From Planctomycetota bacterium (GTDB lineage: Bacteria > Planctomycetota > Planctomycetia > Gemmatales > Gemmataceae), in NCBI GenBank assembly GCA_021413735.1, contig JAIOPV010000025.1, positions 1 through 46,618 of the forward strand: a stretch of DNA of 46,618 nt, read 5' to 3'. This document shows, piece after piece, positions 1 through 46,618 of the stretch. A model generated the notes under the pieces. The model did no database searches, was not told the DNA's origin, and saw only the letters and a list, made by a program, of their open reading frames with translations. Both the position numbers and the translations under genes were made by a program. Position 1 is the first letter of the stretch. Each line of letters begins with the position of its first letter.

Positions 1-1407
1 CGACAATCGCTCCTTCTCGTCGTCCGCGACGAGCTTCGCGATCTTCGCCTGAATCTCCGGAATGTTCGTGGTGGTGTACGACGGGTTGTTGTAGATATAC
101 GGTCGCCAGCCGAACCAACCGCCGCCGATGCCAGCCGAGTAGCCACCACCCGTCGTGTAGTAGTATTCCTGGCTCTCCAGCGCCTTCTTGTCGATCGGCA
201 CTCCGCGAAGGCTCTGTGCCACCGCTCGCAGTCGTCGCGCTGTCTGATACGCCGCATCCGCTGCGATTGGGTCCACGTTCCGCCGGCTCAGTTGGTCGAT
301 CTGGTCAGCGGCCTTGTCGTGCCAGGTTGCCATCTTGTTGTAGTCCGGGCTTTTCTGCATCTCTTTCGTTGTCGCGACAATCGTATCAATCGCCATCAGA
401 TAACGCCGCGTCATGTCGGTGCTGATTTCATTGCCCTTGACCTTCGGATCGGGTTCGCCCGTCAGTTGCGGGAACGCAAACAGCGACAGAATCCGCTTCA
501 AATCGGGAGTCGAGAGCGGCCCGGAAAGCGTCATCGTTGTTTGGGTGAACTTCGCTTCCCAGTTCCCGAAGCCGGAGATCGCGATGCCTTGCCCTTCGAG
601 CAGTTCGCGGAACAGATCGGGCAGCGTCCGGCGGAAATCGGTGGGATCGCCAATGAACTCGACCGTGATGCTGCCCGTGATCTGATCGTTGATCTTGGCG
701 GAAAACGTCATTCCTTTCGTTCCGGACATGAACGACGACAGCAGATCGATATCCGCTGTTTTGACCTTCGCCACGGAAGGACTTGCCCTGAGTGAGATCT
801 TCAACAACGTCTTATCCAGCACGTCTTCGAGATCGACCGCGATGGTGACAGTGCTTCCTGTCGCCTTGTTGACTGCATTGGCAAGATACGGCGAGACTTG
901 GCCAGTCTTGTTCGCTTTGACTGCCCGCAAATAGCGAGCGGTGTACTGTCGATCGGCAGGGTAAACCGCGACGAACTGCGCACCCGGCAGCGTGGTGAAG
1001 TACACATTCCGAGGCGACAGCACGGCGAGCCGTGAGGCGATTTCATCGACAGTGCCACCTTCTTGTTTGGCCAATTCCGCCATCTCGGGGACGTTGTGCG
1101 AAACCTTCACCAACCCAACCTGGAAGTCGCGGACCAGTGTATTCAGGTTGATCTCAGCTCCGATAACCACCGTTTCGGCATCCGGCGGGATGAAGCCCAG
1201 TGCGTTCGAGTTATCGGTCTTGGTCTTCTCGACCCACTTCTCGGCCTTCGCGAGAGTGCTTGAGAAGGCGCTCTTCACGTCGATCAGAACGAGTGTGTTT
1301 GTGTTCGGGGACGTGTGTTTCAGGAGGTCGTCGTATGGGCCGGCGGCCCAAACGGGACTCGCGAAGGCGAACACGAGCAGGCCAGCGGCCAGCGCGATGC
1401 GTGGCAT
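1..1407 (-). CDS. Secreted protein of unknown function, C-terminus cut off by window edge
   Basis: The frame opens with ATG at 1405-1407 and stays open through 469 codons to base 1, so the 3' end is missing. Residues 1-21 form a typical signal peptide (short basic start, hydrophobic run LAAGLLVFAFASPVWA, then AGPYDD), so the product is probably exported. The body is hydrophilic with alternating short helices and strands and has phrases such as FIPPDAETVVIGAE and TDFRRTLPDLFRELLEGQG. Around residues 408-440 there is a Gly/Tyr-rich stretch (YYYTTGGGYSAGIGGGWFGW), followed by a charged helix. I do not recognise a catalytic motif and propose no function. It resembles the large exported unknown proteins common in planctomycetes. 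The gene is divergent from mscL; the 161 bases between them would hold both promoters. Confidence 0.8.
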   Translation of the reverse strand, partial: MPRIALAAGLLVFAFASPVWAAGPYDDLLKHTSPNTNTLVLIDVKSAFSSTLAKAEKWVEKTKTDNSNALGFIPPDAETVVIGAEINLNTLVRDFQVGLVKVSHNVPEMAELAKQEGGTVDEIASRLAVLSPRNVYFTTLPGAQFVAVYPADRQYTARYLRAVKANKTGQVSPYLANAVNKATGSTVTIAVDLEDVLDKTLLKISLRASPSVAKVKTADIDLLSSFMSGTKGMTFSAKINDQITGSITVEFIGDPTDFRRTLPDLFRELLEGQGIAISGFGNWEAKFTQTTMTLSGPLSTPDLKRILSLFAFPQLTGEPDPKVKGNEISTDMTRRYLMAIDTIVATTKEMQKSPDYNKMATWHDKAADQIDQLSRRNVDPIAADAAYQTARRLRAVAQSLRGVPIDKKALESQEYYYTTGGGYSAGIGGGWFGWRPYIYNNPSYTTTNIPEIQAKIAKLVADDEKERLS

Positions 1408-1568
1408 TGGGTTACCTCGAAGGGCGGGTCGGATACACTTCCGTTTTCGCGCTACGGATGTCCGAAGTCAAGCGTTAGTCGGCTCTTTCGAGAGTCCCAA
1501 CCTCTTGGTTGAGGTGGGGGTTTTCGGCCTACAACAGCCTTGTTCACGATTCATCAGGAGAAATCGTC

Positions 1569-1994
1569 ATGGCGGTTCTGGAAGAGTTCAAGAAGTTTAT
1601 CCTGCGGGGGAACGTCGTCGATCTGGCGGTTGGCGTGGTGATTGGCGCTGCGTTCACGAAGGTTGTCGATTCAATTGTGGCCGAGTTGTTCATGCCCGTG
1701 GTCGGGGTGATTACCGGCGGCGTCAACGTTTCGGGGATGCGTTGGCACCTCTACGGCAACGCATCGCTTGGCTGGGGAGCGTTCCTGCAGGCGGTGATAA
1801 ACTTCATCGTCATCGGTTTCTGTATGTTCCTCGTGGTGAAGGGAATCAACACGTTGCACAAGTACGTGCTGAAGGATGAAAAAGCCGCCCCACCTCCGGA
1901 ACCGACACCGACGGAGAAACTGCTGACCGAGATTCGCGACCTGCTGAAAGAACGAATGAGCCCCCAGAACCAGAACCAAGGAACCAGCCTGTGA
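1569..1994 (+). CDS. mscL: Large-conductance mechanosensitive channel MscL
   Basis: The 141-residue protein matches the MscL family in length and order. It has an N-terminal amphipathic helix (EEFKKFILRG), the highly conserved start of the first transmembrane helix (RGNVVDLAVGVVIGAAF), a periplasmic loop, a second helix near residues 72-98 (AVINFIVIGFCMFLVVKGIN), and a charged C-terminal helix (EKLLTEIRDLLKERM). MscL forms a pentameric inner-membrane pore that opens under membrane tension and releases solutes during hypo-osmotic shock. ATG at 1569 is preferred over the in-frame start 60 bases upstream because AGGAG (1556-1560) lies at proper distance and the family N-terminus begins here. Its stop overlaps the GTG start of the next gene by four bases (GTGA), so the two are probably translationally coupled. 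Confidence 0.96.
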   Translation: MAVLEEFKKFILRGNVVDLAVGVVIGAAFTKVVDSIVAELFMPVVGVITGGVNVSGMRWHLYGNASLGWGAFLQAVINFIVIGFCMFLVVKGINTLHKYVLKDEKAAPPPEPTPTEKLLTEIRDLLKERMSPQNQNQGTSL

Positions 1995-2923
1995 TCCCTT
2001 CGCTCATCATCGGTTGCGGCTACCTTGGTCGTCGCGTCGCGGCTCGCTGGCTTGCTGCCGGGCGGCCGGTCGCAGCTCTCACACGCAGGAACAGCGACAC
2101 GCTCACGGCACTCGGGATCACGCCAGTCATCGGCGATGTCCTCGACCCCGTCAGCCTCCAGAATCTGCCCGCAGCATCGACCGTGCTGTACGCCGTTGGC
2201 ATGGATCGTTCCGCGGGGAAATGCATGCGTTCGGTCTACGTGGAAGGATTGGGGCACGTGCTGGATGCGTTGCCGAAGTGCGAGCGATTCATTTACGTTT
2301 CAAGCACGGGCGTCTACGGCCAGACCGATGGCGAACTCGTCGATGAAAGCAGCGCCACGGAACCGCTCGAAGAGTCAGGCCGGGTGGTTCTCGAAGCCGA
2401 GAGGTTGTTGCGATCACGCCGCCCAGATGCGATCATCCTGCGGTTCGCGGGCATCTATGGCCCGAATCGCCTGCTTCGCAAACAGCCGATCCTGAACGGC
2501 GAACCGCTCGTGGGCGACGCCGACCGCTGGTTGAATCTCATTCACGTCGATGACGGAGCCGATGCGGTTCTCGCTGCCGAAGCGGCCGGAAACCTAACCC
2601 CCCAACCCCCTTCCCTAAGAAGGAAGGGGGAGCAAGATTTAGCCCCTCTCCCCTTGGGGGAGGGGTTGGGGAGGGGTCTTGCTTCGCTATCAACTTTCAA
2701 CATCGCTGACGACGAAGCCCCGACACGGCGAGCGTTCTACACGCTGCTCGCGGAGTTGCTTGCTGCAGTGCCCGCGAAGTTCGATCAGCGACCGGAACCG
2801 GGTACCGCGAACCGACGCATCTCGAACCGCACAGCACGCGGCCTGCTCAGGTGGAGTCCTCGGTATCCGAGCTATCGTGAAGGGTTGCCCGATGCGGTCC
2901 GTAGATCGGACGGCGTGGCGTAG
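1991..2923 (+). CDS. Atypical SDR / NAD-dependent epimerase family protein (YeeZ-like)
   Basis: This 310-residue protein has the Rossmann start LIIGCGYLGRRVAARW (GxGxxG) and, near residue 105, YVSSTGVYGQTDG, followed by the R-x-AE helix (VVLEAERLLRS) and LRFAGIYGPNR. These are the hallmarks of extended or atypical short-chain dehydrogenases that bind NAD(P) and act on nucleotide sugars or similar substrates. The classical YxxxK lysine is not evident, which is typical of the YeeZ-like atypical group, so the reaction cannot be named. The GTG start overlaps the mscL stop. Residues ~201-231 (bases 2592-2683) are an in-frame palindromic repeat (PQPPSLRRKGEQDLAPLPL) that interrupts the expected junction between AAEAAG and TFNIADDE; relatives normally pass directly into the YNIADDE strand. 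The last 77 bases overlap the convergent permease gene. Confidence 0.85.
   Translation: MIPSLIIGCGYLGRRVAARWLAAGRPVAALTRRNSDTLTALGITPVIGDVLDPVSLQNLPAASTVLYAVGMDRSAGKCMRSVYVEGLGHVLDALPKCERFIYVSSTGVYGQTDGELVDESSATEPLEESGRVVLEAERLLRSRRPDAIILRFAGIYGPNRLLRKQPILNGEPLVGDADRWLNLIHVDDGADAVLAAEAAGNLTPQPPSLRRKGEQDLAPLPLGEGLGRGLASLSTFNIADDEAPTRRAFYTLLAELLAAVPAKFDQRPEPGTANRRISNRTARGLLRWSPRYPSYREGLPDAVRRSDGVA
2592..2683 (+). repeat. Palindromic repeat inserted in frame inside the epimerase gene
   Basis: About 92 bases made of two C/G-rich hairpins: ccccttccctaagaaggaag(gggg), and a second built from ccctctccccttgggggagg. Base composition differs sharply from the gene around it. The element is read through in frame and adds about 30 residues rich in Pro, Gly, Leu and Arg. 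It is similar in style to the element at 43378-43448 (cctctcccc...ggggagagg). Such protein-coding palindromes are known in other bacteria (for example the Rickettsia palindromic elements), but the element here is not identified. Confidence 0.8.
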
Positions 2924-4769
2924 CCCCAGGGATTTCTTCATCTCGGTTGGCTTCGTGCGCGAACTTGTCGTGAGCGCTATCGGCCCAGACCGCCGCAAGC
3001 CACATCCAACCAACGATCCCAAGCCCCATACCCAGCGCGTATGCAAAGGCGCCACCCCATGAACGGGAGGGCATATCGTGCAGCACTTCAAGGCCGATCG
3101 CGGGCGTTAAGGCAAGCGAGATCGCGGGAGTCAATCCCGCGACGAACCCCATGGGAATCAGCAATACTTCGCCATCCCCTCCTCGCATTCCGAATGAGGC
3201 CCCCGCACAACAGCATCCCAAGACGAACCAGTAGCCGCCGCCGAGGAACAACGCGTAAGGCACCGCATGACCAATCGCAATCCGCGAACTGCGAGCCGAC
3301 GCGGAACACCAGATGCCGAGCCACGCGAACGCATTCAGATACGCCCCCAACGCTACGGCAGTGGGAATGAGTGCAAGCGGATTGATCGAGAATGTCACAA
3401 CGCCAATGGTCCACACCACACCGAGCAGAATCATCGCGTCCCGCTGACCCCAAACGCAACCGGCCCACTTCCCGTGCAAGATTTCCCTCACGCTCAGCGA
3501 TGTGCCGATCAAGCTCACCCAGGTATCGCGGTCGCGTTCCCCCGCAACCGATGACGCGCCGCGAACGGTCGCCCGCAGCATCATCAGGAGGCCGAACACG
3601 CACGTCACCGCACACACCCAGACTTTTGTGTCTTCCTGAAACCGTGTCCATGAACCGCGGGCATAGCGGGAGTAATATGACGAATCGTAGAACAGCAACT
3701 CGCCGATATATCCGAGGAACGGCAGGAAGATCGCGGCCAGGATGCCGATCGTGAACAGTCGGTGGAAGAGGCCCGCGCTGCTGCCGGGTTCGACATGCAT
3801 TTCTCGCCATGCAATCGGCTGATCGCTCACTCGCGGATGATGGCGGGCCTTGCTGCGTTTACCCAGTACCCACGCGAGCATCCGTGCAGGTCTTCCCTTT
3901 GGTGCAGTCGCGGCCGCACCTTCTCGCCGAACAGCCGCACGGATCCGCAACGCTGCGAACGCAATTCCCACAACCGCCACCACCGCATGAAACACGACGT
4001 ACCACACCGCTACCGACGGGATCTCTCCGACAATCCCTCGGTCCAGCTTATCCGCGACATAGAACGGATTCCCCACCGAGAATGCCTCGGCCAAGGCACG
4101 CAACTCCGGATCGGAGGATCGGCTGAATCCACTCAACGCCGAGACCGAAAGGTACACGTAGGCCGCAGGCACAGCGTACGCGAGCAGCAAGGCGTCGCGT
4201 GTGCGTGCCATCAGCACCGACGCGGCCATGCTCACCGCCGTGAGCGACACAACGCTGATGCTGGTCATGCTGACGCTGACGAGCAACAACAGCGGTTCGA
4301 TGCCCCCGAAGAATTGCAGAAACGACACGATCGGCAACCCGGCGATGACAAGCGTGAGCAACGCCCCGATACGCGCCGCGAGTTTGCCGAAGACGATTTC
4401 ACGCCCGGTGAGATCGGTGACGAGCAGAAAATGGAGCGTCTTGCGTTCCTTCTCGTCGGTGATAGCACCGGCGGTGAACGCGGGCGTGAGCGTGGCGATG
4501 ATGAGGAACTGCGTGGCCGAGTAAACCCAGAAGAAGTTCTCCGCGAATCGGGTGAGAACGCTCGGATGCACGACGCCTCTGTTTGTGCTGAGGTCGCGGT
4601 GCCAGTCGGAGTAGAACAGCCCCAAAACGGCGAAGACGATGAGCAGGAACGCCCAGCGAATGAGGAACGTGGAGAGTCGCCGACCGACACGGGTGGCGTC
4701 GAGCGTGAAGACTGGCCCGAACACGCGATCCGCGATACCCGAGACCCACGCGGCCAGCCGATCTCCCAT
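2847..4769 (-). CDS. ABC-2 type transporter permease, duplicated membrane block
   Basis: The protein is 640 residues long from ATG 4767-4769; a GTG 14 codons upstream (4809-4811) is an alternative. It has about twelve predicted membrane segments in two halves. The first half contains RWAFLLIVFAVLGLFY, FLIIATLTPAFTAGAITDE and LLLLVSVSMTSISVVSLTAV; the second starts after a basic cytoplasmic stretch (LGKRSKARHHPRVSDQPIAW) and repeats the plan. The phrase TPAFTAGAITDEKERKTLHFLLVTDLTGREIVFGK is the signature of ABC-2 permeases linked to gliding or export systems (acts on the inner membrane with a separate ATPase), and VAGERDRDTWVSLIGTSLS in the second half repeats it. No ATPase gene is visible in the window, so the partner and substrate are unknown. 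The 3' end overlaps the convergent epimerase gene by 77 bases. A phased TCCGGA array lies just upstream. Confidence 0.8.
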   Translation of the reverse strand: MGDRLAAWVSGIADRVFGPVFTLDATRVGRRLSTFLIRWAFLLIVFAVLGLFYSDWHRDLSTNRGVVHPSVLTRFAENFFWVYSATQFLIIATLTPAFTAGAITDEKERKTLHFLLVTDLTGREIVFGKLAARIGALLTLVIAGLPIVSFLQFFGGIEPLLLLVSVSMTSISVVSLTAVSMAASVLMARTRDALLLAYAVPAAYVYLSVSALSGFSRSSDPELRALAEAFSVGNPFYVADKLDRGIVGEIPSVAVWYVVFHAVVAVVGIAFAALRIRAAVRREGAAATAPKGRPARMLAWVLGKRSKARHHPRVSDQPIAWREMHVEPGSSAGLFHRLFTIGILAAIFLPFLGYIGELLFYDSSYYSRYARGSWTRFQEDTKVWVCAVTCVFGLLMMLRATVRGASSVAGERDRDTWVSLIGTSLSVREILHGKWAGCVWGQRDAMILLGVVWTIGVVTFSINPLALIPTAVALGAYLNAFAWLGIWCSASARSSRIAIGHAVPYALFLGGGYWFVLGCCCAGASFGMRGGDGEVLLIPMGFVAGLTPAISLALTPAIGLEVLHDMPSRSWGGAFAYALGMGLGIVGWMWLAAVWADSAHDKFAHEANRDEEIPGATPRRPIYGPHRATLHDSSDTEDST

Positions 4770-5081
4770 GCGATCTCCCGCGAAGTGTGTCGCAATTTGA
4801 TTCCGGACCACATCCCCACCCCACGTCCGGAACCAACCATTTCAGACCCGGAATCACCATTTCAGGTCCGGAACCATCCACTCTCGTCCGGAAGAAACTC
4901 TATCAGAATGACGCTGTTCGCCGCATCACATGCCGCCCAAATCGCTTGCGAATTTTCGCTGCGATGCGAGCCCCACGGAACCAACGAGCATTCCTCCGGA
5001 TTCAAGCGGCACACCTCCCAGCAGATTCCGAAACGAAGAGGACTTGAACGCGGGATGATGGTTGTTAGAATCGCCTTTGTT
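4770..5081. other. Non-coding gap before tRNA-Gly, holds TCCGGA array
   Basis: This stretch of 312 bases separates the permease start from the tRNA. Its left third is the phased TCCGGA array described separately. The right part (about 4900-5081) shows no conserved coding frame; it presumably contains the tRNA promoter, but I cannot point to convincing -35/-10 boxes. Confidence 0.5.
4802..4892. promoter_or_regulatory. Array of five TCCGGA half-palindromes at about two-turn spacing
   Basis: The palindromic hexamer TCCGGA occurs at 4802, 4826, 4867 and 4887, with a one-base variant (CCCGGA) at 4847. Spacings are 24, 21, 20 and 20 bases, so four of the five fall on the same face of the helix. 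The linkers are also partly alike (CCATTTCAG occurs twice, before 4847 and before 4867). The array lies immediately upstream of the leftward permease gene (ATG at 4769). This looks like a cluster of operator sites or a short tandem repeat of about 20 bases. Two further TTCCGGA copies occur at 32484 and 32500, upstream of the exported protein gene at 31804-32430. The binding protein is unknown. Confidence 0.5.
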
Positions 5082-5152
5082 GCGGGATTGGTATACCGGT
5101 CGTGCCCAGCCTTCCCAAGGCTGTGAAAGGGGTTCGACTCCCCTATCCCGCT
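5082..5152 (+). tRNA. tRNA-Gly (anticodon CCC)
   Basis: A full cloverleaf can be folded by hand. Acceptor stem GCGGGAT (5082-5088) pairs with ATCCCGC (5145-5151). The D arm is GTAT/GTGC around ACCGGTC. The anticodon arm is CAGCC-TTCCCAA-GGCTG with anticodon CCC at 5114-5116. A 4-base variable loop follows, then the T arm AGGGG-TTCGACT-CCCCT. The discriminator base is T5152 and is followed by CTC, so CCA is not encoded and must be added after transcription. The D stem contains two G-U pairs, making it the weakest arm. Anticodon CCC reads the glycine codon GGG. Confidence 0.93.
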
Positions 5153-5211
5153 CTCGAATTACGGCAGAATCAACACTTCCGAAGGCGAGCCTTATTCGGC
5201 TCAGTTCGTTG

Positions 5212-5568
5212 CTACAGATCGTCGTAACGGATCAGCAACTCTTCCCCCATCGCGATATCCCTGAGCGCGAAATAGTTGTAGTTGGCGTCGTGGGCGACGT
5301 TCGGCGTTTCGGAATCGTTCAGATACCAGCCAACGCTCATGCGGTTGAGATCCTTCGGCACGAAGCATTCGGTTTCGTACCGCGTGACGTAGTGTTCCTT
5401 CACATCTTCGGGCACATCCCACGCCGCGAACTCTTCCCACGACAGCCGCCGAACATCATCGTCGCCGAACAGCTCGCGGAGCATCGTCCCTTGCGGAATG
5501 TTTGTCGTCGCAAACACGCCGACGCCCGCCTCGGGAATCGTCGAAGGCTTCAGCCGGAAATGGAGCAT
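5212..5568 (-). CDS. Small SET-domain protein
   Basis: The 118-residue protein is essentially one SET domain. It has the N-terminal GVGVFATTNIPQGTMLRE (the GxGvfA...I..Gt pattern), a central helical insert, then GWYLNDSETPNVAHDANYN, which corresponds to the NHS-type motif that helps form the pseudoknot and bind S-adenosylmethionine, and finally ALRDIAMGEELLIRYDDL, the GEEL..DY element with the C-terminal tyrosine. SET proteins transfer methyl groups from SAM to lysine side chains; bacterial ones modify proteins such as ribosomal proteins or have unknown targets. The ATG at 5566-5568 overlaps the 3' end of xdhC by 19 bases, so it is probably translated as the last gene of the xdh-xdhC operon. 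Why a SET protein should be coupled to purine oxidation is not known. Confidence 0.85.
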   Translation of the reverse strand: MLHFRLKPSTIPEAGVGVFATTNIPQGTMLRELFGDDDVRRLSWEEFAAWDVPEDVKEHYVTRYETECFVPKDLNRMSVGWYLNDSETPNVAHDANYNYFALRDIAMGEELLIRYDDL

Positions 5569-6650
5569 GAGTCGTTCGTGTTGGTGGAAATGAGGTCTGT
5601 CGCACCGTTGCGAAACGCGATCAACTCAGCCAGGATGCTCACAGCGATCTCAGGCACGGAACGCGAACCGATCGGCAGCCCAACCGGCGCCCGCACTCGT
5701 GCCAGCGATTCCTCTGAGATGCCCTTCGCCAGCAGATCGTCGTAGATGAGCCGCACTTTCCGTTTGCTGCCGATCATGCCGACGTATGCCGCCGGTGTCG
5801 GAGCAAGATGGAACAACGCCTCTTCGTCGTGGTTGTGGCCGCGAGTGACGATCAAACAGTACGTCGTCGGCGTGATCTCGGGCACCACATCTGCGAGCGT
5901 CTTGCCGAACACACCAGAGAGTCGGCGAGTCGCTTTCGGGAATCGCTCCTCGCTCACGACAGATTCGCGATCGTCGAGTACCCATACCTCGAAGTCGCAA
6001 TCGGTCGCCAGTGCCGCGACAGCCTGCCCAACGTGTCCGCCGCCGACGATCAGCAGCCGCACTCGCGGATAATCTGGCAGCACCGCCAACCCGCCTCGCA
6101 CTCCTGGCTGCGGTCGCGTCAGGCCAGCCGGAGCCAGTGCCGAATTCAACGCCGCGACATTCACTGGCGGCTCCGGCCGCGATGCCGTGAGGGTGCCATC
6201 AGTTGCGAAGAGATGCCGCGAGCCGGGCAGTTCACCAGCCGAATTGTTCGCAAGCGCGACCACTTCCGTGAAGCCTGTGCCAGATTCCGCGGCTTCACGC
6301 AATCGCCTGAAGTAGTCGCCATCGGTGGGTTCGACAGGATCAGCGAGCACGGTCATGCGACCGCCGCAGATGAGGCCATCATCCCAGCCGTAATCGTTGT
6401 CGAGAAGGAACGTGTGAAGTGAAGCGTGCCCGACGCCTTCAGCCAAGCCCGCGAGCGCACGCCGTCGCACTTCGGCCTCGACGCATCCGCCGCCGAGCGT
6501 GCCGGTCTGCGTGCCGTCGGGGAAGACGAGCATCGCAGCACCGGCTTTTTGCGGCGTCGAGCCACGTGTTTCGACGACCGTGCAGACCGCACATCGTAGA
6601 CCGCTGGCCAGCACTCGTTCCAGCGTCGCCCACAATGTCCGCTCGGCCAT
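5550..6650 (-). CDS. xdhC: XdhC-family molybdenum cofactor insertion factor
   Basis: The protein has 366 residues from ATG 6648-6650. This start is chosen because MAERTLWATLERVLASG matches the family N-terminus; upstream codons fall in an inverted repeat. The N-terminal XdhC/CoxI domain shows CTVVETRGSTPQKAGAAMLV and GTLGGGCVEAEVRRRAL. The C-terminal Rossmann domain has LLIVGGGHVGQAVAALA, and the end shows VGMIGSKRKVRLIYDDLLAKG plus LPIGSRSVPEIAVSILAELI. XdhC binds molybdenum cofactor, protects its sulfurated form and delivers it to xanthine dehydrogenase. It lies directly downstream of the xanthine dehydrogenase-type gene on the same strand (105 bases apart), which fits this chaperone role, and it overlaps the SET gene. 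Confidence 0.93.
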   Translation of the reverse strand: MAERTLWATLERVLASGLRCAVCTVVETRGSTPQKAGAAMLVFPDGTQTGTLGGGCVEAEVRRRALAGLAEGVGHASLHTFLLDNDYGWDDGLICGGRMTVLADPVEPTDGDYFRRLREAAESGTGFTEVVALANNSAGELPGSRHLFATDGTLTASRPEPPVNVAALNSALAPAGLTRPQPGVRGGLAVLPDYPRVRLLIVGGGHVGQAVAALATDCDFEVWVLDDRESVVSEERFPKATRRLSGVFGKTLADVVPEITPTTYCLIVTRGHNHDEEALFHLAPTPAAYVGMIGSKRKVRLIYDDLLAKGISEESLARVRAPVGLPIGSRSVPEIAVSILAELIAFRNGATDLISTNTNDSCSISG

Positions 6651-6672
6651 AAGTGATCCCAGTCGTGTGAGT

Positions 6673-6748
6673 GAGCGTCGAGGCGTCAGCCCGACGGTGT
6701 TTGGGATTATCACCGAGCGTTCCAAAACAGGCTGACGCCTCGACGCTC
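6673..6748. repeat. Inverted repeat with perfect 19-bp arms between xdh and xdhC
   Basis: The left arm GAGCGTCGAGGCGTCAGCC (6673-6691) is exactly complementary to GGCTGACGCCTCGACGCTC (6730-6748), with a 38-base loop. It occupies most of the 105-base gap between the stop of the dehydrogenase gene and the start of xdhC. In the transcript it would fold into a strong stem-loop inside the operon and could lower xdhC expression or stabilise the upstream message. It may equally be an inserted intergenic palindrome of the type seen elsewhere in this window. Confidence 0.85.
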
Positions 6749-6755
6749 GCCTCAA

Positions 6756-9700
6756 TCACAGCGTCATTTTCTCGACCGACACCGCACAGCCTTGCTGAAT
6801 GCGCTGACACGTCGCGGGCACATCCAGCCGCACCCACTCCTCTTTGCCTGTCTGTTCCAGGCGAGCCGCACGCACGGCCTGCTTGATCGCGAAGTACGCC
6901 GACACGCCCAGCGACAGCGTCGGCTCCGCTGCCGACTTCGACGCCGCCACCGCCAGCAAGCCGGCCTTCTCCTGTGCCGCCCGCGACACCGGATCGGTGT
7001 CTGCGAGTGCGACCCGCATGTCCAGCGGAATCGACTTCGAGCACGGCGGCTTGTACGACCAGATGTTATCCGTGATGAGCTTGCCGCCGTCGTCGTAGAT
7101 GATCTCTTCGGTCGTCATGAAACCAAGCCCCTGCACGTAGCCGCCCTCGATTTGGCCGATGTCAATGGCCGGGTTCGGCGACTGTCCCGCGTCATAGAGC
7201 AGGTCGGCCCGCAGCACCGTGTGCTCGCCGGTCAGCACGTCGATTTCCACTTCCGACACGGAGAAGCCATACGCGAAGTACGCGAAGAACTTGCCGCGTG
7301 GGAAGTTCTCGACCGGTTGCTCGTAGTGCGGTGCCTTGAACATCTCCGCCGAGATCAGCGGCACTCGCTTCAGCCACGCCTGCAACACCATCTTCGGCCA
7401 GCAGTCCCGCCATTCCTTGCGCCAGTCGATGCCGGCCGCCTTCAACTCCGAGTCGTATGCCTCGCAGAACGCATCGAGCCGACCCTTGAGAACGCGACAC
7501 GCCGCAGCGACAGCGCCGCCGTTGAGGTCGAAGCCGGTCGAAGCTGCGGTCGGTGCTGCGTTGTTGATCGTGTCGGTGTTGTTGCCCGTCACGCGGACGA
7601 ACTCCAGCCCGATGCCCAGCTCCTTCGCCGCAACCTGAGCGATCTTCGTGTGAAGCCCCTGACCCATCTCGACGCCGCCGTGAACGATCGTCACTGAGCC
7701 GTCGTCCTTGTTGATCTGCACCACCGCACTCGACGTGTTCAACGCCGCGAGTTGCTTGAAGCCGATGCCGTACTTCAGCGAGGTCATCGAGATGCCGCGT
7801 TTCCGCCAGCGGTTGTTCTTGTTGAACTCCTCGACCTCCTTGCTGCGTTCCTCGAACTGCGACGCGGCGTAGTGGCGATCCCAGCGTTCCCGCAAGTCGC
7901 AGAACCACAGCGGTTGCCCGAAGTGCGTGCTGGCCGCGTTCTCGAAGCCCGCCGACGGGTACATATTCTTGCGGCGAATCTCCTCGGCTCGCACCTTCTT
8001 CCCGAGGCGTTGGCTCAACTCGAACGCGACCCGTTCGATCGCCTCTTCCTGAATCATGTGCGGTTGAACTTGCCCGAACGTGCGGAACGCGGTGTTGCTC
8101 GCCTTGTGCGTTTTGTAGACCGTGCCGCCAGCCTGGAACGTCGGCACGCCGTAGCAGCCGTCGGACATCATCACGCTGCCCTTCAGCACCGCGAACGAGA
8201 TGTCGATGGTGTTGCCGCCGTCGGAACAGTAGTCGAGCTTCATGCCCTTCACGGTGCCGTCGTCGGCGTAAGCGACGTGATACTCGCCGCGATACGGGTG
8301 CCGTTTGCCGACATAGTGCATGTCCATTTCGCGGTCGAAGGCCACGCGAACGGGCTTGCGAAGTCGGCGAGCCGCAATGGCCGCAATCGCCGCGGGGAAC
8401 ACCGCCCGGTTCTGCTTGCCGCCGAAGCCGCCGCCGATTTGCTCCAACAGAATCGTGATCTGATTTGCCTTCACGCCGAGCACGCGAGCAATCTGCCCCT
8501 GGTCGCCGTTGGGGTTCTGCGTCGAGCTGTAGATCGCCATCTGATCGTACATGCCGGGCACGGCCATCGCGCACATCGGCTCCATGTAGAAGTGAGCCTG
8601 TGCGCCGGTTTGCAGCCCGCCGGAGAACACCGTCGTTCCGGGAAGTGGCGTCGTCGGATTCTCGATCCATCCGATGTCGCTGCCTTCGCGGGTCACGACG
8701 ACATGGCGACCGTCCGCAGCCGGGTGCATGCTCGACACCGCCGGCATGATCGACTTCTTCGCGATGGCGTCTTCGAGCGTGACGATCGCTGGCAGGTCTT
8801 CGTACACGACACACTCAGCACCGACATATTCCGCGGCTTCCTCGGCGGTGCGGCGATCGTTCGCGACAGCCAGCGCGATCGGCGCACCGATGCAAGTTGC
8901 GACGCCATCGAAGAGGATCGGGTCGTCGCCGCCGAGACCGATCAACTTCGCACCCGGAATGTCGTCGGCCGTCACCAGAGCCACGAAGCCGGGGAACTTG
9001 CTGCTGAGTTCCGCTTCCAAGTCGGCGAGCGGCTTGCTGAACTTGAACTTCGCGTGTGCGTGTGTGCTCGGAACCACGACGCCCTGGAATCCGTTCGGCG
9101 GAACCGGCTCGTCGATTGGATAGCGGATCTCGCCCGCCGCCTGGCTGAAGCCCGCACGCTTCGCAATGGGTCGCGTCAGTGGCGTGACGCCTGCATCGGT
9201 CGAGAACTGGTGTTCGCCGCGTGAGACGGGGCGTTCGGGGTGAACCGTGGCACTGCGATTCTTCGCATCGACGGAGCCGGGGTTGAGGCGATCGGCGACG
9301 TGTACGAAGTACTTGTAGAAGAACCCGCGGGCCAACTGACCGCGATACGCACCGGTGAAGTTCTCGGCGTCGGTTTCCTGCGAGAACGCCGACACTTCCT
9401 TGTCGAGCGCTGCGAGCGTGGACTTCAGCGTGTCAGCGTTCCACGGCTTGCCAAGCAGTGCTTTCTCGGTCTGCGGGAGTCGGCCGTTGCAGTTGGTCAG
9501 GCCGCCGTAAACGATCACGGCTTCCTCGACCTTACCACTCGCATCGAGTCGGCAGCGGAAGCCGGCGTTCACGATCGGGTGCGACATCTGCGGACGACGC
9601 GCGACGCGGTGCGTCTGCACGAACTCGCCCTTCTTCGTGAACGGGATGTGCAGTTCCACCCACAGCGAGTCGGCTGGCAATTCTTGCGTCGCGGGGATGT

Positions 9701-10859
9701 CGTTCAGCTCGAACTTCTTGCTGCCACCGGGGTAGGTCGATGACGCAATCGTGACCGTCGTTCCCAGGGCCGTCAGCACCGTGAACAGGTCCGACGGGAA
9801 CGGGTGATGGCCGCGTGTGTGGCTCTTCGTGATGAACAGGTTGCCGCCGACACTGCCCGCCGACCGCACTTGCAGACCCGCGAGGAAGGTCGCGTGCCTG
9901 ACCAGTTCGTTCAAGCCTGCCGACTGCTCGGCGGAAAGCTTGGCAATCTGCTTCTCCGCGAACTCGATCATGTTCTGAATCGAGACGGCCGTTCCCACGA
10001 GCAGCCCATCGCTCGCGGCCTTTAAGCCGTTCAGCTCGGGGATGTGGGCGATGTCGATGATGCAGCGTGCGACTTCGTCCGGGTAGATACCGCTGGCGGT
10101 GTTGCCGACGATCGGCTTTACTTGATCGCGGCCGAACGTCTCGCTGGCACTGCCCTTCAACTTGACAGCTTCGGCGAGCGTGCTGGGTCGAAACCAGTGC
10201 GTGCCGCGTGCCTCGAAGTGCAGGCGTTCCGTTTCCGCTTTCGGCACTTCCACCGGCTTCGCTTCCGACCGCACCTTCAATGGGAAGAACGGATCGACCT
10301 CGCACGGCTTGCTGATGCCGGCGCTGCCGTTGGTCGCGAACGTGCCGCAGCCGTCGAGGATGGGTCGATAGCCCGTGCAGCGACACAGATTCCCGCCGAA
10401 GATGTTCTCGACTTCTTGCTTCGTCGGCGTCGGGTGATCCCGCAGATACGAGTGCATCGTCATCACGAAGCCCGGCGTGCAGAAGCCGCACTGCGTGCCG
10501 TTGTGCAACGCGATCTTGTGCTGAACGGGGTCGAGTCCGTCGATGGGACTGCCGATGCCCTCGGTGGTCGAAACGTGATCGCCGGCCACTGCCGCGAGCG
10601 GTCGCAGGCACGAGTTCACGGCCCGGTGTTCGACGCCTTCCGGCGTGCGTCGCGAGATCATCACGGTGCAGGCACCGCAGCCGCCCTGCCCACAGCCGAC
10701 CTTCGTGCCTGTGAGTCCGCTGTCACGGAGATAATCGACCAGCAGCACCGTCGGGTCCGGGTTGGGAATGCGAACTTCGCGGCCGTTCAACCAGAAACGA
10801 AGCTCGCTCGAAGAGCCGCGAACGTGATCCTGCAGTGCCATGGGAAGTTCAACGGCCAT
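6756..10859 (-). CDS. Single-chain xanthine dehydrogenase family molybdoenzyme (2Fe-2S + FAD + Moco)
   Basis: 1367 residues from ATG 10857-10859; a second ATG six codons on (10839-10841) is also possible. Domain order follows the eukaryotic-type enzyme in one chain. Residues 15-90 are the plant-ferredoxin 2Fe-2S domain (GCGQGGCGACT, Cys 56, 61, 64, 84). Residues 115-170 form the second 2Fe-2S domain (TQCGFCTPGF and GNLCRCTGYRPI, Cys 124, 127, 159, 161). Next come the FAD domain (VGNTASGIYPDE, GSVGGNLFITKSHT) and the molybdopterin domains (STQNPNGDQG, IGGGFGGKQ, SNTAFRTFG, GGVEMGQGLHTK, KSAAEPTLSLG). The family hydroxylates purines or aldehydes and passes electrons to NAD. The arginine (TAFR) and base-catalyst glutamate (AAEP) are kept, but the glutamate expected in GGKE is Gln (codon 8412-8414), so the natural substrate is uncertain. 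Bacterial homologues are usually split into two or three subunits. XdhC follows in the same operon. Confidence 0.93.
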   Translation of the reverse strand: MAVELPMALQDHVRGSSSELRFWLNGREVRIPNPDPTVLLVDYLRDSGLTGTKVGCGQGGCGACTVMISRRTPEGVEHRAVNSCLRPLAAVAGDHVSTTEGIGSPIDGLDPVQHKIALHNGTQCGFCTPGFVMTMHSYLRDHPTPTKQEVENIFGGNLCRCTGYRPILDGCGTFATNGSAGISKPCEVDPFFPLKVRSEAKPVEVPKAETERLHFEARGTHWFRPSTLAEAVKLKGSASETFGRDQVKPIVGNTASGIYPDEVARCIIDIAHIPELNGLKAASDGLLVGTAVSIQNMIEFAEKQIAKLSAEQSAGLNELVRHATFLAGLQVRSAGSVGGNLFITKSHTRGHHPFPSDLFTVLTALGTTVTIASSTYPGGSKKFELNDIPATQELPADSLWVELHIPFTKKGEFVQTHRVARRPQMSHPIVNAGFRCRLDASGKVEEAVIVYGGLTNCNGRLPQTEKALLGKPWNADTLKSTLAALDKEVSAFSQETDAENFTGAYRGQLARGFFYKYFVHVADRLNPGSVDAKNRSATVHPERPVSRGEHQFSTDAGVTPLTRPIAKRAGFSQAAGEIRYPIDEPVPPNGFQGVVVPSTHAHAKFKFSKPLADLEAELSSKFPGFVALVTADDIPGAKLIGLGGDDPILFDGVATCIGAPIALAVANDRRTAEEAAEYVGAECVVYEDLPAIVTLEDAIAKKSIMPAVSSMHPAADGRHVVVTREGSDIGWIENPTTPLPGTTVFSGGLQTGAQAHFYMEPMCAMAVPGMYDQMAIYSSTQNPNGDQGQIARVLGVKANQITILLEQIGGGFGGKQNRAVFPAAIAAIAARRLRKPVRVAFDREMDMHYVGKRHPYRGEYHVAYADDGTVKGMKLDYCSDGGNTIDISFAVLKGSVMMSDGCYGVPTFQAGGTVYKTHKASNTAFRTFGQVQPHMIQEEAIERVAFELSQRLGKKVRAEEIRRKNMYPSAGFENAASTHFGQPLWFCDLRERWDRHYAASQFEERSKEVEEFNKNNRWRKRGISMTSLKYGIGFKQLAALNTSSAVVQINKDDGSVTIVHGGVEMGQGLHTKIAQVAAKELGIGLEFVRVTGNNTDTINNAAPTAASTGFDLNGGAVAAACRVLKGRLDAFCEAYDSELKAAGIDWRKEWRDCWPKMVLQAWLKRVPLISAEMFKAPHYEQPVENFPRGKFFAYFAYGFSVSEVEIDVLTGEHTVLRADLLYDAGQSPNPAIDIGQIEGGYVQGLGFMTTEEIIYDDGGKLITDNIWSYKPPCSKSIPLDMRVALADTDPVSRAAQEKAGLLAVAASKSAAEPTLSLGVSAYFAIKQAVRAARLEQTGKEEWVRLDVPATCQRIQQGCAVSVEKMTL

Positions 10860-11031
10860 GATTGGGCGTACTCGTGGGTGGGGAATCTTGAGTTCCCACC
10901 CAAGATACCAGCTTTGCGGGAAGCACGCACCCCTGGACGTTCCGGGAAAATGGTTAAACTCATCGCACATTCGAACCGATCATACAGTTTGCCCGAACCT
11001 CACAATCGGTAACTTCGTTCGTGGGGATACA

Positions 11032-12423
11032 GTGACTCTCCAATTGCGTATCCTGCTCGCTTGCGTCGCCTGGAGCGTCTGCTGTGGGGCACTTTTTGCA
11101 CAAGTCCCCGAGGCCGATGGCGAGTTGCGACAATCGCCTCCCGCTGCTCCCGCCGCTGAACCCACCCCACCGGGCGGCGCACCCACTGACACGCCAGGCG
11201 CGGCGATTAGCGGTAACCCGGCGGCCGTGAACTTCCTGACGGGCACCGGCAAGCTCGGCGAGTTCCTCGGCTTCGACAAGGAATCGGGCATCCGGCTCGG
11301 TGGCTTGTGGATCGGCGATGCGAGCGGTGTGCTCGCGGGCGGTCTGAAGCCCGGAGACTGGGGCTTGAACAGCCTCGCGGTGGTTGATCTGTCGTTCGAC
11401 ACCGAAAAGCTCGGTGCCTGGAAGGGCGGCTCGGTCGGGATCGACTTCCTTCAGTTCAACGGGCAGCCGACCAACGGCCTCTCGGGTGGCTTGCAGGGCT
11501 TCGACTCGATTCAGGGACGCCCACCGCTGAACCGCTCGGAACTGTATCAGTTGTGGTATCGCCAGGAGATCGGCGACAAGTTCATCATTCGCGCCGGCAA
11601 GATGGCCCCGACCTACGACTTCAACAACGTCAGCCAGCCGGTGCCAGTCACCGACGACTCGGCACGAATCCCGTCTGTCACGGGTGTGGGCTTCACGCCG
11701 ATCTTCGTGAACCCAACGCTGCTCGGATTTCTGCCAGGCTACTACAACTCGGCGACCGGCATCACGATGAGCTTCACGCCGACGAAGCAGTGGTACATCA
11801 ACTATGGTGTCTACGATGGCTCGCTGGCCACTGGCGACCAGACCGGCTTGATGGGACCGCAGTTCAACGGGCACTACTTCAACATCGCGGAAACGGGGTA
11901 CGCTTACCGACTCGGCGAGCAGAAGAAACCTGGCATCGTGGCGGTCGGCGTCTGGCACCAAAGCGGGCCACTCAAAGCCGTGGACACGAGCACGGTACAC
12001 GGTGCCGATGGCGTGTACATCTTCGGCTCGCAGCGATTGTGGTTCCGCAATCCAGGCGTCGATAACAGCGGCATCAGCGGCTACTACCAACTCGGTGCGA
12101 ACAACACGAACGTTTCGCCATTCCGGCAGTATGTTGGTGGCGGTCTGACCGCGTTCGGGTTGATTCCCGGACGCAAGAACGACTCGTTTGGCTACGGCTT
12201 GGCGTGGTCGTTCCTGAATACGGACCCAAATGCGGGAGCGTTCTCCAGTCTTCCCGGCAAGGCGCTCCGATCGAACGAAATGATGATGCAGTGGTACTAT
12301 CAGGCAGCGATTCGACCGGGGGCGTACTTCCAGCCCGCGATCACGTACATTCCGAACCCCGGCATTCGGCCGAACACGCCTGGAGCGCTGGCAGTGACGT
12401 TGCGCCTCACGATGTTGTTCTGA
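11032..12423 (+). CDS. OprB-like carbohydrate-selective porin
   Basis: 463 residues from GTG 11032, chosen because GGGGAT precedes it and a signal peptide begins there (MTLQLRILLACVAWSVCCGALFA-Q). After a Pro/Ala-rich linker (residues ~30-65, possibly periplasmic) the rest is built of alternating aromatic-rich strands typical of an outer-membrane beta-barrel: LGGLWIGDASGVLAGG, KGGSVGIDFLQFNG, RSELYQLWYRQEIGDKFIIR, ITMSFTPTKQWYINYGVYDG, and a terminal strand ending in a hydrophobic residue (LAVTLRLTMLF). The pattern GKM.P..DF and the terminal phenylalanine agree with OprB porins, which let sugars pass the outer membrane. It is divergent from the dehydrogenase gene with a 172-base gap; its 3' end faces the ABM-type gene across a palindromic element. 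Confidence 0.85.
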   Translation: MTLQLRILLACVAWSVCCGALFAQVPEADGELRQSPPAAPAAEPTPPGGAPTDTPGAAISGNPAAVNFLTGTGKLGEFLGFDKESGIRLGGLWIGDASGVLAGGLKPGDWGLNSLAVVDLSFDTEKLGAWKGGSVGIDFLQFNGQPTNGLSGGLQGFDSIQGRPPLNRSELYQLWYRQEIGDKFIIRAGKMAPTYDFNNVSQPVPVTDDSARIPSVTGVGFTPIFVNPTLLGFLPGYYNSATGITMSFTPTKQWYINYGVYDGSLATGDQTGLMGPQFNGHYFNIAETGYAYRLGEQKKPGIVAVGVWHQSGPLKAVDTSTVHGADGVYIFGSQRLWFRNPGVDNSGISGYYQLGANNTNVSPFRQYVGGGLTAFGLIPGRKNDSFGYGLAWSFLNTDPNAGAFSSLPGKALRSNEMMMQWYYQAAIRPGAYFQPAITYIPNPGIRPNTPGALAVTLRLTMLF

Positions 12424-12440
12424 TGTGATTGGTTTCAGTC

Positions 12441-12497
12441 TTCGCCGCTTGCGGCGTAGCGCTCAGCGTGAGCGTTTCGCCGCTTGCGGCGAAACTC
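12441..12497. repeat. CGCCGCTTGCGGCG palindromic element, two units
   Basis: TTCGCCGCTTGCGGCG (12441-12456) and TTTCGCCGCTTGCGGCGAAA (about 12475-12494) lie in direct repeat, each being a near-perfect hairpin CGCCGC-TT-GCGGCG. The pair sits between two converging genes and could end transcription from both sides, although no T-run follows. The stop codon of the leftward gene (TCA on the plus strand, 12496-12498) directly abuts the second unit. Related units occur at 27796-27844, 33419-33440 and 37301-37350. Confidence 0.85.
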
Positions 12498-13134
12498 ATC
12501 GTGTGAGCAGGTAAGAGATCCCCGTGAGAACGGCCAGTAGTGCCGCGATGATGCCAACGCCCGCGAGAGTCTTCTTGCCGTCGTTGGGGCCGTTCGCATG
12601 GATCCACCACCCGAACACCTTCGTCAAGAATGGCATAATCAGGTACTGAAGCATCGAGACACTCAACGCGTTGCCGAGCAACATGCTGAGAGCCATAGCC
12701 CACGGTTTTGTGACATATTCCCCCACTGTCAGCGTGAGAAAGATCACCGTCGGGTACAGCCCGAGCAGCACGGTCAGCACCATCTTCCAACCCGGCGGCG
12801 GAGCAGCGTTCGGCTTGGTGAACCACGCGCCGAACCCACTCGACAATTCCTCCACCCGGAACGTCCCGATCTCCTTGTTCACCTTCGCGATCCATTCGGT
12901 CCGCACAGGCGAATCGAGCCAGCCCTTGAGAGAGGGGGCATCCGTGAAGTGAACGACCACCACCCACTCGGTGCCCATCGCCTCGGCTGGCGGGTAGACT
13001 TCCGTGGCCTGATAGCCAGGGAACGCTTCCGCGGCGCGGGTGAGGTCTTCCTGAAGAGCGATGAACCGCTCCGAGGCCGACTGCGGCACCTGGTGGACAA
13101 TCACCGACGTGGCACGAGAGATTCGGATGGGCAT
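12496..13134 (-). CDS. Membrane-anchored antibiotic-biosynthesis-monooxygenase (ABM) domain protein
   Basis: 212 residues from ATG 13132-13134. Residues 1-100 form an ABM-like ferredoxin fold: ATSVIVHQVPQSASERFIALQEDLTRAAEAFPGY, then TEVYPP, and WVVVVHFTDAPSLKGWLDSPVRTEWI, the usual end of such domains. Residues ~118-140 (WKMVLTVLLGLYPTVIFLTLTV), ~150-175 and ~190-210 are membrane helices. ABM-domain proteins range from quinone or heme oxygenases to proteins of unknown role; the fused three-helix tail with the phrase PPPGWKMVLTVLLGLYP is a common architecture, and the function is not established. The stop codon shares bases with the palindromic element at 12441-12497. Confidence 0.8.
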   Translation of the reverse strand: MPIRISRATSVIVHQVPQSASERFIALQEDLTRAAEAFPGYQATEVYPPAEAMGTEWVVVVHFTDAPSLKGWLDSPVRTEWIAKVNKEIGTFRVEELSSGFGAWFTKPNAAPPPGWKMVLTVLLGLYPTVIFLTLTVGEYVTKPWAMALSMLLGNALSVSMLQYLIMPFLTKVFGWWIHANGPNDGKKTLAGVGIIAALLAVLTGISYLLTR

Positions 13135-13280
13135 ACACGAAGCTCCACGACAGTGGGTGGTTCTAGCTGACGCAGCAACAGACTGGGATGTCTGATTGTG
13201 TTGTGCTGGGCGTAATGAACCTCGGCAATCGGAATCTGCCAAATTGACTTCACACGTCTGCAACCGCGCCGCGTAACCCA

Positions 13281-13505
13281 TCAAAGCTCAAGTTGGTGCG
13301 TTTCTTCGAGAAGTGCGTCGGACAGGGTGCGGAGTTGCGTCACGAGATCTGAGATGTCTACGGCCAGCACGGCGCGAGTGTCCTCCGTTTTGGCTCTGCT
13401 ATACCCATCGCGAGCCTGCGACAACTTCTGAATCACGACCCACATCCGCGTGACAGGAGACGGATTCGCGACTCCCATGGGCTTCGTCGTTGTGTCGTGG
13501 CTCAT
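13281..13505 (-). CDS. Small protein of unknown function
   Basis: A 74-residue frame from ATG 13503-13505 preceded by GGGGATGGGG; ATG or GTG codons up to 15 bases upstream are also in frame. The sequence begins MSHDTTTKPMGVANPSPV and continues into one probable long helix (RMWVVIQKLSQARDGYSRA, then VAVDISDL-type and LRTLSDALLEETHQLEL). There are no membrane spans or cysteines and no motif I recognise. It points the same way as the ABM-type gene downstream (147 bases away), so the two could be cotranscribed. Being short and unmatched, it is only moderately sure to be a gene. Confidence 0.5.
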   Translation of the reverse strand: MSHDTTTKPMGVANPSPVTRMWVVIQKLSQARDGYSRAKTEDTRAVLAVDISDLVTQLRTLSDALLEETHQLEL

Positions 13506-13725
13506 CCCCATCCCCCGCACTTGGTTCCGTGAGAACTCGTTTGTGAGATGGGATTTTGGCGTATGACTCGACCGGCTTCCAGTCCACGGAACCGCTTGCC
13601 GAGCGTCGGAGATGACCGTCGCCTACTCGGATCGGTTGCTTTGCTGCGACCCGACTCAACCGTGGACCTTTCTCAACCGGAACAGGCGGAATAGTCGCCC
13701 TAATTTGTGGAAGAGCGGCCGCACA

Positions 13726-14121
13726 TTATTTGCCTTCAAGTTTGAAGTCGAACTGATTTGGGCCAGCTTCCGTTACCGTCGCTTTCAGGGTGCTGTTGTT
13801 ATTGTACTTGACCGGAATCACGTCCACGGTGAGGGGTTCGCCACCTGGCCCCTTCTTGTTCTTCACGTCCACATACTGCCGAATCTCGACACGGCGTTCC
13901 CCAGGAAGCGACTGGAGCGAGTACGAACCGTTCGCGATCGTGGCCTGTGCGGGTGGTTTGCCGTCCGGAGCCGTGAAGGTAATCGTGCCAGACTCCAGAG
14001 GCCTGCCGTTCATCTGAACAGTTCCGGTCACGGCCACAGGAACAGGTTCCTTCGAACCGCAACCAATGGTCAGGCTCAGTCCGAAAGCTAGAATCGCGAA
14101 AGTGGCTCGCTTCGCAAACAT
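13726..14121 (-). CDS. Small lipoprotein with carboxypeptidase-regulatory-like fold, partner of DUF1559 gene
   Basis: 131 residues. Residues 1-21 form a lipoprotein signal (FAILAFGLSLTIGC, lipobox cysteine at 21). The rest is a transthyretin/CarboxypepD_reg-like beta-sandwich: VTGTVQMNGRPLESGTITFTAPDG, then IANGSYSLQSLPGERRVEIR and IPVKYNNNSTLKATVTEAG, ending in FDFKLEG. Proteins of this shape occur next to DUF1559 genes in planctomycetes and are presumably attached to a membrane facing the periplasm; their function is unknown. It lies 78 bases downstream of a DUF1559 gene on the same strand, with a GC-rich hairpin followed by T-rich sequence between them. Similar lipoproteins occur at 20793-21290 and 24659-25093, each also beside a DUF1559 gene. 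Confidence 0.85.
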   Translation of the reverse strand: MFAKRATFAILAFGLSLTIGCGSKEPVPVAVTGTVQMNGRPLESGTITFTAPDGKPPAQATIANGSYSLQSLPGERRVEIRQYVDVKNKKGPGGEPLTVDVIPVKYNNNSTLKATVTEAGPNQFDFKLEGK

Positions 14122-14158
14122 CGTGTCCGTTATCCGGTGAGTATGGATGGAAAGAAAA

Positions 14159-14179
14159 CCACGGGGATAAACCCCGTGG
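14159..14179 (-). terminator. Hairpin with T-rich tail between DUF1559 gene and lipoprotein gene
   Basis: On the coding (minus) strand CCACGGGG-TTTAT-CCCCGTGG is followed by TTTTCTTTCC. The eight-pair GC-rich stem and the T-rich tail fit a rho-independent terminator or attenuator. Because it lies between two genes in the same direction, it may reduce transcription of the lipoprotein relative to the pilin-like gene. A repeat origin is also possible. Confidence 0.6.
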
Positions 14180-14199
14180 CTCGCCAGTTTTCGATCACC

Positions 14200-15228
14200 T
14201 CACGGCCCGTTCACGACTTGCCCATCGTCGCGGATGGAGAGTGCGGCGAGAACATTGAGCGGCGTGGACGTTTGGAGGAAGCGAACCGAGCCGTCGGCAA
14301 AGACCGCGCTCACACCGCCTGTGTGCGGCGAACGAAGTGGTCCGTTGCTGCCGTAATTCGAGCACACGCCTGTCGCGCCACAGTCGCCCGACCAGCCGTT
14401 GATCTGGTTGATCGCGTAGCGGATCGTGGTCAGGTTAAAGGTTCGCACGTCGCCGCCGTTGTACCAGTTTGGTGGCGTGTTGGTGCTCATTGACCCACCT
14501 TGCCCCGCACCCATCGGCCAGCCGTGGGTCGAACGCCAATCAACGGGCGTGGTGGTTTTGTTTAGCCACTCGGACCACTCGCTGATGCACATCGTGTTGC
14601 TCGTGCCGTCTGTAATTTGCGTGAGCGTCACGGCGCTCCACGGGAAGAGAACACCGCCGCCGGAAATAGTCGAGCCACCGCAACAACCCGCCGTGCTCGC
14701 TCCGTTCGAGATTCGCGAGTCGGCGTAGCCCGGAATTAGGCCGTTCACCGCACCGGAAATTCCCACGTAACAGGCTTGCTGAATCCCGCCAGTTGTGAGC
14801 GATGCACTCGTGCCGCCAAGGTCGGGCAGCGAACTGGAAGGACACTTATAGGTCTTGATGATGAGGTTCTGAACGAGGGTGCTGTTGGCGGCGTTCGCGT
14901 AGCCCCCACCGTTGGTGTACACCCATTTGTCATGCAGCGGGCCTTGCTCGATGAACGGCAGGATGTACACGAAGAACGAGCTGCCACGCGAGTCGCCCAC
15001 GAGACTGCAATCGAGCCCCGGTGGAAACTTCGTGCGAGCGTCGTGGAAGTTGTGGAGCGCCAGACCCATCTGCTTCAGGTTGTTCTGGCACTGCATCCGA
15101 GACGCTGCTTCACGGACCTTCTGGACCGCTGGCAGCAACAACCCGATGAGGATTGCGATAATCGCGATCACGACCAGCAGTTCGATGAGCGTAAAACCAC
15201 GGACATTTCTGGATGAAGCTGTCTTCAT
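14200..15228 (-). CDS. DUF1559 protein with type IV pilin-like N-terminus
   Basis: 342 residues from ATG 15226-15228 (an upstream in-frame start would add 14 residues before the leader). It has the prepilin cleavage site RG|FTLIELLVVIAIIAILIG at residues ~10-28, followed by the planctomycete hallmark LLPAVQKVREAASRMQCQNN and LHNFHDARTKFPPG. The C-terminal H-x9-DG signature is HTGGVSAVFADGSVRFL. DUF1559 proteins form large families in planctomycetes and are thought to be pseudopilin-like surface or fibre proteins, processed by prepilin peptidase. Seven or more cysteines lie in the central domain. It is the first gene of a two-gene unit with the lipoprotein downstream. Confidence 0.93.
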   Translation of the reverse strand: MKTASSRNVRGFTLIELLVVIAIIAILIGLLLPAVQKVREAASRMQCQNNLKQMGLALHNFHDARTKFPPGLDCSLVGDSRGSSFFVYILPFIEQGPLHDKWVYTNGGGYANAANSTLVQNLIIKTYKCPSSSLPDLGGTSASLTTGGIQQACYVGISGAVNGLIPGYADSRISNGASTAGCCGGSTISGGGVLFPWSAVTLTQITDGTSNTMCISEWSEWLNKTTTPVDWRSTHGWPMGAGQGGSMSTNTPPNWYNGGDVRTFNLTTIRYAINQINGWSGDCGATGVCSNYGSNGPLRSPHTGGVSAVFADGSVRFLQTSTPLNVLAALSIRDDGQVVNGP

Positions 15229-15536
15229 CGTGATCCTCACGGAATCAAGTCTGGGATTGCAACCAATCACGAGAAAAACGTGAACCGTGACCCCAAGGTC
15301 GCGACTCGTCTGGCAGTTTGAACCAGGAGAAAGCTCACATAATTTATAGAATCCGGCACGGCCGTCATTCCTTCAGAGGGCATGGCGGCGGGAGCATAAC
15401 CTTGGGCTGGCGTTTGTCGCAATGGCGTTCTCGTGGGTTCTCAGTATTTCGCCTTCAACAGGGACATGCCGAATAACCGATAAATGATGAGCCGTTGCCC
15501 AAGTGAGAACACGCGAACCATTCACCGGGGATCGCT
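15229..15536. other. Intergenic region between divergent DUF1559 and GT39-like genes
   Basis: 308 bases that should carry the promoters of both neighbours. The middle is relatively AT-rich (near 15335-15352, CACATAATTTATAGAATC). I see no open frame, hairpin or recognisable operator in it. Confidence 0.5.
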
Positions 15537-17066
15537 ATGCGGTTGTCCGGAGAACTGACCCGCTCACTGATTCAGCCGGCTGCATCGCTGCGAAGCCTGG
15601 AACGGTTGTGGTTTCCTGCTGCCGTTGGCGTTTATCTGCTGCTCATCGCCGGGCTGCGTTCGCTCGTGGCGAAAAGCCTCATGTTCGATGAATCCGAGCA
15701 ACTCGCGCTCTCGCAAGTGCTGTCGCTCGGATACGGGGCACAGCCGCCGCTCGTCGTGTGGATCGTCTGGGTCGCGGGAACTGTGTTCGGGCCTTCGACC
15801 GCGACGATTCTGGGTGTGCGTTACGCAATTCTCGGTTTCATGTACATCGGGTTATACGCTTGCGGTCGAGCGCTGACGGCGACCCACGAACGCGCGGCAC
15901 TCGCTGCGGCAAGCGCTCTACTCGTGCCCGCGGTGTGCTGGGATTTCGTGCTCGACAAGACGAACACGCCGATGGCCTGCGCGATGGCCGCGTTCACGGT
16001 TGCGGCGTTGATCCGTGCTGTGCGAAACGGCGAACTCCGATGGGCTGTTGTTGTCGGAACGCTCATTGGCCTCGGCACACTGAGCAAGTACACGTTCATT
16101 CCGTTCGCTGCGGGGTTGGTGCTGGCATCGCTGACGGTGCCCGTATATCGCCAGTGGATGTTGTCGCGGCGTGGCGTGATTGCGCTCGCGGTGACCGTTG
16201 CGATCGTGTTGCCGCACGCCGCGTGGGTGCTGGCGAGCCGTGCTGAACTGTCCGAAAGCATGACGCTTTCGCTCACCACGGATCGCCCCGATCGCACGTT
16301 CGGAATGATGCTCAGCACAGCGGGCGACGTGTTGGCGTCGTCGTGTGCGGTCACGCTCGTCGTGTTTGCGGTGTTCGCGCCACACGTCTTTCGGCGGAAC
16401 GCGAATACGTCATCGGAAACGCGGCTCCTCGGTCGGGCGTTGCTGCTGGGGGCGCTCACAGCGGTCGTGGTTGTCCTGCTTGCGGGTGGAAACCGCTTCA
16501 AAGCGCACTGGTTCACGCCGCTGGCGGTCCTGTTGCCGACGTTCCTCATCGCACGAATCGACTTCACCCGCATCGCCCGGCAGCGAGTGATCGGCCTGTG
16601 GGCAACGATCGGCGTTGTTGTGCTGGGAATGGTTGCCGGTGCGGGAATGATCGGCACAACGGATTGGCTGCGGCAAGGTCGGTCACTCCGGGCACGGGAT
16701 CAACTCGCCGTCGATGTCGCTCGCGCATTGGACGTCCACCCTGAAAGCATCGTGTGCGATTCGCCGCAAGTCGCGGGCAATCTTCGCCTCGCGTGCCCCG
16801 GAGCAAGCGTCGCCGTGCTTCGCACGCCGATGTCATCGCGTCCCGCTGTGCATGGGTCTGCCATTCTTGTCTGGGATGCCTCGAAGAACGACACCATCCT
16901 CGACAAAACTGCGATGCTGCTCCTTCGTGATTACGGTCTCAGCCCTGACCCCACTTCGATCGCACGCTTTGCGGGCGAACTGCAAACGAGCACGAACCCT
17001 GGCGGCCGGCGGCTCGGAATCATGCGGCTCGTTCCCATCGAATCCACATCAGCAGCGCTTCGCTAG
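15537..17066 (+). CDS. GT39/ArnT-like integral membrane glycosyltransferase
   Basis: 509 residues with about ten membrane segments in the first 380 residues (for example FPAAVGVYLLLIAGL, AILGFMYIGLYACG, VVVGTLIGLGTLSKYTF) and a soluble C-terminal domain of about 130 residues. The first periplasmic loop carries the acidic catalytic pair SLMFDESEQLAL (D51-E52) and QPPLVVWI, the pattern of the PMT_2/ArnT superfamily, which transfers sugars from polyprenyl-phosphate carriers to lipids or proteins on the outer face of the inner membrane. LSKYTFIPFAAGL in the fifth segment is also family-typical. The start ATG at 15537 is preceded by CCGGGGATC. The real substrate is unknown. No other glycan genes are adjacent. 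Confidence 0.85.
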   Translation: MRLSGELTRSLIQPAASLRSLERLWFPAAVGVYLLLIAGLRSLVAKSLMFDESEQLALSQVLSLGYGAQPPLVVWIVWVAGTVFGPSTATILGVRYAILGFMYIGLYACGRALTATHERAALAAASALLVPAVCWDFVLDKTNTPMACAMAAFTVAALIRAVRNGELRWAVVVGTLIGLGTLSKYTFIPFAAGLVLASLTVPVYRQWMLSRRGVIALAVTVAIVLPHAAWVLASRAELSESMTLSLTTDRPDRTFGMMLSTAGDVLASSCAVTLVVFAVFAPHVFRRNANTSSETRLLGRALLLGALTAVVVVLLAGGNRFKAHWFTPLAVLLPTFLIARIDFTRIARQRVIGLWATIGVVVLGMVAGAGMIGTTDWLRQGRSLRARDQLAVDVARALDVHPESIVCDSPQVAGNLRLACPGASVAVLRTPMSSRPAVHGSAILVWDASKNDTILDKTAMLLLRDYGLSPDPTSIARFAGELQTSTNPGGRRLGIMRLVPIESTSAALR

Positions 17067-17105
17067 AATGCCCTTCGGCCGCCGTGCGTGCCCGAGGATT
17101 CCGTG

Positions 17106-17759
17106 ATGCGTCTCATCGACCTGTCGCAGCCCGTGTTCCACAACAGCCCGAACTGCCCCGCACATCCACCCGTGCAGGTCGAGATTCTCAAAGACCATCC
17201 CGATTCAGGCTGGCGTGTCGAAGTGCTCACCATCGCGAGCCACACTGGAAGCCACGTTGACGCTCCGCTTCATAAGATCGCAGGCGGCGCGAATCTCGAC
17301 GACATCCCCCTGGAATCATGGTGCGGGCCGGCGTTCATCGCAGACTTCCGGGGCATCGCCGAAAGCACACTCATCACCGCCGAGATGCTGCGGTCGAAGC
17401 TGCCCGCCGAACTCACCGACTCGATTGTTCTGCTCTGCACCGGTTGGGGCCAGAAGCGAGCGAAGACCGACGAATGGCTTCGACAGTCGCCGTGCCTGAG
17501 CGAAGACGGCGCCACGTTTCTCGTTCACAAGCGAATCCGTGGCGTCGGCATCGACCACTATTCCATCGGCGGTTGCACCAACCCGACCAACGAAATCGTT
17601 CACACCATCTTGCTCGGCGCGGGCGTGTGGGTGGTCGAAGAACTGCATTTCCCTGAGGAAGCGTTCGCGTTGCCTCAACCGGTGCGATACATGGGCTTGC
17701 CCGTGAACTTCCGTGGCTTCAGCGGTGCGTTCTGTCGTCCGGTGTTGATCGCGGACTGA
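17106..17759 (+). CDS. Cyclase / kynurenine-formamidase-like metal-dependent hydrolase
   Basis: 217 residues. The protein starts MRLIDLSQPVFHNSPNCPAHP and contains the diagnostic metal-binding motif SHTGSHVDAPLHKI (HxGxHxDxPxH) at residues ~46-57, then LLCTGWGQKR and GVGIDHYSIGG, with a C-terminal glutamate-containing strand (VVEELHFPE). Family members (PF04199) use bound divalent metal to hydrolyse amides or lactones. KynB, which cleaves N-formylkynurenine, is the best known, but many members act on other substrates, and nothing nearby belongs to the kynurenine route. The gene lies 39 bases after the GT39-like gene in the same direction, so it may share its transcript. Confidence 0.88.
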   Translation: MRLIDLSQPVFHNSPNCPAHPPVQVEILKDHPDSGWRVEVLTIASHTGSHVDAPLHKIAGGANLDDIPLESWCGPAFIADFRGIAESTLITAEMLRSKLPAELTDSIVLLCTGWGQKRAKTDEWLRQSPCLSEDGATFLVHKRIRGVGIDHYSIGGCTNPTNEIVHTILLGAGVWVVEELHFPEEAFALPQPVRYMGLPVNFRGFSGAFCRPVLIAD

Positions 17760-17858
17760 ACACTCCGGAAGAAAACGGTTTCCAGCGGAACCTTGCTCGG
17801 CGATGATACGTCGAATCGGTGCCGTGGTCTTGGCATCTACTTTCCCGGAGAACTCCCC

Positions 17859-18398
17859 ATGCGTTCCGTTGCAGTTGTTGCGTTGTTCATCGCGTTACCG
17901 CTCATGGCGAACGCCCAGGACAAGGGTACCGTCGTTGATGTCGGCGGTTTCAAAGCGACCACGCCCGCCGACTGGAAGAAAGAGAAACCCTCGAATCTGC
18001 TGCGTTCCTTCCAATTTCGGCTTCCTGAAGTGAAGGATTTGCCAGGCTCCGAGGTGATCGTGTCGCCGGAAAGCCCGTCTGCGGAGAAGAGTTTCCCCCG
18101 CTGGAAGACGCAGTTCGTTCCGCCGGAAGGCAAGACTCTCGAAGACGTCGCCAAGACGAGCAAGTGGGACGTGAAGGGCGCGACGGTTTCCGTTCTCGAC
18201 GTGAGCGGCACCTGGAAGTACAAGGAACGTCCCCAGGATCCGACCTCGAAAGAAATGCTGCTCGACAACTATCGCGTTGTGTGGGTGATCGTCGCGGAGA
18301 AAGACGGATCGGCGACGTACATTCGCATGAGCGGCCCGCAAACCTCGGTCGATGCTCAGTTCAAGGGATTCGAGGCGTGGGTGAAGGCTTTGAAGTAG
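17859..18398 (+). CDS. Small exported protein of unknown function
   Basis: 179 residues from ATG 17859-17861. The signal peptide MRSVAVVALFIALPLMANAQ is clear. The mature part has the phrase VGGFKATTPADWKKEKPSNLLRS followed by strand-rich sequence and a terminal helix (DAQFKGFEAWVKALK). The FKATTPADWK...FRLP pattern recalls small planctomycete exported proteins that resemble a one-domain lipid- or ligand-binding fold, but I cannot assign a function. The last helix, FEAWVKAL, is a common ending in that group. A 60-bp-arm inverted repeat fills the space between its stop and the convergent upp gene. Confidence 0.7.
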   Translation: MRSVAVVALFIALPLMANAQDKGTVVDVGGFKATTPADWKKEKPSNLLRSFQFRLPEVKDLPGSEVIVSPESPSAEKSFPRWKTQFVPPEGKTLEDVAKTSKWDVKGATVSVLDVSGTWKYKERPQDPTSKEMLLDNYRVVWVIVAEKDGSATYIRMSGPQTSVDAQFKGFEAWVKALK

Positions 18399-18437
18399 TG
18401 AGTGTGTCGCCCCACGATCGCCATTGTCGTTTGTCTT

Positions 18438-18674
18438 CGCCCTGAAGGGGCGGTGCAACTTAGCCCAGGGCAAGACGGCAAAGCCGTCGCAGCCCTGGGA
18501 ACAGCACAAATCCAATGATCCACCCTGAAAGGGTGGGACAAGAACCGAGGCTCATCGCAGGACCGCAAACGTGTGTCGCACCCTTTCAGGGTGCATGCGT
18601 TTTCGTGGTTAGTCCCGGGGCGGCGACAGCTTCGCAGTCTTGCCCCGGGCTATGTTGTCCTGCCCCTTCGGGGC
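18438..18674. repeat. Large inverted repeat (about 60-bp arms) between convergent genes
   Basis: The left arm (18438-18500) runs CGCCCTGAAGGGGCGG, then AGCCCAGGGCAAGACGG and CCGTCGCAGCCCTGGGA. The right arm (18613-18674), read on the minus strand, has matching blocks: CCCCGAAGGGGCAGG, AGCCCGGGGCAAGACTG and CTGTCGCCGCCCCGGGA. The arms match at most positions and each contains its own hairpins. The 112-base centre holds two further hairpins based on ACCCTGAAAGGGT and ACCCTTTCAGGGT, which are themselves inverted copies. No transposase is present. The structure resembles a MITE or composite intergenic palindrome. It begins 40 bases after the stop of the exported protein and ends 7 bases from the upp stop. 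Confidence 0.9.
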
Positions 18675-18680
18675 AAATAC

Positions 18681-19310
18681 TCACACGGTTCCAAACTGCC
18701 GATCCCCGGCGTCGCCGAGACCGGGGACAATGTAGCCCACCTCATTCAGACGCAAATCGAGAGCTGCCAGGAATAACGGCACATCCGGGTGCGCTGCCTG
18801 AAGCGCCGCGACCCCTTCCGGTGCCCCAAGGATTCCCACGAAGGCCACCTTTGGCGTACCCGCTTTCTTCACGATGTCGATGGCTGCAATCGCACTGCCG
18901 CCGGTCGCGAGCATCGGATCGAGTACGATTCCCAGGTCCATGTTCGGCTGCGCCGGCAACTTGTTGTAGTACGTCACCGGCTTCAGCGTCACATGATCGC
19001 GGTACAGCCCGAGATGCCACACGGCTGCTTCGGGTAATGCTTCGAGCATCGCGTCGGCCATGCCAAGACCCGCCCGCAACACCGGCACCAGACCGATTTT
19101 CTCGGCCACCTTCAGGCACGTCATTGTGGTCAGCGGCGTCGTAACCTCGACAGGTCGCAGGGACACCTCGCGAGTGGCCTCGAAGAACAGAGCCCGGGCA
19201 ATCGCAGCGACCAAAGCGCGAAACTCCGGCGGCTTCGTCGCGATGTCACGCAGACGTGCGAGCTTGTCTTGAATCAGCGGATGCGTGGAAACGTGAACCG
19301 GTGCGGGCAT
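18681..19310 (-). CDS. upp: Uracil phosphoribosyltransferase
   Basis: 209 residues, the usual length of the bacterial enzyme. It converts uracil and PRPP into UMP (pyrimidine salvage). Visible family features are HPLIQDKLARLRD at the N-terminus, FEATREVSLRPVEVTTPL, VPVLRAGLGMADAML, the PRPP-binding loop IVLDPMLATGGSAIAAI (residues ~130-146), and the uracil-binding C-terminus YIVPGLGDAGDRQFGT. The ATG at 19308-19310 starts the protein at the family N-terminus. It is transcribed leftward and alone; 238 bases upstream of it hold an inverted repeat. pyrF, also for UMP, is 12 kb away and not linked. Confidence 0.97.
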   Translation of the reverse strand: MPAPVHVSTHPLIQDKLARLRDIATKPPEFRALVAAIARALFFEATREVSLRPVEVTTPLTTMTCLKVAEKIGLVPVLRAGLGMADAMLEALPEAAVWHLGLYRDHVTLKPVTYYNKLPAQPNMDLGIVLDPMLATGGSAIAAIDIVKKAGTPKVAFVGILGAPEGVAALQAAHPDVPLFLAALDLRLNEVGYIVPGLGDAGDRQFGTV

Positions 19311-19422
19311 CGTGTACCCCTACGGAATGCAGGCCTCCGGACGAATTCGGAACGAGCCACGGGGGTAGTTTATGACTGCCGAGCCGTTCGGGTCAGCGAC
19401 TCGATAATCAGAGAAGAGATTG

Positions 19423-19520
19423 AACCACAGAGGCACAGAGGCACAGAGAAAACAAGAGAGAAGAGTTGTCTTCAAACATTGCTTTCTCGGTCTTCTCTGT
19501 GTCTCTGTGCCTCTGTGGTT
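19423..19520. repeat. Inverted repeat AACCACAGAGGCACAGAG ...
   Basis: AACCACAGAGGCACAGAGGC (from 19423) is mirrored by CTCTGTGCCTCTGTGGTT (ending 19520), and the inner parts (AGAGAAAACAAG / GGTCTTCTCTGTGTC) pair partly. The 98-base element separates the stop of the TPR gene from the start of upp. It is built from a loose CAGAG/CACAGA repeat like that at 40577-40686, so the two may be one family. Confidence 0.85.
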
Positions 19521-19548
19521 AGAACTGTCTTTGCTTTGATCTCGCGAA

Positions 19549-20763
19549 TCACGGCACGTTCCCAGACCGAACCGCACCCGCCTCGGCCGCACGTCGCCAC
19601 ATCGCCGCGAGTTGAGGCTTCCCCAAGCTCTCGCACACATCGGCCAGTTTCAACCGCACTCCGGGATCCCACGGGCGAGCGTCGGCCTCGCGGTTCAGCG
19701 TCGTCAGTGTCCCCAACGATTCCTTCGTCGTCTCGTGCTGCTTACGAATTCGTTCCGCATCTGCGGGTCGTTTCAGCCGCTCGTATGCCATCGCCAGATG
19801 ATGCAGCGAGATCAAGTCGGTCGCGTCTGCCTTCACCGCACGTTCGAGCATCGCAGCCGCGTGTTCCCACTCGCCAGCCTCGGCATACAGCTTTCCGCGA
19901 AGTCGCAGCAACGGAAGCGATTCGGGATGTGTCTTGATCGCGGCATCCAGACGAGTGACCGCGTCTGCCGTGCGACCCAGCGACCACTCAGCTTCCGCGC
20001 GAGCGGCTGTGCCTCGTGGCGATTCACCACCGGCAACCTGTCCAAGAGTTTCCAGTGCCGCAGCGGGTTGACCGAGCTTCACCAACTGCTCGGCGAGTTC
20101 TTCGCGAACTTCGCTTGCTGCCGTCGGGTTGAGCGATCGCGCGAGTGCAGCGCGATAGTTTTCGATTGCTTCGGGTCGCGCTTCAAGGTCCGTGTGAATG
20201 TAGCCCATCATGCGGTGTGGTCGCGCATCCATCGGGTCGAGTCTCGCGACTTCCCCGAGGTGGTGCAGACACTTCAGCAGTGCCCCCTGATCGTAATAGA
20301 CAGCAGCAAGACCACGGTGACCGTCGATGTTGTCGGGCTGTTCGGAAAGCACGAACTGAAAGGCTCGTTCGGCTTCGGGGAGATTTTGGAGTTGGAGCAA
20401 ACACCGCCCTGCGAGCGCAGCCGCTTCGCGTCGCAGTTCGCCCTTGTCTTCGACTTTGTTCAGGTGAAACAGAGCGTTTTTGGGATCGCCTTGCTGAAGT
20501 TGAATGTCGGCCTTCAGGATGCGTGCGTGATCGGGATACTTCGCCGAGAGCGATTCCGCGATCTTCGCAGCAGTTGCGTTGTCACCCGCGGCGAGAGCGG
20601 CCCGACCAGTTCGCAACTGCTCCGCGGGCGGCGGTGGACGCCACCACACAAAGTACGCCGTGGCCAGCCCGGCCACAGCGACCAGAATGACACCGAATCG
20701 GATCGCACGTCGGCGAGTCACTTCTTTGCTGCACCCAATGGAATGTCGAAATCCGGTTTTCAT
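19549..20763 (-). CDS. Membrane-anchored tetratricopeptide-repeat protein
   Basis: 404 residues. Residues ~18-42 contain a basic segment and one membrane helix (FGVILVAVAGLATAYFVWW), so the protein is anchored with its bulk outside the cytoplasm. About nine TPR units follow: AEQLRTGRAALAAGDNATAA, AADPDHARILKADIQLQQGD-type repeats, ALAGRCLLQLQNLPEAERAF, GLAAVYYDQGALLKCLHHL, MMGYIHTDLEARPEAIENYR and others up to LADVCESLGKPQLAAMWRRA. TPR arrays mediate protein-protein contact; the partner is unknown. It starts 29 bases after the lipoprotein stop on the same strand and is likely the third gene of the DUF1559-lipoprotein-TPR operon. ATG at 20761-20763 is used; a GTG precedes it directly. Confidence 0.85.
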   Translation of the reverse strand: MKTGFRHSIGCSKEVTRRRAIRFGVILVAVAGLATAYFVWWRPPPPAEQLRTGRAALAAGDNATAAKIAESLSAKYPDHARILKADIQLQQGDPKNALFHLNKVEDKGELRREAAALAGRCLLQLQNLPEAERAFQFVLSEQPDNIDGHRGLAAVYYDQGALLKCLHHLGEVARLDPMDARPHRMMGYIHTDLEARPEAIENYRAALARSLNPTAASEVREELAEQLVKLGQPAAALETLGQVAGGESPRGTAARAEAEWSLGRTADAVTRLDAAIKTHPESLPLLRLRGKLYAEAGEWEHAAAMLERAVKADATDLISLHHLAMAYERLKRPADAERIRKQHETTKESLGTLTTLNREADARPWDPGVRLKLADVCESLGKPQLAAMWRRAAEAGAVRSGNVP

Positions 20764-20776
20764 CACTGTCGGCGCC

Positions 20777-20804
20777 GTTCACTTGGCCGGGTTCACTTGG
20801 CCGG
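20777..20804. repeat. 14-bp tandem duplication across a stop codon
   Basis: GTTCACTTGGCCGG occurs twice without a gap (20777-20790 and 20791-20804). The second copy contains the stop codon of the lipoprotein gene (plus-strand TCA 20793-20795) and its last codons (Pro-Ala-Lys); the first copy repeats them after the stop. A recent slippage duplication explains it. Confidence 0.8.
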
Positions 20805-21290
20805 GGCTCCGCTCTGCAGTTCCAACTTCATGAAGACGCCATCGTCCGGAATCTTCCAGCGAAGTGGCGTCGTCTGCGGAGCGCTGTACAAGATCGGCAA
20901 CATGCCCTTCGTCGGCGGTCGTTTCTTGAAGTCTTCCACTTTTTTCAGATATGCGAGGTAAGCCGGGTCATCCTCACGGGTCACTTCGTGATCTGGCAAA
21001 GGGATCGCGTTCATGGAGTTCACCAACACCACTCGATATTCCCCAGGCATCACGCCGTCGCCGGGAACGTTGGTGTAAACGCGGAACACACCGTCGGCTC
21101 CCGTCTTCCCGTGTGCGGGTTTGTAATCTCCGAGCGGAGCAAGAAGCACTGAGGTTCCTTCCGCCACGGGCATGCCATCAACAGTGATTCGCCCCTCAAT
21201 CGGGACGAGCCCTCCTCTGTTGCAGCCGACGGACAACAGGATCACGCAGCCGAGAAAACTCAAAGCGAGTACGCGAAGCGACCGCAACAT
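20793..21290 (-). CDS. Lipoprotein, partner of DUF1559 gene
   Basis: 165 residues from ATG 21288-21290. The lipoprotein signal is VLALSFLGCVILLSVGC (lipobox cysteine near residue 23). The mature part begins as an Ig-like/carboxypeptidase-regulatory strand pattern: GLVPIEGRITVDGMPVAEGTSVLLAP, GADGVFRVYTN, and GVMPGEYRVVLV, in which Pro-Gly-Glu-Tyr-x-V is typical of this fold. The C-terminal half (LAYLKKVEDFKKRPPTKGML, then WKIPDDGVFMKLELQ) resembles the tail of other DUF1559-linked lipoproteins. It lies between a DUF1559 gene (104 bases upstream, with a hairpin at 21336) and the TPR gene. Function unknown; probably anchored to a membrane. Confidence 0.82.
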   Translation of the reverse strand: MLRSLRVLALSFLGCVILLSVGCNRGGLVPIEGRITVDGMPVAEGTSVLLAPLGDYKPAHGKTGADGVFRVYTNVPGDGVMPGEYRVVLVNSMNAIPLPDHEVTREDDPAYLAYLKKVEDFKKRPPTKGMLPILYSAPQTTPLRWKIPDDGVFMKLELQSGAPAK

Positions 21291-21335
21291 CGAACTGATC
21301 TCCAATGCGAATGGATGAGCGACTGGGTCCGGGAA

Positions 21336-21355
21336 CACCGGCAAGAATGCCGGTG
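21336..21355. repeat. Small perfect hairpin between DUF1559 and lipoprotein genes
   Basis: CACCGGCA-AGAA-TGCCGGTG is an eight-pair stem with a four-base loop. It has no T-run on the coding side, so it is a poor terminator. In position it corresponds to the hairpin at 14159-14179 in the other DUF1559-lipoprotein pair, and may serve as a transcript-stability element. Confidence 0.7.
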
Positions 21356-21393
21356 CCGCCAAAACTGGACATCACCAACAGTTCATGAAGGGA

Positions 21394-22392
21394 TCAATAC
21401 TGGGTGCCGTCGATGACGTGGCCGTCACTCTTGCAGCCGAGCAACTGATACGTGTCCATGTTGATGTTCTGGTTCAAGAACCGAACCGCCCCGTCGCCAA
21501 ACACGAAGTTCGCTCCGTTGGTGTGGAGCGACTTGAACCCAATCGAATACGACCAGTTCCCCATCACCGCGTCGCCGGACGGCCCATTGCAGGGGTTGAT
21601 CGGACCATCAGGCGTGCGGGTGTTGATCGGAATGATGGTGATAGCAAGCTGTGACAGGTCACCGCCACCACCGGCCCAGCCAGTGGCTTGCCGCATGTAC
21701 CGATGCTCGCCAGAAATCGTTTCCCCGGCCAAGATGGTGTTGCTCAAGCCATCCGTCACGTCAGAAAACTTAATCTTGACTCCATATCGACTCCCGAACA
21801 TCCCTCGAACGTTCTTCGGCTGCGTTCCACCGTAAATATCACCCGACGCCGTGTAACCGAGGTCGGGCCGGTTGGAGTACAGGGGCGTCCAGGGATCCGC
21901 ACAGCCGGTGTAACTTCGCCCTTGTTGCGGCCCAACGCTGCCCGCGTAGTTAGAGTACCCAACGCCACCCGTGAAGAACGGTGGCGAGTAACCGTCGCTT
22001 GGGCACAGCAGATTCTTTGGCTGCGTGGTCCGGATAGCCCCGCTCATGGAACTGACATCGGGCACGTCGAGGCTTCCGACAGTCGCGAACGCGGCACCCT
22101 GCTCGAAGTACGGAGCGAGGTAGAACAGCCAGCTTCCCTTGTCGCCAGTGTAAGGGCTGCCCAGAATGAGGCCGCCCGCGGGGAGCGTACTCCCATTGAC
22201 GTCGTGATAGGCATGGCAGGCAATGCCGAGTTGTTTCAGGTTATTGGTACATTTCGCGCGAGCAGCGGCTTCGCGAACCTTCTGCACTGCCGGGAGGAGG
22301 AGACCAATCAGCACTGCGATGATAGCGATGACGACCAGCAATTCGATCAGCGTGAATCCAGTCGTTCTGCGGGTGAGACGCGAACGGGGCAT
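21394..22392 (-). CDS. DUF1559 protein with type IV pilin-like N-terminus
   Basis: 332 residues from ATG 22390-22392. The prepilin-like leader MPRSRLTRRTTG precedes FTLIELLVVIAIIAVLIGLL, followed by LPAVQKVREAAARAKCTNNL and the typical CHAYHDVNGSTLPAGG. The H-x9-DG signature is HTNGANFVFGDGAVRFL near residue 300. The middle has aromatic/Gly-rich segments and several cysteines (CPSDGYSPPF, CADPW). Like the other members here it is presumably cleaved at Gly|Phe and assembled in or on the envelope. It heads a leftward unit with a lipoprotein and a TPR protein. Confidence 0.93.
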   Translation of the reverse strand: MPRSRLTRRTTGFTLIELLVVIAIIAVLIGLLLPAVQKVREAAARAKCTNNLKQLGIACHAYHDVNGSTLPAGGLILGSPYTGDKGSWLFYLAPYFEQGAAFATVGSLDVPDVSSMSGAIRTTQPKNLLCPSDGYSPPFFTGGVGYSNYAGSVGPQQGRSYTGCADPWTPLYSNRPDLGYTASGDIYGGTQPKNVRGMFGSRYGVKIKFSDVTDGLSNTILAGETISGEHRYMRQATGWAGGGGDLSQLAITIIPINTRTPDGPINPCNGPSGDAVMGNWSYSIGFKSLHTNGANFVFGDGAVRFLNQNINMDTYQLLGCKSDGHVIDGTQY

Positions 22393-22576
22393 GAAAGAAC
22401 ACCTTCCAGAGAATGGAGGGGCGACGATCACTGACGACGAGTTAGTTGAGGCGGGACTGCGTTTCTCGAAAATCGCTACGGGGGCGGGTTCAGCTCAAAC
22501 ACAAATGTAGCATCTCTGATTAACTACACGATCCGCATTTTCATGTCAACAAGCCACTTCTCGACTAACGAAGCTC

Positions 22577-23662
22577 TCATGACTCGTTCCGTTCGCGGAT
22601 TCGCTCGATAGCCCAGTTAGCGGCTTCGCGAATCACCTCCTCGGGGTCCGTCAGCGCCTGCTCCAGCGCCGGCAACGCTCGCGTATCTCCCGTGTTGCCG
22701 AGCACGATCGCGGCGTTGCGGAGAAGCCCCGCCCGACGGTTCCGCCACAGCGACGTCTGCTTGAACCGCAGTCGGAAGGCATCCGCATCGAGGCCGAGCA
22801 GCGTCACCGGGTCAAGCCATTCCATTTCCGGATCGTGCGGGAACGCCACCGGACCAGGCGACGGCTTCCGGTTCCACGGGCACACATCCTGGCACACATC
22901 GCAGCCGTACAACCAGCTCCCGATTTGCGGTCTCAGTTCGAGCGGAATCGGCGAGCGAAGTTCGATCGTGAGGTAGCTGATGCACTTCGTCGCGTCGAGA
23001 ACGAATGGTTGCGGAAATGCGTTGGTGGGGCACGCATCGAGGCACGCCGTGCAGGTGCCGCAATGGGAAGTGGCGAACGGGCTGTCGGGCTTCAGTTCGA
23101 TGTCGGTCAGCAACGCCGCGAGGAAGAAGAAGCTCCCTCGACGCGGGTTTATCAGCATCGTGTTCTTGCCGACCCAGCCAAGCCCCGCTCGGCGTGCAAA
23201 GTCGCGTTCGAGCAGCGGAGCGGTGTCGGCGACAGCTTTGGTCTGACAACCGGGAACCTCCGCTTCGAGCCAGTCCGCGAGCGAGTTGAGCCGATCCCAC
23301 ACGAACCAGTGATAGTCCGAACCCTGGGCGTAGCTGGCGATCTGGCCCAGAGATACCCCGTCGCTGACGCTCTGGCCTCGCCCGGAGTATTCCAGGCCCA
23401 ACATCACCACGCTTCGCACGGATTCCAGCGCACCGGAGGGGTGTCGGCGTTTCTCGGCGTGCTTCTCAAGGTAGCTCATCTCGCCAGCGTAGCCGCGTGC
23501 GAGCCAGTCCTGAAAGCGTGCGAATCCGTCGGCCTCGGTTGCGGGCGCAACGCCGGAAAGCGAAAAGCCTCGTTTGGAGGCTTCTGCCTTCAGACGAGGC
23601 TCTAGGTTCTGTGGTTGGTGTTGCGTGTTTGGAGTTTCGGGCTTGATGTCGAACCCGTTCAT
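22577..23662 (-). CDS. queG: Epoxyqueuosine reductase QueG
   Basis: 361 residues from ATG 23660-23662; the exact start is unsure because the family N-terminus (LEPRLKAEASKRGFSLSGVAPA) begins about 20 residues later. The enzyme carries out the last step of queuosine synthesis, reducing epoxyqueuosine in tRNA with cobalamin and two 4Fe-4S clusters. Visible are the DUF1730 domain (YLEKHAEKRRHPSGALESVRSVVML), GWVGKNTMLINPRRGSFFFL, the first cluster motif CGTCTACLDACPTNAF, the second YGCDVCQDVCPWN, and C-terminal HEAT-like repeats (RRAGLLRNAAIVLGNTGD, ALTDPEEVIREAANWAI) that bind tRNA. A short near-palindrome (23566-23601) lies at the codons for the first helix. The TrmJ-like gene starts upstream on the same strand; 46 bases separate them. 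Confidence 0.93.
   Translation of the reverse strand: MNGFDIKPETPNTQHQPQNLEPRLKAEASKRGFSLSGVAPATEADGFARFQDWLARGYAGEMSYLEKHAEKRRHPSGALESVRSVVMLGLEYSGRGQSVSDGVSLGQIASYAQGSDYHWFVWDRLNSLADWLEAEVPGCQTKAVADTAPLLERDFARRAGLGWVGKNTMLINPRRGSFFFLAALLTDIELKPDSPFATSHCGTCTACLDACPTNAFPQPFVLDATKCISYLTIELRSPIPLELRPQIGSWLYGCDVCQDVCPWNRKPSPGPVAFPHDPEMEWLDPVTLLGLDADAFRLRFKQTSLWRNRRAGLLRNAAIVLGNTGDTRALPALEQALTDPEEVIREAANWAIERIRERNES
23566..23601. repeat. 36-base near-palindrome inside the 5' part of queG
   Basis: AGCCTCGTTTGGAGGC (23566-23581) faces GCCTTCAGACGAGGCT (23586-23601) around a TTCT loop, with 14 of 16 positions paired. It encodes part of the first helix (LKAEASKRG). It may simply be chance in GC-rich code, but it could fold in the mRNA near the start. 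Confidence 0.5.
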
Positions 23663-23768
23663 TGCCTTATCGCCACCGAGCAGGAACCACGAAACATTCC
23701 GAACCGTCGAAAATGGTTTCACTCTGTGGATCGCGGGCGGCGTGCCGGCGGCTCACAGAGTAAAGACT

Positions 23769-24530
23769 TTAGGACGGCTTTCGTTGTGAAGCAATCCATA
23801 GTAGTTGTCGGGCGAGTCCGTGCAGCATCCGCACTTCCGCCGGGCTGGGCAATGACCGACCAATCAGTTGCCGCATCGCGTGCATGAGCGTGTCCTGTCG
23901 CGAGCCGAACAAGAAACCCACCGCCTGCAACCCTTCACGCAGATGCTCGAACATCCGCTCCTGATCCGCGTGCGATGACACGGTCGGTCCGGGTGCCGAC
24001 GAATTTCGCTGTTCGTTCACCCGAGCCGACCACGCTTGCCGGAGTTCGTAACAGCACACTGCCACGGCCTGCGCCAGATTCAACGACGAGAACTCCGCAT
24101 CCACCGGAATGTGAATCATCCCGTGACAGCGACCGATCTCCTCGTTCGATAAGCCGTGCGGTTCCGGGCCAAATACCAGCGCCACCGGGCCACGGTCGAT
24201 AGCACCAAGCAAGTGCGGCATCATCTCGGTTGGCGTGCCGATCATGCCGCGTCGCACGACGCCAGCCGTGAGCGCCGACGTCGCCAGCGTGAACACGCAA
24301 TCCGAGAGGGCATCGCCAAGTTCCGGCACAACGCGAGCCGAATCAAGCACCGGCAATCCGTGCGTGGCAAGCCGACGAGCCTCGGTATCGGTGACCTTTG
24401 CGTAAGGCGCGACCAGCACGAGATCGGTCAGCCCGAAGTTTCGCATGACGCGAGCCGTCGAGCCGAGATTCCCAGCGTAATGCGGACGCACGAGAACGAC
24501 ACGACAGCGAGTGAGAATGGTGTCCGACAT
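23769..24530 (-). CDS. TrmJ-like SpoU-family RNA 2'-O-methyltransferase
   Basis: 253 residues. The N-terminal SPOUT domain begins CRVVLVRPHYAGNLGSTARVMRNFG (motif 1 with N and R typical for the TrmJ/LasT group), then ALVFGPEPHGLSNEEIGRCH (motif 2) and FSSLNLAQAVAVCCYELRQAW (motif 3, the knot that holds S-adenosylmethionine). The C-terminal helical part (MFEHLREGLQAVGFL, LIGRSLPSPAEVRMLHGLARQLLWI) corresponds to the TrmJ dimer extension. TrmJ methylates the ribose of nucleotide 32 in the tRNA anticodon loop, so, with queG next to it (both act on anticodon loops), a tRNA modification role is likely, though the exact target is inferred. Confidence 0.9.
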   Translation of the reverse strand: MSDTILTRCRVVLVRPHYAGNLGSTARVMRNFGLTDLVLVAPYAKVTDTEARRLATHGLPVLDSARVVPELGDALSDCVFTLATSALTAGVVRRGMIGTPTEMMPHLLGAIDRGPVALVFGPEPHGLSNEEIGRCHGMIHIPVDAEFSSLNLAQAVAVCCYELRQAWSARVNEQRNSSAPGPTVSSHADQERMFEHLREGLQAVGFLFGSRQDTLMHAMRQLIGRSLPSPAEVRMLHGLARQLLWIASQRKPS

Positions 24531-24658
24531 CCCGCCATCTTAGCAAACCGATCTTTCGCCTCTCACAGGGTTCTTACTTGTTCGGGGCTGCTGGGCGTGG
24601 TATTCACAGAGTGCTTCTCCATTTCTCCACACCACGAGCCTTTCCTGGCGAGACGTTT

Positions 24659-25093
24659 GTGTCAACCCGCAGACAACCTTATTTTGGAGTGATTCTGACC
24701 TTGCTGCTGTGCGTTACCGGCTGCGGGGGGAACATCGCGGTCGAGGGCAACGTCACTTTCAAGGGTGAACCCGTCAAGGAAGGTGCAATTTCGTTTGAAG
24801 CACCCGACGGTTCTTCTCCGACCTTTGGGGGACGCATCGAGAACGGCAGTTACAAGATTCTCGACCTGCCAGCACAAGTGGAAGGGCAACGTGTTGTGCG
24901 AATCACTGCGAGCCGCAAGACCGGCCGTTTGCTCCCCGCTGGCTCACCGTTTCCACCCGGCACCATGACCGAAGAGGTTGAACCCGTGCCGGCCCGTTAC
25001 AACCAAAAAAGCACTACGATCGTTGAACTCCGGAAAGGGGTTCTGAATCGATTCGATTTTACGTTGGAGTCCGATTCCCCCGCGAAGCCCTAA
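24659..25093 (+). CDS. Lipoprotein with carboxypeptidase-regulatory-like fold, partner of DUF1559 gene
   Basis: 144 residues from GTG 24659. This start is preferred because it gives a basic start followed by YFGVILTLLLCVTGC, a lipoprotein signal with lipobox cysteine. The mature domain is NIAVEGNVTFKGEPVKEGAISFEAPDG, IENGSYKILDLPAQ, VEPVPARYNQKSTTIVELRKG and FDFTLE, which is strikingly parallel to the lipoprotein at 13726-14121 (VTGTVQMNGRPLESGTITFTAPDG, NGSYSLQSLP, IPVKYNNNST, FDFKLE). The two are clearly paralogues. The gene ends 13 bases before a DUF1559 gene on the same strand; here the order is lipoprotein first, the reverse of the other two pairs. Function unknown. Confidence 0.8.
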   Translation: MSTRRQPYFGVILTLLLCVTGCGGNIAVEGNVTFKGEPVKEGAISFEAPDGSSPTFGGRIENGSYKILDLPAQVEGQRVVRITASRKTGRLLPAGSPFPPGTMTEEVEPVPARYNQKSTTIVELRKGVLNRFDFTLESDSPAKP

Positions 25094-25106
25094 TTCGGAG
25101 ATTCGC

Positions 25107-26018
25107 ATGTCCCGCTTCGTTCCGATCCGCCGAGGGTTCACGCTCATCGAACTTTTGGTAGTCATCGCCATCATCGCCGTCCTGATTGGACTGCTCCTCC
25201 CCGCTGTCCAGAAAGTTCGGGAGGCCGCCTCTCGCATGAAATGCAGCAATAACCTCAAGCAACTCGGGATCGGATTGCACGGCTATCACGTCGTGTATGA
25301 GCGATTCCCACCCGGATACAACTACAACGGCACCACAGACATCTCCGAAGCCACCTGGCTGTTCTTCCTGCTTCCTTATGTCGAGCAACAGGCCCTGTAC
25401 GACAAGGCCAACCTGAGCCTTTGCTTCGGGCAGCAACCGAACGCCAACGGCGTCATTTCCGCGAATATGTTGCCGGTGTATTCGTGCCCGTCCGACGTTC
25501 CCGGCAACCTTGCGCTGCTCTACTACGGCAAAGGGAACTACGCGGCGAACGGCGGCATCGGGCCGATGACCTCGAACTTCACTTCGCCGCTCGGGTCGAT
25601 CACGACGCCTGGTGTGTTCCTCGCCAACGGGCGGTTGGGTATCAAAGACATCACCGATGGCACCAGCAACACGACGGCAGCGTCCGAGGTTCTGAAAGCT
25701 CCAGGCGACGACTTCCGCGGCGTGATGTACTACCCCGAAGGCCCGATCTACCAGCACAATCGGACCCCCAACACGTCCACGCCCGACGATTTCCGAACAT
25801 CGAGCTGCGTCTCAACGGTGAAGGCGCCCTGCGTGGGCACTTACACCGCGTACAATAATCGAGCCGTGATTATGTCTGCTCGTAGCAATCACACGGGCGG
25901 CGTCAACGTCGCGCTCTGCGATGGAAGCCTTCGCTTCGTGACGAACGGAATCAGCCAAACAACGTGGCAGGCAGCAGGCACAATTGGCCTGGGTGAGCCA
26001 ATGGGTTCGGACTGGTAG
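25107..26018 (+). CDS. DUF1559 protein with type IV pilin-like N-terminus
   Basis: 303 residues. MSRFVPIRRG|FTLIELLVVIAIIAVLIG is a prepilin-type leader and helix; LLPAVQKVREAASRMKCSNN and LHGYHVVYERFPPGYN follow; LGIKDITDGTSNTTAASE is the conserved central strand region; HTGGVNVALCDGSLRFV near residue 268 is the H-x9-DG signature. GGAG lies eight bases before the ATG. The gene is the second of a pair with the preceding lipoprotein. The arrangement of three such pairs within 13 kb suggests local expansion of the unit. Confidence 0.93.
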   Translation: MSRFVPIRRGFTLIELLVVIAIIAVLIGLLLPAVQKVREAASRMKCSNNLKQLGIGLHGYHVVYERFPPGYNYNGTTDISEATWLFFLLPYVEQQALYDKANLSLCFGQQPNANGVISANMLPVYSCPSDVPGNLALLYYGKGNYAANGGIGPMTSNFTSPLGSITTPGVFLANGRLGIKDITDGTSNTTAASEVLKAPGDDFRGVMYYPEGPIYQHNRTPNTSTPDDFRTSSCVSTVKAPCVGTYTAYNNRAVIMSARSNHTGGVNVALCDGSLRFVTNGISQTTWQAAGTIGLGEPMGSDW

Positions 26019-26183
26019 GGTTGCGAGACGCGCCACCCCTAAGCGCGGTACAGTCGCACCCAGTTCCCCATCCCGATTCTGTTTCCGGACTTGTGTACGG
26101 CCCCATGCGGTTTACAATTACTCGTAGCTCCGCGAGAACACGATCTCGCATCCTCAACCTCATCAACACGCGGGGTTGCCGAA

Positions 26184-27773
26184 ATGGCTGCTCACCTGAC
26201 TCTTGAAGAAGCCGCTGAGGTTCTCGGGATCTCCGCGGACGATTTCAAGAAGCGACTCAAGACCGACCCGCTTTTCAAATCCCTCGACCGGGGCAAGATC
26301 CGCGACGGAACATCGTTCCGATTCAAGGAACCCGCCGTCGCCGAACTCGCCCGTGAACTCGGAGCCGGTAGCGACCCTGGCAAGAACCGCGCCCTGGGTT
26401 CGCCGGCGACCCCGTCGAAGGGAACGCCGAAGGTGAAGCATGAGGAACCGCTGAAGCTCAGCAACGACGACGAAGACGACGTGTTCTCGCTCTCCAGCGA
26501 CGATTCCAAATCGTCTGGCCCGAAGACCAGCAAGTTCAAGCGGTCGGACCTGCCGCCCGTTCAAACGGAAGAGATCGCGATCGACTTCAGCGGTCCTGCG
26601 AGCGGCATCCACAAAGACGGCAGTTCCACGAAACTATCGGCCCCGCGATCCTCGACGAAGCTCAGCACGGAGACGTCGGGCAAGAATCTCGCGAAGAAGC
26701 CGCCGAAGCCACCTTCCGACGATAGCGAATTTGAACTGAGCCTCGACGGCGGCGACGACGCCTTTGAACTCAAATTGGGACCAGACGCGGGCGACGACGA
26801 AGACGACGCAATCGACCTCGGCGAGTTGCCGAAAGACGTGCCTGGGGGCAGTCGTGTCGGTCGCGGTGGCGAGAGCGGCATTCTCTCCCGCAAGCCAAAC
26901 GACACTGGCCGTTCACTCGAACGCAGCAAGTCGAAGGACAAAGACCCCAAGAGCGGGAAGAACCCCAAGAGCGGTTCGCTTCCGCCTCTCCCGACTGCGA
27001 CAGGCGGTGATGGGAGCGAGGCCGACGTCGATTTTGAACTCACGCTCGACGCCGGTGCTGGCGTCTCCTCAAGCCGTCTGGGAACTGGGTCGTCGAAGAG
27101 CAAGAAGAAACTCGTCACCGATTCGGACAGCGAGTTTGAACTCACGCTCGACGATTCCAGCACAGGCAGTCACGACCACGCAGTGCTCGATGACAGCGAG
27201 TCCGAGGGCAGCAAGGGCGACATCTTCGAGACCGATTTTGAGATTCCCCCGATGGATCCCTCGGGTTCCGAGGCTGTCGTCATGGACAGCACGGATACCG
27301 ACATCGAAGAAGTCAGCGACGAAAGTGGCGAGACCGACGAGACAGAACCGAGTTCGAGCGAGGTGGTTCTGCTGGAAGATGAGGACGAGGGCCCCAAACC
27401 GCGGGGCCGGTCGTCCAAGAAACTCCTCGACGAAGACGCGGATACGGGTGATGTCGATCTCGCGGATATGGATCTCGAAGTCGATGAGGAATCGGCAGCC
27501 GGGGCGTTGCGTGGTGTGCGTGATACCGGCGCCGACGAGGAAGAAGAGGAAGAAGAGCTCGCGGCGGCTGGTGCAGGCGTCTATCGGCCGGTCCCGTGGG
27601 GTATCGTCCCGTTGCTGTTCCTGCTTCCCGCATTCACGCTGACGTTGATCGGCGGGCTGATGGGCTTCGAGTTGTTGCAGACAATGTGGGGGTACCAACA
27701 GCCACGTAAACCCGGTGCGCCGTTGGTTCGGTCGGTCGCCCAACAGTTCGATATGGAACTGAAGGATCAGTGA
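26184..27773 (+). CDS. Acidic repeat-rich membrane protein with excisionase-like N-terminal domain
   Basis: 529 residues from ATG 26184. Residues 1-60 look like a small winged-helix/excisionase-like domain (HLTLEEAAEVLGISADDFKK, then GTSFRFKEPAVAELARELG). Residues ~65-470 are low-complexity and very acidic, rich in Asp, Ser, Glu and Lys. This part contains at least four copies of a short motif: DSEFELSLDGG, DAFELKLGPD, DVDFELTLDAG and DSEFELTLDDS. A stretch of glutamates (residues ~455-461) precedes the only membrane segment (PWGIVPLLFLLPAFTLTLIGGLMGFELL, ~470-500). The tail is short and lies beyond the membrane. It is therefore probably a membrane-tethered cytoplasmic protein with a long disordered arm. 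I know proteins of this plan from planctomycetes but not their role. Confidence 0.75.
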   Translation: MAAHLTLEEAAEVLGISADDFKKRLKTDPLFKSLDRGKIRDGTSFRFKEPAVAELARELGAGSDPGKNRALGSPATPSKGTPKVKHEEPLKLSNDDEDDVFSLSSDDSKSSGPKTSKFKRSDLPPVQTEEIAIDFSGPASGIHKDGSSTKLSAPRSSTKLSTETSGKNLAKKPPKPPSDDSEFELSLDGGDDAFELKLGPDAGDDEDDAIDLGELPKDVPGGSRVGRGGESGILSRKPNDTGRSLERSKSKDKDPKSGKNPKSGSLPPLPTATGGDGSEADVDFELTLDAGAGVSSSRLGTGSSKSKKKLVTDSDSEFELTLDDSSTGSHDHAVLDDSESEGSKGDIFETDFEIPPMDPSGSEAVVMDSTDTDIEEVSDESGETDETEPSSSEVVLLEDEDEGPKPRGRSSKKLLDEDADTGDVDLADMDLEVDEESAAGALRGVRDTGADEEEEEEELAAAGAGVYRPVPWGIVPLLFLLPAFTLTLIGGLMGFELLQTMWGYQQPRKPGAPLVRSVAQQFDMELKDQ

Positions 27774-27795
27774 CCGTTTGCTCGTGGTATCCAAC

Positions 27796-27844
27796 TTCGC
27801 CGCTTGCAGCGTTGCTCCTCAGTGCGACGCCGCAAGCGGCGAAA
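27796..27844. repeat. CGCCGCTTGCGGCG palindromic element between convergent genes
   Basis: TTCGCCGCTTGCAGCG (27796-27811) and CGCCGCAAGCGGCGAA (27829-27844) face each other as an inverted pair around a 17-base centre. The element fills the gap between the acidic protein gene and the next, convergent gene, whose stop codon (27846-27848) adjoins it exactly as at 12496. Confidence 0.85.
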
Positions 27845-27845
27845 C

Positions 27846-28406
27846 TCATTTCAATTGCGGGCCGAGTGCTTCGAGAAGTGACTGGATGAGTTTCTCGCTC
27901 TTCTCGGCACCATCCTTCACGTAGGTTACCCGAATCTTGAAGAAGTGATCCTTGTAGCCGGTGATGTAGGCTTCGCTGAATCGTGCCTCGGCTTCTTTGG
28001 GGCGTGCGATCTCGAACTTTCGTCGCAGTGCCGTTGGGGCATTCTTTCCTTCGCCGAGCCGAATGGTCTCTTCTTTGCCCACCTCCTTCACGGAAGTGTA
28101 CTGCCCGCGTTTCTTCAACTCTTCGATATCCGCAACCACCTGCTTCATCTCATCGCGAACGATATCCGATTTGGCTCCCGTGGGGATCGCGGCCAGCCCC
28201 TTGTCGTACACGTACACGCTGATGGTCAGCCCTGGAGTTGTGTAGGCAACCGAGTAGCCGAGGGCGGCTTCCGGATAGACGTGCGCTTTCTCGAAGGTAA
28301 GCCCTTTTACCTCGGGCCACGCGATTTTCGGACCGGGCAGTTTCGGCTCGTCGGCTGCGATTGTTGGCAGCGCGATCGCGACCAGCACGATCATGGGGCG
28401 GATCAT
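27846..28406 (-). CDS. Small exported protein of unknown function
   Basis: 186 residues from ATG 28404-28406. The signal peptide is MIRPMIVLVAIALPTIAA. The mature part reads PEAALGYSVAYTTPGLTISVYVYDKG, a strand-rich start, then a long helix (IVRDEMKQVVADIEELKKRG), further strands, YKDHFFKIRVTYVKDGAE and a final helix (KLIQSLLEALGPQL). The order strand-helix-strand-helix resembles small periplasmic single-domain proteins, but I do not recognise a family with a known role. The stop codon is immediately next to the palindromic element at 27796-27844. The gene is divergent from the elongation factor gene, with 259 bases between them. Confidence 0.72.
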   Translation of the reverse strand: MIRPMIVLVAIALPTIAADEPKLPGPKIAWPEVKGLTFEKAHVYPEAALGYSVAYTTPGLTISVYVYDKGLAAIPTGAKSDIVRDEMKQVVADIEELKKRGQYTSVKEVGKEETIRLGEGKNAPTALRRKFEIARPKEAEARFSEAYITGYKDHFFKIRVTYVKDGAEKSEKLIQSLLEALGPQLK

Positions 28407-28665
28407 TTTGTGAACCTCGGGAAGTGAAGAAATCAGAAAAGAGAATACCACTTCGCGAAGTTCGCGTCACTCGTCATCCAACCTTCACACTCGGTCGGGC
28501 TGGACGGTTTGTTCCTCTGCGATACGATATAGTATTGGTCCGTCTGCCGCTGAATCCAATCGTCGGCTGGCGCGTCTAACTCATACCGCCGCCCCACAGT
28601 GGGAGCGGCGGTGTGGTTCGTGTCACCCCCCTGGAAGGAGCCGGTGCTACCCCGGTCCGAAGACG

Positions 28666-30828
28666 ATGACGCTCGACAAAGTACGCAACATCGGGATCAT
28701 GGCGCACGTTGATGCTGGCAAAACCACCACAACGGAGCGGATTCTGTACTACAGCGGAACCAAGCACAAAGTCGGCGACGTCGACGACGGAGACACCACG
28801 ACCGACTTCGACCCACTCGAACGTCAGAAGGGTATCACGATCAACTCGGCGGCCGTGTCGGTCGACTGGAAGGATCGCGAAGATCACGACATCGCCATCA
28901 ACATCATCGACACACCTGGGCACGTCGACTTCACGGCCGAAGTCGAACGATCGCTGCGTGTCCTTGATGGTGCGGTCGGCGTGTTCTGCGCCAAGGGTGG
29001 CGTTGAAGTGCAGTCGGGCACGGTTTGGCGGCAGGCAGCCAAGTACAAGGTTCCCCGCATCGCCTACGTGAACAAGCTCGACCGCATGGGCGCGGACTTC
29101 TGGGGCTGCGTCGAACAGATGAAGACCAAGCTGGGGGCAACCCCGGTCGTGGTCACGCTTCCTGCTGGTCAGGACTCGGCGCTTGAGGGCATCATCGACC
29201 TGATTACGATGAAGCTCATCACGCGTGACACGACCGACAAGACGAACCGCAAGTTCTTCGTCACCGACGTGCCGGAGAAGTACCTCGCGGAAGCGAAGAC
29301 ACGCCGTGAGCAAATGCTCGACGGCGTCTCGGCTGCGTCCGACGAGATCACGGAACTCATCCTTGACGGCAAGGAAGTGTCGGACACTCTGATTCGCAAG
29401 GCGCTCCGCAAGGGGACGCTGGAGAACATCTTCACGCCGGTGCATTGCGGTAGCAGCAAGCACTTCCACGGTGTCCAGCAACTGCTCGACCTCGTGGTGG
29501 ATTGCATGCCGAGTCCGCTCGACCGCCCCCCGGTGGACGGCATCAACCCGAAGACCAAGGATGCGGTCAAGCGCAAGCCGGACGTAACCGAGCCGATGAG
29601 TGCGCTGGCGTTCAAGACGGTTGCCGAGGTCAACGGCGACCTCGTGTACATCCGCGTTTATTCCGGCGAGATGAAGCCGGGCGAAACGTACACGAACACG
29701 ACCAACGGCAAGAAGGAACGCATCGCGCGGTTCTACCGCATGATGGGTGACAAGCGGATCTCGCTCGAAAAGGCAGGTCCGGGCGACATCGTCGCGGCAA
29801 TGGGTTTGTCGGAAACGTACACGGGTAACACCTTGTCCGACCCCGATCAGCCGGTCGCGCTTGAAGCGATTCAGTTCCCGAAGCCGGTCGTTGCTCAGGC
29901 GCTCACGTTCAGCAAGACGCTGGACAGCGGCAAGGTTGGCGAGGCGCTCAACCGTCTGGTGCGAGACGACCCCACGTTGAAGACGCACACGGACGACGAA
30001 ACGAAGGACACCATCCTTTCGGGGATGGGCGAGTTGCACCTGGAAATCAGCGTCGAGAAACTGAAGCGCGCCGTTGGCGTGTCGCAGGACGACGTGAAGT
30101 CGATCACCCTGGGCAAGCCGCGAGTCGCGTATCGTCAGTGCCTCGCTCGGCCGGTGGACTTCGAGTACAAGTTCTCGAAGCAAACCGGCGGTCGCGGTAA
30201 GTTCGCCGTGATCTCGGTGAAGTACACCCCACTGACCCCTGAGCAGATCGCGGAGAAGGTTGCCGAGATCGAGGAACTGAACGATCCGAAGATCAAGCCG
30301 GACCCGAACAGCGTGTATTTCGTGAACGCGATTACGCAGGGGACGATCTCGAAAGAGTACATCCCAAGCGTTGAGGAAGGTCTCCGGGAGGAAGCGAAGA
30401 AGGGGTACAAATACCCGTTCCCATTCGTGGACCTGGAGTTCACCCTCCACTTCGGAAAGATGCACGACGTGGACTCATCGCAGGATGCGTTCTACTTGTG
30501 CGCTCGTGAAGCGTTCCGAACCGCACAGGAAAAGGCGGGCATCGAGTTGCGTGAGCCGATCATGAAGATCGTGGTGGTTTCGCCGAAGGACTACCAGGGT
30601 CAGATTTCCGGCAACATCAGCAGCAAGCGTGGGCTGATCGAGGAAACGAGCGAGGACAAGGGCATCGCTCAAGTTGTGGCGAAGGTGCCGTTGGCGAACC
30701 TGTTCGGGTATACCAATGACCTTCGCAGTGCGACGAAGGGCCAGGCAAGTTTCTCGATGGAGTTCAGCCATTATGCTCAGGTTCCGGTCGAACTGGCCGA
30801 CCTGCCGAAGCCAGACGCGAAGAAGTGA
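28666..30828 (+). CDS. fusA: Translation elongation factor G
   Basis: 720 residues. The G domain has the P-loop AHVDAGKTTTTERIL, switch I RQKGITINSAA, DTPGHVDFTAEVERSLRVLDG and NKLDRMGADFWG. Domain II follows near residue 310, domain III has SGMGELHLEI, domain IV has GGRGKFAVISVKY and GTISKEYIPSVEEGL, and domain V has ISGNISSKRGLIEE and FGYTNDLRSATKGQASFSMEF. EF-G drives ribosomal translocation with GTP. The switch I stretch (VGDVDDGDTTTDFDPLERQKG) is unlike the E. coli form (which has MDWMEQEQERG). Planctomycetes encode several EF-G paralogues, so this may be a second form rather than the main one; no rpsL, rpsG or tuf lies next to it, which supports that view. A clear terminator follows. 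Confidence 0.95.
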   Translation: MTLDKVRNIGIMAHVDAGKTTTTERILYYSGTKHKVGDVDDGDTTTDFDPLERQKGITINSAAVSVDWKDREDHDIAINIIDTPGHVDFTAEVERSLRVLDGAVGVFCAKGGVEVQSGTVWRQAAKYKVPRIAYVNKLDRMGADFWGCVEQMKTKLGATPVVVTLPAGQDSALEGIIDLITMKLITRDTTDKTNRKFFVTDVPEKYLAEAKTRREQMLDGVSAASDEITELILDGKEVSDTLIRKALRKGTLENIFTPVHCGSSKHFHGVQQLLDLVVDCMPSPLDRPPVDGINPKTKDAVKRKPDVTEPMSALAFKTVAEVNGDLVYIRVYSGEMKPGETYTNTTNGKKERIARFYRMMGDKRISLEKAGPGDIVAAMGLSETYTGNTLSDPDQPVALEAIQFPKPVVAQALTFSKTLDSGKVGEALNRLVRDDPTLKTHTDDETKDTILSGMGELHLEISVEKLKRAVGVSQDDVKSITLGKPRVAYRQCLARPVDFEYKFSKQTGGRGKFAVISVKYTPLTPEQIAEKVAEIEELNDPKIKPDPNSVYFVNAITQGTISKEYIPSVEEGLREEAKKGYKYPFPFVDLEFTLHFGKMHDVDSSQDAFYLCAREAFRTAQEKAGIELREPIMKIVVVSPKDYQGQISGNISSKRGLIEETSEDKGIAQVVAKVPLANLFGYTNDLRSATKGQASFSMEFSHYAQVPVELADLPKPDAKK

Positions 30829-30878
30829 CAGGCGAGCGGCGGGTGTGAACCCGCTGGTCAGCTAAACGATAACCAACG

Positions 30879-30908
30879 AACCGGAGGCTTTCGAGCCCCC
30901 GGTTTTTT
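30879..30908 (+). terminator. Rho-independent terminator after fusA
   Basis: AACCGGAGGCT pairs with AGCCCCCGGTT (one bulged base) around a TTCG-type tetraloop and runs into TTTTTT (30903-30908). The stem begins 50 bases after the fusA stop and should end the transcript before pyrF. Confidence 0.9.
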
Positions 30909-31007
30909 CGTGCAGCCTGACAAGGTTGCGACGCGATGCGCAGACGAGTACAGTTCAAGCTACAACCTCTTCGCTGGTGACGGCGTTGGTTCATGGAGTT
31001 GTTTCGC

Positions 31008-31895
31008 ATGTCGTTTTCAGATCGTCTCGCCGAAGCTGTTCGCCGCAAGGGGCCGCTCTGCGTCGGCATCGACCCACGCTGGGAATCGCTGCCGAAATCC
31101 ATCCGCGAAGCTCCGTTGCCGCACCCGACGACCGCTCGCTTGCAGGCCGTCGCGGAACACACCGCCACATTCTGCGTGAAGGTTCTCGAACTCGTCGCGC
31201 CGTTTGCCGGCGTCGTGAAACCGCAGTCCGCGTTCTTCGAGCTGCTCGGGAAGTGGGGGATGCACGCTCAGGAAGCCGTGCTGAATCGCGCGAAGGAGAT
31301 GGGCTTCGTCACCATCCTCGACGCCAAACGCGGCGACATCGCCAGCACCGCCACCGCTTACGCCGATGCCGCGTTCGAAGGTTGCAAGATCGACGGCGAA
31401 ACCTTCCCGGTGTGGGGCGCTGACTCGCTCACGATCAACCCGTATCTCGGGCGTGATGCCGTGGAGCCGTTCCTCGTCGCGGCGAAGGCGGCCGAACGTG
31501 GCGTTTTCGTTCTCGTGCGGACCAGTAACGCGGGCTCAGGGCTGTTCCAGGATTTGAACTGCGACGGCAAGCCACTGTATCGACACGTCGCGGCAGCGGT
31601 CGCCGAGTGGAACAAGCCGACTATCGGAGCTTGCGGACTGGGCGATGTCGGTGCGGTCGTTGGCGCAACGCATCCGCGAGAACTGGCGGAACTGCGGGCC
31701 GAGTTGCCGAACGTGTGGTTCCTCGTGCCCGGCTACGGCGCTCAAGGCGGAACCGCGGCTGATGTTCGAGCCGGCTTCAGGTCGGATGGACTTGGAGCGG
31801 TGGTCAACAGTTCGCGTGGCGTGACGTTCCCGTTTCACCCGGACGATCCCGATTGGGAAGCGAAGACTCGAAGCGAATGTGTTTATCGCGGATGA
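31008..31895 (+). CDS. pyrF: Orotidine 5'-phosphate decarboxylase (type 2)
   Basis: 295 residues from ATG 31008, with GGAG nine bases upstream; a GTG/ATG 15 bases earlier is less likely. The enzyme converts OMP to UMP, the last step of pyrimidine synthesis. The diagnostic pieces are PLCVGIDPRWESLP at the N-terminus, VVKPQSAFFE, the catalytic FVTILDAKRGDIASTATAYA (lysine and aspartates of the DxKxxDI motif near residues 104-110), and the phosphate-binding end FLVPGYGAQGGTAADV with NSSRGVTF. The length near 295 and the ASTATAYADAAF phrase indicate the longer type 2 form typical for actinobacteria and planctomycetes. The last 92 bases overlap the end of the convergent gene at 31804-32430. Confidence 0.96.
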   Translation: MSFSDRLAEAVRRKGPLCVGIDPRWESLPKSIREAPLPHPTTARLQAVAEHTATFCVKVLELVAPFAGVVKPQSAFFELLGKWGMHAQEAVLNRAKEMGFVTILDAKRGDIASTATAYADAAFEGCKIDGETFPVWGADSLTINPYLGRDAVEPFLVAAKAAERGVFVLVRTSNAGSGLFQDLNCDGKPLYRHVAAAVAEWNKPTIGACGLGDVGAVVGATHPRELAELRAELPNVWFLVPGYGAQGGTAADVRAGFRSDGLGAVVNSSRGVTFPFHPDDPDWEAKTRSECVYRG

Positions 31896-32430
31896 TGATG
31901 ACTTCGACGATTGTGCCCGGAACCAACTCGGAGGGTGAAGCGGTGTACCACGGCGCCCCAGCCGGAGCGCGGTGTTCATCCAACTCGGCCTGGGTGTATT
32001 GCGCTGCGGGCCCTCCGCCGGGTGCCTTCGGTGCAAGGTGCCGGTTGCGGACCAGCGTTTCCGGCACGAACTCCAGTTCGTAATCGTGGTGCACTTCCTT
32101 CGTGACGCCCTTGGGCCGATTCATGCCGGAGGCGTAAGGGTTCCGGAAGTTGCGGTGATTCCCGCTCAGGTTCCGGCGACCGTTGTTCCTCCCGTTGTTC
32201 TTGGCAGCTTGGGTCTCGTACCACGTGATGCGCAGGACGAGCTTGCTCGCGTCGGCTCGCACAATCTCGCCGACCGTATCCGTCACGTAGGTGTAATTCG
32301 ACCAGTCAACGGGTTTCGTGTCCCCGAGACTCTTTGGTGCTGGTTCGTCGGCAGCGCACAGCAGCGGCACCAGTGCCAGGGTATACCCCAAGGCGACTGT
32401 TGAAATGACCCGCGCAACCCTTGGCGACAT
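31804..32430 (-). CDS. Exported protein of unknown function, overlaps pyrF 3' end
   Basis: 208 residues from ATG 32428-32430. The N-terminus (RVARVISTVALGYTLALVPLLCAADEP) is a signal peptide. The mature part contains VTDTVGEIVRADASKLVLRITWYE, a strand-rich segment, and then a basic, Asn/Gly/Arg-rich stretch (NNGRNNGRRNLSGNHRNFRN) followed by YELEFVPETLVRNRHLAPK and PGTIVEVIIIRDKHIRF. The C-terminal 30 codons are antisense to the end of pyrF, so the tail may not be under usual constraint. The Asn/Arg stretch looks like a short repeat expansion. It is the third leftward gene behind the sigma factor and the cupredoxin-like gene, 176 bases further on, with an unusually AT-rich spacer and two TTCCGGA copies upstream. 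No function can be assigned. Confidence 0.65.
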   Translation of the reverse strand: MSPRVARVISTVALGYTLALVPLLCAADEPAPKSLGDTKPVDWSNYTYVTDTVGEIVRADASKLVLRITWYETQAAKNNGRNNGRRNLSGNHRNFRNPYASGMNRPKGVTKEVHHDYELEFVPETLVRNRHLAPKAPGGGPAAQYTQAELDEHRAPAGAPWYTASPSELVPGTIVEVIIIRDKHIRFESSLPNRDRPGETGTSRHANC

Positions 32431-32606
32431 TGTCAATCTCTCCCGCAATGGCCTGGCATGACTCAGGCCACTCTTTTGAACGCTTCCGGACAAGAAAAGT
32501 TCCGGAAATTGGACACGATGAGCAAAAATCGAACACTATTCGACACGCCAAAACACCGAGTTGAATTATTACCCAATATGAAACCGCATAACTTAATACG
32601 GTGCCG

Positions 32607-33386
32607 CTACTTCAGACCGATGTCGAAGTCCGTCGGTTTCATCTCCATCGTTCGCCCTGCGATCGCAATCGGCTCGCCGAAACGACCCTTCGCACCGCCA
32701 CGCACCCCAGATTCATGCCAAAACACAATTCGGAACTGCCCGTCGGGAGCATTCTTGATCTCGAAGTTGCCGTCGGTGTCGGTCACCGCGAAGTACGGAT
32801 GGTCGAAGATTCGGACGTAGCCGGTCATCCATCCGTGAATCGTGCACTTGTACTGAATGGCTCCCGACTCCGCGACGAGCGGCTTTTCCATCTTCCAGTC
32901 CCCGCGGACGGGAATCGCCACGTTGTAATCGCCGTTGTTCGCGCTGTTCCAGAAGAAGTTGTGCGGCACCGGCGCGGGGTTCTTCACCACAATCGTGTCG
33001 CCGGGGCGAGCGACTGTCACACGGTTCACGAACATGCAGCACGGTTGGTCGATCACGACCTCGGCTGGCTTCCGTTTCGCATCATCCGGGTGAATCTGCG
33101 ACGCGGCGAATTCTTTCTCGTCCGTCTTGAGCGGGCGGAGAAACACGACCACATTCCGGATGCCGCGATTCTTCGGGTTCACCAGCACCGACTCATCAAG
33201 GATGACGCCCTTTCCAAGACAGTGCGGTTTATCCTGGTTGATGTCGAGCGCCACTCGCTTCGGAAACGGCTTATCCTCGGGGAACACGACGCGACCCTTG
33301 ATGGTGGTCCAGGTTTGTTTCGGATCATCGCCACGGGCGAAATCACCCAAAAGCGCGCAGCAGAACACACACGACAGAAGTCGCAT
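32607..33386 (-). CDS. Exported cupredoxin-like protein with blue-copper ligand set
   Basis: 259 residues from ATG 33384-33386; residues 1-19 are a signal peptide (MRLLSCVFCCALLGDFARG). After a strand-rich N-terminal part (TWTTIKGRVVFPEDKP, NVVVFLRPL) comes a cupredoxin-like core: VARPGDTIVVKNPAPVPHNFFWNS (H142) and AIQYKCTIHGWMTGYVRIFDH (C181, H184, M187). A histidine followed later by Cys-x2-His-x2-Met is the type 1 copper ligand pattern of plastocyanin-like proteins. The C-terminal part (AVTDTDGNFEIKNAPDGQFR, VFWHESG) is a carboxypeptidase-regulatory-like strand pattern. It is 65 bases downstream of the sigma factor, whose outer domain is a homologue. The presumed place is the periplasm and the role electron transfer or copper handling, which is inferred from ligands only. 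Confidence 0.8.
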   Translation of the reverse strand: MRLLSCVFCCALLGDFARGDDPKQTWTTIKGRVVFPEDKPFPKRVALDINQDKPHCLGKGVILDESVLVNPKNRGIRNVVVFLRPLKTDEKEFAASQIHPDDAKRKPAEVVIDQPCCMFVNRVTVARPGDTIVVKNPAPVPHNFFWNSANNGDYNVAIPVRGDWKMEKPLVAESGAIQYKCTIHGWMTGYVRIFDHPYFAVTDTDGNFEIKNAPDGQFRIVFWHESGVRGGAKGRFGEPIAIAGRTMEMKPTDFDIGLK

Positions 33387-33418
33387 CGGAAGAACCTCGG
33401 GAATGGGAAAAGGGAATG

Positions 33419-33440
33419 TTTCGCCGCTTGCGGCGTTGCA
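33419..33440. repeat. Single CGCCGCTTGCGGCG palindromic unit
   Basis: GTTTCGCCGCTTGCGGCGTTGC lies in the 65-base gap between the sigma factor stop and the cupredoxin-like gene start. It is one unit of the element found at 12441, 27796 and 37301. Confidence 0.8.
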
Positions 33441-33451
33441 CAATCGCTCAA

Positions 33452-35050
33452 TTAGTCGTTCCAGCCACCACTCGCGTGCACGACGGAGCCCAGATTCATC
33501 GTGCCGTCGCCAGAGATCGTGATGCGTTCACCGAACTTGCCCGCAGCACCATTGCGATAACCGCTCTTCTCGTGCCAGATCATCAAGCGCCAGGTGCCAG
33601 CCGGTGCGTTCGGGATCGTGAAGTTGCCGTTAGCGTCCGTTACCGCGAAGTACGGATGATCGAACGCCCAGACGTAACCATTCACCCACGGGTGGATGCT
33701 GTCTCGCACGACGTCGCAGATACGCAGCGGCGGAAGCGGCTCCGTCGTGTACGATTGCCCCCGCGGCAAGAGCACGTTGAAGTCGCCGCTCTTGCCCACC
33801 GGGTTGGCGTTCACATCGACTCGATCAGATTTCACACTGAATGCAATTGGCGTCTCGTTTCCGTAGATCACGCGATCCCCGGCACGGGCCGCAACCACTC
33901 GCGGCGTGAAACCACCCGGACTCGCGAACACGTGATGATCTTGCGGCTTCACGACGGCGAGTTTCGGGTGAACTCGGTCCGTGGGGAACGCGGGTTTCCT
34001 GTCGTCGCAATCGGGGCGAAGCCAGACCATGGCATTCGCGATGCCCCGCGTTCGAGGGTCGATCAGGACATCTCCAACGATTGGCTGCCCGAAGAAATCG
34101 GCGTCCTTGACCGCGCCTCGCGGCACGAGTTGCAGAGGCGGAATGTCGCGTTCCTGTGGGAACACCACACGGCCTGAGATCGTAACCCACGGCGTGCGTT
34201 CGACCGCTCGCGGTGCGGGGCTGATATCGCGGTGAACTTGAGTTGTCGGCCCGTCGGGGGGTGCGGACTTGTCGCCACCCGCGAACGCCAAAACCAGCCC
34301 GGTTATCGCCGCGAGTGCCATCGTTGCGAATGCGAGTTTCATTCCGGCCACTCCGCAGGTTACCTCGGCCGCAAACGTCTTCGCGAGCGTCGAAGGTTCG
34401 ACGGTCATCCCGAGCAAGTGCGATGGCACCGTTGCCCGCACCGATGGCGCGAACACGCCCGCGAACAGCCCGCCGGCCAGCGTTGCGCCTCGTCGCGTGA
34501 GTCGCCCACGCAGCAGTTCTTTGCCGTGATCGAGACGTCGCCGAAGCGTGCTGAGACTCCACCCGAGATGCTTCGCGGCTTCATCCTGCGTGCGTTCTTC
34601 GAGGAAGCACGCGATGAGCGGAGCGCGATAGTCTTCGGGCAGGCGAGCGAGTTCTTCGTCGAGAACTTGAAGTAAGTCGTCGAAGTTGGACTCACCGTTG
34701 ACCGGCGACCTGACGGTTGCCCTTCGCCGAAGCTGGCGTTCCTCGTGCCGACGTGCCGCCAACCCCACGCGACGAGCGATGCCGAACAACCATCCGCCGA
34801 CCGACGCCGACGCAGCCATGCCAGCGGGGTTTCTCGCCAGCACGAGGAACACAGCCTGAAATGCGTCTTCCGCGAGGTGTTCGTCCCGCACGGCACGCTT
34901 GCAGACGCCGTACACCATGCGAGCGTGCCGACCGACGAGTGCCGCGAACGCCGTTTCGTCTCGCTCGTCGACGAACCGGTCGAGCAATGCGCGATCATCT
35001 TCATTGGTGAACGGTGCGGTCAGTCGGATTGGTAGGCGGATACGCGGCAT
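33452..35050 (-). CDS. ECF-type sigma factor fused through a membrane helix to a cupredoxin-like outer domain
   Basis: 532 residues. Residues 15-105 are sigma region 2 (LLDRFVDERDETAFAALVGRHARMVYGVCKR, then AEDAFQAVFLVLARNP and VGGWLFGIARRVGL). Residues ~125-185 are region 4 (RLPEDYRAPLIACFLEERTQDEAAKHLGWSLSTLRRRLDHGK). A helical linker and one membrane segment (MKLAFATMALAAITGLVLAF, 237-257) follow. Residues 285-532 match the neighbouring exported protein in order: TISGRVVFPQE, IANAMVWLRP, ARAGDRVIYGNETPIAFSVKS, ICDVVRDSIHPWVNGYV, FDHPYFAVTDANGNFTIPNAPAG. Compared with the neighbour, the first His is replaced (PIAF for PHNF) and Met is replaced by Val, so copper binding is doubtful. Known ECF factors lack such a domain; C-terminally extended forms are described in Gemmata. 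Function as an envelope sensor is inferred. Confidence 0.88.
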   Translation of the reverse strand: MPRIRLPIRLTAPFTNEDDRALLDRFVDERDETAFAALVGRHARMVYGVCKRAVRDEHLAEDAFQAVFLVLARNPAGMAASASVGGWLFGIARRVGLAARRHEERQLRRRATVRSPVNGESNFDDLLQVLDEELARLPEDYRAPLIACFLEERTQDEAAKHLGWSLSTLRRRLDHGKELLRGRLTRRGATLAGGLFAGVFAPSVRATVPSHLLGMTVEPSTLAKTFAAEVTCGVAGMKLAFATMALAAITGLVLAFAGGDKSAPPDGPTTQVHRDISPAPRAVERTPWVTISGRVVFPQERDIPPLQLVPRGAVKDADFFGQPIVGDVLIDPRTRGIANAMVWLRPDCDDRKPAFPTDRVHPKLAVVKPQDHHVFASPGGFTPRVVAARAGDRVIYGNETPIAFSVKSDRVDVNANPVGKSGDFNVLLPRGQSYTTEPLPPLRICDVVRDSIHPWVNGYVWAFDHPYFAVTDANGNFTIPNAPAGTWRLMIWHEKSGYRNGAAGKFGERITISGDGTMNLGSVVHASGGWND

Positions 35051-35158
35051 CGGCGAAACTCCTCTACCCGTATCATGTCCGCCCGGCGCCAGAAGTGTTC
35101 AACATTTTTGGCGAGCCGGGAGCGTCTGGAAAGTCGGTGGAAAGAGGTTGGCGGGTTT

Positions 35159-35257
35159 GATTGTGGTCCGCTCGCTCCGCGAGCGGTTGGCGAACCAAGG
35201 ACTTCTCCGTTCTCCCAACTGCTTGCGAACCGCTCGCGGAGCGAGCGGACCACAATC
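35159..35257. repeat. Inverted repeat with about 33-bp arms
   Basis: GATTGTGGTCCGCTCGCTCC (from 35159) is mirrored by GGAGCGAGCGGACCACAATC (ending 35257); the arms continue with GCGAGCGGTT / AACCGCTCGC. Inside the arms there is a further small palindrome (CGCTCGCTCCGCGAGCG). The element sits between the sigma factor start and the uppP stop. It has no coding capacity. Confidence 0.9.
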
Positions 35258-35294
35258 TTTCACCGACAATAATGACGCTCCCAGCTCGCCAGAG

Positions 35295-36173
35295 TCAATT
35301 CACCACGTTCGCAGCGAGAAGTACCAAAATGATCGCCGCCAGCAGCAACCGGTACACAACGAACACCGTCATCGTGTGGAACTGCAAGAAGCGCATCAGG
35401 AACGCAATCGACAGATACCCCACCACCGCCGACACCACCGTTCCCACGATCAACGCCGTCACGTCGTCGCCGGACGCGAACAGGCTCGCCGCCTCGTCCG
35501 GCTTCGGATTGTGAAGTTTCTTGTACTCGTCGAACAGTTCCTTCAGCCCTGCTCCCAGAATCACCGGCAGCGACAACAAGAATGAGAACCTCGCAGCGGT
35601 CGGCCGTGCGAGACCAGCGAACAGCCCGCCAGTGATCGTCGTGCCCGACCGCGACCCGCCGGGCATCAACGCACATGCCTGCCAAAATCCCACCCACAAC
35701 GCTTCCCGCCAGGTGAGGTCGGCTTCGCGCTTCGCTTGCAATCCGAGGCGCGTTCGACGTGCCGACCACCATTCCGAAGCCAGCATCAGCAGTGCGAAAA
35801 CAATCGACACAATCGCGATCGACGGCACGTTGAAGAACATCTCCTTCAAATGCTTCTTCAGAGTGAACGCAACTGCAACCGCTGGCACCGTGCCAAGCAC
35901 AATGAGCCAACCCAGCCGCGAATCTGGTGTGCTGCCGATTCGCAATGCGCGAATGTCGGCCCACAAGCCCGCGAGCATCTGGGCGATGTCGGAGCGAAAG
36001 TACACGAACACCGCGAGGAGCGTGCCGAGTTGAATGACGATGGTGAACGCATCTTCGGGGTGTTCGTGGCCGAGCAACTTTCTCGCGATGAGCAGATGGG
36101 CCGTGCTGCTGATCGGCAGAAACTCCGTCAGCCCTTGCACGACACCAAGGAGAACTGCTTCCCAGATCGACAT
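35295..36173 (-). CDS. uppP: Undecaprenyl-diphosphatase UppP (BacA)
   Basis: 292 residues from ATG 36171-36173, chosen because MSIWEAVLLGVVQGLTEFLPISSTAHL is the family start. The enzyme removes one phosphate from undecaprenyl diphosphate to recycle the lipid carrier for cell-wall and surface polymers and sits in the inner membrane with about eight helices. Catalytic motifs are seen: QGLTEFLPISSTAHL (the E/QxxxE block and S/T-H) and ACALMPGGSRSGTTITGGL (the PGxSRSG-like loop; here PGGSRSG). The mature sequence also shows SEWWSARRTR and a hydrophobic C-terminus ending ILVLLAANVVN. It is divergent from the exported protein at 36236 with 62 bases between. Confidence 0.96.
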   Translation of the reverse strand: MSIWEAVLLGVVQGLTEFLPISSTAHLLIARKLLGHEHPEDAFTIVIQLGTLLAVFVYFRSDIAQMLAGLWADIRALRIGSTPDSRLGWLIVLGTVPAVAVAFTLKKHLKEMFFNVPSIAIVSIVFALLMLASEWWSARRTRLGLQAKREADLTWREALWVGFWQACALMPGGSRSGTTITGGLFAGLARPTAARFSFLLSLPVILGAGLKELFDEYKKLHNPKPDEAASLFASGDDVTALIVGTVVSAVVGYLSIAFLMRFLQFHTMTVFVVYRLLLAAIILVLLAANVVN

Positions 36174-36235
36174 GCTGCCTCCGTGCGGCGAATCGGTATG
36201 ATGATTGGTGAAATCGTCACACGCCGGATGATCCC

Positions 36236-36688
36236 ATGCGAACTCGCTTTCTCGTTTTAGTTCTCGTTGTCGGTGCCGTCGCGTTATCGCCGGGTCGAGC
36301 CGCCGCACACGATCTTCGGTTGGTCGTGAGGATGCCGGAAGAAACGCCGGATGTGTTGGTCACGGAAGCGGCTTTCGACGATGAAACGCCAGCCGATGAG
36401 GCGAAGGTTACGATCACCGATGAGAGTGGAGCGGTGATCGCGGAAGCGAAGACAGACGAACGCGGCGTGTGCAAGTTCGCACGACCCGGACCGGGAACGT
36501 ATTTCGCCACGATCATCGCATACGGCCATCGCGACAGACAGAAGTTCGAGGTGACAGCGATTGCGGGGCCAACGGTGGAATATCGCGGCTTGCGACCCGA
36601 TCAAACTCTCGGATTGGTCGCGGGTGTCGGCGGCTTACTGCTCGTTTCGGCTGGCTACTGGTGGGTCCGCCGTCGCAAATGCAGTTGA
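36236..36688 (+). CDS. NikK/CbiL-like exported protein with C-terminal membrane anchor
   Basis: 150 residues. Signal peptide RFLVLVLVVGAVALSPGRAAA, then HDLRLVVRMPEETPDVLVTE, and an Ig-like segment DETPADEAKVTITDESGAVI, EAKTDERGVCKFARPGPGTYFATIIAYGHRDRQKF. The order His at the mature start, VTITDESGAVIAEAKTDERG and GHRD is close to NikK/CbiL accessory proteins of nickel/cobalt ECF transporters. At the C-terminus there is a membrane segment (LGLVAGVGGLLLVSAGYWWV) with a basic end. The transporter genes themselves are absent nearby, so a metal link is a guess, made a little better by the convergent Fur gene (their stops are adjacent). If metal binding occurs, the mature N-terminal His would be a likely ligand. 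Confidence 0.6.
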   Translation: MRTRFLVLVLVVGAVALSPGRAAAHDLRLVVRMPEETPDVLVTEAAFDDETPADEAKVTITDESGAVIAEAKTDERGVCKFARPGPGTYFATIIAYGHRDRQKFEVTAIAGPTVEYRGLRPDQTLGLVAGVGGLLLVSAGYWWVRRRKCS

Positions 36689-37174
36689 TCACATCACGAG
36701 CCGTCGCTTCAAGGCTCGGGCGGCGTTACATTCGGCACATGTTCCCCGGATTACCAGACTCCGACCGCTCGCACGGAAGAGATGTTCACCCAACACTTCC
36801 TGTAACACCGCGTCGATCTTCTCGCTCTGGAACTCAATCATCCGGTGACACTGCTCGCAGACCATGTGATCGTGAGCAGGGTAGCCGTAATCGTGGTCGT
36901 ACACCGTGCCTGTTGGCAACTCAATGCGGCGCAACAACCCGGCATCCACCAGTTTCAACAGCGTGCGGTACACGGTTGCTCGGCTAACTTGTCGGCCGGC
37001 TGTCTTCAGTTCCTCGATGAGTTGCTCGGCCTCGAAGTGCGAGTGCTTCGCGAAGACGTGTTCGACCAGCTTCTGCTGTTGATTGGTGAATCGCTGCGGG
37101 GTGGGCCTGCTCGCAAGGTATTCCCGGAACTTGCTCTCCGGGGTCTGCGAGACCGAAACGGAGGTCAGGGACAC
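36689..37174 (-). CDS. fur: Fur-family metal-responsive regulator
   Basis: 161 residues from GTG 37172-37174; this start follows GGAGG at six bases, and fits better than the upstream TTG. The winged-helix domain spans ~30-100 (FTNQQQKLVEHVFAKHSHFEAEQLIEELK, then RQVSRATVYRTLLKLVDAGLL, the recognition helix). The C-terminal half shows YDHDYGYPAHDHMVCEQCHRMIEF with the histidines and the first CxxC of the structural zinc site, and GTCAECNAARALK with the second. The protein would bind iron or a similar metal and repress target genes. The family includes Fur, Zur and Mur; which metal it senses cannot be read. No Fur box has been pinpointed nearby. The gene converges with the NikK-like gene without a gap. 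Confidence 0.92.
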   Translation of the reverse strand: MSLTSVSVSQTPESKFREYLASRPTPQRFTNQQQKLVEHVFAKHSHFEAEQLIEELKTAGRQVSRATVYRTLLKLVDAGLLRRIELPTGTVYDHDYGYPAHDHMVCEQCHRMIEFQSEKIDAVLQEVLGEHLFRASGRSLVIRGTCAECNAARALKRRLVM

Positions 37175-37300
37175 GGCGAACCCCTCCAAGGTAATGCTTC
37201 ACGACACAAGCCAATTATAGCGGGCGACCCCCTCAAACGTTTAGCCGCGACACAAAGAGAAGCGAATTGCTCGCTCCCCTTCAAGTCGCGGCTGAGGCTA

Positions 37301-37350
37301 TTCGCCGCTTGTGGCGGAGCAGGAGTCACTGCTATGCCACAAGCAGCGAA
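37301..37350. repeat. CGCCGCTTGTGGCG palindromic element, diverged pair
   Basis: TTCGCCGCTTGTGGCG (37301-37316) faces GCCACAAGCAGCGAA (37336-37350), an inverted pair around a 19-base centre. It lies between the Fur start and the FlgM-like stop, ending seven bases from the latter. It is a more diverged member of the family at 12441, 27796 and 33419. Confidence 0.75.
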
Positions 37351-37356
37351 TACACG

Positions 37357-37623
37357 TCACATGCGTTCTTCGAGCCGTCGGAGGAGCGCTTCCTCCGCGG
37401 CGAGCCACTTCTCTTCGGTGTCGTAAGTGCCGGCCGCGATCTCCCGACGAACTCGCGCCACGAGTTCGTGACGAATGCCGTCGGGACCAGGTTTTTCATT
37501 CGCGCCGACGAGTGCCGGCGCCGCGGTTGGCGTCTGGACTCGATCAACCCAATGCGGAGTCGCTGCGGTCGGTGTGATCCGTCCGCGATGCCAGTGCCAG
37601 CGACCGGGGGTTGCATCTCGCAT
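37357..37623 (-). CDS. FlgM-like (anti-sigma-28) small protein
   Basis: 88 residues from ATG 37621-37623; an open frame continues upstream but the family length argues for this start. The N-terminal half is basic, Thr/Pro-rich and probably disordered (RGRITPTAATPHWVDRVQTP). The C-terminal half DGIRHELVARVRREIAAGTY then DTEEKWLAAEEALLRRLEER matches the helical part of FlgM-type anti-sigma-28 proteins (IR.ELV..VR..I..G.Y.t.ek...A...LL). FlgM holds the flagellar sigma factor until the hook is finished. No flagellar genes are nearby in the window, so this may be a lone paralogue, which is common in planctomycetes. Confidence 0.6.
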   Translation of the reverse strand: MRDATPGRWHWHRGRITPTAATPHWVDRVQTPTAAPALVGANEKPGPDGIRHELVARVRREIAAGTYDTEEKWLAAEEALLRRLEERM

Positions 37624-38044
37624 GGGGTTACGTCTCCGTGCCCGGTCACGCCGGGGGCACTGTCGGCAGCTTTGGTGTACGGTTCCCCCGGATGTTCCGG
37701 AAGGCCGACCACACTTGGCTTGGCTGATCTCGTCTCTTCTGATCTTCGCGTCCGCCACACAACGGTTCACCCGTTCAGTGGACTGCAATTCATTCTACGC
37801 ATGTCTATCGTCGGTGAAGCGCGGTGGGTTGTAAGAAATCGGAGCAGCGTAAGTATCCCATTTCCCCAACCTCGTCGCCGGGCAACCGTTACTCGGATCG
37901 TTCACATCGAACCGGCCACGCAACCGCTTTCTCATGTTTCGTGTTTCGTGTTTCGTGTTTCGTGTTCAGTCTTGCGACAGCGAGTGAGCGACCTCAGAAT
38001 CCGCAACCATCTTTCCCAAACACGAAACACTCAACACGAAACAC
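37624..38044. other. Non-coding gap with GTTTCGT repeat
   Basis: 421 bases without a convincing gene. The left part (37624-37930) has no recognisable signal, apart from the FlgM-like promoter that must lie there. The right part is dominated by the GTTTCGT tandem repeat and its inverted partner (37936-38054). Confidence 0.6.
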
Positions 38045-38054
38045 TCAACACGAA
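37936..38054. repeat. GTTTCGT tandem repeat with inverted partner
   Basis: GTTTCGT occurs four times at seven-base steps (37936-37963), ending in GTTCAG. About 55 bases later the complementary form appears as AACACGAAACACTCAACACG (38019 onward) up to 38054, with two ACACGAAACACTCA units. The arms would form a long hairpin. The stop codon of endonuclease V (plus-strand TCA 38045-38047) and its last codons (Ser-Ser-Cys) lie in the right arm. Confidence 0.85.
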
Positions 38055-38728
38055 CTCCCCCGCATCCGCAGTTGGTTCGCGGCCATGTGAGCTTCTCGCG
38101 TTGGGGTTGGGTGTCGGTAGCCACTCAGCGTCGCTCGAACGACCGCAACCGCCGACGCGATATCCAACTTGTGCCCAGGTGACACAAAGACCGGATTTGC
38201 CCCCGTTGCCGACCGCAAAACCACCCCAACTTCACTACCCCCAACTGTCAGCGGAGCGATGTCGCCGGCCTGGGTGCCGGGCTCATCGTAATCTCCGGTC
38301 AACCAACTTTTCGCACACCCGAGGCACGGCAAGTCGAGCCACAACCCCAAGTGGCAAGCGAGGCCGAAGCGTCTTGGGTGAGCGATCCCCTGTCCATCGA
38401 GCATAACCGCGTCGGGGGGGTGGCGCAACTCGCCAAAGGCGCGAAGCAGTGCGGGGATTTCACGGAATGACAGCAGACCCGGAATATACGGGAATGTCAC
38501 TTCTTGAGTTACGGTGTGAGTTTCGACCACTGTCCGATCAGACGTTCTAACGCACACCACGGCCGCATACAGGATTGGCTCTGTGAGGTGGTAGGCAATG
38601 TCGCAGCCCGCGACGATGTCGAAGTTGCCGAGCGCCGGCGACACATCGACGCGACTTGCGAGCGAATTCTGCAACTCGACGGCTTCGGGTTCGGTTGTTG
38701 GCCAATCATGCAGATGCGGAATGTTCAT
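38045..38728 (-). CDS. nfi: Endonuclease V (deoxyinosine 3' endonuclease)
   Basis: 227 residues. The enzyme nicks DNA one base 3' to deoxyinosine and starts repair of deaminated adenine. The family blocks are FDIVAGCDIAYHL (catalytic Asp in the first strand), VETHTVTQEVTFPYIPGLLSFREIPALL (the YxPGxLxFRE block with catalytic Glu), PDAVMLDGQGIAHPRRFGLACHLG (DG-G-AHPRR-G-A-HLG, with metal-binding Asp) and FVSPGHKLDIASAVAVV (SPGH). Length is normal. The last few residues (RGSSC) differ from relatives because the 3' end has been replaced by a repeat (37936-38054). Confidence 0.96.
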   Translation of the reverse strand: MNIPHLHDWPTTEPEAVELQNSLASRVDVSPALGNFDIVAGCDIAYHLTEPILYAAVVCVRTSDRTVVETHTVTQEVTFPYIPGLLSFREIPALLRAFGELRHPPDAVMLDGQGIAHPRRFGLACHLGLWLDLPCLGCAKSWLTGDYDEPGTQAGDIAPLTVGGSEVGVVLRSATGANPVFVSPGHKLDIASAVAVVRATLSGYRHPTPTREAHMAANQLRMRGSSC

Positions 38729-38747
38729 GGTTCACAATCAAGAGAGA

Positions 38748-38900
38748 AATCGCCGCACGATCATAGACCGATGAAAAACACGATCGATGCAAAAGACCGA
38801 GACACAGCGATGAAACCCTTGCAATGTGTCCTTTGAAAAATGACTCTCTTGGTTTCAGTCCGGATCGTCCCTTTCATCGGTCTTTGATCGTGCGGCGATT
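38748..38900. repeat. Inverted repeat with 29-bp arms (28 of 29 match)
   Basis: AATCGCCGCACGATCATAGA (from 38748, arm to 38776) is mirrored at 38872-38900, where the minus strand reads AATCGCCGCACGATCAAAGA and continues identically with CCGATGAAA. One position differs. The centre (95 bases) has a second partial copy (CGATCGATGCAAAAGACCG). The element occupies the space between the endonuclease V start and the kinase stop. Confidence 0.9.
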
Positions 38901-38918
38901 TTGCCTTGGTTTTGCTCC

Positions 38919-40571
38919 TCAGGCGCTTGCTCGGTCGCTTGGCGGTTCAGCGGCCGCTCCCCCATCTGACAGTTCAAACTCGGCCAAAGGTTCATCCGCG
39001 AGCCTCGCCGCGATGCGCACGTTGAAGCTACTTCCGCGTCCCAACTCACTGTTCAGCGTCACATCACCACGCAGAAGTTTCGCCAGTTCTCGCACGATAC
39101 TCAGGCCCAATCCGGTGCCGCCTTGTTCACGTGTCATTGGGTTCGCTGCCTGCCGGAACTTCTCGAAGATCAGGTCTTGTTCGTCCGAACTGATGCCGAC
39201 TCCCGTATCCGTAACGGTGAAAACGAGTTCGTTGCCGTCAGACGACGCCTTGAGCGTCACACGCCCACCCTCCGGCGTGAATTTCACAGCATTCGACAGC
39301 AAATTCGTGAGGATTTGGTGCAGCTTTCCCGAGTCTTGCCGACCCGACGGACACCCCGGATCGGCGATCACCTTCAAGTCGATGTTCTTCTTCTCGGCGA
39401 GCGGGCGAAACATCGCGGCGGCGTGTTCGGCTGCCGACGCGGGGTTCACCGTGTCGAGATGAAGCCGCATCTTGCCGGCTTCGAGCTTCGCGAGATCGAG
39501 AATGTCATTGATGAGCGCGAGCAACCGCTGCCCGCCTGTCATGATGTTCGCGGAATAACGATGTTGCTTCTCGGTCAGGTTGTCGGCTGTCAGCAGGATT
39601 TCCGAGAAACCGATGACTTGATGGAGCGGCGTTCGCAGTTCATGGCTCATGGTCGAAAGGAACTCGCTCTTGAGGCGGTTGCTCTCGAAAAGCGCCATGT
39701 TCACGCGGGCGAGTTCATCGACCTTGCGGTCGAGGTCGGCGATGAGCTTCTTGTTGCGGTCTTGAATGTTCGTGAGATTGCGAAGCATCCGGTTAAAGGC
39801 ATGCGAGAGGTCCTCGAACTCGTCGCCAGTCTGGATCTCGCTGCGGATGTTCAACTCGCCAGCCGCGATCGCTTCGGACACTTCCTTGAGGTGCTTCACC
39901 GGCTTCACGATCACATATCGGATGATGAGGTAGCTTCCCGCGATGATGAGCAGCGATGTGCCGATCGCGAACGAGATGAGTAACGCCCGGTTCGTGTGGA
40001 AGCCTTCCTCGATGGATTGTGTCGAGAGGCGGATTCGCACGACGGCCATGAGGTCGTCTTGCTTCAGGTTGGGGAGTGCGAGCTTATCGCCGACCTTCGC
40101 GGGGTCGCGGTGACAGTTCACGCACGACTGCCCGGCACGAATCGCCCCATAGTAATAGAAGGCGTTCTCCTTCGGGGCTTGCCGTGAGGCTTCGTCTTTG
40201 CCGTCGTTCTGGATGCGATGCATGACGGTGAGGTCGTCGCTGGTCGGCAGATATTCGGGGTCTTTCGTGTCGGGTTTGATGAGGCGTGTGCTGTAGCCCT
40301 TGAGGGTCGCGGGCCAGTGGGCTTCGGTGAGTTTCTGGAAGTCGTCGATGGCCTGCAACTGCTCGCCGCGAATGTGGAGCCTGGCGACGATCGGCGACAG
40401 CAGCGCTCTGCCGGTCGTTTCGAGTTGCTCGTAGGCGAGTTCTTCGGTTTGCCGAGCGTACACCCAGAAGCTGCCGGTGATGAGCAGCACCACGCCGGCT
40501 CCGAGGAGCAAGCGGCACTTCCGCTCCAGGCTGGTTTCACCGAGCAGGCGTTTGAACGCGCGATACGACAT
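38919..40571 (-). CDS. Sensor histidine kinase with c-type heme-binding periplasmic domain
   Basis: 550 residues. TM1 (~21-38, LLLGAGVVLLITGSFWVYA) and TM2 (~196-218, ALLISFAIGTSLLIIAGSYLIIRYV) enclose a periplasmic Tll0287-like (DUF3365) domain with AIRAGQSCVNCHRDPAKVGD, a CxxCH heme motif (C150, C153, H154). A HAMP segment follows (VKPVKHLKEVSEAIAAGELN), then the dimerisation domain with the phospho-accepting histidine STMSHELRTPLHQVIGFSE (H310), and the ATPase domain with ILTNLLSNAVKFTPEGG (N box), TDTGVGIS (G1) and GGTGLGLSIV (G2). It probably senses redox state or a small ligand through heme. No response regulator gene is beside it, so it is an orphan kinase. A covalent heme site requires cytochrome c maturation. 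Confidence 0.93.
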   Translation of the reverse strand: MSYRAFKRLLGETSLERKCRLLLGAGVVLLITGSFWVYARQTEELAYEQLETTGRALLSPIVARLHIRGEQLQAIDDFQKLTEAHWPATLKGYSTRLIKPDTKDPEYLPTSDDLTVMHRIQNDGKDEASRQAPKENAFYYYGAIRAGQSCVNCHRDPAKVGDKLALPNLKQDDLMAVVRIRLSTQSIEEGFHTNRALLISFAIGTSLLIIAGSYLIIRYVIVKPVKHLKEVSEAIAAGELNIRSEIQTGDEFEDLSHAFNRMLRNLTNIQDRNKKLIADLDRKVDELARVNMALFESNRLKSEFLSTMSHELRTPLHQVIGFSEILLTADNLTEKQHRYSANIMTGGQRLLALINDILDLAKLEAGKMRLHLDTVNPASAAEHAAAMFRPLAEKKNIDLKVIADPGCPSGRQDSGKLHQILTNLLSNAVKFTPEGGRVTLKASSDGNELVFTVTDTGVGISSDEQDLIFEKFRQAANPMTREQGGTGLGLSIVRELAKLLRGDVTLNSELGRGSSFNVRIAARLADEPLAEFELSDGGAAAEPPSDRASA

Positions 40572-40576
40572 AAGGA

Positions 40577-40686
40577 TTCACCGCGGAGGACGCAGAGAAC
40601 ACAGAGAAAGACAGGAGGGTCAAACCGTTCAAGACCTTGTGGCCTTCGTGGTTTTCCTCTGCGTTCTCTGCGTTCTCTGCGGTGAA
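40577..40686. repeat. Inverted repeat with GCAGAGAAC units at mutM 3' end
   Basis: TTCACCGCGGAGGACGCAGA (from 40577) is mirrored by TCTGCGTTCTCTGCGGTGAA (ending 40686). The right arm consists of two TCTGCGTTC units. It covers the space between the kinase start and mutM stop, and its right half is read as the last ~18 codons of mutM (SSPQRTQRTQRK). Composition resembles the element at 19423-19520. Confidence 0.9.
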
Positions 40687-41519
40687 CTCTTCTGACAATT
40701 CGGGCAATAATGCGAGGAACGCCCCGCGAGTCGTTCACACTTGATGGCGGTGCCGCACGTTGGGCACGCTTCATCGGTGCGACCGTACACCGCGAACTCA
40801 TTCTGGAAGCCGCCGCGAAGTCCGGAGCCGCCGACGTAATCGCGAATCGTCGAACCGCGTGACTTGATGGCTTTCGTGATGACCGCTTCGATGGCTTCAC
40901 GCAACCGATCCGTTTCCGCCGGTTTTAGCGACTTCCCTTTGCGTCCGGGATGTAGTCTCGCCCGGAATAGCGCTTCGTCGGCGTAGATGTTCCCGACCCC
41001 TGCGACAATCGTCTGATCGAGGAGAATCGCCTTCAGATTACGAGTGGTTCCCGTGACGGTCGTGTGAAACGCAGCTGCATCCATGCCGAACGGCTCGGGA
41101 CCGAGTTCGGCGTCCATCTCCGTTTCGAGTGCCGCCCGACTCGCGAACCACTCCGCAGCGCCGAAGCGCCGTGGATCGCGTAACCGCAACTCGGTGCTGT
41201 TGTCGAGTGCGAAGACGAGGTGAACGTGATCTTGCTCGGGGGTCGCAGCGCTCACGACGGTGAACTGTCCGCTCATGCCGAGATGGACACGCAGGAGTGG
41301 AGCGATTCCTTTCGGGTCGCGGCTCACCAAATCGACGAGTATCCACTTCCCGCGACGCCGCACGCCAGCGATTTTCGCTCCGGTGGCGTTCGCGTTCCAT
41401 TCCGGCTTCCACGGCCGACGCAGTTTCTTCTTGCTGTGCCGCACGCTGACAATCGACCGCCCCGTAAGCAGCGGTCGCAGATCGCGCACGACGGTTTCGA
41501 CTTCCGGCAACTCGGGCAT
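40629..41519 (-). CDS. mutM: Formamidopyrimidine-DNA glycosylase (Fpg)
   Basis: 296 residues. The enzyme removes 8-oxoguanine and other oxidised purines from DNA and cleaves the strand. The catalytic N-terminal proline and glutamate are in MPELPEVETVVRDL. Other blocks are RRRGKWILVDL, LRVHLGMSGQF, LRLRDPRRFGAAEW, LLDQTIVAGVGNIYADEALF (the H2TH hinge) and the zinc finger VYGRTDEACPTCG (CxxC) to SSHYCPNCQK (CxxC). The zinc finger should end the protein; here about 18 more residues (SSPQRTQRTQRKTTKATRS) are read from the inverted repeat at 40577-40686, so the natural stop has been replaced. Confidence 0.96.
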   Translation of the reverse strand: MPELPEVETVVRDLRPLLTGRSIVSVRHSKKKLRRPWKPEWNANATGAKIAGVRRRGKWILVDLVSRDPKGIAPLLRVHLGMSGQFTVVSAATPEQDHVHLVFALDNSTELRLRDPRRFGAAEWFASRAALETEMDAELGPEPFGMDAAAFHTTVTGTTRNLKAILLDQTIVAGVGNIYADEALFRARLHPGRKGKSLKPAETDRLREAIEAVITKAIKSRGSTIRDYVGGSGLRGGFQNEFAVYGRTDEACPTCGTAIKCERLAGRSSHYCPNCQKSSPQRTQRTQRKTTKATRS

Positions 41520-41622
41520 GTCTTCTCCAACAGCGACAGTGTGGGAATTCTACCAATCGCTTCAACCCGATCCCATCCGAACCGTGTGCTAGGTTTGGAA
41601 CATCGCAGAACGAGGAACGATC

Positions 41623-42117
41623 ATGCGAAAAGGACGGATCAGATCCGGAATGGCGCTGTTGCTCATCACGGGCGTTCTCGCCGTGGTTTATTGGGATACC
41701 GTCATCGACCTGTCGGCCCGCCCACGAGCTGCTGCCCGCATCCAAATCGGCATGTCGCTTCAGGAGGTGGAAGCGATCATGGGGAGCAAGGGTGAATCGC
41801 CCTCCTTCGACATCATTGGTGCGTCCAAGCGTTGGCGATGGGAAGATGCATACACGGCAATCGATGTTCACTTCAATACGCGGTCGCCGAAGGAGTCGCA
41901 ACCGCTCCTTTCGTATGTCGTAATTGCCGTGGTACAGCAAGAGAAACAGCCACCAGAGTTGGGCCGTCTCTGGCTTCAGCGCTCAGGGTTCTATCTCCTC
42001 GCTCTTGTGGGCGTCGGGTTTCTTGTTCGCGGATTGCTCACTCCAAAGCCTGTCGATGCCTTGAACTCGCCACCCACTTCTGACACAAAAGACAGTGCCG
42101 ATTCACCTACCGATTAG
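41623..42117 (+). CDS. Small membrane protein with BamE/SmpA-like motif
   Basis: 164 residues with two membrane segments (SGMALLLITGVLAVVYWDTV at ~8-27 and GFYLLALVGVGFLVRGLL at ~122-140). Between them lies AARIQIGMSLQEVEAIMGSKGES, which resembles the IGMsk.eV..llG element of BamE/SmpA-type proteins, and a strand-rich stretch (KRWRWEDAYTAIDVHFNTRS). The C-terminus is a polar tail rich in Ser, Thr, Asp and Pro. Because of the two membrane anchors this is not a standard BamE lipoprotein. It ends 15 bases before trpB on the same strand, which suggests cotranscription, though a functional link is not evident. Confidence 0.7.
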   Translation: MRKGRIRSGMALLLITGVLAVVYWDTVIDLSARPRAAARIQIGMSLQEVEAIMGSKGESPSFDIIGASKRWRWEDAYTAIDVHFNTRSPKESQPLLSYVVIAVVQQEKQPPELGRLWLQRSGFYLLALVGVGFLVRGLLTPKPVDALNSPPTSDTKDSADSPTD

Positions 42118-42132
42118 CCACGAGTTCACGAT

Positions 42133-43344
42133 ATGCCGACCGCAACCGCTCCCGTCTCCGCAGTTCCCGACGCCCGCGGCCGCTTCGGTCCCTACGGCGG
42201 TCGCTTCGTTCCCGAAACGCTGATGTTCGCGCTCGAACAGCTCGACAAGGCCTATCGCGAAGCCAAACTCGACCCCGCGTTCCAGACCGAGTTCCACCGA
42301 TTGCTCAACGAGTACGTCGGCCGGCCATCACGTCTGTACTTCGCGGAACGGCTCACCAAGGAAGCTGGCGGCGCTCGCATCTTCCTGAAGCGAGAAGACC
42401 TCAATCACACCGGCGCGCACAAGATCAACAATGCCCTCGGGCAAGCGATGCTCACGAAGCGCATGGGCAAGAAGCGTGTCATCGCCGAGACCGGTGCGGG
42501 TATGCACGGCGTCGCGACCGCCACGGCTGCGGCGCTGTTCGGCATGTCGTGCCGCGTGTACATGGGCAGCGAAGACATTCGCCGGCAGGAGTTGAACGTC
42601 TTCCGGATGCGGGCGATGGGCACCGAAGTCTTCCCCGTGAACAGCGGCAGCAAGACGCTGAAGGACGCCACGAACGAGGCGATGCGAGAGTGGATGAGCA
42701 GCGTCGAGGACACGCACTACATCATCGGCAGCGTCGTCGGGCCGCATCCATTCCCGGAGATGGTGCGCGATTTCCAGAGCGTCATCGGCATCGAAACGAA
42801 GCAGCAGTGCCTAACCCAGACCGGGAAGTTACCTGACGTGGTCGTGGCATGTGTGGGTGGTGGCAGCAACGCAGCCGGTGCGTTCTATGCGTTCGTCGAT
42901 GATGCGGACGTCGAGTTGGTTGGCGTCGAGGCGGGTGGTCGAAATGCGAAGCCAGGGCAGCACGCAGCGACTCTGAACAACGGCGCACCGGGCGTGCTGC
43001 ACGGCAGTTTCAGCTACGTTTTGCAGGACGACGACGGGCAAACGGCCGACGTGCATTCGATCTCGGCGGGCCTGGATTACCCAGGCGTCGGGCCTGAGCA
43101 TTCCTACTGGCACGACGCCAAGCGAGTGCGATATTGCTCCGTCACCGATCAGGAAGCGCTCGACGCCTTCCATTTGTGCGGTCGGTTGGAGGGAATCTTG
43201 CCGGCGCTGGAAACGTCGCACGCTGTTGTCGAGGCGATGAAGATTGCCGCGAAGCGTTCCAAGGATGAAGTGGTGGTGGTGTGCTTCAGTGGTCGTGGTG
43301 ACAAGGACTGCGCCGAAGTGGCGCGATTAACGGCGAAACAGTAA
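42133..43344 (+). CDS. trpB: Tryptophan synthase beta subunit
   Basis: 403 residues, the standard length of TrpB1. The enzyme joins indole and serine to give tryptophan with [24 protein letters not shown] is the family N-terminus; [23 protein letters not shown] holds the PLP lysine (HK); [26 protein letters not shown]-type [57 protein letters not shown] (phosphate loop) and [13 protein letters not shown] at the end are all present. trpA and trpC are not near, so the tryptophan genes are dispersed. An inverted repeat (43378-43448) follows its stop. Confidence 0.97.
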
Positions 43345-43377
43345 GAACGTATTGCCACTGATATTGGAGACAGCAGT

Positions 43378-43448
43378 ACCCCCTCACCCACGACTCGAAG
43401 ACTCGTCGCGACCTCTCCCCCCAAAATCGGGGGAGAGGTGGGGGCGCA
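43378..43448. repeat. Palindromic element after trpB (CTCTCCCCC / GGGGGAGAG)
   Basis: ACCTCTCCCCCCAAAATCGG (43411-43430) pairs with GGGGAGAGGTGGGGG, giving a very stable hairpin; a smaller one, CGACTCGAAGACTCGTCG, lies before it (43390-43408). The outer parts CCCCTCACCCA / TGGGGGCG also pair roughly. The element lies in the 212-base gap between converging trpB and comEC 3' fragment. It resembles the element inserted at 2592-2683. Confidence 0.8.
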
Positions 43449-43556
43449 GCGGCCTCTCTTGTACTCAAACCAACCAATCGCTTTGAAAAGAAACCGTAGC
43501 GCTTCTAACGATATCGTTCAAGACACCAACTCTTCTCAGCAATTCCCGTTGTTCGC

Positions 43557-44984
43557 TCACTGACCGCGTTTCACCACGAGAACCTCACTGCTGCGAAAGG
43601 CTTCCGCGACCACACCCGTCGAGTGACAACGCACTGTCACTGCTCCCGCCGTCGGCGTATCCCAGATCGACGCGCCTGGATACGCTTTCGCAAGATGCTC
43701 GGTTGGCCCCGGTCGCTGGCTCGAAATCACAAACTTCGGTTTCGCCCACGTTGCCACCAGCGACGGAAGCGGAACGTGTGCCGACTTCGCCCCGTGGTGC
43801 GGGGCCAACATCACATCCACCGGCGACACCGGACGTTCCTGAACCTTCGTCTGCCCAAGCCCTTCGAGGTCGCCGGTGAGCAACACCGTGTGCGAGCCAC
43901 TTCGCACAAGCAGCACCATGCTCCGCGTGTTCTCGTTGCCTGCGAGACGTTCGGCTGGTGGATGCAGCACGTCGAGTGTCACGCGGCCAGCCTCGAAGCG
44001 ATCCCCGGCCACTGCGATTCGCGTGGCAACTTTGTGACGCTCGAACGCCGCGAGGGCCGCCTCGACGCCCGGCGAGGATTTATCGGTGAACGTTGGCGTC
44101 AGCGTGACACGACCGACCGGGAAGCGTTTCAGCAACTCCGGCGCTCCGTTGAAGTGGTCGAGGTCAGCGTGCGAGATGAACACTTCGTCGATGCGAGTGA
44201 TGCCGCGAGACCACAGATACGGAGCGATCACACGGCGAACGGCATCGGGGCCAGTGGTTGTGCCGGCGTCGTAGAGCAGCACGCGACCGTCAGGCGTTTC
44301 GATGAGCACACAACAACCGTGCCCGATACTCAAGAAGGTGAATCGGCACTCGTCAGATGTTCGCGGCTGACCGCTGATCGCAAGCCCCGCGAACACCAAC
44401 GCGACAAGCGATAGCAGGCAACGTCGCGACCACGGAGCAGGCAGCAACACCGCACCCGCAACGCCGAGATAGAAGGCAATGAGCCACCACGCAGACGGTG
44501 CCGGAGCGTAGATCCAGGCGCCGGGAATCTGCTCCACCGCGTGAACGAGCAGTTCGCACCCCGCCAGGCTCCATTCGACGAGTTTCGCAAATGGCCAAAC
44601 GATCCACACACCCAACGGCGACACGAGCAGCAGGATGAAACCAGCCACGAGTGCGACCGACGTGAGCAGCACCAACGGCGGCCCGAGCAGAATGCCGACG
44701 GGCGAAACGAGATTCTGCCACGCGAGGATGAGCGGTGCGTTCGCGATGCCGAGGATGCTGCTGATGGCAAACGCGACCCACACGATTCGCAGCACGGCTC
44801 GCAACAGTTTCTCGGTTGCAGTGCGGCTCTCTTCGATGAGTTGTTCCACGGGCGTGAGCGGTCGCGGTGCGAGCCAGCGACCCGCACCCCAAACCAAAAC
44901 AATTGTATGGTTGGAACGGAAAGATAGGTGACTGCCACGAAAACTGTCCCGAACTCCAAGCGGATTCAAGGTATCATGGGGCAA
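43557..44984 (-). pseudogene. comEC: comEC 3' fragment (metallo-beta-lactamase-like part)
   Basis: The frame (475 codons, with only a TTG as possible start) begins inside ComEC. Residues ~5-45 (LNPLGVRDSFRGSHLSF, NHTIVLVWGAGRWLAPRPLTP) are a diverged repeat of the end of the 5' fragment (LNPTDPFTAGCQLSFLSVFVMLWG). Then come membrane segments (VAFAISSILGIANAPLILAW, LVLLTSVALVAGFILLLVSP, WWLIAFYLGVAGAVLLPAPW), and the metallo-hydrolase domain FLSIGHGCCVLIETPDGRVLLYDAG, EVFISHADLDHFNGAPEL (HxDxDH), VLLTGDLEGLG and LAPHHGAK. ComEC transports single-stranded DNA through the inner membrane in competence, and this domain degrades the other strand. The gene is interrupted by about 1.2 kb, so normal full-length ComEC cannot be made; the hydrolase part could remain if translated on its own. 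Confidence 0.88.
44884..44942. repeat. comEC-segment repeat, copy 3
   Basis: GCACCCCAAACCAAAACAAT (44884 onward) to CCACGAA is the third diverged copy of a short comEC segment; the other two are 45666-45782 and 46136-46253. It keeps the comEC frame into the 3' fragment and contains a three-base insertion compared with copy 2. Similarity at protein level extends further left in the transcript to the shared Leu-Asn-Pro. Confidence 0.7.
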
Positions 44985-45007
44985 AAAGGCGGTTCAGAGG
45001 ACAAGCG

Positions 45008-45649
45008 ATGACGGAAGCCGAATGGCTCAAGGCAAAATCCCCGACTCCAATGCTGGGGTACTTGGAAGGCAAGGCGAGCGAGAGGAAGTTACGGCTCTTT
45101 GCCGTGGCGTGCTGTCGTCGTCATTGGCACTTTCCACTGGAGGAGATGGCCCCTCCCGATTCCACTTGGATTGCAGACATCCGGGCCGCTGTAGACGTTG
45201 GGGAAAAACTTGCGGATGGAGAGGCACATGCCTCTGAGGTAGAGCAGGCACGGGATCAGAGCGGTTGTGGTATTGAGGTCTTGTATGCTTTCATTGGGTG
45301 TGTCAAGGAAGGGGAGAGCCTGCGTGCTGTCTCGACGAACCTTCTCGACGCTGCCGGTGAACTTTCAAGCAACCGACAAAGTGAGGCGAAGGCTCAATGT
45401 GGTCTGCTCCGATGCGTCTTCGGGGATTCCTTCAAGAGAATTCGTCGTCAACGCAAGTGGCTCACGCCAACCGTCACCCAACTTGCCGAACACATTTACC
45501 AAGAGCGTGCCTTCGACCAGATGCCGATCCTTGCCGACGCACTTCAAGACGCTGAATGCGACAACGCCGACATCCTGAACCACTGCCGACAACCGAGTGA
45601 ACACGTTCGAGGATGTTGGGTGGTCGATCTCATCTTGGGCAAATCGTAA
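45008..45649 (+). CDS. Gemmata-type MTEAEWL/HVRGCWVVDL family protein
   Basis: 213 residues from ATG 45008. The N-terminus MTEAEWLKAKSPTPMLGYLEGKASERKLRLF and AVACCRRHW is a very characteristic block. The C-terminus RKWLTPTVTQLAEHIYQERAFDQM, PILADALQDAECDNADILNHCR and HVRGCWVVDLILGK is equally conserved. I recognise both from a large paralogue family in Gemmata genomes; its function is unknown. Length is full. Cys-rich and helical, it has no signal or membrane segment, so it is probably cytoplasmic. It lies between copies 2 and 3 of the comEC repeat, on the strand opposite to comEC, which suggests it came in as a cassette. I cannot say whether it is expressed. Confidence 0.85.
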   Translation: MTEAEWLKAKSPTPMLGYLEGKASERKLRLFAVACCRRHWHFPLEEMAPPDSTWIADIRAAVDVGEKLADGEAHASEVEQARDQSGCGIEVLYAFIGCVKEGESLRAVSTNLLDAAGELSSNRQSEAKAQCGLLRCVFGDSFKRIRRQRKWLTPTVTQLAEHIYQERAFDQMPILADALQDAECDNADILNHCRQPSEHVRGCWVVDLILGKS

Positions 45650-45665
45650 CCCTCACAGAACGAAT

Positions 45666-45782
45666 GGTGACAGCACGCTTTCACCCTTGATTTTCAAGGG
45701 CTAGAGCGATGTTGACCTTGGCCGCAGCACCCCACAACAAGACAACGATTTGGACAGAAGGGAAAGACAGGTGGCTGTGAAC
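45666..45782. repeat. comEC-segment repeat, copy 2, with hairpin CCCTTGA-TTT-TCAAGGG
   Basis: This 117-base copy aligns almost without gaps to copy 1 (46136-46253), beginning with GGTGACAGCACGC in both. The perfect hairpin CCCTTGATTTTCAAGGG (45684-45700) is the reverse complement of that in copy 1. The rest, read on the minus strand, gives FTATCLSLLSKSLSCCGV, a degraded version of FTAGCQLSFLSVFVMLWG in the comEC 5' fragment. Confidence 0.8.
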
Positions 45783-45786
45783 AGGA

Positions 45787-46047
45787 TTACGTTTTTTGCG
45801 GTGGCACGAACTTCATCTCGACACCGCCAATTCCGTTTGCCGTGAGAACCTCTGAGATGACGGAACACAACCAGTCGTAATCCTCCGAATCTTTGGGCCA
45901 TGCGGGATCATCGGCGGCGACGAGGACAGCATCGGGCGACATCTCGACAACACCGGCAACATCCACCAAGAACGAACCGAATACGGCTTCGACTTCCTCA
46001 GCAGAACGATACCCAGTGAGTCTGAGAAGCGGTCTAGCGGTCGTCAT
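45787..46047 (-). CDS. Small protein of unknown function in the comEC insert
   Basis: 86 residues from ATG 46045-46047 (preceded by GGGTGGGGCAGAG); an ATG eight codons upstream is also in frame. The sequence starts MTTARPLLRLTGYRSAEEVE and is acidic, with AVFGSFLVDVAGVVEMSPDA, DPAWPKDSEDYDWLCSVISE and a C-terminal strand GIGGVEMKFVPPQKT. It reads like one compact alpha/beta domain without membrane segments. I do not recognise a family. It lies between copies 1 and 2 of the comEC repeat, on the same strand as comEC, so it could be cotranscribed with the 5' comEC fragment. Confidence 0.6.
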   Translation of the reverse strand: MTTARPLLRLTGYRSAEEVEAVFGSFLVDVAGVVEMSPDAVLVAADDPAWPKDSEDYDWLCSVISEVLTANGIGGVEMKFVPPQKT

Positions 46048-46123
46048 CTCTGCCCCACCCTTTCGCAACATGGTTGTTTGACGCTCAACCTAACCGCAAC
46101 GGAACGGGCGGGCAAGCGACGTG

Positions 46124-46618
46124 TTAAAGCAGACAGGTGACAGCACGCATTCCCCCTTGAAAATCAAGGGCGGGAGTGTTGTTGCCCTTAACCATGTCAC
46201 CCCACAACATGACGAACACTGACAGAAACGACAACTGACAGCCCGCCGTGAACGGATCGGTCGGGTTCAGAATCAGCACCACGAGCCACGCCAGCGCGAA
46301 GATATTCGCGGCCATCACGGGGCGTCTGAGCACAATCGCCAGGCACAAACAGCACACCATAACCGCTGCACGCACTGCGGAAGGCCGTGCCCCGGTGAGC
46401 AGCGTGTACCCGATCATCACGACAATCACGAACCACGCTCCACGTCGCCGACGCACGCTGAACAACTTCAGAATCACCCACACGAACGCCGCGAGCACCA
46501 CGAGATGCTGGCCCGAAATCGCCAGCACATGCACGACCCCCGTGCGGACATATGCGTCCCAACCGTCGCGGTCGAGGGCAGCGGTGTCGCCCAGCAGCAA
46601 CGCCGCCGCCAGTCCCGA
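46124..46618 (-). pseudogene. comEC: comEC 5' fragment (competence channel), runs off the window
   Basis: The frame is open from the right edge to a stop at 46124. It reads SGLAAALLLGDTAALDRDGW then VRTGVVHVLAISGQHLVVLA (the HxLAISGxH motif of the ComEC channel), a membrane helix (GAWFVIVVMIGYTLLTG), ARPSAVRAAVMVCCLCLAIV, and NIFALAWLVVLILNPTDPFT, AGCQLSFLSVFVMLWG. At this point homology stops; the next residues (DMVKGNNTPALDFQGGMR) come from the repeat/hairpin sequence, followed by AVTCLL and stop. Intact ComEC would go directly to VWGAGRWLAPRPL, which is found at the start of the 3' fragment 1.2 kb away. Upstream N-terminal part lies beyond the window. Confidence 0.88.
46136..46253. repeat. 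comEC-segment repeat, copy 1, with hairpin CCCTTGA-AAA-TCAAGGG
   Basis: This 118-base copy is joined to the comEC 5' fragment. Its left half (46136-46195) is not comEC-like but matches copy 2, including GGTGACAGCACGC and the perfect hairpin CCCTTGAAAATCAAGGG (46154-46170). Its right half codes for the last intact comEC residues. Confidence 0.8.

Follow-up and report, generated by a model that had tools for sequence, protein, structure and literature searches.

The competence gene comEC is interrupted by two small tandem inserts in the window studied here, i.e., in the whole stretch of 46,618 nucleotides that we analyzed. The window is an entire contig (C71), ending inside comEC, of a draft planctomycete genome of 9.8 Mb in 293 contigs (hereafter G000). 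A first-pass annotation of the window had described a comEC gene split by two small cassettes. The split was confirmed: the gene is present as two pieces, its Competence domain is divided between them, and the DNA that interrupts the coding sequence is foreign. We propose that the inserts are two small non-autonomous modules, each consisting of a gene between a conserved end X and a conserved end Y, which were successively inserted at one comEC site by site-specific recombination at the sequence TGGGGTG. In our judgement, this proposal has about an even chance of being correct.

Both comEC pieces lie on the minus strand at the contig end. The 5' fragment (46198..46618, minus strand) represents the middle of the gene; similarity to comEC stops at the TGGGGTG core, and the limit of the piece is at about 46198. 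The 3' fragment (43557..44884, minus strand) is open down to its stop codon and includes the remainder of the Competence domain and a metallo-beta-lactamase domain. Positions 1-136 of the Pfam Competence profile are found in the 5' piece and positions 150-268 in the 3' piece.

In the direction of comEC, the order is comEC, core, X1, a 94-aa frame, Y2, core, X2, a reversed 213-aa gene, Y3, core, comEC. The 7-base core is identical at all three junctions. Core 1 (46198..46204, minus strand) joins comEC to module 1, which starts with the conserved end X1 (46136..46197, minus strand) containing a CCCTTGA...TCAAGGG palindrome. The cargo of module 1 is a reading frame of 94 (or 86) aa (45787..46071, minus strand), whose end slightly overlaps the other conserved end, Y2 (45735..45788, minus strand). 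Core 2 (45728..45734, minus strand) is the junction of the modules. Module 2 starts with X2 (45666..45727, minus strand), which has the same palindrome, continues with the 213-aa gene (MTEAEWL..., 45008..45649, plus strand) oriented opposite to comEC, and ends with Y3 (44892..44945, minus strand). Core 3 (44885..44891, minus strand) joins module 2 to comEC. Thus two inserts with one small gene each, the first on the comEC strand and the second on the opposite strand, are present as reported earlier; their sizes were given as 353 and 723 bases, and the core-to-core units are in fact 470 and 843 bases long. The G+C content of the modules is 0.549 and 0.554, versus 0.63 in the comEC pieces.

The first-pass annotation regarded the junctions as three diverged copies of one comEC segment. 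There is indeed a repeat at the junctions, including a third copy between the two fragments (45666-45743 aligns with 46136-46213 at 78% over 78 bases). However, two distinct ends are involved, Y to the left and X to the right of the core in the comEC orientation. The middle "copy" is therefore the end of module 1 plus the core plus the start of module 2. The score of X1 against X2 was reached by none of 2000 shuffles, and the same is true for Y2 against Y3; with the core removed, the 40-base alignment of Y2 and Y3 was matched by 0 of 5000 shuffles.

Two rounds of site-specific recombination could produce such an arrangement. We infer a circular intermediate: a module joined as Y-core-X would recombine with the core in comEC, and a second module would then recombine with one of the resulting junctions. 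The expected product is comEC/core/X1, Y2/core/X2, Y3/core/comEC, which is the order seen. The recombinase would have been supplied in trans or since lost.

An assembly or binning artefact might be suspected in a draft of 293 contigs, particularly as the contig ends inside comEC, but we consider it very unlikely. Only 7 exact bases are common to the outer junctions, whereas 73-80 of the 80 end bases are common in 10 of the 20 listed contig-end groups with common sequence, which makes a false join at 7 bases improbable. Also, the ends are homologous on both modules.

The true 5' end of comEC was found on another contig, C170. The two contigs overlap in frame by 15 bases (window 46604-46618, C170 1-15). 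A third insertion at this break was considered, but the contigs overlap in frame within comEC, and the break would be explained most simply by a gap in coverage. Comparison of 123 ends of 60 contigs gave nine pairs with an exact overlap of at least 10 bases. Six of them are masked N runs and were dropped; the others have 73, 15 (C71/C170) and 11 bases in common. The overlap of C71 and C170 is shorter than the common sequence of the 10 contig-end groups mentioned above.

A short identical core at the junctions, as in large serine recombinase elements, is seen here three times. Inverted arms, which are expected for a recombinase site, reached scores around the three cores that were equaled in 1582, 1162 and 4696 of 5000 shuffles. 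Terminal inverted repeats such as those of an insertion sequence or a MITE were not found: the shuffles of the end arms are not significant, and a repeat search of the window revealed no inverted repeats pairing the module ends (the repeat I1 links the palindromes inside X1 and X2). The middle junction has no attC-like fold (z-scores -0.74 and -0.68) and no Rfam match at E 1. Group II intron traits (ribozyme structure, reverse transcriptase) were not found in the family and Rfam searches. The earlier statement that no transposase or integrase is present also holds for the insert genes: in family searches neither of the two matched a recombinase, transposase, serine recombinase or integron integrase.

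The lack of a recombinase among the two module genes counts against the proposed insertion of two modules. Candidates to act in trans are available (the serine "Recombinase" family is matched 14 times in G000), and elements with serine recombinases occupy other comEC sites in two related genomes, G002 and G008. However, the serine recombinases of G000 are only 24-35% identical to those associated with comEC. The rarity of the modules is another counterargument. The first-pass annotation suggested looking for further copies of the segment in the same genome, and there are none beyond the window: other listed matches to the junction sequence in G000 are 16-22 bases long with E of at least 0.3, and neither X nor Y has a second location there. 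No X-gene-Y module was found in the 94 other genomes of the family. Among the 95 family genomes, the sole match to the junction sequence besides the window is in G116, which belongs to another genus (E 0.007, computed per single genome). A translated 32-aa junction query gave E 0.054 for G116, 0.57 for the third copy in the window and at least 0.89 for other places. A 49-base pattern made from Y2, Y3 and the G116 segment, which matches these three by construction, had no additional copy in the 95 genomes with up to 3 mismatches. Weak junction matches in G056 and G021 (59 relatives searched) were dropped on reading by eye. No exact match to the junction sequence was found in viral contigs, and plasmids gave only two short matches (E 0.4 and 5).

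Most of the genus has an uninterrupted comEC. In 16 of the 19 genomes of the genus, comEC is a single uninterrupted match, the exceptions being G000, G002 and G008. This agrees with the suggestion, made already in the first-pass annotation, of a repeated insertion at one comEC site that is absent from relatives. The same split was looked for in the relatives and not found; in G002 and G008 the gene is cut elsewhere. Family-wide, comEC is matched in 93 of 95 genomes, several of the matches being incomplete ones at the ends of contigs. The genes of G006 and G011 show one stop with one query and none with another.

G002, a single-contig genome, has its comEC in three pieces separated by about 52 kb and about 34 kb. 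In G008 it is found on two contigs, and the link between the pieces is inferred. Serine recombinase genes adjoin the comEC breaks in both genomes; two were assigned by Pfam Resolvase and Recombinase domains and the third because it resembles one of these two. The G002 and G008 enzymes that share a comEC site are closely related (727 bits), and the enzyme at the second G002 site is distant (about 157 bits). Direct repeats of comEC, 12, 9 and 7 bases long, mark the element ends. In G008 (DS2.012; L041 6570-8263 and L028 5950-6001) comEC is cut in the metallo-beta-lactamase region, the break adjoins a 540-aa serine recombinase, and a 9-base comEC direct repeat is present at both ends. In G002 (L148, L149, L174) the gene is broken twice, and one recombinase is the close relative of that of G008, at the same comEC position. 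A different picture was seen in G112 (palsa_1347, L026 7280-8420), where partial comEC fragments lie behind an intact comEC; two of the fragments end at nearly the same position of the gene, and each continues into different unrelated DNA with small frames.

Together, the three interrupted genes suggest that mobile DNA repeatedly lands in comEC in this group. The intended control, a 1404-aa xanthine-dehydrogenase-like gene in the window, was matched in only two of the 19 genomes and yields no interruption rate for comparison.

The elements of G002 and G008 raise the question of whether the window holds remnants of one or two larger tandem integrative elements of this kind, reduced to their ends and one gene each. 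The presence of such elements in comEC of these relatives, with recombinases adjoining the gene and short comEC direct repeats, speaks for this explanation. We nevertheless regard it as rather unlikely. The comEC site of the window differs from the sites in G002 and G008, neither genome has a match to the Y-core-X junction, and the modules contain no remnant of a recombinase. Besides, both modules retain both ends and a gene, which would seldom be the outcome of independent deletions.

The comEC fragments are open and do not look decayed. Their pn/ps values against relatives are 0.12-0.34, approximately the range among the relatives themselves (0.15-0.38), a set that includes the interrupted gene of G008; the values are no proof of function. 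This points to a recent break or to continued selection on the fragments. The cut through the Competence domain makes the predicted loss of DNA uptake plausible.

The state of the fragments bears on the origin of Y as well. By eye, the peptide encoded by Y resembles ComEC, and the first-pass annotation concluded that each junction is a diverged copy of this comEC. The scores of Y3 against comEC are at chance (reached by 687 of 2000 shuffles for a relative's comEC and 431 of 2000 for the own one), as are those of X1 and X2 (550 and 662 of 2000). Y2 is only marginally comEC-like (175 of 2000 with the relative's gene, 12 of 2000 with the own one), and a comEC profile did not recognize the middle copy (DNA, E 14; protein, E 2.9). 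Divergence from comEC after the insertion is unlikely because the flanking coding fragments are undecayed, and our data do not support the conclusion.

The G116 segment was found by its likeness to Y2 (26 of 30 bases). It is a comEC-like stretch of about 100 bases (L171, about 5390-5500) upstream of a gene called caspase-like by eye, and it lies outside the uninterrupted comEC of G116. The comEC profile matches it with E 0.0012 as DNA and 0.005 as protein. To the right of the core, its score against the comEC of G116 itself was reached by 0 of 5000 shuffles, and those against two other comEC genes by 52 and 15 of 5000; the left side is weaker (45, 63 and 363 of 5000). With the G116 segment alone, Y3 scores no better than chance (1062 of 5000). 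Through this single chain of likeness, Y may have a comEC-related origin. Thus the idea that the insertion process uses or carries a segment of comEC stands in part: the 7-base core is common, and the G116 relative of Y2 continues into a comEC-like right side, but Y3 itself is not comEC-like beyond chance.

Two further explanations depend on these comparisons. The first is integration driven by homology: incoming DNA with comEC-like segments flanking a foreign gene would have recombined with comEC twice, perhaps by way of DNA uptake itself. The comEC-likeness of the G116 segment, clear on the right (0 of 5000) and weak on the left (45 of 5000), is in line with this scenario, as are the appearance of the Y peptide and the score of Y2 against the own comEC. 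We find it improbable, as Y3 and X are no more comEC-like than chance and the outer junctions are exact over 7 bases only, which is short for homologous recombination. The second is close to the first-pass reading: a transposase insertion whose target-site duplication of comEC was unusually long and later decayed. It is suggested by the comEC-like copies seen by eye at each junction and by the 12 of 2000 shuffles for the middle copy, but it can hardly be reconciled with undecayed flanking comEC next to a Y3 at chance. Moreover, Y2 has a relative in another genus, and Y is probably older than the insertion for that reason. Judging from these sequence comparisons, Y is probably the end of an element with a separate history, and not a target duplication that has decayed.

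The genes carried by the modules differ in their distribution. For the 94-aa frame, no relatives were found in the rest of G000, in the 94 other family genomes, or in viral contigs, plasmids and phages, and it has no family match. The 213-aa gene, described earlier as one of a family of paralogues, has 165 matches in G000 (these are pieces rather than genes, and the gene itself is included). The closest other match within the genome is 50% identical over the full length. The leader of the gene has 31 bases in common with one paralogue at 84%, which indicates that the gene came with part of its leader. In G000 the family forms dense same-strand clusters on contigs C210, C217, C239 and C268. The 213-aa gene has nothing above the curated cut-off in Pfam or NCBIfam and nothing in PADLOC.

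If the proposed insertion of two modules is true, the self-protection of mobile DNA by breaking the DNA-uptake machinery of its host extends to a planctomycete family, in which three genomes of one genus are affected at three different comEC sites, and includes even sub-kilobase cassettes without a recombinase. It would also provide a testable place to study the movement of very large Gemmata-like paralogue families. A bolder version seems doubtful to us: Gemmataceae would have a dedicated minimal system of single-gene cassettes whose attachment sequence evolved from a comEC segment or mimics it, and the cassettes would accumulate in tandem in comEC, shut down DNA uptake and in this way escape removal by transformation.

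A literature search joining "large serine recombinase" and "comEC" found no paper, and searches on planctomycetes and comEC and on Gemmata paralogous families gave nothing on this subject among the matches listed. That mobile elements interrupt competence genes is already known. Many elements insert into key competence genes (PMC11472951). Croucher et al. 2016 (PMC4774983) name comYC, comFA and comK as genes interrupted by prophages and comM as one interrupted by elements; in S. pneumoniae, comEC contains a mefA gene cassette. The likeness to our case is a foreign insert that breaks a competence gene. However, the cases we cite from that source come from other phyla and involve prophages, islands and a resistance cassette, unlike the tandem sub-kilobase modules with common ends in a planctomycete comEC. 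In Piscirickettsia salmonis, comEC is interrupted by various transposable elements (PMC12955456). There, too, the gene is hit repeatedly at non-identical positions, but, in the account cited, by transposable elements and with the gene partly eroded, whereas here no transposase was found in the inserts and the fragments are undecayed.

The large serine recombinase elements of G002 and G008 are similar in the affected gene and in the short direct repeat at the junctions. They differ in that they carry a recombinase, and in G002 they separate comEC pieces by tens of kb; the window modules have no recombinase and occupy another site. Integron gene cassettes are likewise tandem single-gene units with a common recombination sequence. 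The window modules differ from them: about 50-60 bases are conserved to either side of the gene, the inserts contain no integrase, the fold is not significant, and one gene has the opposite orientation. Thus the breakage of competence genes by mobile DNA is already known, and the novelty lies in the minimal tandem cassettes.
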